From assembly GCF_950097975.1 (NCBI RefSeq), contig NZ_CATNHF010000030.1, positions 62,001 to 126,000 of the forward strand: 64,000 bases of DNA, written 5' to 3'. The notes beneath the pieces were generated by a model. That model was not told where the DNA came from, did not search any database, and worked only from the letters and a program-made list of their open reading frames with translations. This document shows positions 1 to 64,000 of the stretch, piece after piece. This DNA is from Microbacterium sp. T2.11-28 (lineage in GTDB: Bacteria; Actinomycetota; Actinomycetes; Actinomycetales; Microbacteriaceae). A program made the position numbers and the translations under genes. Each line of letters opens with the position of its first letter. Positions within the stretch are counted from its first letter, which is position 1.

Positions 1-508
1 TCGCCAGGGCGGGCCCCAGGTCGGCTCCCTTGATCGTGTCCACGAGGTAGCGCCCGCCGCCGTACGTGCCGCCCGGCCGGCCGGCGAGCCGGTCGCGCAC
101 CGGGATGAACAGGCCCCCGCCGTACGACGTCAGCCGCCAGACGTCGAGCGGACCGGCGCCGGGCACCTCCACGCGCGCGACCCGCTCGAAGGTCACGACG
201 CCGTCGGTGCCGGACGTGAACGCGAACGTCTCGGGCTCCGCCTCGCGGAGCGGCAGCTCGAATCGCCAGGCCGGATCGTACGGTGCGACCGGCAATTCTC
301 TGAAGTGCTCGCGGTCGGCGGGGAGCAGCGGCGTCGCGGGGTGCCGCGCCATGAGCTCGTCGCGACCACGGCGCCAGATCCGGTGCCCGGCGGCGGGATC
401 TGCCGTCGCGCGCACGCGCGCGTACAGGTCGAAGACCCGGCGGCGCCAGTCGGCGACCTCGCGCGCGGACCGTGCTGCCGGGGGAAGCGGGGAGGGGAGG
501 TCGGTCAT
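1..508 (-). CDS. DUF1684 family protein, C-terminal part missing at window edge
   Basis: The ATG is the complement of 506-508 and the frame stays open to base 1, so about 169 N-terminal codons are visible and the rest lies outside the window. The visible part contains RELPVAPYDPAWRF and the glycine-rich stretch YGGGRYLVDTIKGADLG, which I associate with the DUF1684 family; members have no well-established reaction known to me. There is no signal peptide or membrane segment in the visible part. A TACGCT box at 515-520 ends 6 bases before the ATG, which fits a leaderless transcript. It is divergent from the glutaminase gene. Family assignment is from memory of the motif. Confidence 0.75.
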   Translation of the reverse strand, partial: MTDLPSPLPPAARSAREVADWRRRVFDLYARVRATADPAAGHRIWRRGRDELMARHPATPLLPADREHFRELPVAPYDPAWRFELPLREAEPETFAFTSGTDGVVTFERVARVEVPGAGPLDVWRLTSYGGGLFIPVRDRLAGRPGGTYGGGRYLVDTIKGADLGPALA

Positions 509-514
509 CGCACC

Positions 515-520
515 AGCGTA
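515..520 (-). promoter_or_regulatory. Putative -10 box of a leaderless promoter for the DUF1684 gene
   Basis: On the minus strand the hexamer reads TACGCT (TANNNT type). Six bases separate it from the ATG at 508, so the start of transcription would fall on or next to the start codon. Confidence 0.5.
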
Positions 521-606
521 GGCGCCGCGCAGCCTCGTGGCGGGGCCGTCGCAGCGCGGGCGGTCCTGTGCCATGCTGTGCCCAGCAGCACCGAAGGAGG
601 CCGCTG

Positions 607-1626
607 GTGGAACTGGACGTCGCCGGAGTCGCACAGGCCTCGCACACGGGAACGCTGCCGCCGCGCGACGGGGTGTCCCTGGCGCTCCGGGCGGCCTACG
701 ACCACGCCCTCGCCCACCGAGAGGGCGCCGTCGCCGACTACATCCCCGTCCTCGCCGAGGCGGATCCCGAGGCGTTCGGCCTCAGCCTGGTCGATGTCAC
801 CGGCTCCGTGCACGACATCGGCGACAGCCGCGTCGAGTTCTCGATCCAGTCGATCTCCAAGGCCTTCGTCTACGCGCTCCTCTGCGACGCCGTCGGCCAC
901 GAGCAGGCGCTGGCGACCGTCGGCGTGAACAACACGGGCCTCCCGTTCAACTCCGTGGTGGCGATCGAGCTGAACGACGGACATCCCATGAACCCGATGG
1001 TCAACGCCGGCGCGCTCGCCACGACGGCGCTCATCCCCGGATACTCGCCCGACGAGCGGTGGGAGACCATCCACCGGGGCCTGTCGGCCTTCGCCGGCCG
1101 CACGCTCGACGTGGATGAGGTCGTGTTCTCCTCGGAGTCCGCGACCAACCAGCGCAATCGCGCCATCGCCCGCCTGCTGGAGAGCTACGGGCGCATCCGC
1201 CACGATCCCGACGGCGTCGTGGAGGTCTACACCAAGCAGTGCGCGCTGCTCGTGGACGCCCACGACCTGGCCGTCATGGGTGCGACCCTCGCCGACGGGG
1301 GCGTCAACCCGGTCACCGGCGAGCGCGTGGTCGGCGCCGAGGTCGCTCGCGACACCCTCGCCGTCCTCGCCGCGAGCGGACTCTACGAGAGATCCGGGGA
1401 GTGGCTGTTCGAGATCGGCCTCCCCGGCAAGTCCGGTGTGGCGGGAGGGCTCGTCACGATCGCCCCGGGCAAGGGCGCCGTCGGCTCGTACGCACCGCGC
1501 CTGGACGCCGCCGGCAACAGCGTCCGCGGCCAGATCGCCGCAGCCCACCTGTCGCGCACCCTGGGGCTGAACGTCTTCGCCTCCACCCCGCGCACCGCTC
1601 CACCCGTCCCGGAGGTCGCCCCATGA
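607..1626 (+). CDS. glsA: Glutaminase (L-glutamine amidohydrolase)
   Basis: Hydrolyses L-glutamine to glutamate and ammonia in the cytoplasm. The 339-residue product has the serine-dependent beta-lactamase-like fold of the family: the SISK motif puts the nucleophile at Ser82 with Lys85, and FNSVVAIEL, HPMNPMVNAGALA, SATNQRNRAIA, YTKQCALLV and GLPGKSGVAGG are all family signatures. I chose the GTG at 607 because AAGGAGG at 594-600 stands 6 bases upstream; longer frames run back into the upstream divergent gene. Its TGA overlaps the ATG of the MFS gene (ATGA), so the two are translationally coupled and probably work together, although the MFS substrate is unknown. Confidence 0.93.
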   Translation: MELDVAGVAQASHTGTLPPRDGVSLALRAAYDHALAHREGAVADYIPVLAEADPEAFGLSLVDVTGSVHDIGDSRVEFSIQSISKAFVYALLCDAVGHEQALATVGVNNTGLPFNSVVAIELNDGHPMNPMVNAGALATTALIPGYSPDERWETIHRGLSAFAGRTLDVDEVVFSSESATNQRNRAIARLLESYGRIRHDPDGVVEVYTKQCALLVDAHDLAVMGATLADGGVNPVTGERVVGAEVARDTLAVLAASGLYERSGEWLFEIGLPGKSGVAGGLVTIAPGKGAVGSYAPRLDAAGNSVRGQIAAAHLSRTLGLNVFASTPRTAPPVPEVAP

Positions 1627-3260
1627 CCGACACCCGCACCCCGGAGGACACCGGCATCCGCGCGTCGTGGACGCCGATGGTGGGCCTCTTCCTCGCACAG
1701 GTGCTCATGTCGTTCAACGTGTCCGCGCTGCCCGTGTCGCTCGGCGGCATGGTGGACGACTTCGGCGTGCCGCCCACCGACGTCAGCACCGCCATCGTCA
1801 CGTACGGACTCGTCGTCGCCGCTCTGGTCATGGTCGGCGCGAAGATCGGCCAGCGGGTCGGATGGGTGCTCGTCTTCCGCATCGTGGTCGTCGTCTTCGC
1901 CGCGTCGGCGCTGACGATGATCCTCGCCCCGGGGGTGGGATGGGTGATCTTCGCCCAGGCGCTCGCGGGCGCAGCCGCCGCCATCATCGTGCCGTCGCTC
2001 GTCGCGCTGATCGCAGAGAACTACCGCGGCCCGCAGCAGGCGACCGCCATCGGCGCGCTCGGATCCGCCCGGGCGATCGCCGGCGTGACGGCGTTCCTCG
2101 TCGGCGGCACGCTCGCCACCCTCGTCGGCTGGCGTCCCGTGTTCGGCATCGTGCTCGTGCTCGCTCTCGCCGTGCTCGGATTCAGCTCGCGGCTGAGGTC
2201 GTCCCCGGGCAACCCCGCTGTGAAGATCGACGTCGCGGCCGCTCTCCTCATCGGGGCCGGCATCGTCAGCCTGACGCTCGGCGTCAACAACCTCAACCGG
2301 TGGGGGCTCCTGCACGCGCGCCCCGATGCGCCGTTCGACATCGTCGGCCTCTCCCCCGCTCCGGTCCTCGTGATCGTCGGCGTTCTCTTCGTCCAGTCGT
2401 TCTTCCTCTGGACGCGCCGGCGGACGCGCGCAGGCAAGGTCCCCCTGGTGTCGCTGACCGTGTTCGGCTCCAGCCAGGAGCGCGCCGCGATCTACGCGAT
2501 GTTCACGGTCGTCGCGCTCGAGGCGGCCCTGAACTTCACGGTCCCGCTCTACATCCAGATCGTCCAGGGGCGCACCCCGTTCGACACGTCGCTGGCCATG
2601 CTGCCGTTCAACCTGACTGTGTTCGTCACGGCGACCCTGGTCGTCCGCTTCTACGGCCGGTTCAGCCCTCGCACCATCGGCGTCTTCTCCTTCTCGCTCA
2701 CCACCGTCGCCCTCATCTGGCTGGCGTTCGTCGTGACGAACAACTGGGAGACCCTGCCGACGATCCTGGGGCTCATCGTCTTCGGCGTCGGACAGGGGGC
2801 GCTGGTCACCCTCGTCTTCAACGTGCTCGTCACCGCGTCGCCGAAGGAGCTCGCCGGCGACGTCGGATCCGTGCGCGGCACCACCCAGAACCTGGCGTCG
2901 GCTGTCGGCACAGCCGTGGCCGGCGCGCTGCTGGTCGGCATCCTCACCACCAACGTCGCCGCGGCGACAGCGGCGCACCCGGAGCTGCCCGACGAGCTCG
3001 TCGCGCAGGTCGACCTCGACCGCACCAACTTCGTGAGCAACGACCGGCTCCGAGAGGTGCTGGCGGAGACCGACGCGACACCGGCCCAGGTCGACGCCGC
3101 CGTGGCGCTCAACGAGTCCGCACGCCTGGACGCGCTCCGACTCGGGCTCCTGATCCTCGCCGGGGTCAGCGCGGTCGCGATCTTCCCCGCCAGCCGCCTT
3201 CCCTCCTATCGGCGCGAGGAGCTGCCCGCGTCGGTCGCGACCGGCGCGGACGACGGATAG
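1623..3260 (+). CDS. MFS transporter, DHA2-like with about 14 membrane segments
   Basis: A 545-residue integral membrane protein. Hydrophobic helices run along its whole length, beginning with MVGLFLAQVLMSFNVSALPV and ending near LRLGLLILAGVSAVAIFPAS, followed by a short polar tail. The length and the roughly 14 helices fit the drug/proton antiporter-2 class of the major facilitator superfamily, and MVGAKIGQRVG resembles the loop 2-3 motif. The start overlaps the glutaminase stop by 4 bases, so glutamine, glutamate or a related compound is a possible substrate, but this is inference from context; the family is mostly known for drug export. Confidence 0.85.
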   Translation: MTDTRTPEDTGIRASWTPMVGLFLAQVLMSFNVSALPVSLGGMVDDFGVPPTDVSTAIVTYGLVVAALVMVGAKIGQRVGWVLVFRIVVVVFAASALTMILAPGVGWVIFAQALAGAAAAIIVPSLVALIAENYRGPQQATAIGALGSARAIAGVTAFLVGGTLATLVGWRPVFGIVLVLALAVLGFSSRLRSSPGNPAVKIDVAAALLIGAGIVSLTLGVNNLNRWGLLHARPDAPFDIVGLSPAPVLVIVGVLFVQSFFLWTRRRTRAGKVPLVSLTVFGSSQERAAIYAMFTVVALEAALNFTVPLYIQIVQGRTPFDTSLAMLPFNLTVFVTATLVVRFYGRFSPRTIGVFSFSLTTVALIWLAFVVTNNWETLPTILGLIVFGVGQGALVTLVFNVLVTASPKELAGDVGSVRGTTQNLASAVGTAVAGALLVGILTTNVAAATAAHPELPDELVAQVDLDRTNFVSNDRLREVLAETDATPAQVDAAVALNESARLDALRLGLLILAGVSAVAIFPASRLPSYRREELPASVATGADDG

Positions 3261-3295
3261 CGCGGTGGAGCGGAGAGCCCCGGAGAACCACCGCG
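3261..3295. terminator. Inverted repeat directly after the MFS gene
   Basis: CGCGGTGG (3261-3268) pairs with CCACCGCG (3288-3295) across a 19-base loop, starting immediately after the stop codon. There is no T tract, so it is at best a weak or factor-assisted terminator. Confidence 0.35.
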
Positions 3296-3362
3296 GTCGA
3301 CGACCTGCGTGGCCAGGTCGAGTCGCCCCGGAAGGTGGTCGACGCCGCGAGATCGCACCGTC

Positions 3363-3368
3363 TATGGT
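3363..3368 (+). promoter_or_regulatory. Putative -10 box before the small membrane protein gene
   Basis: TATGGT lies 9 bases before the ATG at 3378. The spacing is compatible with a leaderless transcript but is less tight than in the other cases in this window. Confidence 0.3.
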
Positions 3369-3377
3369 GGGGCCAAC

Positions 3378-3857
3378 ATGACCGGGAAGCCGCATAGCCA
3401 GGACATGGCTGACGACGATGTGCACCCGTTCCGGGGAGGCGACCTCTTCTGGTTCGTCACACTCGCGTGGGCAGCGCTCGTGTGTGCGGTCCTCGCCCTG
3501 ATGAACAGCCCCGGAACGTACATCGCGCCGGGGTTCGAAGGCTTCCTCTTCACGGCCATCGCGGTCGTGTCGCTCCTCATCACCTGGGCAGCGGCGCCCA
3601 TCGCGTGGCTTCTGGGTCGGGCGCTGCGGCGAGTGCGGCCGATCGGTCTGCACGTGGTGGTGTTCGGGGTGGTCGCGTTCATCATCGGGGCGATTCTCGG
3701 CGCCGTGGCGTCCTCGTCCGCGCGGACCTCAGGCGAGGAGGCGTCGATCGTCGTGGGCGCCGTCTGCGCGGCGTGCGCCATCCTCGGGCGCTCAGGTGCG
3801 TTCGTCGCTCGCTGGGCCGCCGGACATCGCAGGCGGACCCGTTCGACGGCTCGGTGA
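3378..3857 (+). CDS. Small membrane protein, function unknown
   Basis: A 159-residue protein I do not recognise. Four hydrophobic segments can be seen: LFWFVTLAWAALVCAVLALM, FLFTAIAVVSLLITWAAAPI, GLHVVVFGVVAFIIGAILGA and ASIVVGAVCAACAILG, ending in an Arg-rich tail. I preferred the ATG at 3378 because of the TATGGT box upstream; the ATG at 3405 is a possible alternative start that would remove nine residues. It stands alone between the MFS gene and the XRE regulator, with a gap of about 50 bases to the latter. Confidence 0.65.
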   Translation: MTGKPHSQDMADDDVHPFRGGDLFWFVTLAWAALVCAVLALMNSPGTYIAPGFEGFLFTAIAVVSLLITWAAAPIAWLLGRALRRVRPIGLHVVVFGVVAFIIGAILGAVASSSARTSGEEASIVVGAVCAACAILGRSGAFVARWAAGHRRRTRSTAR

Positions 3858-3905
3858 GAGAGCAGCCCACGGACGGGTGCCCTCCGGTGGTCGTGGTGCG
3901 ATGAT

Positions 3906-4877
3906 GTGGCGGTGACTTCAGACGCATCCCCTGTGGAGAAGAGCGCTCTCGCAAGCTTTCTCCGGGCACGGCGTGCGGCCTTGACACCGCAGGCCGTCGG
4001 GCTGCCGGTCGACGCGAACAGGCGCGTGCGCGGTCTGCGGCGCGAAGAGGTGGCTCGCCTTGCGGGCATCAGCGCCGAATACTATCGGCGCCTCGAGCAG
4101 GGCAGCGGGCATCAGATGTCGTTGCAGGTCTGCAATTCGCTGGCGCGGGCGCTGCGCTTGGACCGGGCGGGGATGGCCTACCTGCAGCGGTTGGCGCTGC
4201 CGGACTCTGAGGCCCGGTACGAGGTTCATCAGGGCGAAGAGCCACCGCCGGATCTCGTCGAGATGATCACGCACTGGGACCATACGGCGGCGTACATCAT
4301 CGACCGCAACCAGGACATCCTGGTCGTGAACGATCTGATCAGGGCTGTCGCCCCTGGATACGTCGAGGTGGGCAACAACCTCGCGCTGATGCAGTTCGAG
4401 GCGCCCCCGGAGCTGCGCGAGCTGCCGTCGTGGCTGGACGGTGCGCGCACGACGGTGTCTCGCGTGCGCTACTACGGGAACCCGTCGGACGCCCGGTGGC
4501 AGCAGATCATCGCCCTGCTGCTCGAGGACGACGACTTCCGACGGATGTGGCGGGAACATGAGGCGCTGCCGCTGACCTCGGGCGTCGCGCCGAACTACTT
4601 CCCCGCGCACGGCTGGGTCGAGATGAAGTGGCAGATCCTCGAGGCGCACGCGGGGCTGTACACGGTCGTCTGCTACGGCATTCCGGGAAGCGTGGGCGAA
4701 CGGGCGCTCGTCGAGCTGCGCGCGGCGCTGCTCGACGGCACCGCGCAGCTGCCCACCCCCGGCGCATCGACCCCCACCTCGAACAGTCGTCTCGCGCAGT
4801 ACCGCGGATCGGGTCGCCGAGGTCTTGGCGAAGACGGTGATCGTGGCGACGGTGAGCACCCGCGCGCGACGGACTGA
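3906..4877 (+). CDS. XRE-family transcriptional regulator with MmyB-like ligand-binding domain
   Basis: A 323-residue predicted DNA-binding regulator. The N-terminal part holds a helix-turn-helix of the Xre/MmyB type (RGLRREEVARLAGISAEYYRRLEQG), and the rest resembles the MmyB-like ligand-binding domain (ILVVNDLIRAV, then the RMWREHEA and LEAHAGLYTVV regions). Such proteins commonly control the genes beside them, here two alpha/beta hydrolases on the same strand. Two GTG starts are possible, at 3906 and 3912; the second gives VTSDASP and has a GATGAT hexamer 6 bases upstream, like the leaderless genes in this window. The C-terminal 40 residues are polar and probably disordered. Confidence 0.87.
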   Translation: MAVTSDASPVEKSALASFLRARRAALTPQAVGLPVDANRRVRGLRREEVARLAGISAEYYRRLEQGSGHQMSLQVCNSLARALRLDRAGMAYLQRLALPDSEARYEVHQGEEPPPDLVEMITHWDHTAAYIIDRNQDILVVNDLIRAVAPGYVEVGNNLALMQFEAPPELRELPSWLDGARTTVSRVRYYGNPSDARWQQIIALLLEDDDFRRMWREHEALPLTSGVAPNYFPAHGWVEMKWQILEAHAGLYTVVCYGIPGSVGERALVELRAALLDGTAQLPTPGASTPTSNSRLAQYRGSGRRGLGEDGDRGDGEHPRATD

Positions 4878-4972
4878 CCCAGCGCAGTGACGTGTACTCG
4901 CAGGGCCACGACACCGCGGGGCGCCGGGTTCTAGCGTGACGGGCATCCACCGTTCAGAAGGGATGCCCCGCA

Positions 4973-5686
4973 ATGACCTCCCCCACCATCGTTCTCGTCC
5001 ACGGAGCCTTCGCCGACGCGGCGAGCTTCGCACCCGTGACCCGCATGCTACTCGACCGCGGCTTCCGGGTGGTCGTGCCGGCCGTGCCGAACCGCAGCCT
5101 GCTGGGCGACTCGGCCTACATCCGCTCCGTCGTCGAAGAGATCGACGGGCCGGTGCTCCTGGCCGGCCACAGCTACGGGGGTGCTGTGATCACCGTGGCC
5201 GGCGCGGCTGAGAACGTCGTCGGCCTCGTCTACATCTCGGGATACGCCCTCGACGAGGGTGAGAGCCTGGGGCAGCTGCAGGGCGGCTTCCCCGACTCCG
5301 ACCTGGCATCCAACCTCATCTACACCCCGTTCCCGATCGAGGGGGCCGAGCCCGGAACCGACGTGTCGGTGAACGTCGACGCGTTCCCCGACATCTTCGC
5401 CGCCGGGGTCGATCGCGACGTCGCGGAAGTCCTCGCCGTGTCGCAGCGGCCTCTCGCCGCGCTCGCGTTCGGAGAGCCGGCGCCCGTCGCCGCCTGGAAG
5501 ACGAAGCCGGGCTGGGGAATCGTGTCCAGCGCGGACCGCACGATCAACCCCGATGTCGAACGATTCGGCTATCAGCGAGCCGGCCTCCGCAGAGTCATCG
5601 AGATCGACGCCCCGCACCTCGTGATGCGATCGCACCCCGCCGAGGTCACGGCCGTGATCACCGACGCGATCGCCGAGCTCGGCTGA
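4973..5686 (+). CDS. Alpha/beta hydrolase, EstC-like
   Basis: A 237-residue cytoplasmic hydrolase without signal peptide. TIVLVHGAFADAASF forms the oxyanion-hole region (HGAF), GHSYGG is the nucleophile elbow with the catalytic serine, and the His of IDAPHLVMRSHP is the likely catalytic histidine. This arrangement is typical of small actinobacterial esterase-like proteins often found near efflux or stress genes; the true substrate is unknown. The ATG at 4973 has GAAGGG upstream and a TAGCGT box at 4932-4937, so this gene appears to have a normal leader. The next hydrolase follows after 75 bases on the same strand. Confidence 0.87.
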   Translation: MTSPTIVLVHGAFADAASFAPVTRMLLDRGFRVVVPAVPNRSLLGDSAYIRSVVEEIDGPVLLAGHSYGGAVITVAGAAENVVGLVYISGYALDEGESLGQLQGGFPDSDLASNLIYTPFPIEGAEPGTDVSVNVDAFPDIFAAGVDRDVAEVLAVSQRPLAALAFGEPAPVAAWKTKPGWGIVSSADRTINPDVERFGYQRAGLRRVIEIDAPHLVMRSHPAEVTAVITDAIAELG

Positions 5687-5761
5687 CCACTCACCTCTCA
5701 CTCCCCACCACTCCCCCGTGACGCCGAGGGAGACCTCGGGCGGCACAAGAAAGGCAAGACC

Positions 5762-6598
5762 ATGGCATACATCACCACCAGCGACGGCGCCGAGATCTAC
5801 TTCAAGGACTGGGGCGACCGCGACGCGCAGCCCATCATGTTCCACCACGGGTGGCCCCTGTCCTCGGACGACTGGGACGCCCAGATGCTCTACTTCCTCG
5901 GCAAGGGCTACCGCGTGATCGCGAGTGACCGTCGGGGGCACGGCCGGTCCTCGCAGATCGGCACCGGTCACGACATGGACCACTACGCGAGCGACGCCTC
6001 GGCCGTCGTGGAACACCTCGACCTTCACGACGCGATCCACATCGGCCACTCCACGGGCGGCGGCCAGGTCGCCCGGTACGTGGCCAAGTTCGGGCAGCCG
6101 CAGGGGCGCGTGGCCAAGGCCGTCCTGGTCTCCGCCGTCCCACCGCTCATGGTGCAGACCGACGCCAACCCCGAGGGCACCCCGATCTCCGTCTTCGACG
6201 GCTTCCGCAGCGCCCTCGCCGCCAACCGCGCCGAGTTCTTCCAGGCCGTGGCCTCCGGCCCGTTCTACGGCTTCAACCGCGACGGTGCGACCCTGTCGGA
6301 GCCCGTCGTCGCGAACTGGTGGCGACAGGGCATGACGGGCAGCGCGCTCGCCCACTACGAGGGCATCAAGGCGTTCTCCGAAACCGACCAGACCGAGGAC
6401 CTGAGGGCGATCACGGTCCCCGTGCTCGTGCTCCAGGGAGACGACGATCAGGTCGTGCCCTATGAGGACGCGGCGCTCAAGCAGCACGAGCTGCTCAGCA
6501 ACTCGACCCTCAAGATCTACGAGGGCTTCCCCCACGGGATGCTGACCACCCACGCCGACGTCATCAACCCCGACATCCTGGCCTTCATCCAGCAATAG
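5762..6598 (+). CDS. Alpha/beta hydrolase of the cofactor-free haloperoxidase (chloroperoxidase) family
   Basis: A 278-residue protein. The sequence carries FHHGWPLSSDDWDAQMLYF, SDRRGHGRSSQ and the nucleophile elbow GHSTGGG, all typical of cofactor-free bacterial haloperoxidases, which in cells probably act as esterases or perhydrolases. GDDDQVVPYEDAALKQHEL contributes the acid residue and GFPHGM the catalytic histidine. There is no signal peptide. AAGAAAGGCAAG precedes the ATG. It lies downstream of another hydrolase gene and a MmyB-like regulator, which may control both; that link is inference. A strong hairpin follows directly after the stop. Confidence 0.9.
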   Translation: MAYITTSDGAEIYFKDWGDRDAQPIMFHHGWPLSSDDWDAQMLYFLGKGYRVIASDRRGHGRSSQIGTGHDMDHYASDASAVVEHLDLHDAIHIGHSTGGGQVARYVAKFGQPQGRVAKAVLVSAVPPLMVQTDANPEGTPISVFDGFRSALAANRAEFFQAVASGPFYGFNRDGATLSEPVVANWWRQGMTGSALAHYEGIKAFSETDQTEDLRAITVPVLVLQGDDDQVVPYEDAALKQHELLSNSTLKIYEGFPHGMLTTHADVINPDILAFIQQ

Positions 6599-6601
6599 AG
6601 C

Positions 6602-6632
6602 CACCGGGCTGCGGCCGAGCCGCAGCCCGGTG
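6602..6632 (+). terminator. Hairpin terminator after the haloperoxidase-like gene
   Basis: CACCGGGCTGCGGC (6602-6615) pairs perfectly over 14 bases with GCCGCAGCCCGGTG (6619-6632) around a CGA loop. It starts 3 bases after the stop codon. No T run follows. Confidence 0.7.
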
Positions 6633-6701
6633 AATCACGTCCGACGGGTGATCATCGACCCGAATCCGGCCATCGGCGAACCTGATCGCCAGAGAAACAG
6701 C

Positions 6702-6745
6702 AAAGGGCCCTCTCCACCGCGTGATTGCGCGGAAGTGAGGGCCTT
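6702..6745 (-). terminator. Hairpin terminator of the tRNA-Thr/tRNA-Met transcript
   Basis: GGCCCTC (6706-6712) pairs with GAGGGCC (6737-6743), and inside it CCGCG (6717-6721) pairs with CGCGG (6728-6732). Read on the minus strand the hairpin lies just after tRNA-Met and is followed by TTTGC and TGTTTC, so it probably ends the tRNA transcript. Confidence 0.6.
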
Positions 6746-6751
6746 CATCTG

Positions 6752-6825
6752 TAGCAGGAGCGGGGCTTGAACCCGCGACCTCACGATTATGAGTCGTGCG
6801 CTCTGACCAGCTGAGCTACCCTGCC
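6752..6825 (-). tRNA. tRNA-Met (anticodon CAT)
   Basis: The minus strand folds into a 74-base cloverleaf beginning GGCAGGGTAGCTCAG, with anticodon loop CTCATAA between CACGA and TCGTG and T arm GCGGG-TTCAAGC-CCCGC. The anticodon is CAT. I call elongator Met because the CACGACTCATAATCGTG stem-loop matches my memory of actinobacterial elongator tRNA-Met, but a CAT tRNA can also be tRNA-Ile2 after lysidine modification. No CCA is encoded. Confidence 0.88.
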
Positions 6826-6850
6826 GCGTTCTACCCGAAGGTGTCGTGCG

Positions 6851-6922
6851 AGCCCCGAGTCAGGATTGAACTGACGACCCCTTCCTTACCATGGAAGTGC
6901 TCTGCCACTGAGCTATCGGGGC
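6851..6922 (-). tRNA. tRNA-Thr (anticodon GGT)
   Basis: The minus strand reads GCCCCGATAGCTCAGTGGCA at the 5' end, anticodon loop ATGGTAA between CTTCC and GGAAG, and T arm GTCAG-TTCAATC-CTGAC. The anticodon GGT reads ACC and ACU codons. The gene is 72 bases long and lies 25 bases upstream of tRNA-Met on the same strand, so both are likely one transcript. Confidence 0.95.
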
Positions 6923-6950
6923 GTGCTGCCCGCGTGCGGGCAACCAGAAC

Positions 6951-6956
6951 AGAATA
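6951..6956 (-). promoter_or_regulatory. Putative -10 box of the tRNA promoter
   Basis: On the minus strand TATTCT lies 28 bases upstream of tRNA-Thr. A clear -35 hexamer is not visible; TTCGGA at a wider spacing is a weak candidate. Confidence 0.4.
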
Positions 6957-6986
6957 CCAGAGCACCGGCATCCGTCCGAACCGGCG

Positions 6987-8219
6987 TCACCCTTCGGTGT
7001 GCTGCTCCATCCAGGCGATGGGGTCGGTGTGCGTCGTGCCGTCGAGCAGCACTTCGAAGTGGAGGTGGGGACCGGTCGCCTTGCCGGTCTGGCCCACGCG
7101 ACCGAGCACGTCGCCGACCGAGACGGTGTCGCCCTGCGACACCTGGAGCGAGCCGTACTGCATGTGCGCGTACCGCGTGGAGACGAGGCGCCCGTCGATG
7201 ACGTGGTCCACCACGACCGTCACGCCGTAGTCGCCGCCGGCCTCGGTGGCGATGCGCACGGTGCCGTCGGCGATGACGTGCACCTCCGCGCCGGTGCCCG
7301 GGGTGAGGTCGACACCGCGGTGCGGGGAGGAGAACTTCGACAGGTAGGTCTGCGAGCCGTAGGCCGCCGAGATCGGCACGCCGACGGGGAACGGCCACTG
7401 GATGACTGCGCTTGGGTCGCTGACCCAGGTGCCCGCGAACTGCGTCACGCCCGAGTCCGCGGCGATGTCGGCCATGGAGGCGACGTCGAACTCCGACGAG
7501 CGCTCGAGCGTGCTGTCGGCGTCGGTCGAGGAGACGTAGGCCTGGATGTTCTCGGTCGCCGCGGGTGCCGGGGCGACGGCGGCGATGTCTGCCCCGACTC
7601 CGGCAGCCGAGATCGCCGATGCCGGGAGCGTCGTGCCGACGGCGAGGAGGCCGACGATCGACATCACGCCGAGCGAGAACGAGGTCGCGGCGACGCGCTT
7701 GAACGAGACGCGGCGCCGGCGCCGGACGACATGGGCGACGGCCACGGGGGCCTCGGCGACCGGGTCGGTCTGGATCGGCGTCTGGCCCGTGAACGAGAGA
7801 AGGCGCGCAGCGCGCTCGAACTCGTCCACGATGCAGGGGTCGGCGTGAGCGGCCACGAAGCTCAGCGGCAGGGCGGCAGCGGCGTTCGCGTCGATCAACG
7901 TGGAAACGCCGGGGTTCGCGTGTGCGCGGTCCCGGCGTCGGAGGGGGGCGGTGGCGGCCGTCGCTTCGGCGACGACGGTCTGGGCCAGAGAGGGAATCGG
8001 CCCGTTGGCGGGCTCGGTGTGCTGCGGGGCGACGAGGGGAGCCTCGTCCGACGCCGCGGCGCTGTCGACGACGGGCGCCTCGATCGCCGCCGCGGCGGTC
8101 TGCTGCTCGCGCAGGCGGCGCAGCTCGGCACGCGTCATCACCGCCGGGGCGGCGGGCGCGGTGGCACGACTGGAGCGACGCGTGGGTACGGCGTCGGCCA
8201 GAGGGGCGTCGAAAGTCAA
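6987..8219 (-). CDS. M23-family peptidoglycan endopeptidase, membrane-anchored
   Basis: A predicted cell-wall hydrolase of 410 residues that would cleave peptide cross-links outside the membrane. The first 170 residues are a polar, Ala-rich cytoplasmic part; RRRRR then precedes one membrane helix (about 177-200). The C-terminal M23 (LytM-type) domain has all expected residues: zinc ligands His300 and Asp304 in HRGVDLTPG, His352 in AHMQYG, and His385-x-His387 in GPHLHFEV. The long N-terminal cytoplasmic extension is unusual against simple secreted M23 enzymes and could be a control region. The upstream region has GGTAAC repeats. Two tRNA genes follow downstream on the same strand. Confidence 0.92.
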   Translation of the reverse strand: MTFDAPLADAVPTRRSSRATAPAAPAVMTRAELRRLREQQTAAAAIEAPVVDSAAASDEAPLVAPQHTEPANGPIPSLAQTVVAEATAATAPLRRRDRAHANPGVSTLIDANAAAALPLSFVAAHADPCIVDEFERAARLLSFTGQTPIQTDPVAEAPVAVAHVVRRRRRVSFKRVAATSFSLGVMSIVGLLAVGTTLPASAISAAGVGADIAAVAPAPAATENIQAYVSSTDADSTLERSSEFDVASMADIAADSGVTQFAGTWVSDPSAVIQWPFPVGVPISAAYGSQTYLSKFSSPHRGVDLTPGTGAEVHVIADGTVRIATEAGGDYGVTVVVDHVIDGRLVSTRYAHMQYGSLQVSQGDTVSVGDVLGRVGQTGKATGPHLHFEVLLDGTTHTDPIAWMEQHTEG

Positions 8220-8286
8220 AAGTGCAGGCTCTCGGTCGGGCGCGTCGGGTGCGCGGTAGTTCGGGGGGCTTGGATCGGGCTTGGAT

Positions 8287-8328
8287 CGATCGTCACCCTT
8301 CGGGCATAAAAGGTAACGATCGGGTAAA
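8287..8328. promoter_or_regulatory. Inverted repeat and GGTAAC direct repeat upstream of the M23 peptidase gene
   Basis: GGTAAC (8312-8317) and GGTAAA (8323-8328) repeat with an 11-base period. In addition CGATCGTCACC (8287-8297) and GGTAACGATCG (8312-8322) form an imperfect inverted repeat. GTAAC direct repeats resemble, from memory, boxes of the cell-wall response regulator MtrA, but that link is inference. Confidence 0.4.
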
Positions 8329-8363
8329 CACTATCGCGGTCCGCCTGAGAATGCCATGGACGG

Positions 8364-9191
8364 TCACTGATATACCGCGGCGCAGATGCGGTCGAACAGC
8401 GGCTCGCCCGCGGCGATCGTCATCTCCCGCCCGGGCGCGTCGCCCGGGACTCCGCCGAGTCGCCCGCCGGCCTCGAGCACGAGGAGTCCCCCGGCGGCGT
8501 GGTCCCACGGGTGCAGCCCGCGCTCGAAGTAGCCGTCGAGACGCGCGGCGGCGACGAACGCCAGGTCGAGCGACGCGGCGCCCGCGCGGCGGATGTCGCG
8601 CGCGAGCGGCATCACGCGGCGCAGTCGGGCGAAGTCGCCCTCATGGGTGGCCGGGTCGTATCCGAAGCCGGTCGCGACGAGAGCTCCCGCCGGTCCCGGA
8701 GCACCCACCCGCAGGCGCTGCTCACCGAGCCATGCGCCGCCGCCGCGCGTGGCATGGAACAGTTCGCCGGTGACCGGATTGAACACGACCCCCACCAGCT
8801 GGCGCCAACGCGTCGCGACCGGCTCGCCGGAGACGGCGGCGATGCTGACCGCGTAGTGCGGGATGCCGTAGAGGTAGTTGACGGTGCCGTCGATCGGGTC
8901 GACGACCCAGGTGATGCCGGTGGTGCCGCCCTCGGCGCCGCCCTCCTCGCCGAGGAAGCCGTCGTGCGGTCGTGCCTCCGACAGACGCGCGCGGATGAGG
9001 TCCTCGACCTCGCGATCGGCCTCGGTCACGACGTCGGCGAGTGTGGACTTCGTCGCGGCGACCGAGACGCCCTCGCTGCGGCGTCGGCGAGCGAGCTCCC
9101 CCGCCTCCCGGGCGATGCCGACGGCGAGCGCGAGGAGCTCCGCCAGATCGATCGATCCGTTCGTCTCATCGGCTGCCGAGGAATCCACCAT
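8364..9191 (-). CDS. Inositol monophosphatase family protein
   Basis: A predicted magnesium-dependent sugar-phosphate phosphatase of 275 residues, acting on inositol phosphate or a related substrate such as histidinol phosphate. Metal-site motifs are clear: VTEADREVEDLI, FLGEEGG, WVVDPIDGTVNYLYG and HPWDHAAGGLLVLEAGG. I chose the ATG at 9191 (MVDSSAADE) because a TAGCGT box on the minus strand ends 7 bases upstream; a start at 9200 would lie inside that box. It is divergent from the CrtI-like gene, and the two start codons are only 32 bases apart. Confidence 0.9.
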   Translation of the reverse strand: MVDSSAADETNGSIDLAELLALAVGIAREAGELARRRRSEGVSVAATKSTLADVVTEADREVEDLIRARLSEARPHDGFLGEEGGAEGGTTGITWVVDPIDGTVNYLYGIPHYAVSIAAVSGEPVATRWRQLVGVVFNPVTGELFHATRGGGAWLGEQRLRVGAPGPAGALVATGFGYDPATHEGDFARLRRVMPLARDIRRAGAASLDLAFVAAARLDGYFERGLHPWDHAAGGLLVLEAGGRLGGVPGDAPGREMTIAAGEPLFDRICAAVYQ

Positions 9192-9198
9192 GCACTCC

Positions 9199-9204
9199 AC
9201 GCTA
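9199..9204 (-). promoter_or_regulatory. Putative -10 box, leaderless, for the inositol-phosphatase gene
   Basis: TAGCGT on the minus strand ends 7 bases before the ATG at 9191. It faces away from the +-strand box at 9211-9216, so the two promoters are back to back. Confidence 0.5.
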
Positions 9205-9210
9205 CGCCGA

Positions 9211-9216
9211 TACCGT
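9211..9216 (+). promoter_or_regulatory. Putative -10 box, leaderless, for the CrtI-like oxidoreductase gene
   Basis: TACCGT ends 7 bases before the ATG at 9224. Its -35 region would lie within the first codons of the divergent gene. Confidence 0.5.
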
Positions 9217-9223
9217 GGACGCC

Positions 9224-10858
9224 ATGAGTCACTCCGCGTCGCAGCCGTCCGGGTCCGCAGGCTCCGCCTCGCACGATGTCGTCATCGTCGGCGGGGGCCA
9301 CAACGCGCTGGTGGCCGCCGCCTACCTCGCCCGCGCAGGTCGGCGGGTGGTCGTGCTCGAGCGGCAGGACCACCTCGGCGGCGCGGCGGTGTCGGAGCGG
9401 CCGTGGGACGGCGTCGACGCCCGGCTGTCGCGCTACTCCTACCTCGTGAGCCTGCTGCCCGCGCAGATCGTCGACGATCTGGATCTGCGCCTCGACCTCC
9501 GCCGGCGACGCTACTCCTCGTACACACCCGACCCGGCGGATCCGCGGCGCGGCATCCTCGTCGACAACGGCGACGCGCTCGCCACTGCAGCGAGCTTCCT
9601 CCGGGCCACCGGCGACGCCCACGAGGCGGAGCGGTTCGCCGCGTTCTCCGACCGGCTGCTCCCGATGGCGGCCGCGCTCTTCCCGACGGTGACGGCCCCG
9701 CTGCGCCGCGCGAAGGAGGCCCGGACGCTGTTCGGCGACGATGGGCTCTGGAGCGCGATCACCGAGCAGCCGCTCGGGACGCTCCTGCGCGAGAGCCTCG
9801 CGTCGGACCTCGCCCGCGGCATCGCGCTGACCGACGGGCTCATCGGCACCTTCGCCTCGGCCGACGACGCGTCGCTGCGTCAGAACCGCTGCTTCCTGTA
9901 CCACGTGATCGGCGGCGGCACCGGCGACTGGGATGTGCCCGCCGGAGGGATGGGCACCGTCACCGCCGCCCTCGAACGCGCGGCACGGGCCGCGGGCGCC
10001 GAGCTGCGCACCGGTGCCGATGTGGTCGCGGTCTCGCCGGACGGCGAGGTGACGCTCGCCGACGGCGGCTCGGTGCACGGCCGGCTCGTGCTGAGCGGCG
10101 TGGGCCCGGCGGTGCTCGACCGGCTCCTGCGCGCGGCCGGAGCCGATGCCGGCGGGGACGCCGCGACGCCGGCGCCGGCACCCGCCCCCGTCCCCGAGGG
10201 CGCGCAGATCAAGGTGAACATGCTGCTGCGCCGGCTGCCGCGGCTGCGCGACTCCGCCGTGGCTGCCGAGGCGGCGTTCGCGGGCACGTTCCACATCAAC
10301 GAGACGATGACCCAGCTCGACGCCGCGCACGCCGCCGCCGAGGCGGGCACCCTCCCCTCGCCGCTGCCGGCCGAGATCTACTGCCACTCCCTCACCGATC
10401 CGTCGATCCTGGGCGACGAGCTGCAGCGAAGCGGAGCGCAGACCCTCACCCTGTTCGGGTTGCAGGTGCCGCACCGGCTGATGACCGGCGCCGACCCCGA
10501 TGCCCAGCGCGACGCCCTGCTGGCGGCGGCGCAGAGCTCGCTGGACGCGGTGCTGGCCGAGCCGATCGCCGACTGCCTGTTCGAGGCGCCGGACGGGAGC
10601 CCCTGCGTCGAGGCCCGGACCACCTCCGACCTCGAGGGCGAGCTGGGCATGATCGGCGGTGACATCTTCCACGGTCCGCTGGACTGGCCGTGGGCATCCG
10701 ACGACGAGCCGCTCGAGACGCCCGGGGAGCGCTGGGGCGTCGCGACCGCGCACGAGCGCGTGCTGCTGTGCGGCGCGGGCGCCCGCCGCGGCGGTGCCGT
10801 GAGCGGCATCGGCGGGCACAACGCGGCGATGGCCGCCCTGGAGCTCCTCGGCCACTGA
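9224..10858 (+). CDS. FAD-dependent oxidoreductase of the phytoene desaturase (CrtI)/PYROXD2-like type
   Basis: A 544-residue flavoprotein. The N-terminal dinucleotide-binding motif is DVVIVGGGHNALVAAAYLARAG, followed by VVVLERQDHLGGAA. The middle contains GGGTGDWDVPAGGMGTVTAALERAARAAGAELRTGADVVAVSP (the internal region that returns to the FAD site), and the C-terminus has RVLLCGAGARRGGAVSGIGGHNAA, the usual closing FAD contact. This layout fits the large family of phytoene-desaturase-like oxidoreductases; no carotenoid genes lie nearby, so a role in carotenoid synthesis is not supported. The ATG at 9224 is set by the -10 box 7 bases upstream. Confidence 0.87.
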   Translation: MSHSASQPSGSAGSASHDVVIVGGGHNALVAAAYLARAGRRVVVLERQDHLGGAAVSERPWDGVDARLSRYSYLVSLLPAQIVDDLDLRLDLRRRRYSSYTPDPADPRRGILVDNGDALATAASFLRATGDAHEAERFAAFSDRLLPMAAALFPTVTAPLRRAKEARTLFGDDGLWSAITEQPLGTLLRESLASDLARGIALTDGLIGTFASADDASLRQNRCFLYHVIGGGTGDWDVPAGGMGTVTAALERAARAAGAELRTGADVVAVSPDGEVTLADGGSVHGRLVLSGVGPAVLDRLLRAAGADAGGDAATPAPAPAPVPEGAQIKVNMLLRRLPRLRDSAVAAEAAFAGTFHINETMTQLDAAHAAAEAGTLPSPLPAEIYCHSLTDPSILGDELQRSGAQTLTLFGLQVPHRLMTGADPDAQRDALLAAAQSSLDAVLAEPIADCLFEAPDGSPCVEARTTSDLEGELGMIGGDIFHGPLDWPWASDDEPLETPGERWGVATAHERVLLCGAGARRGGAVSGIGGHNAAMAALELLGH

Positions 10859-10876
10859 GCGCGCGACCCTCGACGA

Positions 10877-10913
10877 CGAACGAGGCCGCCCAGAGATCGG
10901 GCGGCCTCGTTCG
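10877..10913. terminator. Bidirectional hairpin terminator
   Basis: CGAACGAGGCCGCCC (10877-10891) pairs perfectly over 15 bases with GGGCGGCCTCGTTCG (10899-10913) around a 7-base loop. It lies between two convergent genes and can serve both. Confidence 0.75.
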
Positions 10914-10922
10914 GTCAGACGG

Positions 10923-11858
10923 TCACGGCTGCTGCGGCGGCGGAGGCGGCGGCGGGTAGCCCTGGTAGCCGGGGCCCGTCGGCGGCGCCATCGGCTGCGG
11001 CGGGACGCCGTCGCCGGCGGGAGGTGCGGGCGGCACCGGAGCCGCCGCCGCCGCAGGGGTCGCCGGGGCGACAGGGACGACGGGAGCGGCATAGGCCTGC
11101 GGGTAGGTGGGCTGGCCCGTGTAGTAGGCGTTCCAGTCGGGCGATCCGTCGGGCATCGCCGGCAGCGGCGTCGCGCCGTCGGCGTAGGTCGGCCACTGCT
11201 GCACCGGAGGCGGTGCGTACGCGGACGCGGCGGGACGCTCCTTCTTCGGCGCGAACAGGGCGTTGACGAGGGGCACGAGCGCGGTCCCCACGGCGGCGAG
11301 GATGGCGAGGGCGACGACCACGCGCCAGTAGAACGGCCGGAACACGACGTACTCCTCGATCATGATCGGGAGGACGAGCATGACCGCGAGGATCACGACG
11401 AGGCCGATCGTGACGTAGGTGACGATCGCGGTGAACGTGGTGCGGTGACGGTCGTGCGCCTTCGAGAAGAGGCGGATGTGCAGCAGAGCGCCCTGCAGGA
11501 TGAGGACGATGAGCAGGAATTTCATGAATCGCTCGATGCCGCTGCCGAAGTAGTCCTCGGATTCCGGCATCCAGATGAGGAAGGCGCCGATCAGGAGGAT
11601 CACGACCCAGGTCACCATGCTGGCCAGGGCGAACCAGGCCGGCCGGCGCGAGGCGAGGTTGGCCTCGAGGATCGCGACGCCGGCGAAGGCGGCCAGGAGC
11701 AGGATCGTCAGGAACGCCTTCGCGATCATGCCGTTGGCGTCGCCCACGAGCACCCAGACGACGCAGACGACCGCTGCGGCGATGAGGGCGCCGATGGCGA
11801 CCCAGATGGAAGCGCGCAGGACCCTGTTGGAATTCGGATGCGTGATCGGTTCGCTCAC
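10923..11858 (-). CDS. Multi-pass membrane protein with Pro-rich C-terminal tail, function unknown
   Basis: About 311 residues. Seven or so hydrophobic segments lie in the first two thirds (for example ASIWVAIGALIAAAVVCVVW, AFLTILLLAAFAGVAIL, WFALASMVTWVVILLIGAFL and VVVALAILAAVGTALVPLV), and the last 100 residues are rich in Pro, Ala, Tyr and Gly, ending in YPPPPPPPQQP. The GTG at 11858 is preferred because GGAGGG stands 7-8 bases upstream; an ATG at 11894 would add 12 residues. I do not recognise the family. The divergent small gene at 11979 also encodes a membrane protein with a YAPPAPPQ tail, so the pair may act together. Confidence 0.75.
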   Translation of the reverse strand: MSEPITHPNSNRVLRASIWVAIGALIAAAVVCVVWVLVGDANGMIAKAFLTILLLAAFAGVAILEANLASRRPAWFALASMVTWVVILLIGAFLIWMPESEDYFGSGIERFMKFLLIVLILQGALLHIRLFSKAHDRHRTTFTAIVTYVTIGLVVILAVMLVLPIMIEEYVVFRPFYWRVVVALAILAAVGTALVPLVNALFAPKKERPAASAYAPPPVQQWPTYADGATPLPAMPDGSPDWNAYYTGQPTYPQAYAAPVVPVAPATPAAAAAPVPPAPPAGDGVPPQPMAPPTGPGYQGYPPPPPPPQQP

Positions 11859-11978
11859 CGCTGTTCCCTCCGTCGAGACCGCAACTCCCCTCATCCTCGC
11901 ACGACCGGCCCGAGCGCCGTCGAGGTTCGGACGCCGCCTGGCTACGATGAGCGGCAATCCGACCGAGAGGACACCTCC

Positions 11979-12218
11979 GTGTACGCACTCAGCTCCAACC
12001 CGATCGATCCGGGCGCCATCGCCGGCCTCGGCATCGGCGTGATGATCATCGGCCTCGTGATCTACCTCGCGCTGCTGGCCCTGATGATCTGGATCGGCTA
12101 TCTCATCACCCGCACGGCGGTGAAGAACGGGGTCATCCTCGCCCTCCGAGAGACGGGCCAGCAGCTGCCCCCGCGCGGCTACGCTCCCCCGGCGCCGCCC
12201 CAGACCTGGCAGCAGTGA
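11979..12218 (+). CDS. Small single-helix membrane protein with Pro-rich tail
   Basis: A 79-residue protein with a long hydrophobic segment (GLGIGVMIIGLVIYLALLALMIWIGYLI), a short basic stretch, and the tail PPRGYAPPAPPQTWQQ. It starts at GTG 11979 with GAGAGG at 11965-11970 as ribosome binding site and a TACGAT box at 11943-11948. The family is not recognised. Its tail resembles that of the divergent membrane protein, which suggests a shared partner or assembly; this is inference. Confidence 0.7.
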   Translation: MYALSSNPIDPGAIAGLGIGVMIIGLVIYLALLALMIWIGYLITRTAVKNGVILALRETGQQLPPRGYAPPAPPQTWQQ

Positions 12219-12255
12219 CCTGAGCCTCGGCGCGCTCCGTCGCCGCGCGGGCGCC

Positions 12256-12261
12256 TAGACT
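12256..12261 (+). promoter_or_regulatory. Putative -10 box upstream of the MarR gene
   Basis: TAGACT lies 10 bases before the ATG at 12272, and no clear ribosome binding site is present, so a very short or absent leader is likely. Confidence 0.45.
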
Positions 12262-12271
12262 CGCGCTCGAG

Positions 12272-12772
12272 ATGACGTTTCAGGTGCCCCGCATGGACGA
12301 GCGCGAGTCGCGCGCGTGGCTCGCCCTCGTCTGGACGGCGGAGCTGCTTCCGGCGGCGCTCGACGCGCAGCTGCAGGCGGACGCCGGAATGACCCACTTC
12401 GAGTTCATGGTGCTGAGCACCCTGCAGCAGGCGCACGGCGGAACGCTTCGCACGAAGGAGCTCGCCGCCGCCGTGAACGCGACGATGCCGCGCCTGTCGC
12501 GCGTGGTCGGCAAGCTCGCCGAGCGCGATCTCGTCGAGCGCGTGGCGGGTGCGGGCGATGCGCGGGTCGTCAACGTCAGGCTCACGACGGCCGGTCGCCG
12601 CGAGCTCGTCCGTGCGGTGCCGAGTCACATCGAGCTCGTCAGGCAGCTGGTGATCGACCGGCTCTCCCGCGACCAGCTCGACGCCCTCGCGGAGGCGCTG
12701 GAGCCGCTCGTCGAGAGCCTGGATCCGCAGAGCCGGCGAGGCATCCTCTCCGACCGCACGCCGTCGACCTGA
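12272..12772 (+). CDS. MarR-family transcriptional regulator
   Basis: A 166-residue winged helix-turn-helix repressor candidate. FEFMVLSTLQQAHGGTLRTKELAAAVNATMPRLSRVVGKLAERDLVER is the recognition-helix region and GAGDARVVNVRLTTAGRREL is the beta-hairpin wing. MarR proteins often sense phenolic or oxidising compounds and control a neighbouring enzyme; here the convergent neighbour is a two-domain VOC protein with a perfect 16-base palindrome in front of it. No such palindrome is found before this gene, so autoregulation is not obvious. Confidence 0.9.
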   Translation: MTFQVPRMDERESRAWLALVWTAELLPAALDAQLQADAGMTHFEFMVLSTLQQAHGGTLRTKELAAAVNATMPRLSRVVGKLAERDLVERVAGAGDARVVNVRLTTAGRRELVRAVPSHIELVRQLVIDRLSRDQLDALAEALEPLVESLDPQSRRGILSDRTPST

Positions 12773-12794
12773 CGACGTCGGCGGGCCGTCGCGC

Positions 12795-13763
12795 TCAGCG
12801 GGCGAGCACGTCCTCGACAGCGGCGCCGGGCAGACCGATCGTCACCTGCGTGCCCCACGGGTCGGACACCACGATGTCGCGACCGGTGTCGGCGAACGGC
12901 AGGCGGTGGTGGGTCAGGCGCGCGGCGAGCGCGTCGAGGTCGTCGCGTGTCGGCACGGTGATCGCGACGTCGCCGAGGCCGAGGGCGGCGGCGCGGGGGC
13001 CGGCGCCGGCGCTGTTCCACGTGTTCATCGCGACGTGGTGGTGGTAGCCGCCCGCCGACGCGAAGAGCGCTCCGGGGAAGGAGCCGACGGTCGTCTCGAA
13101 GCCCAGGGCGTCGATGTAGAAGGCGCGCGCCGCCCCGATGTCGCCGACCTGCAGGTGGACGTGGCCGACCTTGCCGTGCGCGGCCGTGACGCCGCTGACC
13201 GCGTCGTCGGTGAGGTGCGCCTTCAGGTACTCGTTCGGGTCGAGGAAGAGCGTCGACATCTGCAGCTCGCCGCCCGAGTATCGCCACTGCTCACGGGGAC
13301 GGTCGGTGTAGAGCTCGATGCCGTTGCCCTCGGGGTCGGTGAAGTAGAAGGCCTCGCTCACGAGGTGGTCGCTCGAGCCGGCGAAGCGGCTCCGCGGATC
13401 CTGCGCGGCGCGGAGCACCGTCGCCGCCAGCGACGGCGCGTCGTCGAAGAGGAACGCGGTGTGGAAGAGCCCCGCCTGGCGCGGATCGACGGCAGGCAGC
13501 CCCGGCGTGCCGATCAGCCGCACCATGGGCGTCGTGCCGCGTCCGAGCACGCGGTGCACCTCGGCGCCGCGCGAGCGCTCCTCGAGCGGCTGGAGCGCGA
13601 GCGCGTCGGCGTAGTAGGTCGACATCAGCTCGAGGTCTCCGACGCGCAGGGTCACCGCGTCCATGCCCGTCGCCGCGTTGAGGACGCGGTCGGGGGCGGC
13701 GCCGGTCGCGGACTGCGTGGGCGACGGGGTGGGCGACGGGACGAGGCTCGGGATGTTCGACAT
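12795..13763 (-). CDS. Two-domain VOC (glyoxalase/ring-cleaving dioxygenase-like) protein
   Basis: A 322-residue protein with two vicinal-oxygen-chelate modules, the first starting at MDAVTLRVGDLELMSTYYADALAL and the second at VGHVHLQVGDIGAARAFYIDALGF. Metal-site candidates are visible: HTAFLF and FTDPEGNGIELY in the first half, GHVHLQV and GGYHHHVAMNTW in the second. This resembles CatE/MhqO-type extradiol dioxygenase-like proteins that degrade catechol or quinone compounds. The Pro/Ser/Thr-rich first 25 residues look disordered. A palindrome 26 bases before the ATG suggests MarR control. The exact substrate cannot be read from the sequence. Confidence 0.87.
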   Translation of the reverse strand: MSNIPSLVPSPTPSPTQSATGAAPDRVLNAATGMDAVTLRVGDLELMSTYYADALALQPLEERSRGAEVHRVLGRGTTPMVRLIGTPGLPAVDPRQAGLFHTAFLFDDAPSLAATVLRAAQDPRSRFAGSSDHLVSEAFYFTDPEGNGIELYTDRPREQWRYSGGELQMSTLFLDPNEYLKAHLTDDAVSGVTAAHGKVGHVHLQVGDIGAARAFYIDALGFETTVGSFPGALFASAGGYHHHVAMNTWNSAGAGPRAAALGLGDVAITVPTRDDLDALAARLTHHRLPFADTGRDIVVSDPWGTQVTIGLPGAAVEDVLAR

Positions 13764-13788
13764 GGGGTCCTCCGGACGGGAGTCAATC

Positions 13789-13804
13789 AGTTGTAGCTAC
13801 AACT
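13789..13804. promoter_or_regulatory. Perfect 16-base palindrome, probable MarR operator
   Basis: AGTTGTAGCTACAACT is a perfect inverted repeat located 26 bases upstream of the VOC gene start. The size and symmetry fit a MarR-family operator, and a MarR gene lies next to the VOC gene. Confidence 0.65.
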
Positions 13805-13841
13805 TGATGCCGCCGCGCGGTATTCCCGACGCCGATCCCGA

Positions 13842-14666
13842 TCAGCCCTTCAGCGACCCCTGCAGCAGCGCCGACACGAACTGGCGCTGGAACACGAGGA
13901 ACACGATGAGCGTCGGCGTCAGGATGAGGAGGGATCCGGCGCACAGGAGCGGGATGTCGGTGCCCCACTGCCCCTGGAAGGCGCCGAGCGCGCCGGCCAT
14001 CGTCCGCTGCGTGGGATCGCTGACGAGCACCACGGCGAGGAGGAACTGGTTCCACGTCCAGAGGAAGAGGAGGATCGCGAGCGAGCTGATCGCCGGCGTC
14101 GACAGCGGCACGTGGATCCGCCAGAACAGCTGCCACGTCGTGGCGCCGTCCACCCGCGCCGCCTCCGACAGCTCGGTCGGCATGTTGACGAAGTGCGCGC
14201 GCATCCACACCACGGCGAAGGGCATGAACAGTCCGATGAGCGGGAGGATGAGCGCCCACCGGGTGTTGAGGAGTCCCATGTCGCGGATCTGGTAGTACAG
14301 CGGGACGATGATGCCCTCGAGGGGAAGGGTGAGCCCCAGCAGGAAGACGATGAAGACGACGCGTCCGCCCGCGGGGCGCAGGTGCCCGAGCGCGAAGCCG
14401 GCCAGGGTGGCGATGAGGATCGCGACCGGGACGACGGCGAGCTCGATGAGCACGCTCGACCAGAGCAGCTCCAGCATCCGCGCCGACTGGAACGCGATCG
14501 CGAAGTTCTCCCAGTGCGCGGTCTCGGGCCAGGTGAGCCCCGGCGGATAGGTCCGCTGCGGGTGCAGGGCGGTGATGAAGAGGCTGATGAAGGGGACGAT
14601 CGTGATCGCCATGAGGATGACGAGCAGGATGGTGCCGAGCCAGCGCTCCCGCGCGGCGACGATCAT
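13842..14666 (-). CDS. Carbohydrate ABC transporter permease, MalG type (locus A)
   Basis: A 274-residue inner-membrane permease with six hydrophobic helices and the EAA loop EAARVDGATTWQLFWRIHVPLS that docks the ATPase. The short cytoplasmic N-terminus and the ending FQRQFVSALLQGSLKG are typical of MalG-like subunits. It overlaps the upstream permease gene by 4 bases and is the last gene of locus A. No ATPase gene is present in this locus, so a shared ATPase of the MsmX/UgpC kind encoded elsewhere would have to power it; that is inference from family knowledge. Confidence 0.92.
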   Translation of the reverse strand: MIVAARERWLGTILLVILMAITIVPFISLFITALHPQRTYPPGLTWPETAHWENFAIAFQSARMLELLWSSVLIELAVVPVAILIATLAGFALGHLRPAGGRVVFIVFLLGLTLPLEGIIVPLYYQIRDMGLLNTRWALILPLIGLFMPFAVVWMRAHFVNMPTELSEAARVDGATTWQLFWRIHVPLSTPAISSLAILLFLWTWNQFLLAVVLVSDPTQRTMAGALGAFQGQWGTDIPLLCAGSLLILTPTLIVFLVFQRQFVSALLQGSLKG

Positions 14667-15634
14667 GATTCCTTCCCGCGCAGCAGGCGCTGCAGCGGCA
14701 GCACGACCAGCAGGACGAGCGCCATGAGGGTGAGGGCGAGGGCGGAAGCCGTGCCGATCTCACGGTCGAAGAACGCGAGGTAGTAGACCTGCAGGCCGGG
14801 GACCAGCGTGCTGTTGCCCGGTCCGCCCTGCGTCGAGATGTAGATGATGTCGAAGCTCGCGAGCGCGGCGATCACGGTGATGATGACGCAGACCGCCAGC
14901 TCCTGACGGACGCCCGGCAGCGTGATCGAGACGAACTCGCGCACGGGACCCGCGCCGTCGATGCGCGCGGCCTCGTAGAGGCTCTGATCGATCTTCGACA
15001 TTCCGGCCAGCAGCAGGATGAGACACAGCCCCACCGCGACCCACGCGCCGATGACGCCGACAGCCGGGAGGGCGGTGTCGAAGTCGCCGAGCCACGCGCG
15101 GGCCAGTCCGCCGAGGCCCACCGCGCGCAGCAGCTGGTTGACCATGCCGTTGGAGGCGAACTGCCACGTCCACATGATTCCGGCGGCCACCAGCGGGATC
15201 ACCTGCGGGAGGAACAGCACCGTCCGCGCGACCCCGGCGAGGCGGCTGGTCGCGATGCCCCGGATGACGTTCGCCGCGAACAGCGCCAGCAGCACCGGGA
15301 CGATGCTGAAGTAGATGATGAGCTCGAACGCGTTGAGGATCGACCCGACGAGCTTGGGGTTGGTGAACACCTCGATGTAGTTGTCGAAGCCCGCCCAGGT
15401 GGCGGGCTGGATCCCGTTCCAGTCGTAGAGCGAGTACTGCGCCGTCAGCGCGATGGGGCGCAGGACGAAGACGCCGTAGAAGATCGCCGCCGGCAGCACC
15501 AGCAGGTAGATCGGCAGCGAGCGCCAGAGTCGACGCGCGCGCCCGTGGCGGCGCCGCGGGACGGTCGAGGGGACGGAAGGTGAGGGTGCTGCGCCGACGT
15601 CGGTCGACGCAGCACCCTCGTGGACACGGCTCAT
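14663..15634 (-). CDS. Carbohydrate ABC transporter permease, MalF type (locus A)
   Basis: A 323-residue permease with a basic, Pro-rich N-terminus, then LPIYLLVLPAAIFYGVFVLRPI as first helix and an EAA loop EAARIDGAGPVREFVSITLPG near residue 220. It pairs with the MalG-type subunit at 13842, which it overlaps by 4 bases, and starts 5 bases after the solute-binding protein gene. Together they form the membrane channel of a sugar importer whose likely cargo, from context, is a fructose-containing oligosaccharide. Confidence 0.92.
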   Translation of the reverse strand: MSRVHEGAASTDVGAAPSPSVPSTVPRRRHGRARRLWRSLPIYLLVLPAAIFYGVFVLRPIALTAQYSLYDWNGIQPATWAGFDNYIEVFTNPKLVGSILNAFELIIYFSIVPVLLALFAANVIRGIATSRLAGVARTVLFLPQVIPLVAAGIMWTWQFASNGMVNQLLRAVGLGGLARAWLGDFDTALPAVGVIGAWVAVGLCLILLLAGMSKIDQSLYEAARIDGAGPVREFVSITLPGVRQELAVCVIITVIAALASFDIIYISTQGGPGNSTLVPGLQVYYLAFFDREIGTASALALTLMALVLLVVLPLQRLLRGKES

Positions 15635-15639
15635 CGGGG

Positions 15640-17001
15640 TCAGCCGCCGACCTCTGCCTGGTAGTCGGCCTCGACTGCCGTCAGCATGCCTTGCGCGTCC
15701 TGCTGCCCGGCGACGAGCTGCTGGATGTTCGGCGTCCAGCTCTGCGCGTAGATCGAGCCGGTCGCGTTCGCGAGGAAGTCCATCGCGCCGTTGACCTCGT
15801 TGACCTGCGTGCCGGCCGCCAGGGTCGCGGCGGTCACCGAGTCAGCGGCGACCTCCGGCATGAAGGCGTCGGCCGGGCCCATCGGGTGCGATCCGCCGAC
15901 CTCGACGGTGATGGTGCGCGCCTTCTCGTCGGTGGCGACCCAGTTGAGGAAGAACGCGGCGCAGTCGGGGTGCTCCGCGCCCGCGGCGATGCCGTAGGTG
16001 AGCGGTGCCGACATGGCGCCGAACTGCGTCCCGCCCTCTTCGAGCGGAGGCATGAGGAAGAAGCCGGCCTTGCCCGCCATCTGCGAGTCGAGGTTGCCCG
16101 ACTCCCAGTCGCCGTTGAAGATCAGGAGGCTCTCACCGCCGATGAACCGGCTCATCATCTGAGAGTAATCCAGCGAGTTCACGTCGTCCGCGAAGTAGCC
16201 GGCCTCGACCCACCGCTGCAGGTGCTCAGCGGCCGCCAGGTTCTCGGCGGTGTCGATCGTGGCACCCTCGGTGTGGAAGATCCAGTCGTTGATCGGCGCC
16301 GTCGGTCCGTACGAGGCCATGAGGGCCTGCAGCGGGAACAGCAGACCGCCGGTGGCGCCGCCGTTGAACTGCGCGATCGGCGTGATGCCGGCCTCCTTCG
16401 CCGCCGCGAGCACGGCGTCGAGCTCGTCGATCGTCTTCGGCGCCTCGGTCATGCCGATCTCTGCGGCGAGCTCCTTGTTGTAGAAGACGCCCGTCATGGA
16501 GAAGTTCAGGCCCATGGCCCACAGCGGCCCGCTGCCTCGGCGGCCCTCCTCGTCCACGCGCAGCTGCGCGAGCTGCGACTCGGGCCAGTCGACCCAGCCG
16601 AACTGCTCGGCGTAGGGGTCGAGGTCCAGCAGCAGACCGCCCGAGGCGAGCTCGGACATCTGCGGCAGGCGCATGAGGTCCGGCGGGTCGTCCTGCAGCA
16701 CACGCGGGGCGTTCTGCGTGAGCACGGCGAACTGGTCCTCACGCACATCGAACGTCACGTTCGGGTACTGCGCCGTGAACTCGTCGAAGAGCTCCTTCGG
16801 CAGGGCGAAGCCCGTCTCGATGTAGGCGCTGAGGACGACGTCCTCTTCGCCGCACGTCGCCTCGGCACCGCTGGCCGGTGCCGACGAGGTCGGTGCGGTG
16901 GTGCCGCTGCCGGGAGGGGCGCACGCGGTCAGCGCGAGGGCGGCCACCGCGAGCAGGGCCCCCGCGGCCGTGGTGGACCTGTGGGTACGTGATTGAGACA
17001 C
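15640..17001 (-). CDS. Extracellular solute-binding lipoprotein of a sugar ABC transporter (locus A)
   Basis: A 453-residue family-1 type solute-binding protein. The signal peptide RSTTAAGALLAVAALALTAC ends in a lipobox with Cys as lipid anchor, followed by a Thr/Ser/Pro/Gly-rich linker. The mature part shows EELFDEFTAQYPNVTFDV-like and VNSLDYSQMMSRFIGGESLLIFNGDWESG regions typical of sugar binders. The GTG at 17001 is chosen because GGGAG stands upstream and the signal peptide follows at once. The gene begins 49 bases after a LacI-type operator. It is followed by two permease genes with almost no spacing. Confidence 0.9.
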   Translation of the reverse strand: MSQSRTHRSTTAAGALLAVAALALTACAPPGSGTTAPTSSAPASGAEATCGEEDVVLSAYIETGFALPKELFDEFTAQYPNVTFDVREDQFAVLTQNAPRVLQDDPPDLMRLPQMSELASGGLLLDLDPYAEQFGWVDWPESQLAQLRVDEEGRRGSGPLWAMGLNFSMTGVFYNKELAAEIGMTEAPKTIDELDAVLAAAKEAGITPIAQFNGGATGGLLFPLQALMASYGPTAPINDWIFHTEGATIDTAENLAAAEHLQRWVEAGYFADDVNSLDYSQMMSRFIGGESLLIFNGDWESGNLDSQMAGKAGFFLMPPLEEGGTQFGAMSAPLTYGIAAGAEHPDCAAFFLNWVATDEKARTITVEVGGSHPMGPADAFMPEVAADSVTAATLAAGTQVNEVNGAMDFLANATGSIYAQSWTPNIQQLVAGQQDAQGMLTAVEADYQAEVGG

Positions 17002-17050
17002 CAATGTCTCCCTTCGTCGAAGGACGGCGGGTCCGCGGTGTGCATCCGCG

Positions 17051-17070
17051 GTGCTAAATCGACTTAGCAC
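17051..17070. promoter_or_regulatory. LacI-type operator within locus A
   Basis: GTGCTAAATCGACTTAGCAC is an almost perfect palindrome centred on TCGA with one mismatched base pair. It lies 49 bases upstream of the solute-binding protein gene and covers the TAG stop codon (17054-17056, read on the minus strand) of the upstream serine hydrolase gene. It probably controls a second promoter inside the locus. Confidence 0.75.
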
Positions 17071-18340
17071 CCTCATCATGAGGGATGCCGGGCACCGTGT
17101 CAACGACTGTTCCGGTCACGATCCGGCGGAGGGCGTCCACGATCCGCGTGGCGCGCCGGTCGTCACCCGCCTCCATCCGGTTGGTCAGGAACGCGAAGCC
17201 GATCCCGGCGGCGGGGTCGGCGAACGCGACCTGACCGCCGGCACCGTCATGACCGAACCCCGTGGGCGTCACGTACCGGCGCGCTGCGCTGTCGAGCTGG
17301 AACCCCGCTCCCCATCGCGGCCACGGCGGCGGCGTGGGGAAGAAGGGCTCTCCCTCGGACCGCACGGCCGTCGCCTGCCGGATCGTCTCCTCCGAGAGGA
17401 GGGGCCCGTGTCCTGACCTCGCGGCCGAGAACGTCGACGACCAGATCGTCGCGAGCGCGCGCGCGGAGGCGATGCCGCCCGCACCCGGCACCTCGGCGAC
17501 CTGCACCGCGGGATCGTTGAACCCCTCGCCGTCCGCGACGGCGCCCACGTCGGACCCGACCTCATCCCGGGCGTGGTCCCGCGGGCCGACGAGCTCGCGC
17601 GGCAGCGCACCGTCGAGGGTCATCGCGATCCCCGGCCAGTCGGTGCCGCCAGCGGCCCGGGCCTCCGCCTCCTGAAGGGCGGTCAGCGCCGCCAGCGACG
17701 GCCCGACGGCCATCCGGGCGACCCTCGGCAAGTGGGCGGGGGGCAGGCCGATCCAGCACTCCGCTCCGGCGGGCTCGGCCACGTAGCGCCGGAACGCCTC
17801 CCCCGCGCTCAGTCCCGTCACCCGGCGGACGACCTCGCCGATCAGCCAGCCGTGGGTGATCGGATGGTACGCATATGCCGTCCCGGGCGGCCACAGCGGC
17901 TCCTGGCGCGCCAGCTGAGCGACGATGCGGTCCCAGTCGGCCAGGGCACCCCGAGGGATCGGCTCACGCGGAGCCGGGAGTCCCGCCCGATGCGACAGCA
18001 GGTCGGCGACCCTCGTGCCGCCCTTGCCCGCCTCGCCGAACTCCGGCCAGTACGTCGTCACGAGCGCGTCGTAGTCGAGCTTCCCCGCCTGCACCAGGCG
18101 CGCGGCGAGGATCGACATCAGGCCCTTGCTGCACGAGAAGATGACGCTGAGCGTGTCCCGCTCCCAGCGCCTCCCCGTCCGCACGTCGGCCACGCCGCCC
18201 CACAGATCGACCACCGGCCGACCCCGACGGACGATCGCGAGGGCCGCGCCCATGTCCGGCTCTCCGTCGAACGCCTCACGGAAGGCCGCGGCCACCGGCT
18301 CGAAGCCGGCCGACACCGTGCCCTCCACCGCGACGCTCAC
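17054..18340 (-). CDS. Serine hydrolase of the beta-lactamase/esterase (class C-like) family
   Basis: A 428-residue cytoplasmic-type hydrolase with the SxxK motif FSCSKGLMSI (Ser69, Lys72) and YAYHPITHGWLIGEVVRRVTG, which resembles the Tyr-x-Asn region of EstB-like esterases; GFGHDGAGGQVAFADP supplies the KTG-equivalent HDGAGG motif. No signal peptide is present. The GTG start overlaps the stop of the GH32-like gene (GTGA), so the two are coupled. Such proteins usually act as esterases rather than beta-lactamases, so removal of acyl groups from a sugar substrate is a reasonable guess. The stop codon lies inside an operator. Confidence 0.87.
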   Translation of the reverse strand: MSVAVEGTVSAGFEPVAAAFREAFDGEPDMGAALAIVRRGRPVVDLWGGVADVRTGRRWERDTLSVIFSCSKGLMSILAARLVQAGKLDYDALVTTYWPEFGEAGKGGTRVADLLSHRAGLPAPREPIPRGALADWDRIVAQLARQEPLWPPGTAYAYHPITHGWLIGEVVRRVTGLSAGEAFRRYVAEPAGAECWIGLPPAHLPRVARMAVGPSLAALTALQEAEARAAGGTDWPGIAMTLDGALPRELVGPRDHARDEVGSDVGAVADGEGFNDPAVQVAEVPGAGGIASARALATIWSSTFSAARSGHGPLLSEETIRQATAVRSEGEPFFPTPPPWPRWGAGFQLDSAARRYVTPTGFGHDGAGGQVAFADPAAGIGFAFLTNRMEAGDDRRATRIVDALRRIVTGTVVDTVPGIPHDEGAKSI

Positions 18341-19320
18341 GCGTGGACCTCGGCGCCGGCGGGGAGGGCGGCGACGAGCAGGAGCGCGCCGCGATCGGCA
18401 TCCCATCGCACCGGGATCGGATCGCTGACCCGTCCGGCGAAAGCGTCTCCGCGGCCGTTCTCGAACGCGAGGAGCACGGGCGAGCCGGACCGGTCGTGGA
18501 CGATGCGGCCGGCGTACAGGGCATCGTCGACCAGCAGCGTCGCCGCCGCGGGATCGAACGGTCCCGTCTGCGCGGCGACCGGGAGCTGCCAGACGCCGCC
18601 GCGCCCGCCGGCGCGGCCTCCCGCGAGCGCAGGCCCGTCGCAGGAGAAGAGGAGCAGGTCGTTCCCCTCGACGGTGACAAGCTGCGGCACCTCCAGGTGC
18701 GCGAACCCCGCTCCGGGAGCGCTCAGCGGTGGGCGCACCTCCCAGTGATCGAGATCCGGCGAGACCGCATGCCCGATGACTCCGCGATCGTCGCCGTCGC
18801 CGGTCTTCGCCCGCGCCGTGATCAGCATGTGCCATCCCTCCCCGTGGGGATCGGCGAACACCCACGGGTCCCGCCACGCCTCCTCGCGCCAGGTGCCGTC
18901 GGGGAGCGTCTCATACCAGCGGGGGTCGGCGGTCACCACCGGCACGCGGGCGGCCTGCCAGTGGTGGAGATCACGCGAGGTCGCGACGCCGACGGTCTCG
19001 ATGTTGGCGGCGGACGCGTCGCTCGGGAACCGGGAGCCGGTGTAGAACATGCGCCAGACCCCGTCGGGGCCGGGGACCACGCAGCCGGTCCAGACCGCCG
19101 TCTGGTCGAACTCGCCCGGTGCGCCCGGCGTCAGCACCGGGCCGAGATCCTGCCAGCTGCGCAGGTCCGATGACACGGCATGGCCGATCCGCGCGTTGCG
19201 GTGGCGCAGCCGCTCGTCGCCGAGCGAGGTGGGAGCGTGCAGATAGAAGAGGTGGTACCTCTGCCCGTCGTCGGCGATCCAGAAGTCCCACACCCAGTGG
19301 TCGTCTCGTGCGAACGTCAT
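18337..19320 (-). CDS. GH32-like beta-fructosidase family protein, short form (locus A)
   Basis: A 327-residue cytoplasmic protein with the five-bladed propeller features of the GH32/GH68 clan: WVWDFWIADDG at the N-terminus holds the presumed nucleophile Asp12, EEAWRDPWVFADP carries the RDP motif, and FAHLEVPQL the presumed acid/base Glu. It is much shorter than usual GH32 enzymes (about 480-500 residues) because the C-terminal beta-sandwich is absent. I chose the ATG at 19320 with AGGA upstream. A close relative is encoded at 35458. It opens the minus-strand locus A operon opposite the LacI gene. The precise substrate is unknown; fructosyl compounds are likely. Confidence 0.8.
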   Translation of the reverse strand: MTFARDDHWVWDFWIADDGQRYHLFYLHAPTSLGDERLRHRNARIGHAVSSDLRSWQDLGPVLTPGAPGEFDQTAVWTGCVVPGPDGVWRMFYTGSRFPSDASAANIETVGVATSRDLHHWQAARVPVVTADPRWYETLPDGTWREEAWRDPWVFADPHGEGWHMLITARAKTGDGDDRGVIGHAVSPDLDHWEVRPPLSAPGAGFAHLEVPQLVTVEGNDLLLFSCDGPALAGGRAGGRGGVWQLPVAAQTGPFDPAAATLLVDDALYAGRIVHDRSGSPVLLAFENGRGDAFAGRVSDPIPVRWDADRGALLLVAALPAGAEVHA

Positions 19321-19417
19321 CGTGTCGTTCCTTGCCCGGCGACGGAATAGGCACTGCACGCCGTCACCCCGTAGAGTCGCGAGTGCAGCAGCCATCGACG
19401 GCATGCGCAGTATCCCC

Positions 19418-19433
19418 GCTAAATGGGTTTAGC
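19418..19433. promoter_or_regulatory. LacI-type operator between locus A operon and its regulator
   Basis: GCTAAATGGGTTTAGC has 6-base inverted arms (GCTAAA/TTTAGC) and lies between the divergent GH32-like and LacI genes. Its half-site GCTAAA is the same as in the operator at 17051-17070. Confidence 0.7.
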
Positions 19434-19512
19434 TAGCATGGTTCCGCCTGCCGCGCGGGATGTCAAGCGACAGCCCCCGCGCCCCGGGCGTGCAGCGTGA
19501 AGAGGAGGGTTC

Positions 19513-20523
19513 GTGTCCAGCAAGCGTGCGACGCTCGCCGACGTGGCTCGCCTGGCGGGGCTCTCGCCCACGTCGGCATCGATGATCCTCAACGGACGCC
19601 CCAACACGCGGCTGTCGCAGGACGCCCACGATCGTGTGTTCGCCGCCGCCGAGGCCCTCGGCTATCGTCCCAACGTCGCCGCGCGGGGCCTGCGCACCGA
19701 CAAGACCCTGACGATCGCGTTCATCTCGGACGTCGTGGCCACCACCCGCTTCGCGAGCGGTCTGATCCGCGGCGCGCTCGCTGCCGCCGAGCAGGCCAAC
19801 CACGTGATGCTGGTGCTCGAGACCGGAGGCGATCCGGCGCGGGAGAGCGAGGCCGTCGAGGCGGTGCTCGACCGCCAGGTCGACGGCATCATCTTCGCGA
19901 GCATGCGGGCCAGGGAGTTCTTCGTGCCCGACCTGCCCGCCTCCACCGGCGTCGTCATGCTGAACGCGACCAACACGAAACATGCCGCGACGGTCCTTCC
20001 CGACGAGCACGGCGGCGGACGGCGCGCCGTCGAGCTGCTCGCCGAGCGCGGTCACCGCGCGATCGCGCTCCTCGGCCAGAACGACGACGTCGAGCGTGAC
20101 CTCTTCCGCTCCGCGACCGTCGCGCGGCGCGTCGCGGGGATCCGCGAGGGGATGGCCGCGCACGGACTGTCGTTCCTGGAAGAGGTGTCCATCTGGCTGT
20201 GGGAGCCCGACGAGGGCTACCACGCGACCACCGAGCTCCTCGCCCGGCGACCGGACATCGGCGCATTGCTGTGCATGAACGACCGACTCGCCTTCGGGGC
20301 CTACCAGGCGATCCTCGAGTCGGGACGCTCCATCCCCGACGACATCTCGATCGTCTCGTTCGACAACGACGAGCTCGCCGCCTACCTCCGCCCCGGGCTC
20401 ACCACCGTCGCCCTGCCGCACGAGGCCATGGGGCGCCGCGCGGTCGAGATCCTGCTCTCCTCCGAGCCGCACGGCGAGACGCTCATCGAGATGCCCGCGG
20501 TCATCCGCTCCTCCATCGCCTGA
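19513..20523 (+). CDS. LacI-family transcriptional regulator (locus A)
   Basis: A 336-residue repressor. The N-terminal helix-turn-helix is ATLADVARLAGLSPTSASMIL, followed by the hinge-helix region GYRPNVAARGLRT, and the rest is the periplasmic-binding-protein-like sensor domain (MLVLETGGD, GIIFASMRAREFF, LCMNDRLAFGAYQ). It is divergent from the locus A operon; operators with GCTAAA half-sites at 19418-19433 and 17051-17070 are its likely targets. The inducer is probably a fructose-containing sugar or its breakdown product, which is inferred only from the GH32-like gene. Confidence 0.92.
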   Translation: MSSKRATLADVARLAGLSPTSASMILNGRPNTRLSQDAHDRVFAAAEALGYRPNVAARGLRTDKTLTIAFISDVVATTRFASGLIRGALAAAEQANHVMLVLETGGDPARESEAVEAVLDRQVDGIIFASMRAREFFVPDLPASTGVVMLNATNTKHAATVLPDEHGGGRRAVELLAERGHRAIALLGQNDDVERDLFRSATVARRVAGIREGMAAHGLSFLEEVSIWLWEPDEGYHATTELLARRPDIGALLCMNDRLAFGAYQAILESGRSIPDDISIVSFDNDELAAYLRPGLTTVALPHEAMGRRAVEILLSSEPHGETLIEMPAVIRSSIA

Positions 20524-20532
20524 CCGGACGGG

Positions 20533-21327
20533 TCATCCGGCACGCAGGGCCGGGCGGCTGTGGAGAGTCGCGTCCACGACGGTCCGCTCGCCGAGCGGCT
20601 CGGTCAGCGTCACGGTGAAGGGGGTCGGCGGGTTCGTGGGACACGAGTGCGCCCCGCCCTCCGGCCGCACACCCAGTACGATCTCGATCCGCTCGTCCCC
20701 CTCGTCGAGCCGGACGATCTCGATGCGCCCGTCGGCATCCCGGCCGGAGTTGCACGCCTGCTCCGTGACGAGAAGGTGCACCTCTCGCGACGCCGGATCG
20801 AGCGGCCGGCCGGGATCGAGCGCGATCAGCGGCACGCCCAGGTCGCCGAGATCGATCGTCAGGGAGCACGGGCCGAGCGAGGTCACGAGCCAGCCGGCGA
20901 CGTTCGTCGCCTCGACCCACGACACGGTGACCTGCTCATGATCGGCTGCGGGAGCATCGGGGGCCTCGTCGGGCTCGACGGGGCGGAGGAGCGTCACCTC
21001 GCGATCCGAGGTGCCGACGACGAACCAGGCGGACGGGTCCTCGAGCACGAGCGGTGTGCCGTCGTCGAAGACCGCGCCCGCGAGCGCTTCCGCTGCTGCG
21101 CCGGCGAGTTCCTCGACGGGCGTGCGCGCGGCGAGCGCCTCAGCGGAAACGGGCGTCCCGCCGCACACGTAGGACGGTCGAGCATCCGCGCCGGGGGCGT
21201 TCCGTGTCGCGCTTCCCGGGTCGGCGCCCGGGGCATCCTCCGGAGGGGCGGCGCTCGCGCACCCGGCGAGACAGACCATCGCGGCCGCGACCAGGACGAG
21301 CAGCGCCCGCGCTCCGCGTGAGGTCAT
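20533..21327 (-). CDS. Putative lipoprotein, function unknown
   Basis: A 264-residue exported protein. ALLVLVAAAMVCLAGCAS is a lipoprotein signal peptide with Cys anchor. The mature part has several Cys residues (YVCGG, LGPCSLTI, EQACNSG, HSCPT) and regular alternating hydrophobic stretches suggesting a beta-rich fold; no known family is recognised. The ATG at 21327 has a strong GGAGGAGG ribosome binding site. The gene ends 9 bases from the end of the convergent LacI gene and is followed on its own strand by nothing in the same operon. Confidence 0.72.
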   Translation of the reverse strand: MTSRGARALLVLVAAAMVCLAGCASAAPPEDAPGADPGSATRNAPGADARPSYVCGGTPVSAEALAARTPVEELAGAAAEALAGAVFDDGTPLVLEDPSAWFVVGTSDREVTLLRPVEPDEAPDAPAADHEQVTVSWVEATNVAGWLVTSLGPCSLTIDLGDLGVPLIALDPGRPLDPASREVHLLVTEQACNSGRDADGRIEIVRLDEGDERIEIVLGVRPEGGAHSCPTNPPTPFTVTLTEPLGERTVVDATLHSRPALRAG

Positions 21328-21435
21328 GGCCCCTCCTCCTGTCACCATCTCTGCACGGTGAGTGTCAGCGACGCCGGCACCGTCTCGCAGTGGACGGGGA
21401 CGGCGGATCATGAGGACTCGATCTCCGACCTGCCC

Positions 21436-22338
21436 CTACGCGACGACCAACTCGGCGGCCCATGGGGGGTCTGCTCCCGGGCGGGAGACGGTGACTGCAG
21501 CGGCCCGGGCGCTCTCGGCGAGCATCGCGTGCACGTCGGCCGGAGTCACGGACGTGAGCCTGCGCCGCGCATCGGTCCCGAAGCCTCGGGCGAGCAGGAA
21601 GGCGATGATCGTGCCCATGAAGGTGTCGCCCGCTCCCACCGTGTCGACGACGGTCACCGGCGATCCGACGACGTGCCGCACACCGTCTGCCATGATCGCG
21701 TCGGCGCCGTCTGCGCCGCGGGTCACGACGACGATGGCCGGACCGTTGCGTTGCCACCTCGTCGCCACCTCGATCGCCGCGTCAGCGGGGTACAGCCAGC
21801 GAAGGTCTTCGTCGCTCACCTTGACCACGTCTGCGAGAGCCACGAGGTCTTCGACGCGGGCGAGATGATCTGCGGGGTCGCCGAGCAGGGCGGGGCGCAC
21901 GTTCGGGTCATAGGTGATGAGCGCGGTCGGGCGCGCGGCCCGCACGGCCGCCAGCACTCGGTCGGCGCCGGGGGCGAGCAGCGCAGCCACCGAACCGACG
22001 TGAACGACGGCGGCGTCACCGACGTCGAGGGGGTCGGGGTCCCACACCATGTCGAACGTGTACGTCGCGGAGCCCGAGGAATCCAGCGACGCGACGGCCG
22101 TCGATGTGCGGTCACGGACGGATGGCGACACGCTCACGTGCGAACCGGCCAGCCATGCGCGCACCGAGGCGCCCGCCTCGTCCGCACCCACGCAGGTGAG
22201 GAGGGTCACTTTCACGCCTTGGCGCCCGAGGGTCACCGCCACGTTCGCCGCGCTGCCCCCGGGAGTCACCCTCGCCGATCCGTCGGCCCCGAGAACGATA
22301 TCCACGAGCGCTTCTCCGATGACGGCGACGCGACTCAT
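21436..22338 (-). CDS. PfkB-family carbohydrate kinase, probable fructokinase (locus B)
   Basis: A 300-residue sugar kinase. VIGEALVDIVLG and the PfkB signature region PGGSAANVAVTLGRQG lie near the N-terminus, and DTVGAGDTFMGTIIAFL near the C-terminus contains the catalytic base Asp in the anion hole (GAGD). The gene overlaps the upstream Tat-exported GH32 gene by 4 bases and closes the locus B operon. In this setting phosphorylation of fructose released from fructans to fructose 6-phosphate is the most likely reaction, although PfkB substrates cannot be fixed from sequence alone. Confidence 0.9.
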   Translation of the reverse strand: MSRVAVIGEALVDIVLGADGSARVTPGGSAANVAVTLGRQGVKVTLLTCVGADEAGASVRAWLAGSHVSVSPSVRDRTSTAVASLDSSGSATYTFDMVWDPDPLDVGDAAVVHVGSVAALLAPGADRVLAAVRAARPTALITYDPNVRPALLGDPADHLARVEDLVALADVVKVSDEDLRWLYPADAAIEVATRWQRNGPAIVVVTRGADGADAIMADGVRHVVGSPVTVVDTVGAGDTFMGTIIAFLLARGFGTDARRRLTSVTPADVHAMLAESARAAAVTVSRPGADPPWAAELVVA

Positions 22339-23918
22339 CGTTCTTCGGGTCCGCGTGCGCCGACCGCGAGTTCGCGCACGCGGAGGTCGGCGAAGACGGC
22401 GGATCCACCGTGGGAGTACAGCCGGATGCCGCTGTCCCCGCTCAGGGGGAAGACGCGATGCGAATGCACCACGGTTCCGTCGCCGACGAACAGTTCGACG
22501 CTGGTGCGGTCGACCAGCAGCCGCACGGCGAGCTTCCCCGAGCCGGCATCCAGCGCGGCCTGGGACTCCCCACCCGTGGGGTTGATCGTCGGTCGCCGAT
22601 TGACGTAGGTGAACGGTCCCTTCAGGTACGCTCCCGCGGCGACGTGGCGACCCCCCTCGGGGGCACGGCACACCTCGAAGCCGATGTTCTCCGGCGGCGC
22701 CGAGGTGTCCCAGCGCAGCTCGCACGAGAGCTCGTAGGCATGCGAGCGCACCGCGAGGTCGTGCGTGCCGGCCACCGTGACGTCGCCCAGCCGGTGTGTG
22801 CGCGTGGCGTAGGCGCGAAGTGCTGCGGTCGGAGACGAGGCGAGGGCGTAGCCGGAGGTCGTGCGCACGAGCCGCAGGTCGCGCACGATCATGTCGTCGC
22901 CGTTGTAGCCGTCGGTGACCAGAGTGGGCGCGTTGTGCGGGTAGTCCCAGAAGTTCGCCCAACCGATGACGTGGCGCAGCCGTGGGTCCTCGGCACCGGA
23001 CCTCGAGTGGTGCGGGTAGGTCACAGCTCCGTAGAAGTCGAAGCCGTGGTCGAGCCACCGCGGCTCGTGCTCATCGGGAGTGAAGGAGCTGCCGTCGAAG
23101 GATCCGGTCCAGTAGGCGTAGGTCGCCGGGAGCCCCCGGAACTTGGCGTTGCCGCTCAGGCCGAGGACCCAGTGGTCGGAGCCGTCGTCGGCGGTCATAG
23201 TGAAGATGTCAGGGCACTCGAGCAGTCCGAGGTCGGTGCGAACGAATTCCCCCACCCGCGTCCAGCTCCTCAGGTTCGACGAGACGTAGAACCCGATGCG
23301 ATCGTGCTCGGCGTTGGCCATGAACCAGCGGGCGCGCTCGGCATCCCAGATCACCTTGGGATCACGGAAGTCGTACACGCCGGGATTGGGAAGCACCGGA
23401 GCATCACCTCCCGGCCGGAACGATCGTCCGCCGTCGGTGGAGTACCAGAGGTACTGCGCCTGCACCCCGTTCGGGCCCTGCGTCACGAGAGCGATGATCG
23501 CGCGGCGGCCATAGCCCGCCGTTCCCTCCGTGTCGACCACCAGGCTCCCCGACCAGCAGTCACCGTTGCCGTTGCTGAACTTGGGGATCGCGACCCCTCG
23601 GTCACGGAAGGTCACATGGTCGGTCGTGGTTGCACGACGCCACGACGTGCCCGCGCCGCCACGCAGGTAGTCGGCGTTGTAGAGGTAGTAGTAGTGATAC
23701 TCGCCGTCGACGAAGATCGGCCGTTGCGGGTCGTTCTTCCAGTTGTCCGGAACGCTGAAGTGGTACTCGGGTCGCATGGATGCCGCCGGTCTTCTTGTCG
23801 TGGAGTGTTCGGGTGCGGTCGCCGCAGCAGCGGGCGCCGTCGCCGCCAGCGCCCCCGCGGCGGCCGAGAGCGTCGCAGCGGTGAACAGTGAGCGGCGGGA
23901 GAGTTCAGGACTGGTCAT
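22335..23918 (-). CDS. Tat-exported GH32 fructan hydrolase/transferase, levanase or levan fructotransferase type (locus B)
   Basis: A 527-residue enzyme with a twin-arginine signal (SRRSLFTAATLSAAAGALAA) and an AxA cleavage region, so it acts outside the cell. Catalytic residues can be placed at Asp63 in WKNDPQRP (nucleophile), Asp186 in DFRDPKV (transition-state stabiliser) and Glu234 in LLECPD (acid/base). The NDPQRP form, the ECPDIF block and TYAYWTGSFDG resemble, from memory, secreted levanases and levan fructotransferases of Arthrobacter. The C-terminal beta-sandwich ends with DRTSVELFVGDGTVV and GIRLYSHGGSA. It overlaps the kinase gene by 4 bases. Levan is therefore the preferred substrate, with inulin an alternative. 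Confidence 0.88.
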   Translation of the reverse strand: MTSPELSRRSLFTAATLSAAAGALAATAPAAAATAPEHSTTRRPAASMRPEYHFSVPDNWKNDPQRPIFVDGEYHYYYLYNADYLRGGAGTSWRRATTTDHVTFRDRGVAIPKFSNGNGDCWSGSLVVDTEGTAGYGRRAIIALVTQGPNGVQAQYLWYSTDGGRSFRPGGDAPVLPNPGVYDFRDPKVIWDAERARWFMANAEHDRIGFYVSSNLRSWTRVGEFVRTDLGLLECPDIFTMTADDGSDHWVLGLSGNAKFRGLPATYAYWTGSFDGSSFTPDEHEPRWLDHGFDFYGAVTYPHHSRSGAEDPRLRHVIGWANFWDYPHNAPTLVTDGYNGDDMIVRDLRLVRTTSGYALASSPTAALRAYATRTHRLGDVTVAGTHDLAVRSHAYELSCELRWDTSAPPENIGFEVCRAPEGGRHVAAGAYLKGPFTYVNRRPTINPTGGESQAALDAGSGKLAVRLLVDRTSVELFVGDGTVVHSHRVFPLSGDSGIRLYSHGGSAVFADLRVRELAVGARGPEER

Positions 23919-23952
23919 GGTTGCTCCATTGCGATCGGTGCTGTGGTCGGGC

Positions 23953-25419
23953 TCAGCGGTGGACGCCGGCCGCGCGCATGCGCCACGCGCGAACGGTTCC
24001 CGCTGCGCCGCCGGTCGTGACGGCGATACCGGCGGCATCCGCTCGCGTCGGATAGATCCGCGCGGCCAGCGGCACTCCCCCCGCGAACATCTCGAGGGCG
24101 GAGTGGTCGATCAGCAGCCGCACGTGGAGGCGGTCGCCGTCGAACGGCACGTCGCCGGAGAGGGCGGCGACGTCCACCGTCGGGTCGATGCTCGATCGGC
24201 TGCGGTCGAGGCTCAGCCGCGCCGCGCGCTCGTCCGTGCGCTCGATCCGGTACACGGTGCGCTCCTGGCCGTCGGCCGTCGCGCGCACGACGATCTCGAC
24301 AGTCGCGCCGGGACGCAGCTCGACATCGAGCTCGAGGTCGACCTGGTCTCCCTCGAATCGCGCGCCGTCTGCCGCACCGTCGAAGAGCAGCGCGTCGCGC
24401 AGCGACGCCACCTCTTCGACAGGCGCCTGGCGCAGCGAGCCGTCGGCGGCAAGAGTCGCGGCTCTCGGCAGCGACATCACGCCCGACCACCCGGCCGCGA
24501 TGCTCGCGGCATCCTCGCGTCCCTCCTGCATCCAGCCGAAGACGATCCGTCGGCCCTCGGCGTCAGACATCGACTGCGGCGCATAGAAGAACCTGCCCCC
24601 GAGGTCGAGTCGGTGCAGCCGATCGGGCACGTACCGGTCGCCCTCGTAGTGTCCGGTCCAGTACAGGGGGTGGTGCGTGACACCCTCGTCCCAGGCCGAG
24701 AACACAAGGATGTCGCTACGGGCTTCGCCGTCCTCCATGCGGAACAGGTCGACGCATTCCCACATCGTTCCGGTCCAGTCCGGCGCCGTGCGCGGGCGGT
24801 CGTCGCTGTCACCGACCACGAGGGGGCCGAGGTATCGCCACTCGCGCAGGTCGGCCGACTCGTACAGCAGTGCTGTCCCGCCTCGTCCGCGGATGCCGGA
24901 GCCGATGATCTGCCGCCACAAGCCGTCTTCCCGCCACACGCAGTGGTCGCGGAACGCGACGATGTCGAGGTCGGCGGGCGGAGCGGGGATCACAGGGTTT
25001 CCCGGGTGCTTGGTCCACGTCACGAGGTCGTCACTGCCGGTCGCGATACACGGCAGCTCATGCTCTCCGTGTCGTCCGGAATAGACGATCGTCGGAACAT
25101 CGCCGTCATCGACGAGCACACCCGACCAGCAGCCGTCGACATCCGGACCGTCGCTGGGGGCCAGGGCTATCGGCAGATCACGCCACCGCACGAGATCTGT
25201 GCTGACTGCGTGTCCCCAGTGGATGCGGTCGTGCACGGGCGCGAGCGGATTGAACTGGTAGAAGAGGTGGTACTCGTCGCCGCGGCGGGTGAGGCCGTTG
25301 GGGTCGTTGAGCCAGCCCGCCGGCGCGGTGAAATGGAACCGCGGCCGATGGGAATCTGCGGCGGCGCGCTCGAGAAGCGCCGCCTCGACGAGGGGCTGGT
25401 GCGTGGTGTCGCCGGTCAT
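23953..25419 (-). CDS. Cytoplasmic GH32 beta-fructosidase (sucrose/fructo-oligosaccharide hydrolase, locus B)
   Basis: A 488-residue enzyme without signal peptide. FTAPAGWLNDPNGL holds the nucleophile Asp39, MWECVDLF the acid/base Glu221, and AFRDHCVW the Asp158 of the RDP motif, here with His in place of Pro. The C-terminal beta-sandwich includes IDHSALEMFAGG. Inside the cell it would release fructose from imported sucrose-like or fructo-oligosaccharides. The start overlaps the stop of the OppF-type ATPase gene by 4 bases, and the exported GH32 follows after 34 bases, so all belong to one operon. Confidence 0.92.
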   Translation of the reverse strand: MTGDTTHQPLVEAALLERAAADSHRPRFHFTAPAGWLNDPNGLTRRGDEYHLFYQFNPLAPVHDRIHWGHAVSTDLVRWRDLPIALAPSDGPDVDGCWSGVLVDDGDVPTIVYSGRHGEHELPCIATGSDDLVTWTKHPGNPVIPAPPADLDIVAFRDHCVWREDGLWRQIIGSGIRGRGGTALLYESADLREWRYLGPLVVGDSDDRPRTAPDWTGTMWECVDLFRMEDGEARSDILVFSAWDEGVTHHPLYWTGHYEGDRYVPDRLHRLDLGGRFFYAPQSMSDAEGRRIVFGWMQEGREDAASIAAGWSGVMSLPRAATLAADGSLRQAPVEEVASLRDALLFDGAADGARFEGDQVDLELDVELRPGATVEIVVRATADGQERTVYRIERTDERAARLSLDRSRSSIDPTVDVAALSGDVPFDGDRLHVRLLIDHSALEMFAGGVPLAARIYPTRADAAGIAVTTGGAAGTVRAWRMRAAGVHR

Positions 25420-26450
25420 GCGGCTGCGTTCTCCTGATCGGTGGGGGCGAGATCGACGGCGGTGCCCGGGGCATCCGACGGCGGCGCGTACGCGTGGCAG
25501 CGCACCCAGTGCTCGGGCTGATCGCTGACGTGATGGAACACGGCGCGCTCGGACGAGCAGGGCGTCTCGTCGCGGCCGGCGAAAGGGCAGGAGTCGGGGG
25601 TGAGCACTTGGCGGCGCAGCGCCGCCCGTTCCGCGGGGTCGAACGTTCCCCGCCGACGCGGATCGGGCACGGCGGAGATCAGCAGCTTGGTGTACGGGTG
25701 GGCGGGACGAGCCAGCAGCGTCATCGCGTCTCCGCCTTCGACGAACTCCCCCGCGAACATCACGACGATGCGGTCGGCGAGGTAGCGGGCCGAGGCGAGG
25801 TCGTGCGTGATGTACAGCATCGAGATGCCCTGCTGCTCGCAGAGGGTCCGCATGAGGTTGAGCACACCGATGCGTACGGACACGTCCAGCATCGACGTGG
25901 GTTCGTCGGCGAGGATGAGCCTCGGGTTGACGGCGAGCGCTCGCGCGATGGCGATCCGCTGACGCTGACCTCCCGACAGCTCGTGCGGATAGCGGTCGAG
26001 CAGTTCCGCCGGCAGATCCACTTTCGCCATCAGCCGCCGTTGCGCCTCCTCGATGGCGTCACGACCGACGGCGGCGTCGTGCAGGCGCAACGGCCGCTCG
26101 AGGAAGTGCCTCACCCGATGCACCGGGTTCAGCGAGCCGAACGGATCCTGGAAGATCATCTGCACGGCCGACCGGTAGTCGCGGCTGGCCCGGCGTGGTT
26201 CGGTGCGCAGGATGTCGCGACCTTCGAACAGGAACGTACCGGCCGAGGGCTGCTCCAACCGCGCGAGGCATCGGGCGAGGGTGGATTTTCCGCTCCCCGA
26301 TTCGCCGACGAGTGCCACGACCTCTCCGTGGGCGATGTCGAGATCGACTCCGCCCAGCGCGCGCACGCGCCCTCGCGAGAACATCCCTCCGATGGAGAAC
26401 GTCTTCTCCAGCCCGCGGATGGAGAGGACGGGCGTCTGCTGCGGGCTCAT
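25416..26450 (-). CDS. ABC transporter ATP-binding protein, OppF/DppF type (locus B)
   Basis: A 344-residue ATPase. Walker A is GESGSGKST, the signature is LSGGQRQRIAIARAL, and Walker B is LILADEPTSMLD. The C-terminal part has the extension RPAHPYTKLLISAVPDP followed by Cys residues (DSCPFAGRDETPC, VRCHAYAPP), which is the oligopeptide/dipeptide ATPase C-terminal region and may bind an iron-sulfur cluster in such proteins. It overlaps both neighbours by 4 bases. Though the family is named for peptides, the operon points to oligosaccharide import. Confidence 0.92.
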   Translation of the reverse strand: MSPQQTPVLSIRGLEKTFSIGGMFSRGRVRALGGVDLDIAHGEVVALVGESGSGKSTLARCLARLEQPSAGTFLFEGRDILRTEPRRASRDYRSAVQMIFQDPFGSLNPVHRVRHFLERPLRLHDAAVGRDAIEEAQRRLMAKVDLPAELLDRYPHELSGGQRQRIAIARALAVNPRLILADEPTSMLDVSVRIGVLNLMRTLCEQQGISMLYITHDLASARYLADRIVVMFAGEFVEGGDAMTLLARPAHPYTKLLISAVPDPRRRGTFDPAERAALRRQVLTPDSCPFAGRDETPCSSERAVFHHVSDQPEHWVRCHAYAPPSDAPGTAVDLAPTDQENAAA

Positions 26451-27364
26451 CGGGCCACCTCCGTCAGGGGCGATTGATCGTCGATCGGCGCGACCCAGTG
26501 GTCGGCCGCGATGGGAACGAGGTCGGGGATTCGGGGGAACCTGATCCCCTCGCCCAGCCCGGCGAGCCGCGCACGCGGACCGGTCATGGGCGGGAACGCG
26601 TTCATCAACGCCTGTGTATAGGGATGCCGCGGCTCGTCGAACAGGGCAAGCGCGGGCGCGGTCTCCACGAACCGACCCGCGTACATCACCGCCATCCGGT
26701 CGGACAGCTCGACCATGAGCGACATGTCGTGTGTGATGAAGAGGATCGCGAACCCGAGCTCGCGCTGCAGGTCACGGATCTGCGCCATGATCTCCTGCTG
26801 AACCACCACGTCCAGTGCCGTGGTGGGCTCGTCCATGATGAGCAGCGGGGGACGGAGGGCGGTGGCCATTCCGATGACCACGCGCTGGCGCATCCCCCCG
26901 GAAAGCTGATGCGGGTAGGCCCGCAGGCGGTCGCGAGGGATGCCGACGAGGTCGAGCAGCTCCGCCGCTCGCGCGAGGGCCGTCTTCCTGGAGGCGCCCT
27001 CGTGCGTCGTGTAGATGTCTGCGATCTGGTCGCCGATGGTCATGACCGGGTTGAGGGAGTTCATGGCGCTCTGGAACACCATCGCGACCTGGCGCCAGCG
27101 GAACGCGCGCAGCGCGTCGACACCGAGGGAGAGCACGTCAGTGCCGCGGAAGCGAATGGAACCTCCCGCGATCACTGCCGGATCTCGCAGCAGCCGCAGG
27201 ATCGCGTTCGCGATGGTGGATTTGCCGCATCCCGACTCCCCCGCCAGCCCGAACACCTCGCCTTCGTCGAGGGTGAAGCTGACGCGATCGACCGCCCGCA
27301 CCGTTCGGGCGTCGGTCACGTATTCGACCGAGAGGTCCTCGATCTCCAGGAGCGGCGTGCTCAT
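26447..27364 (-). CDS. ABC transporter ATP-binding protein, OppD/DppD type (locus B)
   Basis: A 305-residue ATPase with Walker A GESGCGKST, signature LSGGMRQRVVIGMAT, Walker B LLIMDEPTTALD and the switch histidine in LFITHDMSLM. The C-terminal stretch EPRHPYTQALMNAFPPMTG is typical of the peptide/nickel class. The ATG at 27364 overlaps the stop of the permease gene. It forms the second half of the ATPase pair with the OppF-type protein. The OppF-type Cys cluster is absent here. Confidence 0.92.
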   Translation of the reverse strand: MSTPLLEIEDLSVEYVTDARTVRAVDRVSFTLDEGEVFGLAGESGCGKSTIANAILRLLRDPAVIAGGSIRFRGTDVLSLGVDALRAFRWRQVAMVFQSAMNSLNPVMTIGDQIADIYTTHEGASRKTALARAAELLDLVGIPRDRLRAYPHQLSGGMRQRVVIGMATALRPPLLIMDEPTTALDVVVQQEIMAQIRDLQRELGFAILFITHDMSLMVELSDRMAVMYAGRFVETAPALALFDEPRHPYTQALMNAFPPMTGPRARLAGLGEGIRFPRIPDLVPIAADHWVAPIDDQSPLTEVAR

Positions 27365-28347
27365 CGGTCTCTCTCCTCGCTCGCGACCGGGGTAGGGTCG
27401 GCTGCCGTGACGCGGCGGCGGGGTCGCCGCAGCCTGGGATTCGTGGTCTCGTCGACGCCGTAGTTGACGAGGGCGAGCGCGAACGCGACGAGCGCGATCG
27501 ACACTCCGGGCGGCACGAAGATCCACCAGGACCCGGTCAGCAGGGCGCCGTCGTTGCTCGCCCAGTAGAGGTTGGTTCCCCAGCTGACCGTGCTGATGTC
27601 GCCGAGACCGAGGAACTCCAGCCCCGCCTGGGCGCCGATGCCGAAGATGATGCACGCCAGGAGCGTGCTCATCACGATCGACGCCATGTTGGGGAGCATC
27701 TCGCGGAACATGATGCGCAGGGGATTTTCGCCTGTCACCTGCGCTGCGGCGACGAAGTCCTTGCCGCGGATCGAGAGCGCCTGCGCCCGCAGCACGCGGG
27801 CCGAGCCCGCCCAACCGGTGATGACCAGTACCAGGATCACCGTGCCGAGACCCGGAGGGAGGAATGCCGCGAGGATCACCAGCAGCGGCAGACCCGGAAG
27901 CAGCAGGAAGACATTGGTGATCAGCGACAGCAGGTTGTCGACCGTGCGACCGAGATAGGCCGACGCGAGCCCCACCAGCAAGCCGACGAAAGTCGCCAGG
28001 ATGCCGACGACGAAACCGACGAACAGCGAGGAGCGCGCGCCCCAGATGTTCAGCGCGAGCACGTCCTGGCCCTTCGACGTCGTGCCCAGCAGGTGGTCCG
28101 CGGACGGCGGCTGCGCGCCGAGCCCCTGGATGACGGTCGGGTCGCCGGGAGAGATCACCGGGGCCAGGAGGGCCACCGCGGCGAACACGGCCAGGATGAC
28201 CAGGCCGGCGACGGCCTTGCCGCTGCCGAGCAGACCGCGCAGCAGTCCGTCACGCCCGCGCGGACGCCGACGCTCGGGCGAGGTGGAGGTGAGCCCGCGG
28301 TCGAGCTCGGCCATGGCGTTCGGTTCTTGTGCGAGAGCCATCGTCAC
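27361..28347 (-). CDS. ABC transporter permease, OppC/DppC type (locus B)
   Basis: A 328-residue membrane protein. The N-terminus has the OppC_N helix KAVAGLVILAVFAAVALLAPVI followed by the GTTSKGQDVLALNIWGARSSLFVG block found in DppC/OppC proteins (usually GTDxxGRD). The EAA-like loop is QVTGENPLRIMFREMLPN. Six helices can be counted. It begins 7 bases after the OppB-type gene and overlaps the OppD-type gene by 4 bases. An in-frame ATG at about 28341 (MALAQ) is an alternative start. Confidence 0.92.
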   Translation of the reverse strand: MTMALAQEPNAMAELDRGLTSTSPERRRPRGRDGLLRGLLGSGKAVAGLVILAVFAAVALLAPVISPGDPTVIQGLGAQPPSADHLLGTTSKGQDVLALNIWGARSSLFVGFVVGILATFVGLLVGLASAYLGRTVDNLLSLITNVFLLLPGLPLLVILAAFLPPGLGTVILVLVITGWAGSARVLRAQALSIRGKDFVAAAQVTGENPLRIMFREMLPNMASIVMSTLLACIIFGIGAQAGLEFLGLGDISTVSWGTNLYWASNDGALLTGSWWIFVPPGVSIALVAFALALVNYGVDETTNPRLRRPRRRVTAADPTPVASEERDR

Positions 28348-28354
28348 GCTCCGA

Positions 28355-29332
28355 TCAGCTGACGCGCACGCGCGGGTCGAGACGCACGTACACGATGTCC
28401 ACGAGGAAGTTGGCGATCAGCACGGCGGTGGTGATCGTGAGGAAGAGGCCCTGCATCAACGGATAGTCGAGGTTCTGGACCGCGGAGAGGAGCTGGTACC
28501 CGACGCCCGGATACGCGAAGACCACTTCGGTGAGCAGCGCGCCGCCCACGATGAACCCGAGTGACATGCCGAAGGCGGTCACCGACGGGAGCAGGGCGTT
28601 GCGGGCCGCGTACCGCATCATGATGCGCCCAGCGCGCAGGCCCTTGGCCTCGGCCATGACGATGTAGTCCTCGGCATTGGTGGCGATCATCGTGTTGCGC
28701 ATCCCCAGCATCCATCCGCCGATCGAGACCAGGACGATCGATGCGGCGGGCAGCACGAGGTGGTAGGCGACATCACCGATGAAGGCGAGCGAGAACTCCG
28801 GGGTGGAGCCGACAGAGAACGCGTGGCGCAGCGGGAACCAGCCGAGCGTGACGCCGAACAGCCACAGCAGCCCCATGGCCAACCAGAAGTAGGGGAACGA
28901 GCCGATGAAGATCAGCACCGGCGGCAGGGCGGAGTCGAGGACGCCGCCGCGACGCCACGCAGCGAGGATGCCCAGCAGGTTGCCGATCACCACGGCGATG
29001 ATCAGCGAGACGAGCCCGAGCAGTACGGTCCAGCCGATCTGGCCGGCGATCACCTCGGTGACCGGCGTGGGAAAGCGGGAGATCGAGAATCCCATGTCGC
29101 CGCCGAGGATCTGCCCGAGGTAGCGGAAATACTGTTCCCACAACGGCGCATCATCGAGACCGAACGAGCGCCGGAGCGCCTCGATCTGCTCCGGGCGGAT
29201 CGCGCCCTGCAGTCGGGCGACCATGCGCGAGACCGGATCGCCGGGCATCAGCCGAGGAAGCATGAAGTTGAGGGTGATCGAGACCCAGAAGGCGGCCAGG
29301 TAGAAGCCGAGCCTCCGAAGGATGTATCCCAT
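28355..29332 (-). CDS. ABC transporter permease, OppB/DppB type (locus B)
   Basis: A 325-residue permease. MGYILRRLGFYLAAFWVSITLNFMLPRLMPGDP is the standard N-terminus of DppB/OppB proteins (the first helix and the PGDP motif), and AKGLRAGRIMMRYAARNALLPS is the EAA-type coupling loop. It pairs with the OppC-type permease 7 bases downstream. A hairpin at 29351-29387 separates it from the solute-binding protein gene and could lower its expression relative to that gene. Confidence 0.92.
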   Translation of the reverse strand: MGYILRRLGFYLAAFWVSITLNFMLPRLMPGDPVSRMVARLQGAIRPEQIEALRRSFGLDDAPLWEQYFRYLGQILGGDMGFSISRFPTPVTEVIAGQIGWTVLLGLVSLIIAVVIGNLLGILAAWRRGGVLDSALPPVLIFIGSFPYFWLAMGLLWLFGVTLGWFPLRHAFSVGSTPEFSLAFIGDVAYHLVLPAASIVLVSIGGWMLGMRNTMIATNAEDYIVMAEAKGLRAGRIMMRYAARNALLPSVTAFGMSLGFIVGGALLTEVVFAYPGVGYQLLSAVQNLDYPLMQGLFLTITTAVLIANFLVDIVYVRLDPRVRVS

Positions 29333-29350
29333 GGTGTGTCTCCACGGAGA

Positions 29351-29387
29351 CCGGCGCGCCGCCCGCTCAGGCGGAGCGGCGCACCGG
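29351..29387 (-). other. Intercistronic hairpin between solute-binding protein and permease genes (locus B)
   Basis: CCGG-C-GCGCCGC (29351-29362) pairs with GCGGCGC-A-CCGG (29376-29387) with one mismatch, and CCGC/GCGG extends the stem inside. Such hairpins often protect the upstream binding-protein mRNA or attenuate the permease genes. Confidence 0.55.
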
Positions 29388-29398
29388 CCGTCCGGTCG

Positions 29399-31066
29399 TC
29401 AGCCCTTGACGGGCTCGAGGGTGGTGAGGATGAGGACGGCGCTGCGGGCCCGCACCGCCCCGAGGGAGGCGTACGGGTCGTCCTCGTCGGGCCAGCCGGT
29501 GAAGCGCAGCGTGCTGGCGGCACCGAACTCGGGTCCGGGGAAGAGTGCCACCACCGGCGCCTCCTCGGCGAACTGCGCCTGCAGCTGGTTCATGATCGAC
29601 CGCTGCTGCGCCTCATCGGAGGTCGCCGCGAACTCGGCCAGCAGCGCATCGGCCTCAGCGCTGCCGTAGCGGTGGTAGTTCTCGAACGTCTGCTCGCCCG
29701 TGGGCTTGACGGTCTCGGTCGACATCACCCCGCGATAGAACTGGTACGGGGTCGGGGCGTTGTTGCTCCACACGATGCCCGACTCGAACGTGCCGTTCTC
29801 ATAGCTCGACACGACCTCTGCCCAGTCGCGGGCTGCGACGTTGACCGTCACCCCGAGATCGGCGAGGTTCTGCGAGATGACGTTTCCGACCGACACCCAG
29901 TCGCTCGAGGTCGAGCCCACGGAGAAATCGAACTCGAACGGGCTGCCGTCGGGCAGCACGCGCGTGCCGTCTGCGCCGAGAGTGATGCCGGCGGCGTCCA
30001 GCAGCTTGGCCGCGCCGTCGAGATCGCGCTTCGTCCACGTGCACGAGTCGACGACCTCCTGGTCGCGCCAGCTGTCGTAGGCACCGGAGAGACCGGTGCA
30101 GTCCGCGGGCACCGTGTAGCCCTGCATGCCGATCGAGGTCACCTGATCGCGGTCGACGGCCATCGACAGCGCCTTGCGCACGTTCGGGTCGTCGAAGGGC
30201 GCCTGCGTGGTGTTGAACTGCCAGCTGACCATCGACCCGGTCGTGGGGAACCAGTAGAACCGGTGCTCCGGGTCTTTGGCGACGAAGGCCTGCTCGATGT
30301 TCGGGATGAACTGCGGCGACCAGTCGACGTCTCCGTTGGCGGCGGCGAGGTTCGCACCGTCGTTGCCGGCGAAGGCCAGCATCCGCACGCCCTCGATCTT
30401 CTGCTTCTCGGGCTGCCAGTAATGCGGGTTCTTCAGGAGGTCGAACGACTGCGCCTGGAAGTTCGTGACCTCCGTGTAGGGGCCCGTGCCGACCGGCTCG
30501 GGGTTGGTCTCCTTGGCCGGGTCGTCGAACTCGCTCCAGATGTGCGCGGGCGCGATGATCTGCTGCCCGACATCGAGGAGCGCGGGCGAGAACGGCTCGC
30601 TGAAGTCGAACTCCACCGTCTGCGGGTCGACGGCGGTGACCGTGTCGATGTAGTCGAAGCCGCCACGGATCTCGCGCTGCAGGTCGAAGCTGACGACCAC
30701 GTCTTCGGCCTCGAACGGTTCACCGTCGGACCAGCTGACGTCGTCGCGCAGATGGAACGTGATGCCCGTCCCGTCGTCGGCGACCTCCCACTCCGTCGCC
30801 AGCCACGGCGTCGTGGTGCCGTCGGCGGGGTTGAAGACGAGCATCGATTCGTAGATCGCCACCTGCGTCATGGGGAAGTCGGGGTTGGAGAAGGGATTGA
30901 AGTTGCGGTCGAACGTGCCCATGTCTTCGCGTGGGATCGTCAGCAGCTGCGAGCCGTCGAGTCCGGATGCCTCGGGGGACGTGGTCCCCCCGCACCCGGT
31001 GAGCGCAAGCGCTACCGCCAGCGCGCCGGCGGCGAGTACCGCCGCGCGGCCTCTGTGAAGTGTCAT
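29399..31066 (-). CDS. Family-5 extracellular solute-binding lipoprotein (locus B)
   Basis: A 555-residue binding protein of the peptide/nickel/oligosaccharide (OppA/DppA) type. RAAVLAAGALAVALALTGCGG is a lipoprotein signal peptide with Cys anchor. The family's conserved region is seen in TFHLRDDVSWSDGEPFEAED, and the later part has DDPNVRKALSMAVDRDQV. Members of this family bind peptides but some bind oligosaccharides; two GH32 genes and a sugar kinase in the operon favour a fructo-oligosaccharide. It lies 62 bases downstream of the LacI gene with no operator in between, so it is probably read from the LacI promoter. Confidence 0.92.
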   Translation of the reverse strand: MTLHRGRAAVLAAGALAVALALTGCGGTTSPEASGLDGSQLLTIPREDMGTFDRNFNPFSNPDFPMTQVAIYESMLVFNPADGTTTPWLATEWEVADDGTGITFHLRDDVSWSDGEPFEAEDVVVSFDLQREIRGGFDYIDTVTAVDPQTVEFDFSEPFSPALLDVGQQIIAPAHIWSEFDDPAKETNPEPVGTGPYTEVTNFQAQSFDLLKNPHYWQPEKQKIEGVRMLAFAGNDGANLAAANGDVDWSPQFIPNIEQAFVAKDPEHRFYWFPTTGSMVSWQFNTTQAPFDDPNVRKALSMAVDRDQVTSIGMQGYTVPADCTGLSGAYDSWRDQEVVDSCTWTKRDLDGAAKLLDAAGITLGADGTRVLPDGSPFEFDFSVGSTSSDWVSVGNVISQNLADLGVTVNVAARDWAEVVSSYENGTFESGIVWSNNAPTPYQFYRGVMSTETVKPTGEQTFENYHRYGSAEADALLAEFAATSDEAQQRSIMNQLQAQFAEEAPVVALFPGPEFGAASTLRFTGWPDEDDPYASLGAVRARSAVLILTTLEPVKG

Positions 31067-31128
31067 GATGGTGCTGTTCCTTTCTTCTTCGTCGAAGGCG
31101 AAGGGTGTGCTCGTCCCCAGATGTCCAG

Positions 31129-32142
31129 TCAGACGGACGAGCGTTCCAGGAGCGGGCAGTCGACCGTCACGATGCTCGTGTCGGTCGACTGGCCCGCTGT
31201 GATCGCGGCGAGGATGTCCACGCCTCGGGCGCCCATCTCATCGAAGGGCAGTGCAACCGTCGTCAGACTCGGTCTCAGGTAGGCCGCGATGAGCTCCTGA
31301 TTGTCGAATCCGATGACGGCGACATCGTGGGGGATGCGCAGTCCGCGCTCCTTGATGGCGTCGTAGGCGCCCATGGCCATGCGGTCGTTGGCGCAGAAGA
31401 TCGCCGTGGGCGGGTCGGCGAGGTCGAGCAGTGCATCGACAGCCGTGAATCCGCCGTCGGCCGTGGCGTGACCGGAGATCTCCAGCACGTCGTCGATGTC
31501 GATGCCGGCGCTGCGAAGCGCGTCGTGATAGCCATGGCGGCGGCCGACGGCGGCCGGGATGTCCGGATCGAGATTCACGAAGCCGATGCGACGGTGGCCC
31601 GCAGCCAGCAGTCGCTCCGTCGCGCGACGCCCTCCGGTGCGCTCATCGGGCACCACCGCGGGGTAACGTCCCTCGGCGTCGTAGCAGTTGACGAGCACGG
31701 TGGGCACTTCGCGTGCGATCTCCGGAACGGTGACCGCGCGGTGCCACGTCGCCGCGTAGATCAGACCTTCTACCCGTTGCTCCAGGAAGCGCTCGATAGC
31801 CGCGGCCTCGGCTTCGGCATCCGACTCGGTCGAGGCGATCAGCAGATACTTGTGATCCAGAAGGGCGCGGTCCTGGGCGCCCTTGATGATCTCCACCGCG
31901 AACGGCGCAGTGACGATCTCGGTGACCAGGCCGTACCAGTCGCTGCGCTGCTGAGCCAGGGCGCGGGCCCCGGCGTTGGGGCGGTAGCCGAGCTGCGCGG
32001 CGGCATCGAGCACGCGATCGCGGGTGTCGTCGGAGAGGGCCACAGAACGACGATTGTTGAGGACGAACGAGACCGCCGACCGGGAGACGCCGGCGAGATC
32101 GGCGACGTCCTTCATCGTGACGGCTCGCTGCTTTCCCACCAT
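31129..32142 (-). CDS. LacI-family transcriptional regulator (locus B)
   Basis: A 337-residue repressor. VTMKDVADLAGVSRSAVSFVLNN is the helix-turn-helix, GYRPNAGARALAQQ the hinge region, and the remaining 270 residues the sugar-sensing domain (YLLIASTESDAEA, GLIYAATWHRAV, IFCANDRMAMGAYDAIKERG). Two operators stand directly before its start, so it very likely represses its own gene and, by read-through, the whole operon of transporter, two GH32 enzymes and kinase. An internal ATG at MKDVADL is possible but loses the start of the DNA-binding domain. Confidence 0.93.
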   Translation of the reverse strand: MVGKQRAVTMKDVADLAGVSRSAVSFVLNNRRSVALSDDTRDRVLDAAAQLGYRPNAGARALAQQRSDWYGLVTEIVTAPFAVEIIKGAQDRALLDHKYLLIASTESDAEAEAAAIERFLEQRVEGLIYAATWHRAVTVPEIAREVPTVLVNCYDAEGRYPAVVPDERTGGRRATERLLAAGHRRIGFVNLDPDIPAAVGRRHGYHDALRSAGIDIDDVLEISGHATADGGFTAVDALLDLADPPTAIFCANDRMAMGAYDAIKERGLRIPHDVAVIGFDNQELIAAYLRPSLTTVALPFDEMGARGVDILAAITAGQSTDTSIVTVDCPLLERSSV

Positions 32143-32165
32143 GGTGAACCTCTCCGTTGAGGCGA

Positions 32166-32179
32166 CTAACTCGCGTTAG
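32166..32179. promoter_or_regulatory. LacI-type operator, proximal copy (locus B)
   Basis: CTAACTCGCGTTAG, with inverted arms CTAAC/GTTAG around TCGC, begins 23 bases upstream of the LacI ATG. It is the exact reverse complement of the distal copy. Confidence 0.8.
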
Positions 32180-32197
32180 CACCTGCTGCGATCGATG

Positions 32198-32211
32198 CTA
32201 ACGCGAGTTAG
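32198..32211. promoter_or_regulatory. LacI-type operator, distal copy (locus B)
   Basis: CTAACGCGAGTTAG is the reverse complement of the copy at 32166-32179; the identity continues by two bases on the inner side (TG before it, CA after the proximal copy). The centres are 32 bases apart, about three helical turns, so two repressor dimers could bind on one face of the DNA. Confidence 0.8.
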
Positions 32212-32316
32212 ACGAGTCGTCAACCGCCGACCCGCGTCGGCACCGTCGGGCGGTTGCCGCCACATCGTGCGCTCAGATGCCGGCAGGCCACCGAGGCCAC
32301 CGGGGTGGACACACCG

Positions 32317-32808
32317 TCAGCGGCGAGCTCCCGGGGCAGCCGGAACGCGGTGAAGGGCATGCGCCGGTAGGACAGCGCTCTGCAACGCCGCCACGACCGG
32401 AGCGAGCTCGGGCGTATCCGCAGCATCCGCAAGCACGCGCTCGAGCGTCTCGTCGTGCACCGGCCTGGCCCTCTCGTACAGCTCCTGCCCTTTCGCAGTG
32501 AGCTCGGTATAGATCCCCCGGCGGTCGTCTGCGCAGAGAATGCGGGTCAGCAGTCCACGATCTTCCAGCCGCGTGACGAGGCGGGTCGTCGCGCTGGGGC
32601 TCAGCGCGGCAGCGCGCGCGAGCTGCTGCATCCGCATATGCCAGCCGTCCTGCCGGCTCAGCGCGTCCAGCACGGTGAACTCGACGACCGAGAGCTCGAC
32701 CTCGCCGCCCAGCGCCCTCTCCAGCTGCGCCTCGATCAATCCATGCAGGGCCGCGAGCGTGCGCCAACCCTGCGCTCGCACCTCAACAGCGTCGTCGCCG
32801 ATGCCCAT
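32317..32808 (-). CDS. MarR-family transcriptional regulator
   Basis: A 163-residue winged-helix regulator. VEFTVLDALSRQDGWHMRMQQLARAAALSPSATTRLVTRLEDRGLLTR is the DNA-binding region and DDRRGIYTELTAKGQELYERA the wing. It is divergent from an MFS exporter with 115 bases between the starts, an arrangement common for drug-efflux control. A TTGCGTATGCAA inverted repeat in that gap is a candidate operator. The C-terminal end is Pro/Ala/Arg rich. Confidence 0.9.
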   Translation of the reverse strand: MGIGDDAVEVRAQGWRTLAALHGLIEAQLERALGGEVELSVVEFTVLDALSRQDGWHMRMQQLARAAALSPSATTRLVTRLEDRGLLTRILCADDRRGIYTELTAKGQELYERARPVHDETLERVLADAADTPELAPVVAALQSAVLPAHALHRVPAAPGARR

Positions 32809-32845
32809 GTGACACTCCCGAAAGTTAGTTGCTTGCGCAGATTGA

Positions 32846-32857
32846 TTGCGTATGCAA
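32846..32857. promoter_or_regulatory. Candidate MarR operator between regulator and MFS gene
   Basis: TTGCGTATGCAA has inverted TTGC/GCAA arms. A related half match, TTGCTTGCGCAG, lies about 17 bases to the left, nearer the MarR gene. Confidence 0.45.
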
Positions 32858-32923
32858 AGATCTTCCTTGCTTGTGCATTATCCCGCGCTTGCAACTACCT
32901 TACCGTCTTGCGAGGAGATCGTC

Positions 32924-34147
32924 ATGCCCTTGGGTCTCGTGGCGCTGGCTATCGGCGCTTTCGGCATCGGACTCACGGAGTTCGTCATCATGGGGCTGCT
33001 GCCCGAGGTCGCCGCCGATTTCCGCGTCTCCGAGGCAGCCGCCGGATGGCTGATCTCCGGCTATGCCCTCGCCGTGGTCGTCGGGGCCCTGGTGCTCACC
33101 GCGGCGACCACCCGACTGCCCCGGAAGCCCGTCCTTCTCGGTCTCGTCGTGCTGTTCATCGCGGGGAACGTGCTCACCGCGATCGCCGAGGACTACAGCC
33201 TCGCGATGATCGGCCGCATCCTCGCCGCGCTGTGCCACGGCGCCTTCTTCGGCATCGGTTCCGTCGTTGCCGCCAGCCTGGTCGCGCCGGAGAAGAAGGC
33301 TGGCGCCATCGCGATCATGTTCACCGGTCTCACCGCGGCGAACGTGCTCGGCGTGCCGTTCGGAACCTTCCTCGGCCAGCAGCTCGGGTGGCGGGCAACG
33401 TTCTGGGCGATCTCCGTCATCGGCGTCCTCGCATTCATCGGCATCGCCGCCCTCGTGCCCGTCCTGCGCAGCCCGGAGGAGCGGATCAGCATCCGCGGCG
33501 AGCTACAGGCGTTCCGCTCCGGCCAGGTCTGGCTCTCGCTGCTGGTGACCGTCCTCGCCTACGGCGGCATGTTCGGCGCGTTCACCTATATCGCCTACAC
33601 CCTCACCGAGGTCTCCGGCTTCGCCAGCACCACCGTGCCCTGGCTGCTCGTCTTGTTCGGCGCCGGCCTCGTGGTCGGCAACTGGCTCGGAGGCAGACTG
33701 GCCGACCGCTCCATCGACGGCACCCTGGTCGTTTTCATCGCCGCGCTCGTCGTGATCCTCGCCCTCTTCGGCCTGCTCGCCGGATCCCCGATCGCCACCA
33801 TCGTCGCCCTGTTCCTCATGGGCGGATTCGGATTCGGAACCGTCCCGGGCCTTCAGAGCCGCATCATGAACTACGCAGGGACCGCACCCACACTCGCCTC
33901 CGGCGCCAACATCGGCGCGTTCAACGTCGGCAACGCCCTCGGCGCCTGGGCCGGCGGCGTCGGCATCGCCGCCGGACTCGGGTACACCTCCCCCATCTGG
34001 ATCGGCGCGACGATCACCGCCGTAGCCCTCGTCGTCATGATCATCGCCGCCGCAGCCGCGCGCGGCTCCCACGCGAGCACCGCGATGTCCGCAGACGGCG
34101 CCGGCGGACCTTCCGCACGCGCGACCGCGACCGCGACGACCCACTGA
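32924..34147 (+). CDS. MFS exporter, AraJ/DHA1-like
   Basis: A 407-residue membrane protein with about 12 helices. The N-terminus GLVALAIGAFGIGLTEFVIMGLLPEVAADF and the block GRILAALCHGAFFGIGSVVAASLVAPEKKAGAI are typical of the AraJ/YdhP-type drug-proton antiporter-1 group, which exports sugars, purines or drugs. ATG 32924 has GAGGAG upstream. It is divergent from a MarR gene and followed after 35 bases by a GlcG-type gene, so the three likely form one response unit to a toxic small molecule. The tail is Ala/Thr-rich and polar. Confidence 0.9.
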   Translation: MPLGLVALAIGAFGIGLTEFVIMGLLPEVAADFRVSEAAAGWLISGYALAVVVGALVLTAATTRLPRKPVLLGLVVLFIAGNVLTAIAEDYSLAMIGRILAALCHGAFFGIGSVVAASLVAPEKKAGAIAIMFTGLTAANVLGVPFGTFLGQQLGWRATFWAISVIGVLAFIGIAALVPVLRSPEERISIRGELQAFRSGQVWLSLLVTVLAYGGMFGAFTYIAYTLTEVSGFASTTVPWLLVLFGAGLVVGNWLGGRLADRSIDGTLVVFIAALVVILALFGLLAGSPIATIVALFLMGGFGFGTVPGLQSRIMNYAGTAPTLASGANIGAFNVGNALGAWAGGVGIAAGLGYTSPIWIGATITAVALVVMIIAAAAARGSHASTAMSADGAGGPSARATATATTH

Positions 34148-34182
34148 CAGCCCCACCGCTCGCCGACCGAAGGAGTCGCCTC

Positions 34183-34605
34183 ATGCCCACCACCATCAGC
34201 AAGCTCTCCACTGCCGACGCCGATCACCTCCTCGACGTCGCCCGACGCGCTGCCGAGGAAGCCGGCGCCACGGTGAGCATCACGGTTCTCGATGCCGGCG
34301 GCCACCTGCTCGCCTTCCGCCGCGACGACAACGCCGTGCTCATTTCCGGAGAGACCAGCACCCGCAAGGCCTACACCGCACTCCAGCTCGACGCCGCCAC
34401 CGCGGACGTCGTGGACGCAGTGAAGCCCGACGGGCCCTTCCACTCCCTGCAGACCGCGCTCGATCGGCCCCTGCTGTTCATCGCCGGCGGGGTACCACTG
34501 CGCCGCGACGGTCACCTCATCGGTGCGATCGGAGTAGGCGGCGGCGCACCCGTCGACGACCACCGGATCGCGACAGCAGCCGCCGCGACGCTGCAGCCGC
34601 AGTGA
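34183..34605 (+). CDS. GlcG/HbpS-family heme-degrading-like protein (DUF336)
   Basis: A 140-residue protein of the GlcG/HbpS family, whose members are small cytoplasmic or secreted proteins, some of which bind heme; the general function is unclear. VSITVLDAGGHLLAFRRDDNAVLIS, the segment STRKAYTALQLDAAT, and GGVPLRRDGHLIGAIGVGGG are the family blocks. AAGGAG lies 7 bases before the ATG. It follows the MFS exporter by 35 bases on the same strand and has a strong terminator about 100 bases after it. Confidence 0.87.
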   Translation: MPTTISKLSTADADHLLDVARRAAEEAGATVSITVLDAGGHLLAFRRDDNAVLISGETSTRKAYTALQLDAATADVVDAVKPDGPFHSLQTALDRPLLFIAGGVPLRRDGHLIGAIGVGGGAPVDDHRIATAAAATLQPQ

Positions 34606-34704
34606 GCGCACGCCGGAAGCGACCATGAACCATGGCTCGGGCGATCGCGGTACGTAGGCGCGTCACAGGGCGCCGATACGGCTCCACGCGCACGAGACGA
34701 GACG

Positions 34705-34744
34705 AAAGAAGAGGATCGCGGTTTTCACCGCGATCCTCTTCTTT
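34705..34744. terminator. Strong bidirectional rho-independent terminator
   Basis: AAAGAAGAGGATCGCGGT (34705-34722) pairs perfectly over 18 bases with ACCGCGATCCTCTTCTTT (34727-34744) around a TTTC loop. The A/T-rich foot gives a T tract in both directions, so it would end both the MFS/GlcG transcript and tRNA-Tyr. The 34606-34704 stretch before it holds nothing I can identify. Confidence 0.9.
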
Positions 34745-34792
34745 ATCCCAGCTGTTCGAACTCGTCGTCCGAGGACGTCGAACAAGTCATGG

Positions 34793-34874
34793 TGGCGAGT
34801 GAGGGATTCGAACCCCCGAATGCAATGCAGTCTGATTTACAGTCAGATCCCTTTGGCCGCTTGGGTAACTCGCC
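34793..34874 (-). tRNA. tRNA-Tyr (anticodon GTA)
   Basis: The minus strand begins GGCGAGTTACCCAAGCGGCC, has anticodon loop CTGTAAA between TCTGA and TCAGA, a long variable arm and the T arm GGGGG-TTCGAAT-CCCTC (with one wobble). Length is 82 bases as expected for a class II tRNA. Anticodon GTA reads tyrosine codons. ACC follows at the 3' end, so CCA is not fully encoded. Confidence 0.95.
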
Positions 34875-34923
34875 AGGTGCGCATCCGCCCGGCTTTTGCA
34901 GTCGACCGGAGGCGCGATCAACC

Positions 34924-34929
34924 ATATTA
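34924..34929 (-). promoter_or_regulatory. Putative -10 box of the tRNA-Tyr promoter
   Basis: TAATAT on the minus strand lies about 50 bases upstream of tRNA-Tyr. A -35 region near TTCTCG is weak. Confidence 0.45.
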
Positions 34930-34959
34930 CCTGTACGCGAGCGGTGCCGAGAACCACCC

Positions 34960-35448
34960 TCAGGCGGCGACGAGGACGCGCTCCACGAAGGACTCGACGC
35001 GATGGCGGGTGCCGTCGATGCGGCGATCGACGCTGGCGCGCATCTCGCTCGGCGCCAGGGGCGCGGCGAGGCGGACGTTCTCGTGGCAGGACAGGTCGGC
35101 GCAGACGTACGTGCCGACGCTGTCGCCGCGGGCGCCGGCGTCCCCCGCACGTCGTGCGGTGAACAGGGCCACCTGGTCGCCCGGCTGCATCGTGTGGCAC
35201 AGGTTGCACATCGCCGGTCTCCCCCGGCCCGAGCCGTCGGTGGCGCGCAGGACCACGCCGGTCGGCTCCCCGTCGATCTCGGCGACGACGTACCCGCGAC
35301 TGCGGGTGCGCGGATCGCGCCAGGCCAGGAAGTCGAGGTGGTCCCAGTCCACGAGGAGGAAGTCCACCGGCAGGGCGATCCGTTCGAGCTCGTCGGGCGC
35401 GGCGTTCACGAGAACCGCGCGCACCTGTTCCTCGGTGAGCGGCTGCAT
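34960..35448 (-). CDS. FBP-domain protein with treble-clef zinc finger
   Basis: A 162-residue cytoplasmic protein. MCNLCHTMQPGDQVALF and YVCADLSCHENV supply four Cys residues for a zinc site, the layout of the FBP domain named after the C-terminal part of the elongation-factor-G-binding protein; in staphylococci that protein acts on ribosomes, so a translation-related role is possible. FLAWRDPRTRSRGYVVAEIDGEPTGVVLRA precedes the finger. A TAGACT box at 35455-35460 ends 6 bases before the ATG, so this gene has its own leaderless promoter although it follows the locus C operon by 9 bases. Confidence 0.87.
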   Translation of the reverse strand: MQPLTEEQVRAVLVNAAPDELERIALPVDFLLVDWDHLDFLAWRDPRTRSRGYVVAEIDGEPTGVVLRATDGSGRGRPAMCNLCHTMQPGDQVALFTARRAGDAGARGDSVGTYVCADLSCHENVRLAAPLAPSEMRASVDRRIDGTRHRVESFVERVLVAA

Positions 35449-35454
35449 GCCCCC

Positions 35455-35460
35455 AGTCTA
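35455..35460 (-). promoter_or_regulatory. Putative -10 box, leaderless, for the FBP-domain gene
   Basis: TAGACT on the minus strand ends 6 bases before the ATG at 35448. Its first three bases are the TAG stop codon of the upstream GH32-like gene. Confidence 0.5.
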
Positions 35461-36426
35461 CGAACCCGTCACCGACACCGGCTCCGTGACGATCAGCCGC
35501 CCGTCCCGCCATCCGACCGGCATCGGGTCGGTGATCCCGCCGACGAACCGCCCGTCGTCGCCGACGTTGCGGAAGGCGAACAGCAGCCAGCGGCCGTCGT
35601 CGCGGCGGCGCAGCAGTCGTCCGACGTAGAGATCCTCGCCCGTCAGGCGCGTGGCGCTGTCGACGTCGAACGGACCGAGCACGCTGTCGGCGGCGATGGC
35701 CCACGTGCCCCCGCGCTCGTCGCGCCGCGACGGCATCGAGTGCTCGGCCAGGCACGAGAAGATGAGGACCGGACGGCCGTCCACGACGGCGACCTGGGTG
35801 ACCTCGAGCTGGCCGAAGCCGTTCTCGCTGGGCGCGCTCACCGGCTCGCGCAGCTCCCACCTGCGGAGGTCCGGCGACCACGCGTGGCCGACGACGCCGC
35901 GCCCGTCGACGGGCCCCTGCGGCGCGCGCGCCGTGACGTACATGTGCCAGCCGTCGCCGTCCGGATCGGGGAACACCCACGGGTCGCGGAAGGCCTCGTC
36001 GTGCCAGGCCCCGCTGTCGATCGTCTCGTACCAGGGGGCCGCCGCTTCGAGCACCGGCGCGGAGCCTTTGCGCCAGGTGAGGAGGTCGTCCGAGGTCGCG
36101 TAGCCGATGCGCTGGATGTTCTTGCCGTCGCCGGCGAGCGACGACCCCGTATAGAAGGTGTACCAGGTGCCGTCCGGATGCCGGACGGTGGAGCCCGTCC
36201 AGGTGGCGAGGTCGTCGAAGGCCGGCGCGTCGCCGCGGACGAGGGCGTCGTCCACCCGGGCCCAGTCGGTCAGGTCGTCCGAGACGGCGTGGCCGATCGA
36301 TGCCCGGTAGTGGCGGGCATCCGGATCGTGGAGCGCACGCGACGCGTAGAGGAAGAAGAGGTGGTAGCGGTCGCCGTCGTCGGCGAACCAGAAGTCCCAC
36401 ACCCAGGAGTCGGGAAGGTCGAACAA
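35458..36426 (-). CDS. GH32-like beta-fructosidase family protein, short form (locus C)
   Basis: A 322-residue relative of the protein at 18337. SWVWDFWFADDGDRYHLFFL, GHAVSDDLTDWARV, HDEAFRDPWVFPDPDG and GQLEVTQVAV supply the same presumed nucleophile Asp, RDP motif and acid/base Glu. The C-terminal beta-sandwich of normal GH32 enzymes is missing, and there is no signal peptide. The start is TTG at 36426, with AAGGA 7 bases upstream; a 15-codon reading frame lies between it and the permease gene. It is the last enzyme gene of locus C. Confidence 0.8.
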   Translation of the reverse strand: MFDLPDSWVWDFWFADDGDRYHLFFLYASRALHDPDARHYRASIGHAVSDDLTDWARVDDALVRGDAPAFDDLATWTGSTVRHPDGTWYTFYTGSSLAGDGKNIQRIGYATSDDLLTWRKGSAPVLEAAAPWYETIDSGAWHDEAFRDPWVFPDPDGDGWHMYVTARAPQGPVDGRGVVGHAWSPDLRRWELREPVSAPSENGFGQLEVTQVAVVDGRPVLIFSCLAEHSMPSRRDERGGTWAIAADSVLGPFDVDSATRLTGEDLYVGRLLRRRDDGRWLLFAFRNVGDDGRFVGGITDPMPVGWRDGRLIVTEPVSVTGS

Positions 36427-36435
36427 GAGGATTCC

Positions 36436-36483
36436 TTACAGGAGGTCGAGGATGCGGCGGGAGGGGACGACCGCGGCGGTCAT
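36436..36483 (-). CDS. Possible 15-residue mini-gene between permease and GH32-like genes
   Basis: The frame ATG (36483) to TAA (36436-36438) encodes MTAAVVPSRRILDLL. Its ATG overlaps the permease TGA as ATGA, and its stop is 9 bases before the TTG start of the GH32-like gene. It may only carry ribosomes forward to the weak TTG start. Whether the peptide itself matters is unknown. Confidence 0.3.
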   Translation of the reverse strand: MTAAVVPSRRILDLL

Positions 36484-37421
36484 CCCTTCACCCCGCTCGC
36501 GGCGATGGAGCTCACGAACGCGCGCTGGAAGACGAGGAAGACGACGAGCACGGGGATCGTGATCAACGAGGTGTACGCCATCACCTCGCCCCAGGCGGTG
36601 TTGAGCTGGAAGAAGTACTGCATGCCGACCATCACCGGGCGCAGGCTCTCCTTCTGCACGACCATCAGGGGCCAGAGGTACTGGTTCCAGGCGGGCAGGA
36701 AGGTGAGGATCGCCACGGTGGCGAACGCCGGACCCGACAGCGGCACGATGATGCGGCGGTAGATGGCGAACCAGCTCGCGCCGTCGATGCGGGCCGCCTC
36801 GTCGAGCGACTTCGGAATGGTGGAGAAGTACTGCGTGAACAGGAAGATCGAGAACGCGTTCGCGATGAACGGCACGATCTGCACCTCGTACGTGTTCAGC
36901 CAGCCGAAGTCGTACTTGAGCACACCGCCCTCGAAGACGAGCGTCGGCAGCTGCGCGACCCAGTAGACCATCGGCACCGCGATCGTCTCGAACGGGACGA
37001 TGAGGGTCGCGATGATGACCGCGAGCACGACGACGCGTCCCCGCCAGGCGAGCCGGGAGAGGGCGAAACCGGCCATCGAGTTGACGACGAGCCCGAGCCC
37101 TACGGTGAGCACCGTGACGAGGATCGAGTTGAACATGAACTGCGCGACGGGCACCCGGTCGAAGACGCCGAAGTAGTTGTCGAGGCTGATGTCCCCGACG
37201 GGCAGGAACGCCATCGGCGAGTCGATGTCCTGCAGGATCTGCGCGTCGGGCTTGAGGCTCGAGACGAACATGAACACGAGCGGGAAGAGGAAGACCAGCG
37301 CCAGCAGCGACATCGCGACGTAGGTGGCCACGGTGCCCCAGCGGCGGGAGGTGGCCGCGGAGCGGGGCTTCTTCGGATCGACCCGCTGCGTGCGGGCGGG
37401 CGGGGTGACGGTGGCGGTCAT
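36480..37421 (-). CDS. Carbohydrate ABC transporter permease, MalG type (locus C)
   Basis: A 313-residue permease with six helices after a polar, basic N-terminus (PPARTQRVDPKKPRSAATSRR). The coupling loop is DEAARIDGASWFAIYRRIIVPLS, and the C-terminus FQRAFVSSIAASGVKG is typical of MalG-type subunits. The ATG at 37421 shares one base with the stop of the MalF-type gene (TGATG). No ATPase is encoded nearby. It would work with the neighbouring permease and the lipoprotein at 38440. Confidence 0.92.
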   Translation of the reverse strand: MTATVTPPARTQRVDPKKPRSAATSRRWGTVATYVAMSLLALVFLFPLVFMFVSSLKPDAQILQDIDSPMAFLPVGDISLDNYFGVFDRVPVAQFMFNSILVTVLTVGLGLVVNSMAGFALSRLAWRGRVVVLAVIIATLIVPFETIAVPMVYWVAQLPTLVFEGGVLKYDFGWLNTYEVQIVPFIANAFSIFLFTQYFSTIPKSLDEAARIDGASWFAIYRRIIVPLSGPAFATVAILTFLPAWNQYLWPLMVVQKESLRPVMVGMQYFFQLNTAWGEVMAYTSLITIPVLVVFLVFQRAFVSSIAASGVKG

Positions 37422-38362
37422 CAGTCCTTCTCCCGGGTGAGGCGGCGCTGGATGAGCGCGATGATGAGCACGGCGACGAAGAAGATGAGCGAGATGGCGG
37501 CGGCGTAGCCGATCTCCTGCTGCTCGTACCCCTTGCGCACGGCATGGAAGACGATCGTCGAGGTGGCCCCCTGCGGACCGCCCTGGGTCATGACGTCGAT
37601 CTGCACGAACAGGCCGAGCGCGGCGATCGTGATCGTCACGAGCACGAACACCATCGTCGGGCGAAGCCCCGGCCAGGTGACGTTGGTGAACTGGCGCCAC
37701 GGGCTCGCGCCGTCCATGCGCGCCGCCTCGTACAGCTCCTCGGGGATCGTCTGCAGTCCGGACAGCCAGATGATCATGTGGAACCCGACCGCCTGCCAGA
37801 TCGACATGACGATGATGGCGCCGAGGGCGGTCGACGGGTCGTTGAGCCAGTCGGTTCCCCGCCACTGGCCGAAGGTGACCGCGTCGATCATCGAGTTGAT
37901 GAGGCCGTCGTCCTGGTAGAGGAACTTCCACAGGATCGAGACCACGACGATCGAGGTGACCACCGGGATGAAGTACACGACCCGGAAGAACGTCGTGCCC
38001 CGCAGCCGGCGGTTGACGAGGACGGCCAGTGCGAGACCGAGACCGGCCTGCACCGGGACGACGACGAGCGCGAACAGGGCCGTGTTGCCGATCGACTGCA
38101 CGAACACAGGGTCGGCGGTGAAGGCGCGGATGAAGTTGTCCACCCCGACGAAGCGCGGCGGGTTGGGCGAGATGAGGCGCGCGTTGGTGAACGAAAGCGT
38201 GAAGGCGAGGATCACCGGGATGATCAGGAACAGGAGCAGGAGGATCGCCGCGGGGGCGACCATCCCGAACCCGGCCCAGGTCTGGCGACCCCGGCTGGAG
38301 CGGAAGCGACGGAAGGAGCGCCGAGGGGTCTCGGCCGCCGCCGTCGGAGGAGAGACGGTCAT
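37421..38362 (-). CDS. Carbohydrate ABC transporter permease, MalF type (locus C)
   Basis: A 313-residue permease. The first helix is GFGMVAPAAILLLLFLIIPVILAFTLSF and the coupling loop is YEAARMDGASPWRQFTNVTWPGL. It is placed between the solute-binding protein gene and the MalG-type gene, the usual order. A hairpin at 38394-38434 lies upstream between it and the solute-binding protein gene. Confidence 0.92.
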   Translation of the reverse strand: MTVSPPTAAAETPRRSFRRFRSSRGRQTWAGFGMVAPAAILLLLFLIIPVILAFTLSFTNARLISPNPPRFVGVDNFIRAFTADPVFVQSIGNTALFALVVVPVQAGLGLALAVLVNRRLRGTTFFRVVYFIPVVTSIVVVSILWKFLYQDDGLINSMIDAVTFGQWRGTDWLNDPSTALGAIIVMSIWQAVGFHMIIWLSGLQTIPEELYEAARMDGASPWRQFTNVTWPGLRPTMVFVLVTITIAALGLFVQIDVMTQGGPQGATSTIVFHAVRKGYEQQEIGYAAAISLIFFVAVLIIALIQRRLTREKD

Positions 38363-38393
38363 GGAGATGGCCTTTCAGTGGCAGGTCCAGGGG

Positions 38394-38434
38394 GCGGAGG
38401 GGACGCCGCACGGTGGTGCGGGCGCCCCCTCCGC
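38394..38434 (-). other. Intercistronic hairpin between solute-binding protein and permease genes (locus C)
   Basis: GCGGAGGGG-A-CGCCGCAC (38394-38411) pairs with GTGCGGGCGCCCCCTCCGC (38416-38434) with small bulges. Like the hairpin in locus B it sits just after the binding-protein gene and may keep that mRNA more abundant. Confidence 0.55.
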
Positions 38435-38439
38435 ACCGA

Positions 38440-39732
38440 TCACTGGAAGCCGTACCCGTCGTTGGACGCGATGTTGGCGTCGATGTCGGCGACGGCCTGG
38501 TCGAGGGTGCCCTTCACATCGGCGCCGCTCATGATGTTCTTGGCCGCGGTCTCGAAGGTGGTCGAGATCACCGCGTAGGCGGGGGTCTCGGGCCGCAGCA
38601 CCGCGTACTTCTGCGAGAGCTCCACGAAGGGCCGCAGCACGCCGTCGTCACCGAAGTACTTGGACGCCTGGGCGGCCTCCTCGGTGGCGGGGATGACGAT
38701 CTGCTTGTCGGCGAACTCGGTGATGTACTCGTCGTTGAAGCTGAACTCCAGGTAGTCGCGCGCGCCCTCGGCGTCGTTGCAGCTGGAGGAGATGGCCCAC
38801 TGCCACGAACCGCCGCCGATCTTCGGCCCGGTGCCGAGGTCCGGCGGGGGGAGGATCAGCAGGTCGTCGCCGATCGCTTCGACCGATGCGAGGGCGTTCC
38901 ACACTCCCGTGTAGCTGAGGGCGACCTCGTCGTCGACGAACTCCTGGTTGCCGACGGTTCCCGAGTTGCTGGCGTAGCCCTCGGCGAACAGGTTCTGGAA
39001 CCATGTCCCCCACGCGACCGCGGCGTCGCCGTTGAGCGCACCGTCGGCCGAGAGCATGGTGTCGCGGTCGATCAGGTCGCCGCCGAAGCTCTGCAGGAAA
39101 GGGGAGTACGCGTACGGCCACCACTCGCCGGTGTCCTCGGCGCCGATGTCGATCGGGGTGTCGTAGCCGGCGTCCTTGAGGGTGGCCAGTGCCGCGTCGA
39201 ACTCGTCCGCGGTCCAGGGCTGGTCGGTGGTCGGGATGCGGATGCCGTTCTCGTCGAGCACCGACTTGCGGGCGAAGATCGACAGCGCGGCATCCCAGTA
39301 GCCGGCCGAGTAGATCTCGCCGTCCCACATGCCCACGGCTGTGGGCAGCAGCTTGTCGGTGGTCTCGCTGGAGATGCCGAGCGGCTGCAGGTACTCCGCC
39401 CACGCCCAGTTCGGCATGATCGGACCGTCGAGGTCGAGGAGGCAGGGGAGGTCGCCCGAGGCGGCGGCGGCGACGATCGCGTCGTTGTAGGCCCCCTGCG
39501 GGAACGACTCGTGCACGACCTCGTACTGGTCCTGCGAGGCGTTGTAGTCGGAGATGATCCGCTCGTAGACCTCGAGCTCGGCGGCGTTGCCGGCCGAGTG
39601 GGTCCACATCGTCAGCTGGGTGCGACCGTCCTCACCGGTGGTGGTCCCCTGGCCGGCCTGGCCGCAGCCGGTCAGTGCGAGGACTGTCACCAGCCCCGCG
39701 GCGACGAAGAGGGGCGACGTTCTGCGCGTCAT
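38440..39732 (-). CDS. Extracellular solute-binding lipoprotein of a sugar ABC transporter (locus C)
   Basis: A 430-residue family-1 type binding protein. PLFVAAGLVTVLALTGCGQAG is a lipoprotein signal peptide with Cys anchor. ELEVYERIISDYNASQDQYEV and the later VGNQEFVDDEVALSYTGVWNA and GGGSWQWAISSSC regions are typical of sugar-binding proteins of MalE/UgpB type. It starts 9 bases after the LacI stop codon, so the regulator gene heads this operon. Confidence 0.92.
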   Translation of the reverse strand: MTRRTSPLFVAAGLVTVLALTGCGQAGQGTTTGEDGRTQLTMWTHSAGNAAELEVYERIISDYNASQDQYEVVHESFPQGAYNDAIVAAAASGDLPCLLDLDGPIMPNWAWAEYLQPLGISSETTDKLLPTAVGMWDGEIYSAGYWDAALSIFARKSVLDENGIRIPTTDQPWTADEFDAALATLKDAGYDTPIDIGAEDTGEWWPYAYSPFLQSFGGDLIDRDTMLSADGALNGDAAVAWGTWFQNLFAEGYASNSGTVGNQEFVDDEVALSYTGVWNALASVEAIGDDLLILPPPDLGTGPKIGGGSWQWAISSSCNDAEGARDYLEFSFNDEYITEFADKQIVIPATEEAAQASKYFGDDGVLRPFVELSQKYAVLRPETPAYAVISTTFETAAKNIMSGADVKGTLDQAVADIDANIASNDGYGFQ

Positions 39733-39741
39733 TGTGGTTTC

Positions 39742-40863
39742 CTATTCCTGGTGCCCGACGCCCACGTCGGTCACCTGATCGGGGGCCGCCGAGCGCGGCC
39801 CTTCGGTTGTGTGTGAAGCCCGTCGTCGGTCTCGTTTGGCGACTTGCGCCGGCGGCGGGCCCACCGAGTCCCGCCGGATGACGGGACACTCCATTCGGTG
39901 CGGGGCGTCCTCATCCCCCTCCGCGCGGACGCCGAGCGCGACCTCCATCGCCCAGCGACCCATCTCGTAGTGGGGCAGGGCGATGGTGGTGAGAGGTGGA
40001 TCCAGTTCCGCGGCGACGAGCTGCTGGTCGTCGTAGCCGACGACGGAGAGGTCGCGCGGAATGTCGAGTCCGCGGCGATGGGCGGCGGTGTAGACGCCGA
40101 TCGCCATGCGGTCGTTGAAGCAGAAGATCCCGGTCGGGCGCTGAGCCTCGGGAAGGTCGAGCAGACGGTCGGCGGCCTCGCGCCCGCCCTGCGCCGACGT
40201 CTCGCCGCGCACGTGCAGGGCCGGGTCGACATCGATGCCGGCCTCGGCGAGGGCGGCGAGATAGCCCTCGTGGCGCAGCCGCGACGCGATCGGCTCGGGG
40301 TCGCTCGTGTCGAGGTAGGCGATGCGCGTGTGACCGGCCGCGATCAGCTCGCGTACCGCGGCCTCTCCGCCCGCGCGGTCGTCGGGGACGACGCTGCGGA
40401 ATCCGCCGGCCGCCGGATAGCAGTCGAGCATCACGGTGCCGGCGGGAAGACCTGCCGGCGCTGTGGCGGCGCGGTGCCACATCGCCGCGTACAGCACCGC
40501 GTCGACCTGCTGGGCGGTCATCGCGCGCACGGCCTCGGCTTCGACCTCGGCGTCGCCTCCGGTGTCGACGAGCATCACCATGTGGGCGTTCTCGCGGGCG
40601 GCGTCCTGCGCCCCGGCGAGCATGCGGCCGGCGAAGGGGGTCGTCGCGATCTGATCGGAGATGAGGCCGACGATCCGGGTGCGCTGGGTGCGAAGCCCCC
40701 GGGCGACCGCGCTGGCCGAGTAGCCCACGGCGTCGGCGGCCTCCCGCACACGCTGCCGGGTGTCCTCGGAGATGCGCGACTGGGCGTTGTTGAGCACGAG
40801 CGAGACGGTCGTGACCGAGACGCCCGCGGCGGCGGCGACGTCGAAGATCCGTGCCCGGCCCAT
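39742..40863 (-). CDS. LacI-family transcriptional regulator (locus C)
   Basis: A 373-residue repressor. [22 protein letters not shown] is the helix-turn-helix and [14 protein letters not shown] the hinge region; [19 protein letters not shown] and [20 protein letters not shown] lie in the sensing domain. The ATG at 40863 is preferred because GAGG stands 6 bases upstream; a GTG at 40875 would add four residues but has no room for a binding site. The C-terminal 35 residues after the core are polar and unusual for LacI proteins. An operator lies 47 bases upstream. Confidence 0.92.
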
Positions 40864-40910
40864 TTCCCACCTCACATCCTCGTGCTGCGACTTCGGTGCT
40901 GAAGTCGGGT

Positions 40911-40926
40911 GATAAAACGATTTATC
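40911..40926. promoter_or_regulatory. LacI-type operator (locus C)
   Basis: GATAAAACGATTTATC has inverted arms GATAAA/TTTATC around ACGA with CG at the centre, the usual LacI half-site spacing. It lies between the divergent LacI gene and yajQ and probably gives autoregulation of the locus C operon. Confidence 0.75.
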
Positions 40927-40985
40927 GGGATGCTAGAGCACACCCGGCCACCTCGTCAACACCCGCCGGCCAGGAAGCTCGCGGG

Positions 40986-40991
40986 TACAAT
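40986..40991 (+). promoter_or_regulatory. Putative -10 box, leaderless, for yajQ
   Basis: TACAAT, one of the best -10 matches in the window, ends 6 bases before the ATG at 40998. No ribosome binding site precedes the start. Confidence 0.6.
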
Positions 40992-40997
40992 CGGCGC

Positions 40998-41486
40998 ATG
41001 GCTGACTCTTCGTTCGACATCGTCTCCAAGATCGACCGCCAGGAGGCGGACAACGCGCTCAACCAGGCCCGCAAGGAGATCGAGCAGCGCTACGACTTCA
41101 AGGGGACCGGGGCGTCGATCGAGTGGAGCGGAGAGGCGATCCTCATCAAGGCGAACAGCGAGGACCGCGCGAAGGCCGTGCTCGACGTGTTCCAGTCCAA
41201 GCTCATCAAGCGGGGCATCTCGCTGAAGTCGCTGGAGTCGGGAGACCCCGTCGTCAGCGGCAAGGAGTACCGGCTCACGTCGACGCTGAAGGAAGGCATC
41301 TCGCAGGAGAACGCCAAGAAGATCGGGAAGATCATCCGCGACGAGGGCCCGAAGTCGGTGAAGTCGCAGATCCAGGGCGACGAGCTGCGGGTCCAGTCCA
41401 AGTCGAGGGATGACCTCCAGGAGGTGCAGCGCCTGCTGAAGGCGGCCGACCTCGACGTCGATCTGCAGTTCGTGAACTACCGCTAG
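40998..41486 (+). CDS. yajQ: YajQ-family nucleotide-binding protein (DUF520)
   Basis: A 162-residue cytoplasmic protein, the normal length of the family. [47 protein letters not shown] and [31 protein letters not shown] are the expected YajQ blocks. Some members bind cyclic di-GMP and others nucleic acids or nucleotides; the role in actinobacteria is not settled. It has its own leaderless promoter and is divergent from the LacI gene of locus C without an obvious functional link. Confidence 0.95.
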
Positions 41487-41510
41487 CGCGGAAGACAGCA
41501 ACAGGTCAAC

Positions 41511-41528
41511 CCCGTCTCGTCAGACGGG
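41511..41528. terminator. Short hairpin after yajQ
   Basis: CCCGTCT (41511-41517) pairs with AGACGGG (41522-41528) around a CGTC loop, 25 bases after the yajQ stop. There is no T run, so termination is uncertain. Confidence 0.35.
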
Positions 41529-41578
41529 ACGCCGACATACTCTGGGGAATCAGTCTGGGGAGACCCCGGAGAGGGCGG

Positions 41579-43807
41579 ATGCGCAGAGCGAACAGCAGAA
41601 TCGTCGGTTGGTGTGTGGTCGGAGCGCTCGTCTGCGCGCTCCTTCCCGCGCAGGCGGCACAGGGCGAGACGACGACCCCTGCCCCGGCACCGACGACGGA
41701 GGCCACCGCGTCCGCGAACGATCCCCACGCGTCCGCGGAGGACGCCGCCGGGTCAGCGGACGATCCCGCCGCCTCTCCGACCCCCACCCCCTCCGCCGTG
41801 CCGACGGAGGGACCGGACAGCACGCCCGCGCCGGCTCCGTCCCCTTCACCGACGGAGACCGAGGCCGGCCACGACGACGAGGACGCGGAGCACGCCGAGC
41901 ACGAGCACGACGGTCCCACCATGCCCCTCACCCGCGAGCTCCCCAACGGATCGCTGCCCTCGCTGGCCGGTGAGAGCACGGTGGCGACGCAGTCGCGGCT
42001 CGCCGCCTCGTACGGGCCTCAGCCCGTCTTCCGCTTCCCGTTCGCGCCGGGCAAGCGCTGGGGCATCAGCGGTTCGCACGCCGACAGCGACGGCATCCAT
42101 CGCGGCGCGATCGACTTCGCCCCGCTGAGCTCATCGGACAAGCGCGTGCTCGCCATCGCGTCGGGCCGCGTCTATCGCGTCTCGTGCGCGAACGGCTGGT
42201 TCCTGGGCATCGACCACGGCGGCGGCTGGATGTCCGAGTACTACCACCTGCGGGAGGCGAAGTCCTCGCTGATCGGCAAGTGGGTCGAGGCGGGCACCTC
42301 CCTCGGGCTTGCCGGGCAGACGCTCCCCTGCGGCGGCACGCCCGGCAGCAGCGCTCACGTGCACCTGTCGATCCTCAACACCGCGGTGAGCGTGCCCTCC
42401 GGCAAGCGGCAGTACATCCCCGTGACGGGGATCCAGTACGACCGGTTCCTCTACAGCGACTCGAGCGGCTACTACAACGGCGTGTGGCGGGACTTCGCCG
42501 GGCGCACGGTGCTGACATCGCGCGGCGTGACCTGCTGCCTGACGGCGTCCAGCCGCGTGGGACCGTCGAGCCCCAAGGCCGTCCTGCCCGACGCCAACGG
42601 CAACGGGATCGACGACCGCACCGAGATCCTCCCGTGGGATACCGACCTCGACAGCGACGGGCGGCCCGAGCTCATCGGCTTCGGCAGCTCCGGCGTGCTC
42701 GTCTCGGACAACCGCGGCAATCGGTTCGCCGCGGACGTGCGCGCGCTCTCCTCGTTCACCTCGGGGGCGTGGACGGTGTCCAAGACCCCGCGCATGGTCA
42801 TGGATGCCAACGGCGACGGCAGGCCCGACGTCGTGGGATTCTCCAGCAGCGGCGTCTACGTCGCGCTCGGCAACGGGAGCGGCGGCTTCGGCGCTCCCCG
42901 CAAGTGGGTGAACGGGTTCGGCACATCGACGGGCTGGAGCGTGACCCGGCACCCGCGCACGCTCGCGGACGTGAACGGCGACAGCCGCCCCGAGATCGTC
43001 GGCTTCTCCGCGGCGGGCGTCGCCGTCGCGGTCAACAACGGCTCGTCGTTCAGCGCGGGCAAGATCTGGCTGCGGGGCTTCGGTTCCAACGCGTCGGTGG
43101 GCGGATGGAACACCACCCAGCAGGTGCGCTACGTCATGGACGTCAACGGGGACCGCCGCGCCGACATCGTCGGGTTCGGCGACAGCGGCGTGCACGTCGC
43201 GCTCAGCACCGGCAACGGCTTCAGCACTCCGACGCGCTGGACGACGGCCTTCGGCACGAGCCGCGGCTGGAGCGCCGCCTCCACGCCCCGCTACCTGGAG
43301 GACATGAACGCCGACGGGCGCCCCGACATCGTCGGCTTCGGTCCGCAGGGCGTGTTCGTCGCCCTGAACACCGGCTCGGGCTTCGCCACGGCACGGAAGT
43401 GGACCTCGAGCTTCGGGAGCGGATCCTCGGGCGGCTGGCGGGTGAACCGCGACCCGCGCACGCTCGCCGACATCACCGGCGACGGGCGCCCCGACATCGT
43501 GGGCTTCCGCGTGGACGGCGTCTACGTCGCCCGCAACACCGGCTCCTCCTTCGCTAAGGCCGTGCGCTGGACCACCGACTTCGGTTCGCGCGAGTGGACG
43601 CTCGGGCTCATGCCGCGCGCCGTGGTCGATGTGAACAACGACGGACGCGCCGACATCGTCGGCTTCGCCCGCCATGGCGTGCACGTCGCACTCAACGACG
43701 GGAGCCGGTTCCGGGCGGCCGCGCACTGGAGCCTCGACTACGGGTGGGGCATCTCCTCCGGGGACTGGCACATCCGCACCAAACCTCGAGGCATCAGCGC
43801 GGGCTGA
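41579..43807 (+). CDS. Secreted M23 (LasA-like) peptidase fused to FG-GAP/VCBS-type repeats
   Basis: A 742-residue exported protein. SRIVGWCVVGALVCALLPAQAAQ is the signal peptide, followed by a linker of about 80 residues rich in Pro, Thr, Ser, Glu and His. The peptidase domain (about 140-290) has His167 and Asp179 in SHADSDGIHRGAIDF, spaced 12 apart like the LasA-type M23A zinc site, His223 in SEYYHL and His260-x-His262 in SSAHVHL. From about 325 on there are some seven repeats of about 55-60 residues with the calcium-loop type DxNxDxRxDIVGFxxxGVxVAL, predicted to form a beta-propeller. A role in cutting peptidoglycan or a surface target bound by the propeller is inferred. It overlaps the convergent hydrolase gene by 14 bases. 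Confidence 0.87.
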   Translation: MRRANSRIVGWCVVGALVCALLPAQAAQGETTTPAPAPTTEATASANDPHASAEDAAGSADDPAASPTPTPSAVPTEGPDSTPAPAPSPSPTETEAGHDDEDAEHAEHEHDGPTMPLTRELPNGSLPSLAGESTVATQSRLAASYGPQPVFRFPFAPGKRWGISGSHADSDGIHRGAIDFAPLSSSDKRVLAIASGRVYRVSCANGWFLGIDHGGGWMSEYYHLREAKSSLIGKWVEAGTSLGLAGQTLPCGGTPGSSAHVHLSILNTAVSVPSGKRQYIPVTGIQYDRFLYSDSSGYYNGVWRDFAGRTVLTSRGVTCCLTASSRVGPSSPKAVLPDANGNGIDDRTEILPWDTDLDSDGRPELIGFGSSGVLVSDNRGNRFAADVRALSSFTSGAWTVSKTPRMVMDANGDGRPDVVGFSSSGVYVALGNGSGGFGAPRKWVNGFGTSTGWSVTRHPRTLADVNGDSRPEIVGFSAAGVAVAVNNGSSFSAGKIWLRGFGSNASVGGWNTTQQVRYVMDVNGDRRADIVGFGDSGVHVALSTGNGFSTPTRWTTAFGTSRGWSAASTPRYLEDMNADGRPDIVGFGPQGVFVALNTGSGFATARKWTSSFGSGSSGGWRVNRDPRTLADITGDGRPDIVGFRVDGVYVARNTGSSFAKAVRWTTDFGSREWTLGLMPRAVVDVNNDGRADIVGFARHGVHVALNDGSRFRAAAHWSLDYGWGISSGDWHIRTKPRGISAG

Positions 43808-44786
43808 GGCGGGGGCGACGGCTGAGCGCGCCCAGCAGAAGCCAGCGATCGAGTGCGTCGTAGGCCCGGTCCCGCGGCTCCGGCGCCGACAGGAACACGT
43901 CGTGGATGGCGCCGGGGATGCGGGCCACGGTCACGCGCTGCCCGATCCGCATCGCGGCACGGGCGATCTCGTCTACGTCGAGCACCGAGTCGGTGGCGGT
44001 CATGGCCTCCGCCCACTGCACCGGGGAGGTCCATCCGCCGGAGAGGAGCACGAGCGTCGGGCAGCCGACGTCGATGCCGGAGGCGACCGTGGCATGACCG
44101 GCGATGATCGCCGCCAGCCAGCCCGGATGCGTGGGGAACCCGCGCTCCGGGCGCCAGGTCTCATGACCGACGGGAAGGGTGCCGAGCTCGCGCTGCGCGC
44201 GCGTGTAGAAGCCGAGATCGACCTCGGGATGGCGTCCGAGCGGATCGACGCGCGCGGCCGCGCGCACGAGCGGCGCGATCGCCTGCCGCCCGAAGGAGCC
44301 GAGCTGCAGCTCCAGCCAGGGACTGTTCAGGACGAGGGCGGATGCGGTCCGGGGATGCCGCGCCGCCCAGAGACTCAGCGTGAGCCCTCCGGTCGAGTGC
44401 CCGAGCAGCACGAGCCGGCGCGGACGCGGCCCGCGGATCGCGTCGACCGCCGCGCCGATGTCGGCGTCGTAGTCCGACAGCGAGGCGATGTAGCCCGGCG
44501 TCTGCCCCGGACGGAGGCTCCGCCCGTACTTCCGCAGGTCGAGCGCGTAGAAGCGGGCGCCGCGCTCGTTCCAGAACCGGGCGAGGCCGGTCTGGAAGAA
44601 GTAGTCCGACCAGCCGTGGACGTAGAGCACGTCGACGTCCCGCAGCGGGCCGGTCAGCGCGTCCCAGCCGGACGGCAGGCTCCGCACGAGCGTCGCGACG
44701 ATCTCGCCCTCGGCGTCGGAGCCCAGCGGCAGAGTGCGCTGCCGGAACGGCTCCCCCAGCACATCGGGGACCCAGTCGTCAGCCAT
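43794..44786 (-). CDS. Alpha/beta hydrolase, lysophospholipase-like
   Basis: A 330-residue serine hydrolase without signal peptide. DVLYVHGWSDYFFQTG gives the oxyanion-hole region, FYALDLRKYGRSL the family block, GHSTGGL the nucleophile elbow, and IPGAIHDVFLS the catalytic His. It resembles monoglyceride lipase/lysophospholipase-type enzymes. TAGGCT on the minus strand ends 6 bases before the ATG. Its end overlaps the end of the convergent M23 fusion gene by 14 bases. Confidence 0.9.
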   Translation of the reverse strand: MADDWVPDVLGEPFRQRTLPLGSDAEGEIVATLVRSLPSGWDALTGPLRDVDVLYVHGWSDYFFQTGLARFWNERGARFYALDLRKYGRSLRPGQTPGYIASLSDYDADIGAAVDAIRGPRPRRLVLLGHSTGGLTLSLWAARHPRTASALVLNSPWLELQLGSFGRQAIAPLVRAAARVDPLGRHPEVDLGFYTRAQRELGTLPVGHETWRPERGFPTHPGWLAAIIAGHATVASGIDVGCPTLVLLSGGWTSPVQWAEAMTATDSVLDVDEIARAAMRIGQRVTVARIPGAIHDVFLSAPEPRDRAYDALDRWLLLGALSRRPRLSPR

Positions 44787-44792
44787 GCCGTC

Positions 44793-44798
44793 AGCCTA
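44793..44798 (-). promoter_or_regulatory. Putative -10 box, leaderless, for the lysophospholipase-like gene
   Basis: TAGGCT on the minus strand ends 6 bases before the ATG at 44786. Confidence 0.5.
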
Positions 44799-44869
44799 GC
44801 CGCGGGATCCGTGCCGCCGCGGGGTGCGCGCACCGCGTGAGAACCCCCGCCGGTGGCCCGGCCCGGCGG

Positions 44870-46243
44870 TCACTCGCCGCGCGAGACCCGCACCATCTCG
44901 TCGCGGTCGACGACCTTGATGCGGGCGCGCTCCTGCGGTGCGCCGAGGGCGACCTCGTGCTCGTCGAGCCGGTGCCACCCGTCGAGGTCGGTCCACCGCA
45001 CCCCGCGCTCGGCCAGCAGCGCCGGGATCGCCTCGTCGGACGGGTCCTCGGGGTTCCACCACGATCCCTGGTCGTTGATCAGGTGACGGATGGTCTCCAT
45101 CGCGTCGGACTTGGTGTGCCCGATGAGCCCCACCGGGCCGCGCTTGATCCAGCCGGTCGCGTAGACGCCCGGCACCCGCTCGTTGGAGTCCTTGCGGAGC
45201 ACCTGGCCCTCGTGGTTGGGGATGACCCCGTGGCGCTTGTCGAACGGCACCCCCGCCAGCGGCGAGCCGAAGTAGCCCACGGCGCGGTACACCTGCTGCA
45301 CGGGGATCTCGCGCAGCTCGCCGGTGCCCTCGACGCCGCCCTGCCCGTCCGGGCGGGTGCGCTCGTACACGATGGCGGCGGCACGTCCGGTGTCGTCGGT
45401 CTTGATCTCGATCGGCTTCGCGTAGAAGTGCAGGTGGAGGCGACGGCTCGCCTCGCCGCCGGCGTTGTTCGCGCTGGGGCGCTGACGCCACGACTGCAGC
45501 ACCCGGTCGATCACCATGACCTGCTTGTTGCTGGCGATCGCCGCGCGGCTCGCGTCGTCATAGTCGAAGTCCTCGTCGTACACGACCATGTCGACGTCGC
45601 GCAGCTCGCCGAGCTCGCGCAGCTCCAGCGGGGTGAACTTGACCTGGGCGGGGCCGCGACGGCCGAACACGTGCACGTCGGTGACCTGCGACGCCTCGAG
45701 GCCGCGCTGCACGTTCTCGGGGATCTCGGTGACGAGCAGGTCCTCGGCGTGCTTGGCCAGCACGCGGGCGACGTCGAGCGCGACGTTGCCATTGCCGAGC
45801 ACCGCCACCGAGCTCGCATCCAGCGGCCACTCGCGCGGGAAGTCCGGGTGGCCGTCGTACCAGCTGACGAAGTCCGCGGCGCCGTACGACCCCACGGCGT
45901 CGATGCCGGGGATGTCGAGCGCGGCGTCCTTGATCGCGCCGGTGGCGAAGATGACGGCGTGGTAGTGCTTCTGGAGGTCGTCGAGCACGAGGTCCTCGCC
46001 GAACCGGACGTTGCCGAAGATCCGGATGTCGCCGCGGTCGAGCACGTCGCGGAGCGCCGTGATGATCCCCTTGATGCGGGGGTGATCCGGCGCGACGCCG
46101 TAGCGGACGAGACCGTACGGCGCCGGCAGCTGGTCGAACAGGTCGATCGAGACGTCGAACTTGCGCTCGGCCTTCAGGAGGATGTCCGCGGCGTAGATGC
46201 CCGCAGGTCCCGCGCCGACGATGGCCAGCCTGAGCTTGGTCAT
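44870..46243 (-). CDS. fprA: Ferredoxin/adrenodoxin-type NADP+ reductase (FprA-like)
   Basis: A 457-residue flavoprotein transferring electrons between NADPH and ferredoxin. The FAD site is LRLAIVGAGPAGIYAADILLK, followed by YGLVRYGVAPDHPRIKG; the NADPH site is SVAVLGNGNVALDVARVLAK with HVFGRRGPAQVKFTPLELREL; GVYATGWIKRGPVGLIGHTKSDA closes the FAD site. This matches mycobacterial FprA. GGAGG lies close to the ATG. It is downstream of the polyprenyl synthase gene on the same strand, with 103 bases between them. Confidence 0.93.
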   Translation of the reverse strand: MTKLRLAIVGAGPAGIYAADILLKAERKFDVSIDLFDQLPAPYGLVRYGVAPDHPRIKGIITALRDVLDRGDIRIFGNVRFGEDLVLDDLQKHYHAVIFATGAIKDAALDIPGIDAVGSYGAADFVSWYDGHPDFPREWPLDASSVAVLGNGNVALDVARVLAKHAEDLLVTEIPENVQRGLEASQVTDVHVFGRRGPAQVKFTPLELRELGELRDVDMVVYDEDFDYDDASRAAIASNKQVMVIDRVLQSWRQRPSANNAGGEASRRLHLHFYAKPIEIKTDDTGRAAAIVYERTRPDGQGGVEGTGELREIPVQQVYRAVGYFGSPLAGVPFDKRHGVIPNHEGQVLRKDSNERVPGVYATGWIKRGPVGLIGHTKSDAMETIRHLINDQGSWWNPEDPSDEAIPALLAERGVRWTDLDGWHRLDEHEVALGAPQERARIKVVDRDEMVRVSRGE

Positions 46244-46346
46244 GGTGTTCCTTTCCGGAGGATCCGGTCGTTGAGCGTGTCGGAGGTCTCCGCGTCCCGG
46301 CGATTTCGTGCGGGTCCCGGGCTGCTGCCGGTGCGTCGGAGGACCG

Positions 46347-47408
46347 TCAGTGGGAGCGGTCCACCATGACCCGCGCGAAGCGCGTGAGCGCCTCGCGCAC
46401 GGGACCGGGCGGGAGCGGTTCGATGGCGGACACGGCGCGTCGCGACCACTCGGCGGCCAGCTCCCGGGTGGCCTCGGTCGCGGGGTGCTCCCGCAGCCGC
46501 GCCAGGTCGTCGTCCAGCAGCACGGGATCCGCGCCGTCGGCGATGCGGGCCACGCCGTCGTCGATGGCCGCCTTCAGCGCCTTCGACGACGGGTCGGAGC
46601 TGCGGCCGAGGAGCAGGTAGGGCATGGTCGGCACCCCTGCGCGCAGGTCGGTCCCGGGCACCTTGCCGGTCTCGTCGGGATCGGCCGAGAGGTCGATGAC
46701 GTCGTCGAGGAGCTGGAAGGCGATGCCGACCCGCTCGCCGAACTCGAGCACCGGGGTCGCGTACTCCGACGGCGCATCGGAGAAGAGCACGCCCGCCTGC
46801 CCGGCGGCGGCGATGAGGGAGCCGGTCTTGTCGGCCAGCACCTGCAGGTAGAACTCGACGGGGTCGTCGCCGGCCTGCGCTCCCACCGTCTCGTGCATCT
46901 GACCGAGCACGAGCCGCTCGAACGTGTCGGCCTGCAGGCGGATCGCCCGCTCGCCGATCTGCGCCATCAGCTGGCTGGCGCGCGAGAAGAGCAGGTCGCC
47001 CGTGAGGATCGCGATGTTGTTGCCCCACACCGCGTGCGCGCTCGGCACACCCCGGCGGACATCCGCACCGTCCATGACGTCGTCGTGGTAGAGCGAGCCG
47101 AGGTGGGTCATCTCCAGCGCGGTGGCGCCGGCGATCACGTAGTCGGTGGCGCCCTCGCCGAGCTGCGCCGTGAGCATCGAGAGCATCGGGCGGAGCCGTT
47201 TGCCTCCCGCCTCGTACAGGTAGCGGCTGGTGACGTCGGCCAGCGCATCGCCGACCTGCAGCTCTGCGGCGAGCTTCTCCTCGACCCGCGCGAGCCCGTC
47301 CTCGACGGCCGCGGCGAGGCGGCGCATCTTGGGTCCCGCGAAGATGCGCTCGGTCATGCCGAGGTGGCTCGTCAGCTGCGAGCCGGGCGCGGTGGGGCTC
47401 GGGGTCAC
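46347..47408 (-). CDS. Long-chain polyprenyl diphosphate synthase
   Basis: A 353-residue trans-prenyltransferase. The first Asp-rich motif is HDDVMDGADVRRG, the second is QLLDDVIDLSADPDETGK, and GGKRLRPML holds the diphosphate contacts. It elongates isoprenyl diphosphate to the long chain that MenA attaches to the menaquinone ring; chain length cannot be read with certainty. It starts at GTG 47408, with TAGGCT 6 bases upstream. menG is upstream on the same strand, 94 bases away. Confidence 0.93.
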   Translation of the reverse strand: MTPSPTAPGSQLTSHLGMTERIFAGPKMRRLAAAVEDGLARVEEKLAAELQVGDALADVTSRYLYEAGGKRLRPMLSMLTAQLGEGATDYVIAGATALEMTHLGSLYHDDVMDGADVRRGVPSAHAVWGNNIAILTGDLLFSRASQLMAQIGERAIRLQADTFERLVLGQMHETVGAQAGDDPVEFYLQVLADKTGSLIAAAGQAGVLFSDAPSEYATPVLEFGERVGIAFQLLDDVIDLSADPDETGKVPGTDLRAGVPTMPYLLLGRSSDPSSKALKAAIDDGVARIADGADPVLLDDDLARLREHPATEATRELAAEWSRRAVSAIEPLPPGPVREALTRFARVMVDRSH

Positions 47409-47414
47409 CCTCCC

Positions 47415-47420
47415 AGCCTA
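47415..47420 (-). promoter_or_regulatory. Putative -10 box, leaderless, for the polyprenyl synthase gene
   Basis: TAGGCT on the minus strand ends 6 bases before the GTG at 47408. Confidence 0.5.
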
Positions 47421-47502
47421 CCGGGGACCGGTCCGGGCCGGTTCCGTCCTCAGCCGTGAGACGGCTGGGGCTTCGGCGGACGCCGGGCGCGCGAGGCCGG
47501 CG

Positions 47503-48222
47503 TCAGCTGCTCGGCTTGCGGGCGCGGTGGAGGGCGACGATGCCGAACGAGAGGTTGCGGTATGCGACGTCCTCCCATCCGGCCTCCCGGATCCAGCCGG
47601 CGAGCGTCGGCTGGTCGGGCCAGTCCTTGATCGATTCGTTCAGGTAGTCGTAGGCCGCCGCGTTCGAGCTCACCGTGCGCGCCACCGCGGGCAGCACACG
47701 ATCGTTGTAGAACCGGTAGAGCGCCCCGAAGACCTGCGACGGCGGCTGCGAGAACTCGCAGATGACCAGGCGGCCTCCGGGCGCGGTCACGCGGAGCAGC
47801 TCGGCCAGGGCGGTGCGCGGCTCGTTGACGTTGCGCAGGCCGAAGGAGATGGTGACGGTGTCGAACTCGTCGTCGGCGAAGGGCAGCGCGGTGGCGTCGG
47901 CCTCGACGAAGGAGAGGTTGTGGATCCCCCCGTGCCGGCGGCGGCCCTCGGCGAGCATGCCCGGCGAGAAGTCGGCCGCCACGACCTCGGCCCCGCTGCG
48001 GGCCAGCGCCACCGAGCTCGCGCCGGTGCCGGCCGCGAGGTCGAGGATGCGCTGACCGGCCTTGGGAGCGATTGCCCGCGTCGTCGCCACGCGCCACAGC
48101 CGGTCGTTGCCGAGGCTCAGGATCGTGTTGCTGCGGTCGTACGCCGGGGCGACCTCGTCGAACATCCCGCTCACGCGGGCAGGGTCCTTGCCGAGGTCGG
48201 CGCGATGCGGCTGTTCGGTCAC
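47503..48222 (-). CDS. menG: Demethylmenaquinone methyltransferase
   Basis: A 239-residue SAM-dependent enzyme (also called ubiE) that methylates demethylmenaquinone in the last step of menaquinone synthesis. [23 protein letters not shown], the SAM site [22 protein letters not shown], and [22 protein letters not shown] plus [13 protein letters not shown] are the UbiE/MenG blocks. TAGGAT on the minus strand ends 6 bases before the GTG start at 48222. An HNH gene begins on the other strand 162 bases away. Confidence 0.95.
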
Positions 48223-48228
48223 CGTTCG

Positions 48229-48234
48229 ATCCTA
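48229..48234 (-). promoter_or_regulatory. Putative -10 box, leaderless, for menG
   Basis: TAGGAT on the minus strand ends 6 bases before the GTG at 48222. Confidence 0.55.
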
Positions 48235-48312
48235 CGTCGCGGGGGACGCGCGCCGTCCTCGGCGGCGATGCGGAGCGGTGGCGTTTCCTCCCCAGATGGG
48301 GTGCCGGCGCCG

Positions 48313-48321
48313 TTGTCCACA
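48313..48321 (+). other. DnaA-box-like motif upstream of the HNH gene
   Basis: TTGTCCACA, one base from the DnaA-box consensus TTATCCACA, lies 63 bases before the ATG at 48385. A perfect copy precedes the second HNH gene at a similar distance. Confidence 0.45.
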
Positions 48322-48384
48322 GGAAGCGGCCCTGACCGGGGCTTTGTCGCTGTCGGTGTCGGTGCCTCCGGGAAGGATGGGGGC

Positions 48385-49734
48385 ATGACGAACACCGCTC
48401 TGCTCCGCCCGGCGACGTTCGGCGTGGAGGCGGTGGTGGATGAGCTCGTCGAGATCCGGCGCGGGATGGCGGCGCTGCAGGCCCGCGAGGCCGCGGTGCT
48501 GGCGCGAGCGGTGGAAGTGGTGCGGGCGCAGGAGGACGTGCCGGGACCGTCGGAGGTGCGGGATGTGCCGCTGCGGTCGATGGCGGCGCAGCTCGGCGTC
48601 GCGCTGCGAGTGTCGGATCGGACGGTGCAGCGGCAGCTGTCGGACGCGGTGGTGCTGACGGAGCGGTTCCCCGGAACGTGGGCCGCTTTGGCGGCCGGCG
48701 AGGTCTCGGGGGCGCATGTGCGGGTGATCGTCGAGGCGGGACTGCCGATCGACGACCACGACGCCCGCGCCGTGTTCGAGGAGGCCGCGGTCGAGGTGGC
48801 CCGGCGGGAGACGCCCGGCAGGCTGCGGCCGGCGGTGCGAGTCCTCGCGGCGCGACTGCACCCGCTGCCGCTGGCCGAGCGGCACGCCGCGGCGGCGAGG
48901 GGACGGGGCGTGTGGGTGCGGGACCTCGACGACGGCATGGCGGAGCTGATCGCGACGCTCCCGGCGCACCTGGCGCACGGGATCCGCGACCGCCTCGACC
49001 GGTACGCCCGGCGGGCGATCGACGCGCGCGGTGGTGCAGGTGCAGGTGGCGATGCGGCCGTCGAAGCGATGTTGCTGGATGAGCCCACCGTGCACGACAC
49101 CCGCGGCGTCGATGAGGTCCGCGCCGACGTGTTCGCCGACCTGCTGCTGACCGGCCACGCGACGCCCGAGGTGTCGAACGCGTCGACCCCTGAAGGGGAG
49201 GCGATCGTCGCGCACGTGCAGGTCACGCTGCCGGCGATGACCGCGCTCGGGCACGACACCACCCCGGCGGAGCTGACCGGCCGCGCCCCCATCGACACAG
49301 CTACGGCGCTGCGGCTGGCGGGCACCGCGTCGGGATGGGACCGGGTCCTCACCCACCCCGTCACCGGGACGGTGCTCGCGGTGGACCGGTACCGGCCGTC
49401 CGATCAGCTGAAGCGGGCGCTGCGGGTGCGGGACGAGCACTGCCGGTTCCCGGGGTGCCGGATCCCGGTGCGTCGCTGCGACATCGACCACACGACCGCC
49501 CGGGAGCACGACGGCCCCACCGAGCTCGGCAACCTCGCGCACCTGTGCCGACGGCACCACACCCTGAAGCACCACTCCGCCTGGCGGGTGAGACAGACCC
49601 CCGACGGGATCCTGCACTGGACCAGCCCCACCGGCAGGCACTACCCCGACCGGCCGGCGCGCACCCTGGTGTTCATGCCCGACGTCGGGCCGGACAGGGG
49701 CGGCGTGATCGACGAGTTCCCCGCACCGTTCTGA
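48385..49734 (+). CDS. HNH endonuclease signature protein with DUF222 (13E12-type)
   Basis: A 449-residue protein. The N-terminal DUF222 region contains SDRTVQRQLSDAVVLTERFPGTWAALAAGEVSG, and the C-terminal HNH nuclease finger has CRFPGCRIPVRRCDIDHTTAREHDGPTELGNLAHLCRRHH, with its Cys and His residues intact. Many copies of this family are scattered in actinobacterial genomes, suggesting a mobile or multicopy nuclease; its target is unknown. It interrupts the menaquinone genes between menG and menF. A second copy starts at 63814 with the same first residues and nearly the same translation start region. Confidence 0.93.
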   Translation: MTNTALLRPATFGVEAVVDELVEIRRGMAALQAREAAVLARAVEVVRAQEDVPGPSEVRDVPLRSMAAQLGVALRVSDRTVQRQLSDAVVLTERFPGTWAALAAGEVSGAHVRVIVEAGLPIDDHDARAVFEEAAVEVARRETPGRLRPAVRVLAARLHPLPLAERHAAAARGRGVWVRDLDDGMAELIATLPAHLAHGIRDRLDRYARRAIDARGGAGAGGDAAVEAMLLDEPTVHDTRGVDEVRADVFADLLLTGHATPEVSNASTPEGEAIVAHVQVTLPAMTALGHDTTPAELTGRAPIDTATALRLAGTASGWDRVLTHPVTGTVLAVDRYRPSDQLKRALRVRDEHCRFPGCRIPVRRCDIDHTTAREHDGPTELGNLAHLCRRHHTLKHHSAWRVRQTPDGILHWTSPTGRHYPDRPARTLVFMPDVGPDRGGVIDEFPAPF

Positions 49735-49879
49735 GCAGACGTCGGCGCGGCACAACACCCCGTGCGCGCTGCACGCCTCGCCGGGATCCGCCGCGCGCCC
49801 CGCGATCAGCCCGGCACGTCCGTGATCCGTGCGCGCTCCTGCCCGGTCCGACGCGCGCCGGGCCGCCCGGCGACCGGAT

Positions 49880-49885
49880 TAGGCT
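49880..49885 (+). promoter_or_regulatory. Putative -10 box, leaderless, for menF
   Basis: TAGGCT ends 6 bases before the GTG at 49892. The 49735-49879 stretch before it shows no gene. Confidence 0.55.
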
Positions 49886-49891
49886 GACGAT

Positions 49892-51205
49892 GTGAGTTCC
49901 TCGCCCGACGACAGCCCCCGGCTGCGGTCGGTGACCCGCGAGATCGACGCCATCGACGACGTGCTCGAGCTCGCGGACGCGGCGGATCCGATCGTCTGGT
50001 CGCGTCGCGGCGACATCCTGATCGGCACGGGCGGCCCCGCCGCCACGTTCCGCGGATCGGGGTCCCCCGGCGACGTGGCGCGATGGTGGCGGCAGGTCAC
50101 GGAGACCGCCGAGGTCGACGACGCCGTGAACCTTCCGGGCACGGGCATGGTCGCGTTCGGCGCGCTGCCGTTCGACGCGCGCTCCTCCTCCGACGCGGTT
50201 CTCACCGTGCCGCGCCTGGTGGTGGGACGACGCGGCGGCCGCACCTGGCTCACGCACACCTCCCCCGCCGACGTCCCCGACCTCGCGTCGACGACGTCGA
50301 CGACGGCACCGACGGAGCCGACGGAGGCGACCGAGCTGACGGCACCGAAGCCGAAGCCGTACGGACCGCACTGGTCCGCGACCCTCGGTCCCGGCGCGCT
50401 GACTCCCGACGGCTACCAGGACGCCGTCCGGGCCGGACTCGATGCGATCGCCGCGGGCGAGGTCGCCAAGGTGGTGCTCGCCCGCGACCTCGCCGGCACC
50501 GTGCCTGCCGGGGCCGACCTCCGCCGCCTCGTGCGGGCGCTCGCATCGTCGTACCCCGACACCTGGACCTACGCGATCGACGGCCTCATCGGCGCGAGCC
50601 CCGAGACCCTCGTCACCGTCTCGGGCGGCACCGTGACCGCGCGGGTGCTGGCCGGCACGGCCGCGCGCGGAGCCGACGCCGACGCCGACACCGCCGCGTC
50701 GGTGGCGCTCGCCACGAGCACCAAGGACCTCGACGAGCATCAGTTCGCCGTCCAGAGCGTGCTCGGCGCCCTCCGGCCGCACACTTCCGCGCTCGTGTCG
50801 GAGGAGCAGCCGTTCATGCTGAAGCTGCCCAACGTCTGGCACCTCGCCACCGACGTCGAGGGGACGCTCGCCGGGCACGCCTCCGCGCTCGACCTCGTCT
50901 CGGCCCTCCATCCGACGGCGGCCGTCGCCGGCACGCCGACGCCTGCGGCGATCGGGATCATCGCGCGCCTCGAGCCGTTCGATCGTGGACGCTACGCCGG
51001 CCCGGTCGGCTGGATCGACGCCGACGGCGACGGCGAATGGGCGATCGCGCTGCGCTGCGCCCAGTTCCACCTGGCTGCCTCGTCGCCCGCGACGGTCCCG
51101 CTGACCGCGTATGCCGGCGCCGGCATCGTGGCGGGCAGCGATCCCGAGGCGGAGATGCTGGAGACGCGCGTGAAGTTCCGGCCCATCGTCGATGCTCTCG
51201 CCTGA
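49892..51205 (+). CDS. menF: Isochorismate synthase
   Basis: A 437-residue enzyme converting chorismate to isochorismate, the first step of menaquinone synthesis. Family motifs are GEVAKVVLARDL, GASPETLVTV, RVLAGTAARG, DLDEHQFAVQSVL, LHPTAAVAGTPT, YAGPVGWIDADGDGEWAIALRCA and YAGAGIVAGSDPEAE, including the Glu and magnesium-site residues. GTG 49892 is supported by TAGGCT 6 bases upstream. The product feeds MenD. The same reaction can serve siderophore synthesis, but no siderophore genes are present. Confidence 0.94.
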   Translation: MSSSPDDSPRLRSVTREIDAIDDVLELADAADPIVWSRRGDILIGTGGPAATFRGSGSPGDVARWWRQVTETAEVDDAVNLPGTGMVAFGALPFDARSSSDAVLTVPRLVVGRRGGRTWLTHTSPADVPDLASTTSTTAPTEPTEATELTAPKPKPYGPHWSATLGPGALTPDGYQDAVRAGLDAIAAGEVAKVVLARDLAGTVPAGADLRRLVRALASSYPDTWTYAIDGLIGASPETLVTVSGGTVTARVLAGTAARGADADADTAASVALATSTKDLDEHQFAVQSVLGALRPHTSALVSEEQPFMLKLPNVWHLATDVEGTLAGHASALDLVSALHPTAAVAGTPTPAAIGIIARLEPFDRGRYAGPVGWIDADGDGEWAIALRCAQFHLAASSPATVPLTAYAGAGIVAGSDPEAEMLETRVKFRPIVDALA

Positions 51206-51233
51206 CCCCCTGCCGCGCAGGAACGCCCGGGCG

Positions 51234-51239
51234 TAGACT
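51234..51239 (+). promoter_or_regulatory. Putative -10 box, leaderless, for the methyltransferase gene
   Basis: TAGACT ends 7 bases before the ATG at 51247. Confidence 0.5.
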
Positions 51240-51246
51240 CCGCGCC

Positions 51247-51999
51247 ATGTCGTTCCCGGGCGTGACGGCCTACGACGAGTTCATGGGGCGTTTCTCCGCG
51301 CCTCTCGCCGTGGCGTTCGCCGACTGGGTCGCCCTGGATCCGTGGGCGCGGGTGCTCGACGTCGGAAGCGGGCCCGGTGCCCTGACGGCCGTCATGGCGG
51401 CGCGGAACACCCCGCGCCGGGTCACCGCGATCGACCCGTCCGAGGACTTCATCGCCGCCCTCCGCGAGCGGTTGCCCGATGTCGCAGCGGTGGTCGGCAC
51501 CGCCGAGGCGCTCCCGTTCCCCGTGAACTCCTTCGACGCCGCGCTCAGCGAGCTCGCGGTCCACTTCCTCACCGATGCCCCCGCCGGCATCCGCGAGATG
51601 GTGCGCGTCACACGACCCGGCGGCACCGTCGCGGCGTGCGTCTGGGACTTCGAGAACGATCGCGCGCCGCAGTCGGTGTTCCTGCGGGCGGCGCGCGAGG
51701 TCTCCGGAGCCTCCGCCCGTGACGGCAGACCCGGCACCCGGCGCGGACACCTCAAGCTGCTGCTGACCGAAGCGGGATGCCGCGACGTGGTCGGCGGCGA
51801 GCTGTCGGCGTCGGCGGCCTACGAATCGTTCGACGAGTGGTGGGATCTCCACCTGCTCGGGGTCGGCTCCGCCGCGGGCCGGCTCGATGGACTCGACGCC
51901 GCCGCGGTCGAAGAGGTCCGGCGACGCTGTCACGCCTCGCTCGGCGACGGCCCGTTCCGGGTCGAGGCCGTCGCCTGGACTGCCCGCGGCACGGTGTAG
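51247..51999 (+). CDS. Class I SAM-dependent methyltransferase, substrate unknown
   Basis: A 250-residue enzyme. ARVLDVGSGPGALTAVMAARNTPRRVTAIDPS is the SAM-binding site, and GTAEALPFPVNSFDAALSELAVHFLTDAPAGIREMVRVTRPGGTVAACVWDF is the usual methyltransferase-11 block. It follows menF by 41 bases but has its own -10 box, and menG is already present elsewhere, so it need not be part of the menaquinone pathway. It is convergent with PPK2. Confidence 0.87.
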   Translation: MSFPGVTAYDEFMGRFSAPLAVAFADWVALDPWARVLDVGSGPGALTAVMAARNTPRRVTAIDPSEDFIAALRERLPDVAAVVGTAEALPFPVNSFDAALSELAVHFLTDAPAGIREMVRVTRPGGTVAACVWDFENDRAPQSVFLRAAREVSGASARDGRPGTRRGHLKLLLTEAGCRDVVGGELSASAAYESFDEWWDLHLLGVGSAAGRLDGLDAAAVEEVRRRCHASLGDGPFRVEAVAWTARGTV

Positions 52000-52033
52000 C
52001 GCCGCAGCCCGGCGCGAATGCCCCGCAGCGCGA

Positions 52034-52915
52034 TCAGGTCGCCGCCAGCCGCGCCTTCTCGGCCTCGACGTCGAAGGTCGCGGCCGGCCACTGCGGGTCG
52101 ATCTCCTCCAGCACGTCCAGCAGGAGCGCCTGCACCGCCAGCCGCGCGTACCACTTGGCGTTGGCGGGGACCACATGCCACGGCGCCTCGTCGGTGGACG
52201 TGCGGTCGAAGACCCGCTGGTAGGCGTCCATGTAGGCGGGCCACAGCTGACGCTCGTCGACGTCGCCCGGGTTGTACTTCCAGTGCTTGTCGGGACGCTC
52301 GAGGCGCTCCATCAGCCGCGCTTTCTGCTCCTCCGGGGAGATGTGGAGCATGACCTTGACGATGTGGACGCCGCCGTCGGTCAGCCGCTTCTCGAAGTCC
52401 ACGATCGCCCCGTAGCGGCGCTCGATCTCCTCGGGCGGGGCGAGCTCGCGCACCCGCCCGATGAGGACGTCCTCGTAGTGGGAACGGTCGAACACGCCGA
52501 TGTAGCCGGCCTTCGGGACCTCCCGCTCGATGCGCCACAGGAAGTCGTGGGCGAGCTCCTCCTCGGTGGGCTTCTTGAAGGCCTTCAGATGGATGCCCTG
52601 CGGGTCGGTGGCGCCGATGACGTGACGGACGATGCCGCCCTTGCCCGCCGAGTCCATCGCCTGCAGCACCAGCAGGACCGACGCGGGCCGCTCAGCCCCG
52701 TCCGCCTCCTCCGCCACCCGGCTCTGTGCGAACAGCCGCTCCTGCAGCTCGTCGAACTGCTCCGCGCCGGTCTCGAGGTCCGCCTGGGCGTGCTTCTTCG
52801 CACCCTCGTAGCCGGGGGTGGCGTCGGGGTCGACGTCGGCCAGGCGGAATCCCTCGCCGACGCGCAGGAGCGTCGTCGGGTCGGCGGTCCAGTGATGCTG
52901 ACTCTTCGCTGTCAT
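52034..52915 (-). CDS. ppk2: Polyphosphate kinase 2 family protein
   Basis: A 293-residue kinase that transfers phosphate from polyphosphate to a nucleotide or the reverse. The Walker A-type motif is LQAMDSAGKGGIVRHV, then IGVFDRSHYEDVLIGRV (Walker B region) and HISPEEQKARLMERLERPDKHWKYNPGDVDER, the usual lid block. The ATG at 52915 is used; a GTG at 52921 would add two residues. It lies 31 bases after menD on the same strand, so co-transcription with menD is possible. Confidence 0.92.
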   Translation of the reverse strand: MTAKSQHHWTADPTTLLRVGEGFRLADVDPDATPGYEGAKKHAQADLETGAEQFDELQERLFAQSRVAEEADGAERPASVLLVLQAMDSAGKGGIVRHVIGATDPQGIHLKAFKKPTEEELAHDFLWRIEREVPKAGYIGVFDRSHYEDVLIGRVRELAPPEEIERRYGAIVDFEKRLTDGGVHIVKVMLHISPEEQKARLMERLERPDKHWKYNPGDVDERQLWPAYMDAYQRVFDRTSTDEAPWHVVPANAKWYARLAVQALLLDVLEEIDPQWPAATFDVEAEKARLAAT

Positions 52916-52946
52916 GGACACATCATGTCGGACGGCGCCGTGCGCG

Positions 52947-54749
52947 TCACCGGGTGAGGGCGACCTCGATGACCTGGATGCCGGAGACCGCGCCGGTGAG
53001 CGCCTGATCCAGCGCCGTCCGGGTCTCGACGCGCTCGTACTGCGCGCCGTAGGCGGCGGCCAGCTGATCGATCCGCACCTCCTGCGGGGTGTACAGGACC
53101 CGCGTGCGCGCGGACTCCCCCGCCACCGCGGCCACCTCGAGCCCGTCGAAGATCGTGCCCCCGCCGTCGTTGCCCACGATGATCTGCACGCGCGGCGCAG
53201 TCTCGCCGACCGGCAGCAGCAGCGCGCCGACGTCGTGGAGGAGCGCGAGGTCGCCCACGAGCACGCGGGTCACTCCCGGCCGCCCGTCGCTCTGGCTGGC
53301 CAGCGCGACGCCGATGCCCGTCGCCACGGTGCCGTCGATCCCGGCGAGGCCGCGGTTGGCGTGCACCGGCACCTTCTTGCCGGGCAGCACCTCGTCCGCC
53401 ACCCGCACGAGCCGCGACGCGGCGAACAGCAGCCGGTCGTGCGGCCAGGTCGCGCGCCACACCGCATCGACGAGGACGGCCCGGTCGATGGGGGCGCGGA
53501 TGGCGCCGAGCTCGGCGGCGATCGCGCTCAGCCGCTCCTGCGGCACGGCGGACGCCAGCCCGTCGGCGTCGGGGGCGGGCGGGCTGAGATCCACGGCCTG
53601 CGCCCGCGACGCGCGCATCCAGGCCCCCAGCCACTCGCGATCGGCGTCGCCGGCCGCGGCGACGACCGCATCGGCGGGGATCGTGCACCCGTTGAGGTTG
53701 AGCGGCTCGCCGGGACCGCGCACCGCGATCACCTCCACCTCGGGCCGCGACAGCAGGGCGACGACCTCTCGGCTGAGCGTGGGGTGCCCGAACACGACCG
53801 CGCGCTCGACGCGGCCGCCGAGGCCGGCATCGGCGAGCAGCCGCCGGTAGCCGTGCACGAGATGACGGCCGAAGCGCGCGCCGCTGACGACCTCGGCCAC
53901 CAGCGGCCATCCGCCGCGGTGGGCGAGTTCCTCCGCCGCGGGTCCGGCGTCGGCGCCCGCGACGACCACGGTGCGCGGTCCGCGCTCGAGCACGAGCGGA
54001 TCGGTGTCGGGGTCGGTCGGCAGATCGGCCTCGCCGATCCCTCCGCCGCCCTGGTACAGCGCACCGGACGGGTCGGCCTCGACCGGGTCGGCGTCCACGC
54101 GGTCCTCGGCCGGCACGGCCGGCGTGTGCTCGTCCGCGGGCGCGCCGAGCCACGGCGGCACCGCGCCGGCGAGCGGCTCGCGGTAGGGAAGGTTCAGGTG
54201 CACGGGCCCGGCCTGGCGGGTGCCCGCTCCGAGGGCGGCGGCCATCGCGTCGTCGGCGACGCCGCGGAGCATGGCCGACTGCTCCCCCGTGCCGTCGTCG
54301 ATGCTCTCGGGCACCGGCAGGTCCGCCTCGTACCGCGTGCTGAGGCTGTACATGCCCGGCTGGCGGGTGGTCTGGTTGGCGCCCACCCCGCGCAACTCCG
54401 GCGGACGGTCGGCGGTCAGCAGCAGCAGGGGCACCCCGGCGTGGTGGGCCTCCAGGGCGGCGGGGAGGAGGTTGGCCGTCGCGGTGCCCGACGTGCACAC
54501 CACCACGGCGGGCGTCCGCGTCTCGCGCCCGATGCCGAGTGCGGTGAACCCCGCCACCCGCTCGTCGATGCGCACGTGCAGGCGGATGAGCCCGCGCGCC
54601 TCCAGCTCCGCGGCCACCAGCGCGAGCGCCTGCGAACGCGAACCGGGGCTGACGATCACATGGGCGACACCGAGCTCGACCAGTCGGCCGAGCAGCGCGG
54701 CCGCGGCGTCGGTCGCCGGCGCGCGTCCCGCCGTCGGATCCGCACCCAT
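52947..54749 (-). CDS. menD: 2-succinyl-5-enolpyruvyl-6-hydroxy-3-cyclohexene-1-carboxylate synthase
   Basis: A 600-residue thiamine-diphosphate enzyme that joins isochorismate and 2-oxoglutarate in menaquinone synthesis. VIVSPGSRSQALAL and HVRIDERVAGFTALGIGRETRTPAVVVCTSGTATANL are typical of MenD, RPPELRGVGANQTTRQPGMY is specific to the family, and the cofactor motif is GDLALLHDVGALLLP followed by NDGGG. The ATG at 54749 lies one base after the stop of the PLDc_N-type gene, so it is coupled to that gene. Some 45 residues around 275-330 are polar and probably loop. Confidence 0.95.
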   Translation of the reverse strand: MGADPTAGRAPATDAAAALLGRLVELGVAHVIVSPGSRSQALALVAAELEARGLIRLHVRIDERVAGFTALGIGRETRTPAVVVCTSGTATANLLPAALEAHHAGVPLLLLTADRPPELRGVGANQTTRQPGMYSLSTRYEADLPVPESIDDGTGEQSAMLRGVADDAMAAALGAGTRQAGPVHLNLPYREPLAGAVPPWLGAPADEHTPAVPAEDRVDADPVEADPSGALYQGGGGIGEADLPTDPDTDPLVLERGPRTVVVAGADAGPAAEELAHRGGWPLVAEVVSGARFGRHLVHGYRRLLADAGLGGRVERAVVFGHPTLSREVVALLSRPEVEVIAVRGPGEPLNLNGCTIPADAVVAAAGDADREWLGAWMRASRAQAVDLSPPAPDADGLASAVPQERLSAIAAELGAIRAPIDRAVLVDAVWRATWPHDRLLFAASRLVRVADEVLPGKKVPVHANRGLAGIDGTVATGIGVALASQSDGRPGVTRVLVGDLALLHDVGALLLPVGETAPRVQIIVGNDGGGTIFDGLEVAAVAGESARTRVLYTPQEVRIDQLAAAYGAQYERVETRTALDQALTGAVSGIQVIEVALTR

Positions 54750-54750
54750 G

Positions 54751-55170
54751 TCAGCTGTGGGTGCCGCGGGGGCCCGGCGTGCCGTCGACATCGCCGTCCG
54801 CGGGCGGACCCGGATGATCGGTCCCGTCCTCATGACCGGCGTCGCCCGGCTCGTCGGCCTCGGAATCGAGTGCGGCGAGCTCCTCCTCCAGGCGGCGGAT
54901 GCGCTCGTCCTGGTCGCTGATGGTGCCGATGCGCCCGAGGAACTCGGGGTCGTCGTCAGGCGCGCGGAACATGATCGCGCTCGCCCGGCGCGCACGGCCG
55001 ATGGCGAACCAGAGGATCCCTCCCACCACGGGGAGCAGCACGACGATGACGAGCCAGACCGGCTTGCTCACGCCGCGGTGCCGCGTGGGCGGCTGGAGCG
55101 CGCAGTCGACGATGCTGTAGACCCAGAAAGTGATCGCCAACAGCGCCAGGATGAGGTACACACGCGCCAC
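54751..55170 (-). CDS. PLDc_N-domain membrane protein
   Basis: A 139-residue membrane protein. YLILALLAITFWVYSIVDCALQ and PVWLVIVVLLPVVGGILWFAIG form the two helices of the phospholipase-D-nuclease N-terminal domain that occurs alone in many actinobacteria; the exact role is unknown. The tail after IRRLEEELAALDSEA is acidic with a short coiled-coil segment. The gene is placed directly before menD. TAGGAT ends 6 bases before its GTG. Confidence 0.87.
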   Translation of the reverse strand: MARVYLILALLAITFWVYSIVDCALQPPTRHRGVSKPVWLVIVVLLPVVGGILWFAIGRARRASAIMFRAPDDDPEFLGRIGTISDQDERIRRLEEELAALDSEADEPGDAGHEDGTDHPGPPADGDVDGTPGPRGTHS

Positions 55171-55176
55171 GTCTCC

Positions 55177-55182
55177 ATCCTA
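55177..55182 (-). promoter_or_regulatory. Putative -10 box, leaderless, for the PLDc_N-domain gene and menD
   Basis: TAGGAT on the minus strand ends 6 bases before the GTG at 55170. Confidence 0.55.
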
Positions 55183-55228
55183 GGCTCCGGGGGGAGACCC
55201 GGCCTCCGAAGACGCTGGGTGCTCGGCG

Positions 55229-55234
55229 TAAGCT
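55229..55234 (+). promoter_or_regulatory. Putative -10 box, leaderless, for the DUF4229 gene
   Basis: TAAGCT ends 6 bases before the ATG at 55241. Confidence 0.5.
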
Positions 55235-55240
55235 GGAGGC

Positions 55241-55531
55241 ATGCGTGCGCGGTCGGCTCTGGTGTACTCGGTCCTGCGACTCGCGGCCTTCTTCGTCCCG
55301 TTCGGGATCATGATGCTGATCCCGGTCATGCGGGAGCTGTACTGGCTGTCGGCCATCTTCGCCGCCCTCATCGGGCTGAGCCTGTCGACCCTGTTCCTGC
55401 GCCGGCCGCTCGACGACCTGTCGGCCGACCTCGCGGCCCGCCGCTCCCGGCGACCGGAGGGCGCGCGGCGGCGCGAGCCCAGCGACGAGGACGTCGAGGA
55501 CGCCGTCGGCGACGACAGTCCGGCGCACTGA
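55241..55531 (+). CDS. DUF4229 membrane protein
   Basis: A 96-residue protein with two hydrophobic helices (SVLRLAAFFVPFGIMMLIPVM and WLSAIFAALIGLSLSTLFL) followed by RRPLDDLSADLAARRSRRPEG and an acidic tail. This matches the DUF4229 family, which often stands next to menaquinone genes in actinobacteria; a role in the pathway has not been shown to my knowledge. It is divergent from the PLDc_N gene and convergent with menA. Confidence 0.82.
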   Translation: MRARSALVYSVLRLAAFFVPFGIMMLIPVMRELYWLSAIFAALIGLSLSTLFLRRPLDDLSADLAARRSRRPEGARRREPSDEDVEDAVGDDSPAH

Positions 55532-55577
55532 CGCCCTGCGGACACCGCGAGACGGCTGCGCGGGCGGTTCCCGCGCG

Positions 55578-56555
55578 TCAGCCGACGAAGGCCCAGAACA
55601 GGAACCCGGCGTAGGCGAGCGATGTCAGCGACGTGACGCTGAGCGCGACGACCAGCTCCCGCGGGTCGCGGTAGGTCCACACGATGAGCACCGCCGCCAG
55701 CGCCGGCAGCAGCCCCAGCAGCGACAGCCACGCGATCGGGTACACCAGGGCCAGCACCGCCGCGATCGCGAAGGGCACCAGGATCAGCACGGTGAACAGG
55801 ATCTGCGTGGCGCGCTTGCCGATCAGCACCGACAGCGTGCGCTTGCCCGCGAGGCGGTCCTGCTCGAGGTCGCGGAGGTTGTTGGCCAGCAGCACCGCGC
55901 AGGCGAGCAGCCCCGCTGCGACCGCGCCGAACCACGCCTCATCCGGCACGGCACCCGCCTGGACGAAGGTCGTGCCGAGCGTGGCCACGAGCCCGAAGAA
56001 GACGAAGACGAACAGCTCGCCGAGGCCGTAGTAGCCGTACGGGCGCTTGCCGCCGGTGTAGAACCAGGCGGCGACGATGCACACGGCCCCCACGAGCAGG
56101 AGCCACCAGTGGCCGGTGCGCACGACGATCGCGATGCCCGCTGCGGCGGCGATCCCGAAGAAGGCGAGGGCGACGGCGAGGACGGCGCGCGGGCTCGCCT
56201 TGCGCGATGCGGTCAGCCGCGCCGGACCGACCCGGTGGTCGTCGGTGCCGCGGATGCCGTCGCTGTAGTCGTTGGCGAAGTTGACGCCGATCTGCAGCGC
56301 CAGGGCCACGACCAGGCACGCGAGCGCGATGACCCAGTGGAAGCGGTTGTCGATGACCCGCGCCGCACCCGTGCCGATCACGACCGGGGCGATCGCCAGC
56401 GGCAGGGTCCGCAGGCGTGCCGCGGCGATCCAGTCGCCGAGCGTCGCCGGGTCGACATGACGCGGGTCGCCGGAGGCCTGCGCCTTCTGCGGGTTGCCGC
56501 GCGGACGCTGCTTCTTCGCGCCGCCGGACTTCTTCTTACGGGTGCTCGCTGCCAC
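55578..56555 (-). CDS. menA: 1,4-dihydroxy-2-naphthoate polyprenyltransferase
   Basis: A 325-residue UbiA-type membrane enzyme that attaches the polyprenyl chain to dihydroxynaphthoate. NFANDYSDGIRGTDDHRVGPARLTAS is the first Asp-rich motif and NLRDLEQDRLAGKRTLSVLIGKR the second; about eight helices can be counted. The first 30 residues are highly basic (RKKKSGGAKKQRPRG). The start is GTG 56555 with TAGGAT 8 bases upstream, though it also follows menE by 38 bases. Confidence 0.95.
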   Translation of the reverse strand: MAASTRKKKSGGAKKQRPRGNPQKAQASGDPRHVDPATLGDWIAAARLRTLPLAIAPVVIGTGAARVIDNRFHWVIALACLVVALALQIGVNFANDYSDGIRGTDDHRVGPARLTASRKASPRAVLAVALAFFGIAAAAGIAIVVRTGHWWLLLVGAVCIVAAWFYTGGKRPYGYYGLGELFVFVFFGLVATLGTTFVQAGAVPDEAWFGAVAAGLLACAVLLANNLRDLEQDRLAGKRTLSVLIGKRATQILFTVLILVPFAIAAVLALVYPIAWLSLLGLLPALAAVLIVWTYRDPRELVVALSVTSLTSLAYAGFLFWAFVG

Positions 56556-56563
56556 GATCGATC

Positions 56564-56569
56564 ATCCTA
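56564..56569 (-). promoter_or_regulatory. Putative -10 box, leaderless, for menA
   Basis: TAGGAT on the minus strand ends 8 bases before the GTG at 56555. Confidence 0.5.
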
Positions 56570-56593
56570 TTGCGCCGCCGTATGGGCGCCCGT

Positions 56594-57739
56594 TCACACC
56601 GCGGCGCGGGCCGCCGCCGCCCGCAGCGCTGCCCGGTCCGGCTTGCCCGAGGGCAGCAGCGGGATCGCCGGCACCGGCAGGATCGCGCGCGGGCGTGCGG
56701 GGGCGCCGAGCGCCTCGCCGACGGCGGACCGCACCTCGCGCAACAGGGCGACGACGTCCGTCCCGGCGAGATCCGCCGCGGGGACGGCGATGACGGATGC
56801 CTCCCCCCACCGCTCGTCCGCCACCGCGACCACGACGGCACCGCTGAGGCCCGGGAGCGTGCGCACCAGCCGTTCGACGCGGTCCAGCGACACGTTGACG
56901 CCGCCCGAGACGATCACGTTGTCTCGGCGACCGGTGACCCGCAGCACGCCGTCGAAGGTGCCGAGGTCGCCCGTCCGGTACCACCGCCGCCCCGCGGCGT
57001 CGTGCACGAAGGCCGCCGCCGTGCGCTCCGGCTCGCCCAGGTAGCCCTCGGCCAGCACGGGTCCGGCCACCTGCACCTCGCCGTCGTCGATGCGGACCGC
57101 GACACCGTCCAGGGGCACGCCGTCGTACACGCAGCCGCCGCTCGTCTCGCTCGCCCCGTAGGTGCGGACCACCCGGACACCCGCCGCCTGCGCACGCTCG
57201 GCCAGCGGCGCCGCCAGGGCCTGCCCGCCCACCAGCACCGCCTCGAAGCGCCGCAGGCCCGTGCGGACGCCGTCGTCCTCGGCGTCGAGGAGGGTCTGCA
57301 GCTGCGCCGGCACGAGCGAGGTGTACATGGGCACGGCGGCGCCACCGTCGCTGGAGGCCATGGCGCCCGCGGCGGCGGCGAAGGCGTGGGCGGAGAACGA
57401 GCCCGCCAGGATCGCGGGCTCCCTGCCCGAGACGAGCGCGCGCACGAGCACCTGCACGCCGGCGATGTAGCCGGCCGGGAGCGCGAGGAGCCAGGCACCC
57501 GAGCCGATCCGGTCCGCCGTGGCCAGCGCACTGGAGGTCAGCGCCGATCTGCTGAGCACGACCGACTTGGGGTGACCGGTCGACCCCGACGTCGTGACGA
57601 TGACGGCCGTGCCGGAGGGCACCTCACCGGCCGGCACGCCGCCGCCGAGGGTGATCGCCGGACCGGCGCCGAGGACCGCCCCGCGCAGCCCGCGGAGCAC
57701 CGCGCGAGGGTCGTCGCCCTCGACCGGCTCCGCTCTCAT
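56594..57739 (-). CDS. menE: o-Succinylbenzoate-CoA ligase
   Basis: A 381-residue adenylate-forming enzyme activating o-succinylbenzoate with CoA. VIVTTSGSTGHPKSVVLSRSAL is the phosphate-binding loop, RTYGASETSGGCVYDGVPLDGV the central motif, YRTGDLGTFDG the Asp hinge region and GRRDNVIVSGGVNVSLDRVE the next motif; PSGKPDRAAL carries the catalytic Lys. It is short for the family, as usual for actinobacterial MenE. It follows menB by 25 bases. Confidence 0.94.
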   Translation of the reverse strand: MRAEPVEGDDPRAVLRGLRGAVLGAGPAITLGGGVPAGEVPSGTAVIVTTSGSTGHPKSVVLSRSALTSSALATADRIGSGAWLLALPAGYIAGVQVLVRALVSGREPAILAGSFSAHAFAAAAGAMASSDGGAAVPMYTSLVPAQLQTLLDAEDDGVRTGLRRFEAVLVGGQALAAPLAERAQAAGVRVVRTYGASETSGGCVYDGVPLDGVAVRIDDGEVQVAGPVLAEGYLGEPERTAAAFVHDAAGRRWYRTGDLGTFDGVLRVTGRRDNVIVSGGVNVSLDRVERLVRTLPGLSGAVVVAVADERWGEASVIAVPAADLAGTDVVALLREVRSAVGEALGAPARPRAILPVPAIPLLPSGKPDRAALRAAAARAAV

Positions 57740-57764
57740 CGCCTGCGCCCCATCCCGCCCCGCC

Positions 57765-58682
<918 letters not shown>

Positions 58683-58688
58683 GTCCCC

Positions 58689-58694
58689 AGCCTA
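58689..58694 (-). promoter_or_regulatory. Putative -10 box, leaderless, for menB
   Basis: TAGGCT on the minus strand ends 6 bases before the ATG at 58682. Confidence 0.55.
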
Positions 58695-58735
58695 CGCGGA
58701 GCGTCACGCGGCGACGCGGCCGGGCCGCCACGCCC

Positions 58736-58741
58736 TACCCT
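58736..58741 (+). promoter_or_regulatory. Putative -10 box, leaderless, for the ECF-linked lipoprotein
   Basis: TACCCT ends 6 bases before the GTG at 58748. Confidence 0.45.
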
Positions 58742-58747
58742 GGACCG

Positions 58748-59287
58748 GTGACCCTGCAGACCCGCCTCCTCGCCCTGGCCTCGGCCACCGCCCTCGCGCT
58801 CTCCCTCGCCGCCTGCACCGCGACGACCGAGCCCGCAGAGACGCCCACCCCCACGACCGCTGCGGCGGTGACGGAGGGCGCCTGCGCGGACGACTCCGGC
58901 GTGACGCTGTCGGTCGACGCGTCGGCCCTGCCCGGAGGTTCGGCGCAGGAGTGGTGCCGCCCGGCCGACGAGCAGATCGCGGTCGCCGACCTCCTGGAGG
59001 ATGCCGAGGTCACCCTCCAGGGCACCGACGAGTACCCGGACTTCATCTGCCGTGTGAACGGGCTGCCGTCCGCCGACGAGCCGCTGGGGTCGACGGAGGA
59101 TCCCGAGTACGTCGAGACGTGCGCCAGCACTCCCCCCGGCTTCGGCTACTGGGCGCTGTGGGTCAAGCCCGCCGGCGGTGAGTGGGCGTACGCCGAGGAG
59201 GGCGTCGCCACGCTGCGCGCCCAGCCCGGCGAGAGCATCGGCCTGCTGTTCACCCTCGACGGTGCGCCGGCCGCGCCCACGTCGTGA
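58748..59287 (+). CDS. Lipoprotein with DUF4430-like C-terminal part, partner of the ECF transporter
   Basis: A 179-residue exported protein. RLLALASATALALSLAACTAT is a lipoprotein signal peptide with Cys anchor. After a Thr/Pro-rich linker the mature domain has Cys residues in GACADDSG, EWCRPAD, FICRVNG and ETCAST, and ends with GFGYWALWVKPAGGEWAYAE, VATLRAQPGESIGLLF, which resembles the DUF4430 fold found in transcobalamin-type and related ligand-binding proteins. Its TGA overlaps the GTG of the ECF gene (GTGA), so it is very likely an accessory substrate-capturing part of that transporter; the ligand is unknown, with cobalamin one candidate. Confidence 0.72.
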   Translation: MTLQTRLLALASATALALSLAACTATTEPAETPTPTTAAAVTEGACADDSGVTLSVDASALPGGSAQEWCRPADEQIAVADLLEDAEVTLQGTDEYPDFICRVNGLPSADEPLGSTEDPEYVETCASTPPGFGYWALWVKPAGGEWAYAEEGVATLRAQPGESIGLLFTLDGAPAAPTS

Positions 59288-62200
59288 GCTTCCGACCCGG
59301 ACCGCTGCGAGCGGCGGCCGCACTGGCCGTCGGCTTCATCGCGGTCCGGGTCGTCTACCGGGTGCTGTTCCACGGCGCCGACGGCGCGGGGACGCTCCTG
59401 CTCGACCTGCCGGCGCTGCGGCTGCCCCCGCCCCTCGGTCACGTGGAGCTGTTCGGGCCGGTGACCTCGGGCGGGCTGTGGACGGCCGCGTCGTCGGCGC
59501 TGCCGATCGCGGGCGTCATCCTCGCCTTCGGAGTCCTCAACGCCCTCCTCGACGTGCCGCGGCTGCTGGCCCGCGGCGCGCGCACCGGCCCGCTGCGCGG
59601 TCTCGCCCGCGCGCTCTCGGTCGCGTGGGCGACGCTGCCGGCGCTCGTGGACGCGGTGCGCGCGGTCCGCTTCGCGCAGCGGCTGCGCGGCGAGCGCCCG
59701 GGGGCGCGGATCCTCGCGCCGGTGCTGGAGCGCACGATCGAGCGCGCCACGGCCGTGGCGGCGGCGCTGGAGCTGCGCGGCTACGCGGGGCGGGCTCTCG
59801 ACGGGGACTGCGCGCACCCCGTCGACGTCACCGAGCTCCGGGCGGGATTCGACGGCCGCACGCGCGGCGGGAGTCGCCGAGACGGCACGGTCGTGCATGC
59901 CCCCGCCCTGGCGCTCGCCCCGGGCGAGATGGTCGTGCTCGGCGGACCGACCGGATCGGGCAAGTCCACGCTCCTGCGCGCCCTCAGCGGCCTGCACTCC
60001 CACGTCGACGGCGGCACGCTCTCGGGCGAGGTCCGCGTCGTCGGCCACGACCGCGCGACCACGCCCCCGCGCGACACGGCGCGGACGGTGGGCGTCGTCC
60101 TCCAGCATCCGCGCGAGGCGTTCGCCACCGAGCGGGTGGACGACGAGATCGGACTGAGCCTGGAGCTGCGGGCGGTCGCGCCGGTCCTGCGCGCCGCGCG
60201 CGTGCGCGAGGTCGCCGCCCGGGTGGGGATCGTCCCGCTGCTCGGGCGCCGCGTGCGCGGGCTCTCCGCCGGCGAGGCGACGCTCGTCGCGATCGCCGCC
60301 GCGATCGTGGAGCACCCCGTGCTGCTGCTGGTCGACGAGCCCCTCGCCGACCTCGACGCGGCCTCCCGGCGGCGCATCGTCACCCTCCTCGGCGCGCTCG
60401 CGCACGAGGCGGGCATCTGCGTCGTCGTCGCCGAGCACCGCACCGACGCGCTCGCCGGCGTCGCCGACCGGGTGCTGTGGATCGACGGCGGCGACGTCGG
60501 CGAGCGCGCGCGCACGGACAGCGGCGTGCCGCATCCGGAGCCGGGGGTGCGTCCTCGCGAGGCGGACGCGGCGGATGCGGAGGTGCTCGAGGGTGCGGGG
60601 GTGCGCGAGGGTGCAGGGGTGCTCGAGGGTGCAGGGATGCTCGAGGGTGCAGGGATGCTCGAGGGTGCGGGGGTGCGCGAGCGTCCCGTGGTGCTCGAGG
60701 GTGCAGAGGTGCTCGAGCGTCCCGTGGTGCTCGACGCGCCCGGCGTGACCGTGCGGCACGGCGACCGGCTGGCCGTCGACGGCGCCGCAGTGACGCTCCG
60801 CGCCGGCGAGCGCGTCGCCCTCGTGGGCGCGAACGGCGCCGGCAAGTCGAGCCTGCTGGCCGCGCTCGCGACCGGCACCGGCGGCGCTCCCTCCCCCGGG
60901 CGACGGGTCGCGCTCGTCCCCGACGCGTCCGACGACCTGTTCGTCCGCGAGATCGTCGGCGCGGAGTGCCGTCGCGTCGACCGGCGCGCCGGCGCGACGC
61001 CGGGCACGACGCTCTCCCGGTTCGCTGCGCTGCTCGGCCGGGACGACGACGCGCGCACGCTGAGCACACGGCACCCGCGCGACCTCTCCGCCGGCGAGCG
61101 CCGCTGTCTCGCGATCGCTCTGCAGACGGCTCACCGCCCGGCCGTGCTCCTCGTCGACGAGCCGACGCGCGGACTCGATCCCGCCGCCCGCGACCTCGTG
61201 CAGCGCACCCTGCGGGCAGCGGCGGATGCCGGGACGGCGGTGATGTTCGCCACCCACGACGCGGCCTTCGCCGCCGGCCTCGCCGACCGCGTGATCACGA
61301 TGACGTCCGGAGCGCTGACGTCCGGAGCGCTGACGTCCGGGGCGCTGACGGCGGATGCCGAGGGGCCGCTGTGGGACGATGCGGCGCCCGAGTCCCACGC
61401 CGCGGCGCAGGAAGCCGAGGCTGAGGCGCGGGATCGCCCGGTGCAGGCGCGGGATCGCCCGGTGCAGGCGCACGACCGCCCGGTGCCGGCGCACGCGCCG
61501 ACCGCGGCGGCGGCGACCCCCACGCCCGTCCGGGGCCCGCGCCGACGGGGGCTGCGCGGGCGCGCGATCGCCCTCGTCGGCGCCCAGCTGGTCGCGGTCG
61601 CCGCATTCCTGTGGCCGCTCGTGGCGTCGGCCGTGCCCGCGCAGGCACAGGCGGCGGTGCCCTACATCGCGCTGTCGCTGGCGCCGCTGGCGGTCGTCCT
61701 CGTGCTCGCCGCGCTCGATGCGTCGGTGCGCTCGGCGCACACGCTCGCGCTGCTGGCAGTCCTGGCCGCCGTCGGCGCGGCCGTACGGATCGCGAGCACC
61801 GGAGTCGGCGGCGTCGAGGCGCTGTTCGTGCTGCTCATCCTCGCCGGCCGCGCCTTCGGCCCGCGCTTCGGGCTGCTCCTCGGGGCGGCGGCGATCGCAC
61901 TGTCCGCGGTCATGTGGGGCGGGATCGGTCCCTGGCTGCCGTTCCAGATGTTCGCCTGCGGCTGGGTCGGGGCGGGCGCCGGCCTGCTGCCGCGGCGCGT
62001 GCGCGGTGCGGGGGAGATCGCCATGCTGTGCGCCTACGGCATCGTCTCGTCGTACCTCTTCGGCCTGGTGATGAACATGTGGTTCTGGCCGTTCGCCGTC
62101 GGCGCCGGGACGAGCATCTCGTACGTGCCGGGCGGGTCGCTTGCCGAGAACCTCGGCAACTTCCTGGTCTACTCGCTCGTCACCTCCACGGCGACCTGGG

Positions 62201-62373
62201 ACACCCTGCGCGCCGTCACCACCGTGATCGGTCTCCTGCTCGTCGGCCGCGCGGTGCTGTCGTCGCTGCGCCGCGCGAAGCCCGTGGTCTCCCCTGTCGT
62301 CTCCTCGGTGGCCTCCCCGGTCGTCTCCTCGGCGACCTCCCCGGTGACGCGACAGGCCTTCACCCGCCGGTGA
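59284..62373 (+). CDS. Single-chain ECF transporter: EcfT, two EcfA ATPases and S component fused
   Basis: A 1029-residue membrane transporter for a micronutrient. Residues about 1-185 are an EcfT-like part with two clear helices and the coupling segment ERATAVAAALELRGYAGR. The first ATPase has Walker A GPTGSGKST (221-229), signature LSAGE (327-331) and Walker B LLLVDEP (Asp351, Glu352). The second has GANGAGKSS (515-523), LSAGE (601-605) and LLVDEPT (Asp625, Glu626). After another linker, about 750-1000 hold five to six helices of an S component (VEALFVLLILAGRAFGPRFG, FQMFACGWVGAGAGLLP, FGLVMNMWFWPF). The linkers carry tandem repeats. The usual four subunits are thus joined in one chain. The upstream lipoprotein overlaps it; cobalamin or another vitamin is likely but not proven. 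Confidence 0.85.
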   Translation: MSFRPGPLRAAAALAVGFIAVRVVYRVLFHGADGAGTLLLDLPALRLPPPLGHVELFGPVTSGGLWTAASSALPIAGVILAFGVLNALLDVPRLLARGARTGPLRGLARALSVAWATLPALVDAVRAVRFAQRLRGERPGARILAPVLERTIERATAVAAALELRGYAGRALDGDCAHPVDVTELRAGFDGRTRGGSRRDGTVVHAPALALAPGEMVVLGGPTGSGKSTLLRALSGLHSHVDGGTLSGEVRVVGHDRATTPPRDTARTVGVVLQHPREAFATERVDDEIGLSLELRAVAPVLRAARVREVAARVGIVPLLGRRVRGLSAGEATLVAIAAAIVEHPVLLLVDEPLADLDAASRRRIVTLLGALAHEAGICVVVAEHRTDALAGVADRVLWIDGGDVGERARTDSGVPHPEPGVRPREADAADAEVLEGAGVREGAGVLEGAGMLEGAGMLEGAGVRERPVVLEGAEVLERPVVLDAPGVTVRHGDRLAVDGAAVTLRAGERVALVGANGAGKSSLLAALATGTGGAPSPGRRVALVPDASDDLFVREIVGAECRRVDRRAGATPGTTLSRFAALLGRDDDARTLSTRHPRDLSAGERRCLAIALQTAHRPAVLLVDEPTRGLDPAARDLVQRTLRAAADAGTAVMFATHDAAFAAGLADRVITMTSGALTSGALTSGALTADAEGPLWDDAAPESHAAAQEAEAEARDRPVQARDRPVQAHDRPVPAHAPTAAAATPTPVRGPRRRGLRGRAIALVGAQLVAVAAFLWPLVASAVPAQAQAAVPYIALSLAPLAVVLVLAALDASVRSAHTLALLAVLAAVGAAVRIASTGVGGVEALFVLLILAGRAFGPRFGLLLGAAAIALSAVMWGGIGPWLPFQMFACGWVGAGAGLLPRRVRGAGEIAMLCAYGIVSSYLFGLVMNMWFWPFAVGAGTSISYVPGGSLAENLGNFLVYSLVTSTATWDTLRAVTTVIGLLLVGRAVLSSLRRAKPVVSPVVSSVASPVVSSATSPVTRQAFTRR
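60582..60743 (+). repeat. Nine in-frame 18-base repeats in the linker between the two ATPase domains
   Basis: The unit GGTGCTCGAGGGTGCAGG and its variants occur nine times without gap (162 bases), encoding hexapeptides such as VLEGAG, VREGAG, MLEGAG and VLERPV at about residues 433-487. Because the unit is a multiple of three, copy number can change without breaking the frame. Confidence 0.9.
61303..61347 (+). repeat. Three in-frame 15-base repeats after the second ATPase domain
   Basis: ACGTCCGGAGCGCTG is present three times, with one base changed in the last copy, encoding TSGAL repeats. Confidence 0.9.
61426..61488 (+). repeat. Three in-frame 21-base repeats before the S component
   Basis: The unit encodes ARDRPVQ, ARDRPVQ and AHDRPVP. 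The first two copies are identical at the DNA level, which suggests recent duplication. Confidence 0.9.
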
Positions 62374-62403
62374 CCGCCGGGTAGCGTGGCCGTCGGAGGC
62401 GCC

Positions 62404-62808
62404 ATGCTCACCATCGGATCGATCGTCATCCGCGTCGACGACCTCGCCGCGGAGATCGCGTTCTGGACGGCCGCGCTCGACTACGTCGCCCGCGAGCCGA
62501 TCGACGAGGACTTCGCCCTGCTCCACCCCGCCGCGGGACCGGGCGCCGGCCCGAACATCTCGCTCGACGCCGTGGCCGCGCCGCGTATCCTCCCGCCGCG
62601 CATCCACCTGGATCTCTACGCCGAGGACCAGTCCGCGGAGGTCGCGCGCCTGAGCGCCCTCGGCGCCCGCGAGGTGCACTGGGACAAGCGGCCTGCCGAT
62701 GCCGATTACGTGATCATGGAGGACCCAGAGGGCAACCGGTTCTGCGTGATCGACGCCGCCGACTGGTCGGGCTGGACGGCGCACCGTGGGAAGCTGGAGG
62801 GGTCATGA
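62404..62808 (+). CDS. VOC-family (glyoxalase/bleomycin-resistance-like) protein
   Basis: A 134-residue single VOC domain protein. IGSIVIRVDDLAAEIAFWTAAL, FALLHPAAGPGAGPNISLDA, RIHLDLYAEDQSAEVARLSALGA and DYVIMEDPEGNRFCVID are the family blocks; the substrate is unknown. The ATG at 62404 has GGAGG 4 bases upstream. Its stop overlaps the next start by 4 bases (ATGA), tying it to the CxxC protein. Confidence 0.88.
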   Translation: MLTIGSIVIRVDDLAAEIAFWTAALDYVAREPIDEDFALLHPAAGPGAGPNISLDAVAAPRILPPRIHLDLYAEDQSAEVARLSALGAREVHWDKRPADADYVIMEDPEGNRFCVIDAADWSGWTAHRGKLEGS

Positions 62809-63203
62809 AGATCAGGAACTCCTCCGACTGGCGCGATGCCATCCCGTTCGACACCCCGCTGCGCGCGTCGGAGGCGGTTCCTGGCGAAGCGACCCGGTGT
62901 GCGACCTGCGGCCCGTCCTCCGAGGTGCGGGAGCGCGAGGAGCTCTGGGTCGTCAAGCATCGGCACCCCAACAACCCGGCGGGCTTCGTCCGTCTCTACT
63001 GCCTGGCGCATCGCCCGGTGATCGCCACCCGGCCCGAACCGGCGGCGAAAGCTCCGCGCGAGCGCCGCGCGCCACGAGCCGCCTCGTCCACCCGGGTCGC
63101 GGCTCCGACCGTCCCGGAACGGCCGGCGGTCTTCTGCCCGGACTGCTTCGTCGAGGTGCCGGCCACTGGCGTGTGCGGCATGTGCGGTCAGCGGGTGGGC
63201 TGA
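62805..63203 (+). CDS. Small cysteine-motif protein, function unknown
   Basis: A 132-residue protein of unknown family. Three CxxC pairs are visible: RCATCGPSS in the first half, and FCPDCFVEV with GVCGMCGQRVG at the end, the last two forming a likely zinc ribbon. The middle (about 70-105) is rich in Arg, Ala and Pro. IPFDTPLRASEAVPGEA and LWVVKHRHPNNPAGFVRLYCLAHRP precede it. It is coupled to the VOC gene, so the two may work together. I recall similar Microbacterium proteins only as uncharacterised entries. Confidence 0.7.
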   Translation: MKIRNSSDWRDAIPFDTPLRASEAVPGEATRCATCGPSSEVREREELWVVKHRHPNNPAGFVRLYCLAHRPVIATRPEPAAKAPRERRAPRAASSTRVAAPTVPERPAVFCPDCFVEVPATGVCGMCGQRVG

Positions 63204-63206
63204 GCG

Positions 63207-63692
63207 TCAGTCGTCGGGCGCCGGGGTCGAGGGCCCCGGTGACGGGCGTGAGGTCGCGCCGTCGTCGACCGGCCGTGCGCCGTCGAAGGGCGTCAGCGTG
63301 GTCCAGCCGGACTCGGCGCGTGTGAGGAACAGGCGCAGCGGCTCGGCCTGCAGCATCTGATCGCCGTCGCCGTAGGGCCGGCCCGAACAGGAGTCGGCCG
63401 TCGATCCCACGCGCAGGCTCGTGCCGGCACCGCCGTCCACCGTGCCCTTCTCGACCTCGGCGACGCGCACGGTGTAGGCATTGGCGTCGTAGCCGAGGAT
63501 CGACATCGTGCCGTCGCGCTCGATGCCGGTCGCGACGATCACGAGGTCTGCGGCGGCCGCCCGCTGCTCGTCGGTCTCGTAGGCGACCCATGACGCGCAG
63601 GCCACTCCCTCGCCGACCAGCGGTGCGGCGCTGCATCCGGCGACGGCGCACAGCGCTCCGGCGATCAGCGCCGCGGTCAGGATCCTTCGCAT
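63207..63692 (-). CDS. Putative lipoprotein, function unknown
   Basis: A 161-residue exported protein. RILTAALIAGALCAVAGCSAA is a lipoprotein signal peptide with Cys anchor. The mature part starts with GVACASWVAYETDEQRAAAADLVIVATG and has a beta-rich look (YTVRVAEVEKGTVDGGAGTSLRVG), with a Pro/Ser/Thr-rich tail. The ATG at 63692 has GGAGG 7 bases upstream. The gene ends 3 bases from the convergent CxxC protein gene. No family is recognised. Confidence 0.72.
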   Translation of the reverse strand: MRRILTAALIAGALCAVAGCSAAPLVGEGVACASWVAYETDEQRAAAADLVIVATGIERDGTMSILGYDANAYTVRVAEVEKGTVDGGAGTSLRVGSTADSCSGRPYGDGDQMLQAEPLRLFLTRAESGWTTLTPFDGARPVDDGATSRPSPGPSTPAPDD

Positions 63693-63754
63693 TCTCCGCC
63701 TCCACGAGGACAGTGTCGCGACCACCGCCGACATCTCGAAAGAGTGCCGACGAG

Positions 63755-63763
63755 TTATCCACA
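63755..63763 (+). other. DnaA-box-like motif upstream of the second HNH gene
   Basis: TTATCCACA, a perfect match to the DnaA-box consensus, lies 50 bases before the ATG at 63814. A near copy precedes the HNH gene at 48385. Confidence 0.45.
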
Positions 63764-63813
63764 GATCGAACAAATCTTCGAAACTCGGCTCCTCGAGGCG
63801 CGAGGATGGGGTC

Positions 63814-64000
63814 ATGACGAACACCGGATCCGGCCTCGAGGGCCACACCGCCGCGGCGGACGCGTTCGTCACGCGCGCAGTCGAGGCGCACCGTGCGGTT
63901 GCGCGGTCGCAGGCCGCGCTGACGGCGGTGTTCGCAGAGGCGCATCACTGGGCGCGCGAACTGGCCGAGTCGTTGCCCGGCGCCTCTTCGAGAACAGGTG
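63814..64000 (+). CDS. DUF222/HNH-type protein, N-terminal part only at window edge
   Basis: The frame from ATG 63814 runs off the end after 62 codons. It begins MTNTGSGLEGHTAAADAFVT and continues into an alpha-helical region like the start of DUF222 proteins. The first four residues (MTNT) and the bases around the start (GGATGGGG before ATGACGAACACCG) match those of the complete HNH gene at 48385 except one base, so it is most likely a second member of the same family. The nuclease part cannot be checked. Confidence 0.65.
   Translation, partial: MTNTGSGLEGHTAAADAFVTRAVEAHRAVARSQAALTAVFAEAHHWARELAESLPGASSRTG

Follow-up and report, generated by a model that had tools for sequence, protein, structure and literature searches.

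The cobalamin transporter ECF-CbrT of Lactobacillus delbrueckii consists of T, A, A' and S parts, and its S component CbrT is a separate subunit, which leaves and rejoins the ECF module in an ATP-dependent way, the module being shared with other S components as a group II system (PMC5997447, PMC12075633). Group I ECF transporters have one module with one dedicated S component (PMC12075633). The locus described here lies in a window of 64,000 nt, the whole stretch of DNA that was analysed. Like ECF-CbrT, it specifies T, A, A' and S and probably serves the same substrate, but unlike CbrT its S component is part of the same chain as a short T and both ATPases. It would resemble group I in having one dedicated S component, with the difference that the chain joins all four parts covalently. 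For ECF transporters it is an open question whether each transport cycle requires S to leave the module. Since S is covalently tied to the module in a natural transporter, this question becomes testable without an engineered fusion, and so a natural single-chain importer offers a direct test of it.

Unfused actinobacterial clusters encode related S, A–A' and T proteins together with two secreted proteins, BETA and ALPHA, of which the BETA partner is common to the locus of the fused gene. These clusters differ from the fused gene in having three genes, a T protein mostly with 5–7 hydropathy helices, Gln in the Q-loop of A', an ALPHA gene present at 35 of the 49 loci and a cobalamin riboswitch (RF00174) in 17 of the 40 loci scanned. 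No description of a T-A-A-S fusion was found in the open-licence literature, searched at the level of listings and abstracts; the 2009 comparative genomics of ECF transporters may hold an earlier mention.

Four ECF parts in one chain

A single uninterrupted frame of 1029 codons, at 59284–62373 on the + strand of the window, contains the parts in the order T-A-A'-S. The frame is open from 59182 and ends with TGA, the last base of which is 62373. With GTG at 59284 as the start, the product has 1029 aa and the gene overlaps the stop of the upstream gene at 58748–59287. Scans for promoters and terminators found none. The features are as follows.

58748..59287, + strand: secreted lipoprotein-like protein, 179 aa, homologue of BETA (SCO2322-like), overlapping the start of the fused gene (tblastn, alignment)
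59284..62373, + strand: fused ECF transporter gene, T-A-A'-S, 1029 aa, start GTG, stop TGA (frame, Pfam, model, relatives)
59284..59793, + strand: reduced EcfT domain, residues 1–170 (CbiQ match, model, alignment, hydropathy)
59866..60519, + strand: first ATPase domain (A), residues 195–412, with GPTGSGKST, LSAGEA, LLVDEP and AEHR, Q-loop Gln kept (Pfam, model, alignment)
60520..60714, + strand: disordered A–A' linker, largely an 18-bp tandem repeat (8.5 copies, 60582–60734) (model, repeat scan)
60715..61332, + strand: second ATPase domain (A'), residues 478–683, with GANGAGKSS, LSAGER, LLVDEP and ATHD (model, alignment)
61333..61545, + strand: disordered A'–S linker with repeats of 15 bp (61301–61350, reaching into the end of A') and 21 bp (61424–61492) (model, repeats)
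61546..62283, + strand: S-component domain, residues 755–1000, S fold (fold search, orthologue families, model)
62284..62370, + strand: C-terminal tail holding 2.6 copies of a 24-bp repeat, disordered from residue 1009 onward (model, repeats)

The fused gene encodes a short EcfT, two ATPase domains and an S component, and hence all four ECF parts in one chain. The sequence-only reading had proposed such a whole transporter in one polypeptide, with an uninterrupted 1029-codon frame, an EcfT-like N-terminal part retaining only two clear helices, two ATPase domains each with Walker A, signature and Walker B, and a C-terminal multi-helix S-like domain, and it had named HMM searches of each part, a structure prediction of the full chain and a survey of Microbacteriaceae as checks; the results of these checks bear out these structural points. 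Two of the results that would have overturned that reading did not occur, since the C-terminal part shows the S-component fold, backed by sequence matches of its orthologues, and the N-terminal part scores above the CbiQ cut-off.

The T segment alone matches Pfam CbiQ over residues 55–169 with 33.4 bits against a cut-off of 25. In the full-chain structure model (pLDDT 81.9, pTM 0.82), the T domain is predicted to have two membrane helices (5–28 and 62–88) and two long helices (105–135 and 141–164), the latter pair occupying the place of the coupling helices as in EcfT. The N-terminal part is an EcfT with a membrane part and with coupling helices that would dock on the ATPases. Arg-135 is invariant in all 45 T sequences compared, and Arg-165 is not. 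Hydropathy of the T portion, counted from its profile match onward, gives two helices in 14 of the 16 fused T parts and three in the other two, two or fewer in 12 of the 17 half-fused loci, in which T, A and A' are joined and S is separate, and 5–8 in 44 of the 49 free T proteins of unfused loci. The fused EcfT has fewer membrane helices than its unfused relatives, and helix number is no strict defining feature of ECF transporters.

Pfam ABC_tran matches the fused protein twice, and the ECF ATPase families TIGR04521 and TIGR04520 are among its best NCBIfam matches, both below their cut-offs. The Walker A Lys, signature Ser, Walker B Glu and switch His are present in both A and A'. The Q-loop position is Gln in A and Asp-547 (codon 60922–60924) in A'; Gln in both ATPases is no strict defining feature. 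This A' position is Glu or Asp in all 33 half-fused and fused loci and Gln in all 49 unfused loci, and the other ATPase motif residues are kept in the fused and half-fused loci, except for alignment gaps in A of one half-fused row. The best 50 matches of a full-chain fold search were, by title, ABC-type ATPase chains only, and so this search carries no information on T or S.

Neither Pfam nor NCBIfam gives a significant match to the S segment of the window itself. Among 63 aligned S sequences, PF07155 is matched by 48 and PF12822 by 45 at E ≤ 1, with a best value of 3.2e-12. The model of the S domain has a pLDDT of 85.5, and its 22 best matches in the PDB are without exception ECF S components (ThiT, FolT, RibU, BioY and PanT) with probabilities of 0.91–1.00 despite E-values of 0.02–0.6. 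The S profile gave only chance matches to PDB sequences, which made the fold search necessary.

Distribution and integrity of the fusion

The one-frame T-A-A'-S order is present in 10 named Microbacterium loci. In a draw of 198 genomes of the genus, which is not exhaustive, 42 have S, and in 40 of these the frame that contains it is 940 codons or longer; A' and S share one frame in 28 of the 30 genus loci examined. The two exceptions have a run of N in the linker (L160/G283) and a frame change in a linker holding a C8 run (L013/G198). A draw from the family, likewise not exhaustive at 120 genomes, adds the fused frame in 3 genomes of two other Microbacteriaceae genera. Stop codons between the parts, which would have overturned the sequence-only reading, are absent from those 40 open frames. 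Because the fused frame recurs across the genus and in two further Microbacteriaceae genera, a sequencing artefact or frame accident was rejected.

A tree of 82 loci (49 unfused, 17 half-fused and 16 fused) fits two fusion steps, in which the three genes of most actinobacteria would have given rise to a T-A-A' fusion with separate S in part of Microbacteriaceae and then to the single chain. With the first step, T would have lost most of its membrane helices and A' its Q-loop Gln, which also fits the tree. We only infer the direction from separate to fused, because the tree is a quick build, midpoint-rooted, with long branches meeting, and the program warns of false joins, above all for L157.

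The loss of T helices and the change from Gln to Glu or Asp in A' are also what would be expected if the fused version were decaying and its transport activity had been lost. This is very improbable, since the Q-loop change is common to all half-fused and fused loci over deep branches with the other ATPase motifs kept, S of named Microbacterium is 68–80% identical to that of the window, and the frame is preserved in nearly all genus genomes with S, as counted above. In a working importer, the short T and the lost Q-loop Gln of A' could mean weak coupling.

The A'–S linker varies from 53 to 262 aa across the 16 fused loci. Such long, disordered, repeat-built linkers, the genus genome with S in another frame (L013/G198) and the relatives with separate genes on the same tree raise the possibility that the parts are fused in DNA, but that S or other parts are made separately by internal initiation or linker proteolysis to yield an ordinary dissociable transporter. 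No fused locus (0 of 16) has an in-frame start with a Shine-Dalgarno-like stretch in the A'–S linker or early S, whereas such a start occurs in 8 of the 17 loci in which S is read in a different frame (7 of 15 if L013 and L160 are left out). This test is weak, because all three Cryobacterium loci have no such start either. Moreover, the frame is kept over these linkers in 16 of 18 fused-clade loci, the other two having the N gap and the frame change, and the main repeat periods of the window's linkers and tail (15, 18, 21 and 24 bp) all preserve the frame as multiples of three. Separate production of S or other parts is thus unlikely. In the single-chain importer, assembly would be fixed at one S component per transporter, in contrast to the exchangeable S subunits of group II, as the sequence-only reading proposed. 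The covalent S argues for a dedicated module, although this module might also serve another S component in trans.

Candidate substrate and the link to MetH

For the transport, substrate and mechanism of the fused protein, we infer that it is most likely a single-chain ECF-type ABC importer, with a short T, A, A' and S, for cobalamin or other corrinoids serving the nearby B12-dependent MetH, with a probability of about 0.8. The genomic tie to B12 consists of riboswitches in the unfused relatives, which gave the clue to cobalamin, and the link to MetH. The 17 unfused loci with cobalamin riboswitches hold 19 of them, and for each the next cluster profile match downstream on the same strand is an ALPHA or BETA gene 125–321 bp away. 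The scan covered 40 of the 49 unfused loci, the nine omitted being mostly on short contigs, and 8 of the 33 fused or half-fused loci, in which no cobalamin riboswitch was found. No B12 riboswitch was found in the window's genome, nor by Rfam in the window from 30000 to 64000.

In the 198 genus genomes, S is present in 42, MetH in 43 and both in 42, so that S occurs in 42 of the 43 genomes with MetH and in none of the 155 without it. In all 42, S and MetH lie on one contig, convergent and within 5.4 kb, with a median gap of 536 bp. Among the 120 family genomes, all 20 with MetH also have S, and 3 of the 23 with S are without MetH (G064, G075 and, as a marginal match, G104), of which G064 and G075 carry a riboswitch. 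Fisher values of 2.3e-42 and 6e-20 assume independent genomes, and these genomes are not independent. In the family, MetH lies in 14 of the 20 regions around S that were examined, and so the two genes are not neighbours everywhere. In the flanks examined, MetH is present at 16 of 16 fused, 15 of 17 half-fused and 0 of 49 unfused loci. A search of the window's genome for B12-binding domains gave MetH alone, which lies 3.3 kb downstream from the fused gene, and CbiC, a marker of corrin synthesis, was not found in this genome. MetE is also present there, so B12 is not needed for methionine.

MetH also uses methyl-folate. Folate- and riboflavin-type S models give the best matches to the S orthologues, no B12-specific model being matched, and the fused loci scanned have no riboswitch, as would be expected if the single chain imported another micronutrient such as folate, thiamin or riboflavin and its link to MetH reflected methionine or one-carbon metabolism. 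However, cobalamin riboswitches precede the unfused clusters and no riboswitch for a different vitamin scored at gathering level or above in the unfused loci scanned, the tie is to the B12-dependent synthase while the genome keeps MetE too, and the two secreted proteins are weakly similar to the halves of transcobalamin, making another substrate quite improbable. Cobalamin, to which these lines of evidence point, is an addition to the sequence-only reading, which left the substrate unnamed. Cobalamin import by the fused protein would give MetH-bearing Microbacteriaceae a route for taking up B12.

Secreted partners and a possible transport cycle

The product of 58748–59287 has Leu-Ala-Ala-Cys at the end of its signal, which we take to be a lipoprotein-type motif. 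Its match to NF040672 is weak (20.2 bits, cut-off 85), and Amycolatopsis BETA proteins match it by tblastn with E-values of 5.8e-13 and 4.1e-10. A BETA gene is present in 40 of the 49 unfused loci, and the ALPHA gene, where present, lies before or after the transporter genes. BETA and ALPHA of the unfused clusters match the NCBIfam SCO2322 and SCO2321 families, respectively, weakly and below cut-offs. The best matches of the ALPHA proteins are toroid families (SQHop_cyclase_C in 19 of 19), and 8 of 19 match PF01122, 'Eukaryotic cobalamin-binding protein', weakly (best E 0.0025). ALPHA is presumably comparable to the toroid half of transcobalamin and intrinsic factor.

BETA profiles gave nothing meaningful against PDB and Pfam, and no match to DUF4430 (PF14478) was found in 38 BETA members or in the window's genome. 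A direct comparison of BETA with DUF4430 by hhalign gave a probability of 41% (P 2.7e-4, 67 columns, with none of 200 column shuffles reaching as high a value), a first run having given 17% (P 0.0014). The unfused clusters encode, like transcobalamin and intrinsic factor, a toroid and a beta-like part, both secreted, the latter remotely like DUF4430; they differ in that each half is a protein of its own, in the window just the beta-like lipoprotein is present, and the resemblance is remote at either probability. In transcobalamin and intrinsic factor, DUF4430 is placed in the C-terminal region (PMC4350170).

These components suggest a possible transport cycle. The lipoprotein may help capture the corrinoid outside the cell, and the S domain would bind it. 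Through ATP binding and hydrolysis, A–A' would shift the coupling helices in the short T, and S would topple and release the vitamin inside. On reset, S would undock but stay tethered by the flexible linker and re-dock on the same module, and there would be no exchange of S. We give an even chance to a self-contained importer of this kind, in which S never leaves its module and undocking and re-docking on the tether suffice, making release of free S unneeded, and which works with a two-helix EcfT and an asymmetric ATPase pair having an acidic second Q-loop, a change that tracks the T–A fusion on the tree. The reduced T and the acidic Q-loop would then indicate which features an ECF module can dispense with when it works with a single S component. 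Cobalamin import is likewise a suggested function for the unfused relatives in actinobacteria that encode SCO2321- and SCO2322-like proteins.

The fused chain and its four parts

The interval 59284-62373 (+) holds one uninterrupted frame of 1029 codons, which is free of stops from 59182 on; its start, a GTG at 59284, shares bases with the stop codon of the preceding gene (58748-59287). The sequence-only reading had placed on this frame an EcfT-like segment (T), two ATPase domains (A and A') and a C-terminal S-like domain of several helices (S), and all four are recovered: residues 55-169 of the T segment match CbiQ in Pfam (33.4 bits, cut-off 25), ABC_tran is found twice, and the modelled C-terminal part has an S fold. 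The S segment of the window alone has a significant match in neither Pfam nor NCBIfam; among 63 aligned S sequences, PF07155 matches 48 and PF12822 matches 45 at E<=1 (best 3.2e-12). The S structure predicted from these 63 sequences (pLDDT 85.5, pTM 0.81) has ECF S components as its top 22 PDB matches in a fold search (probability 0.91-1.00), with target-normalised TM values of 0.46-0.68 and E-values of 0.02-0.6. The predicted full-chain structure has a pLDDT of 81.9 and a pTM of 0.82, and its pLDDT falls below 50 at residues 413-471, 684-711, 717-744 and 1009-1029. Tandem repeats are present in the gene's linkers and tail:

60582-60734, linker tandem repeat, 18 bp
61301-61350, linker tandem repeat, 15 bp
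61424-61492, linker tandem repeat, 21 bp
62284-62345, tail tandem repeat, 24 bp

All these periods are multiples of three; the output of the repeat finder also includes overlapping rows with different periods, as well as weak rows of 12-14 bp in other places.

Upstream of the cluster, the genes at 55578-58682 (-) are presumably MenA, MenE and MenB of menaquinone synthesis. Of 12 named Microbacterium loci, 11 have a MenB-like gene beside the cluster (the exception is locus L016), and none of the three Cryobacterium loci does.

Distribution of the fusion and the changes that go with it

Loci and regions from further genomes were scored with one profile per part. The tree comprises 82 loci. Of these, 49 are unfused, with T, AA and S as three genes (Streptomyces, Amycolatopsis, Micromonosporaceae, Propionibacteriaceae and others, including four Microbacteriaceae loci), 17 are half-fused, with S separate (Cryobacterium and other Microbacteriaceae), and 16 carry all four parts in one chain. 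A branch with support 100 sets apart all 33 half-fused and fused rows, and a group with support 99 consists of the 16 fused rows and two exceptions: L160, whose linker holds a run of N, and L013, which has a frame change within a linker containing a C8 run. Within the genus, S is present in 42 of 198 genomes, and in 40 of these 42 it sits in a frame 940 codons or longer; where the locus was available (30 of the 42), A' and S are in one frame in 28 cases, the remaining two being L160 and L013. The fusion is conserved and appears to have come about stepwise, with an order of events that is only inferred because the tree is a quick, midpoint-rooted build with long branches. In L153 and L154, unfused clusters of two small Microbacteriaceae genomes, a tmRNA gene lies about 2 kb after S on the other strand.

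The T part is reduced to two clear helices, as had been noticed from the sequence: the model of the window's T has helices 5-28 and 62-88, plus two long ones where the coupling helices belong, and hydropathy gives two helices in 14 of the 16 fused loci and three in the other two. Half-fused T parts have one (1 locus), two (11), three (4) or four (1) helices, and free T has 5-8 membrane helices in 44/49. The median number of residues after the coupling motif is 151 in free T (47 rows), 28 in half-fused (14 rows) and 25 in fused loci (16 rows). The Q-loop residue of A' is Gln in 49/49 unfused loci and Glu or Asp in all 33 fused or half-fused loci (Asp547 in the window, 60922-60924), and that of A is Gln in 81 of 82 loci, with one gap. 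Both ATPase domains retain Walker A, signature, Walker B and switch residues, the sole gap being at the Walker A Lys of A. The A'-S linker is 53-262 residues long in the 16 fused loci. None of these 16 has, ahead of S, an in-frame start accompanied by a Shine-Dalgarno-like stretch; where S lies in a different frame, 8 of 17 loci have one (L160 counted), and the three Cryobacterium loci have none.

Ties to cobalamin

B12-dependent methionine synthase (MetH) was found by profile in the retrieved flank of 16/16 fused, 15/17 half-fused and 0/49 unfused loci; in the first locus set it flanks 14 of 16 Microbacteriaceae loci, the remaining two being short. Across the 198 genus genomes, S is present in 42 of 43 with MetH (the exception is 81% complete) and in none of 155 without it, and in 42/42 the two are convergent on the same contig, with a median distance of 536 bp between their profile matches (range -13 to 5361 bp). 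The 3' ends overlap in two loci: in L016 the S frame reaches 8796 and the MetH match starts at 8714, and the corresponding positions in L012 are 8840 and 8731. Among 120 family genomes, S occurs in 20/20 with MetH, which lies inside 14 of 20 retrieved regions; in four of the remaining six cases MetH sits at another place in the genome. Three family genomes have S without MetH: G075 and G064 (loci L148 and L149), in which a cobalamin riboswitch is present, and a third whose match is marginal. In the window's genome the sole B12-binding domain found belongs to MetH, whose match lies downstream of the fused gene, 3.3 kb away and past the window end; MetE is present and CbiC, a marker of corrin synthesis, is absent.

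Of the 40 unfused loci scanned, 17 have cobalamin riboswitches (RF00174) that score above the gathering threshold (5/9, 2/4, 5/9, 3/9 and 2/9 by batch); scans of 8 fused or half-fused loci, of window 30000-64000 and of the window's own genome gave none. For 19/19 riboswitches, the next cluster profile match downstream on the same strand, 125-321 bp away, is ALPHA (a secreted toroid with a weak NCBIfam SCO2321 match) or BETA (a secreted SCO2322-like protein); three (L037, L058 and one of the two in L051) oppose the transporter strand and precede a divergent ALPHA copy. By profile, BETA is present in 40/49 unfused, 17/17 half-fused and 16/16 fused loci, and ALPHA in 35/49, 0/17 and 0/16. In some unfused clusters (L029, L051, L053, L055, L058 and L061) ALPHA and BETA occur as a second pair; those of L051 and L058 are divergent, and each of these two is preceded by a cobalamin riboswitch.

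The lipoprotein-like product of 58748-59287 is a BETA homologue. Transcobalamins have a DUF4430-type domain in their C-terminal region (PMC4350170). In hhalign, the BETA family compared with 24 DUF4430 segments gives a probability of 17% (P 0.0014), and trimmed columns give 41% (P 2.7e-4), exceeding all 200 column shuffles; Pfam DUF4430 matches 0/38 BETA members and nothing in the window's own genome. ALPHA proteins match PF01122 weakly in 8/19 (best E 0.0025) and squalene-cyclase toroids in 19/19, the latter better. A transcobalamin-like nature of BETA and ALPHA is suggestive only.

A proposed mechanism with a tethered S component

The four domains are identifiable in one chain and the chain is conserved; most likely it imports cobalamin in the manner of other ECF transporters. 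S would then topple between docked and undocked states, tethered to its module. CbrT, the S component of the cobalamin transporter ECF-CbrT, leaves its module in an ATP-dependent manner, and the authors left open whether expulsion is essential (PMC12075633); an S tied covalently to its module is a natural test of this question. A-A' fusions are already described (PMC6828968), and no printed description of a T-A-A-S fusion was found in the open-licence papers searched. The window's own genome carries two more CbiQ-type ECF systems, apparently of separate genes (G000:C12:283599-284237 and G000:C23:202387-202986, by contig).
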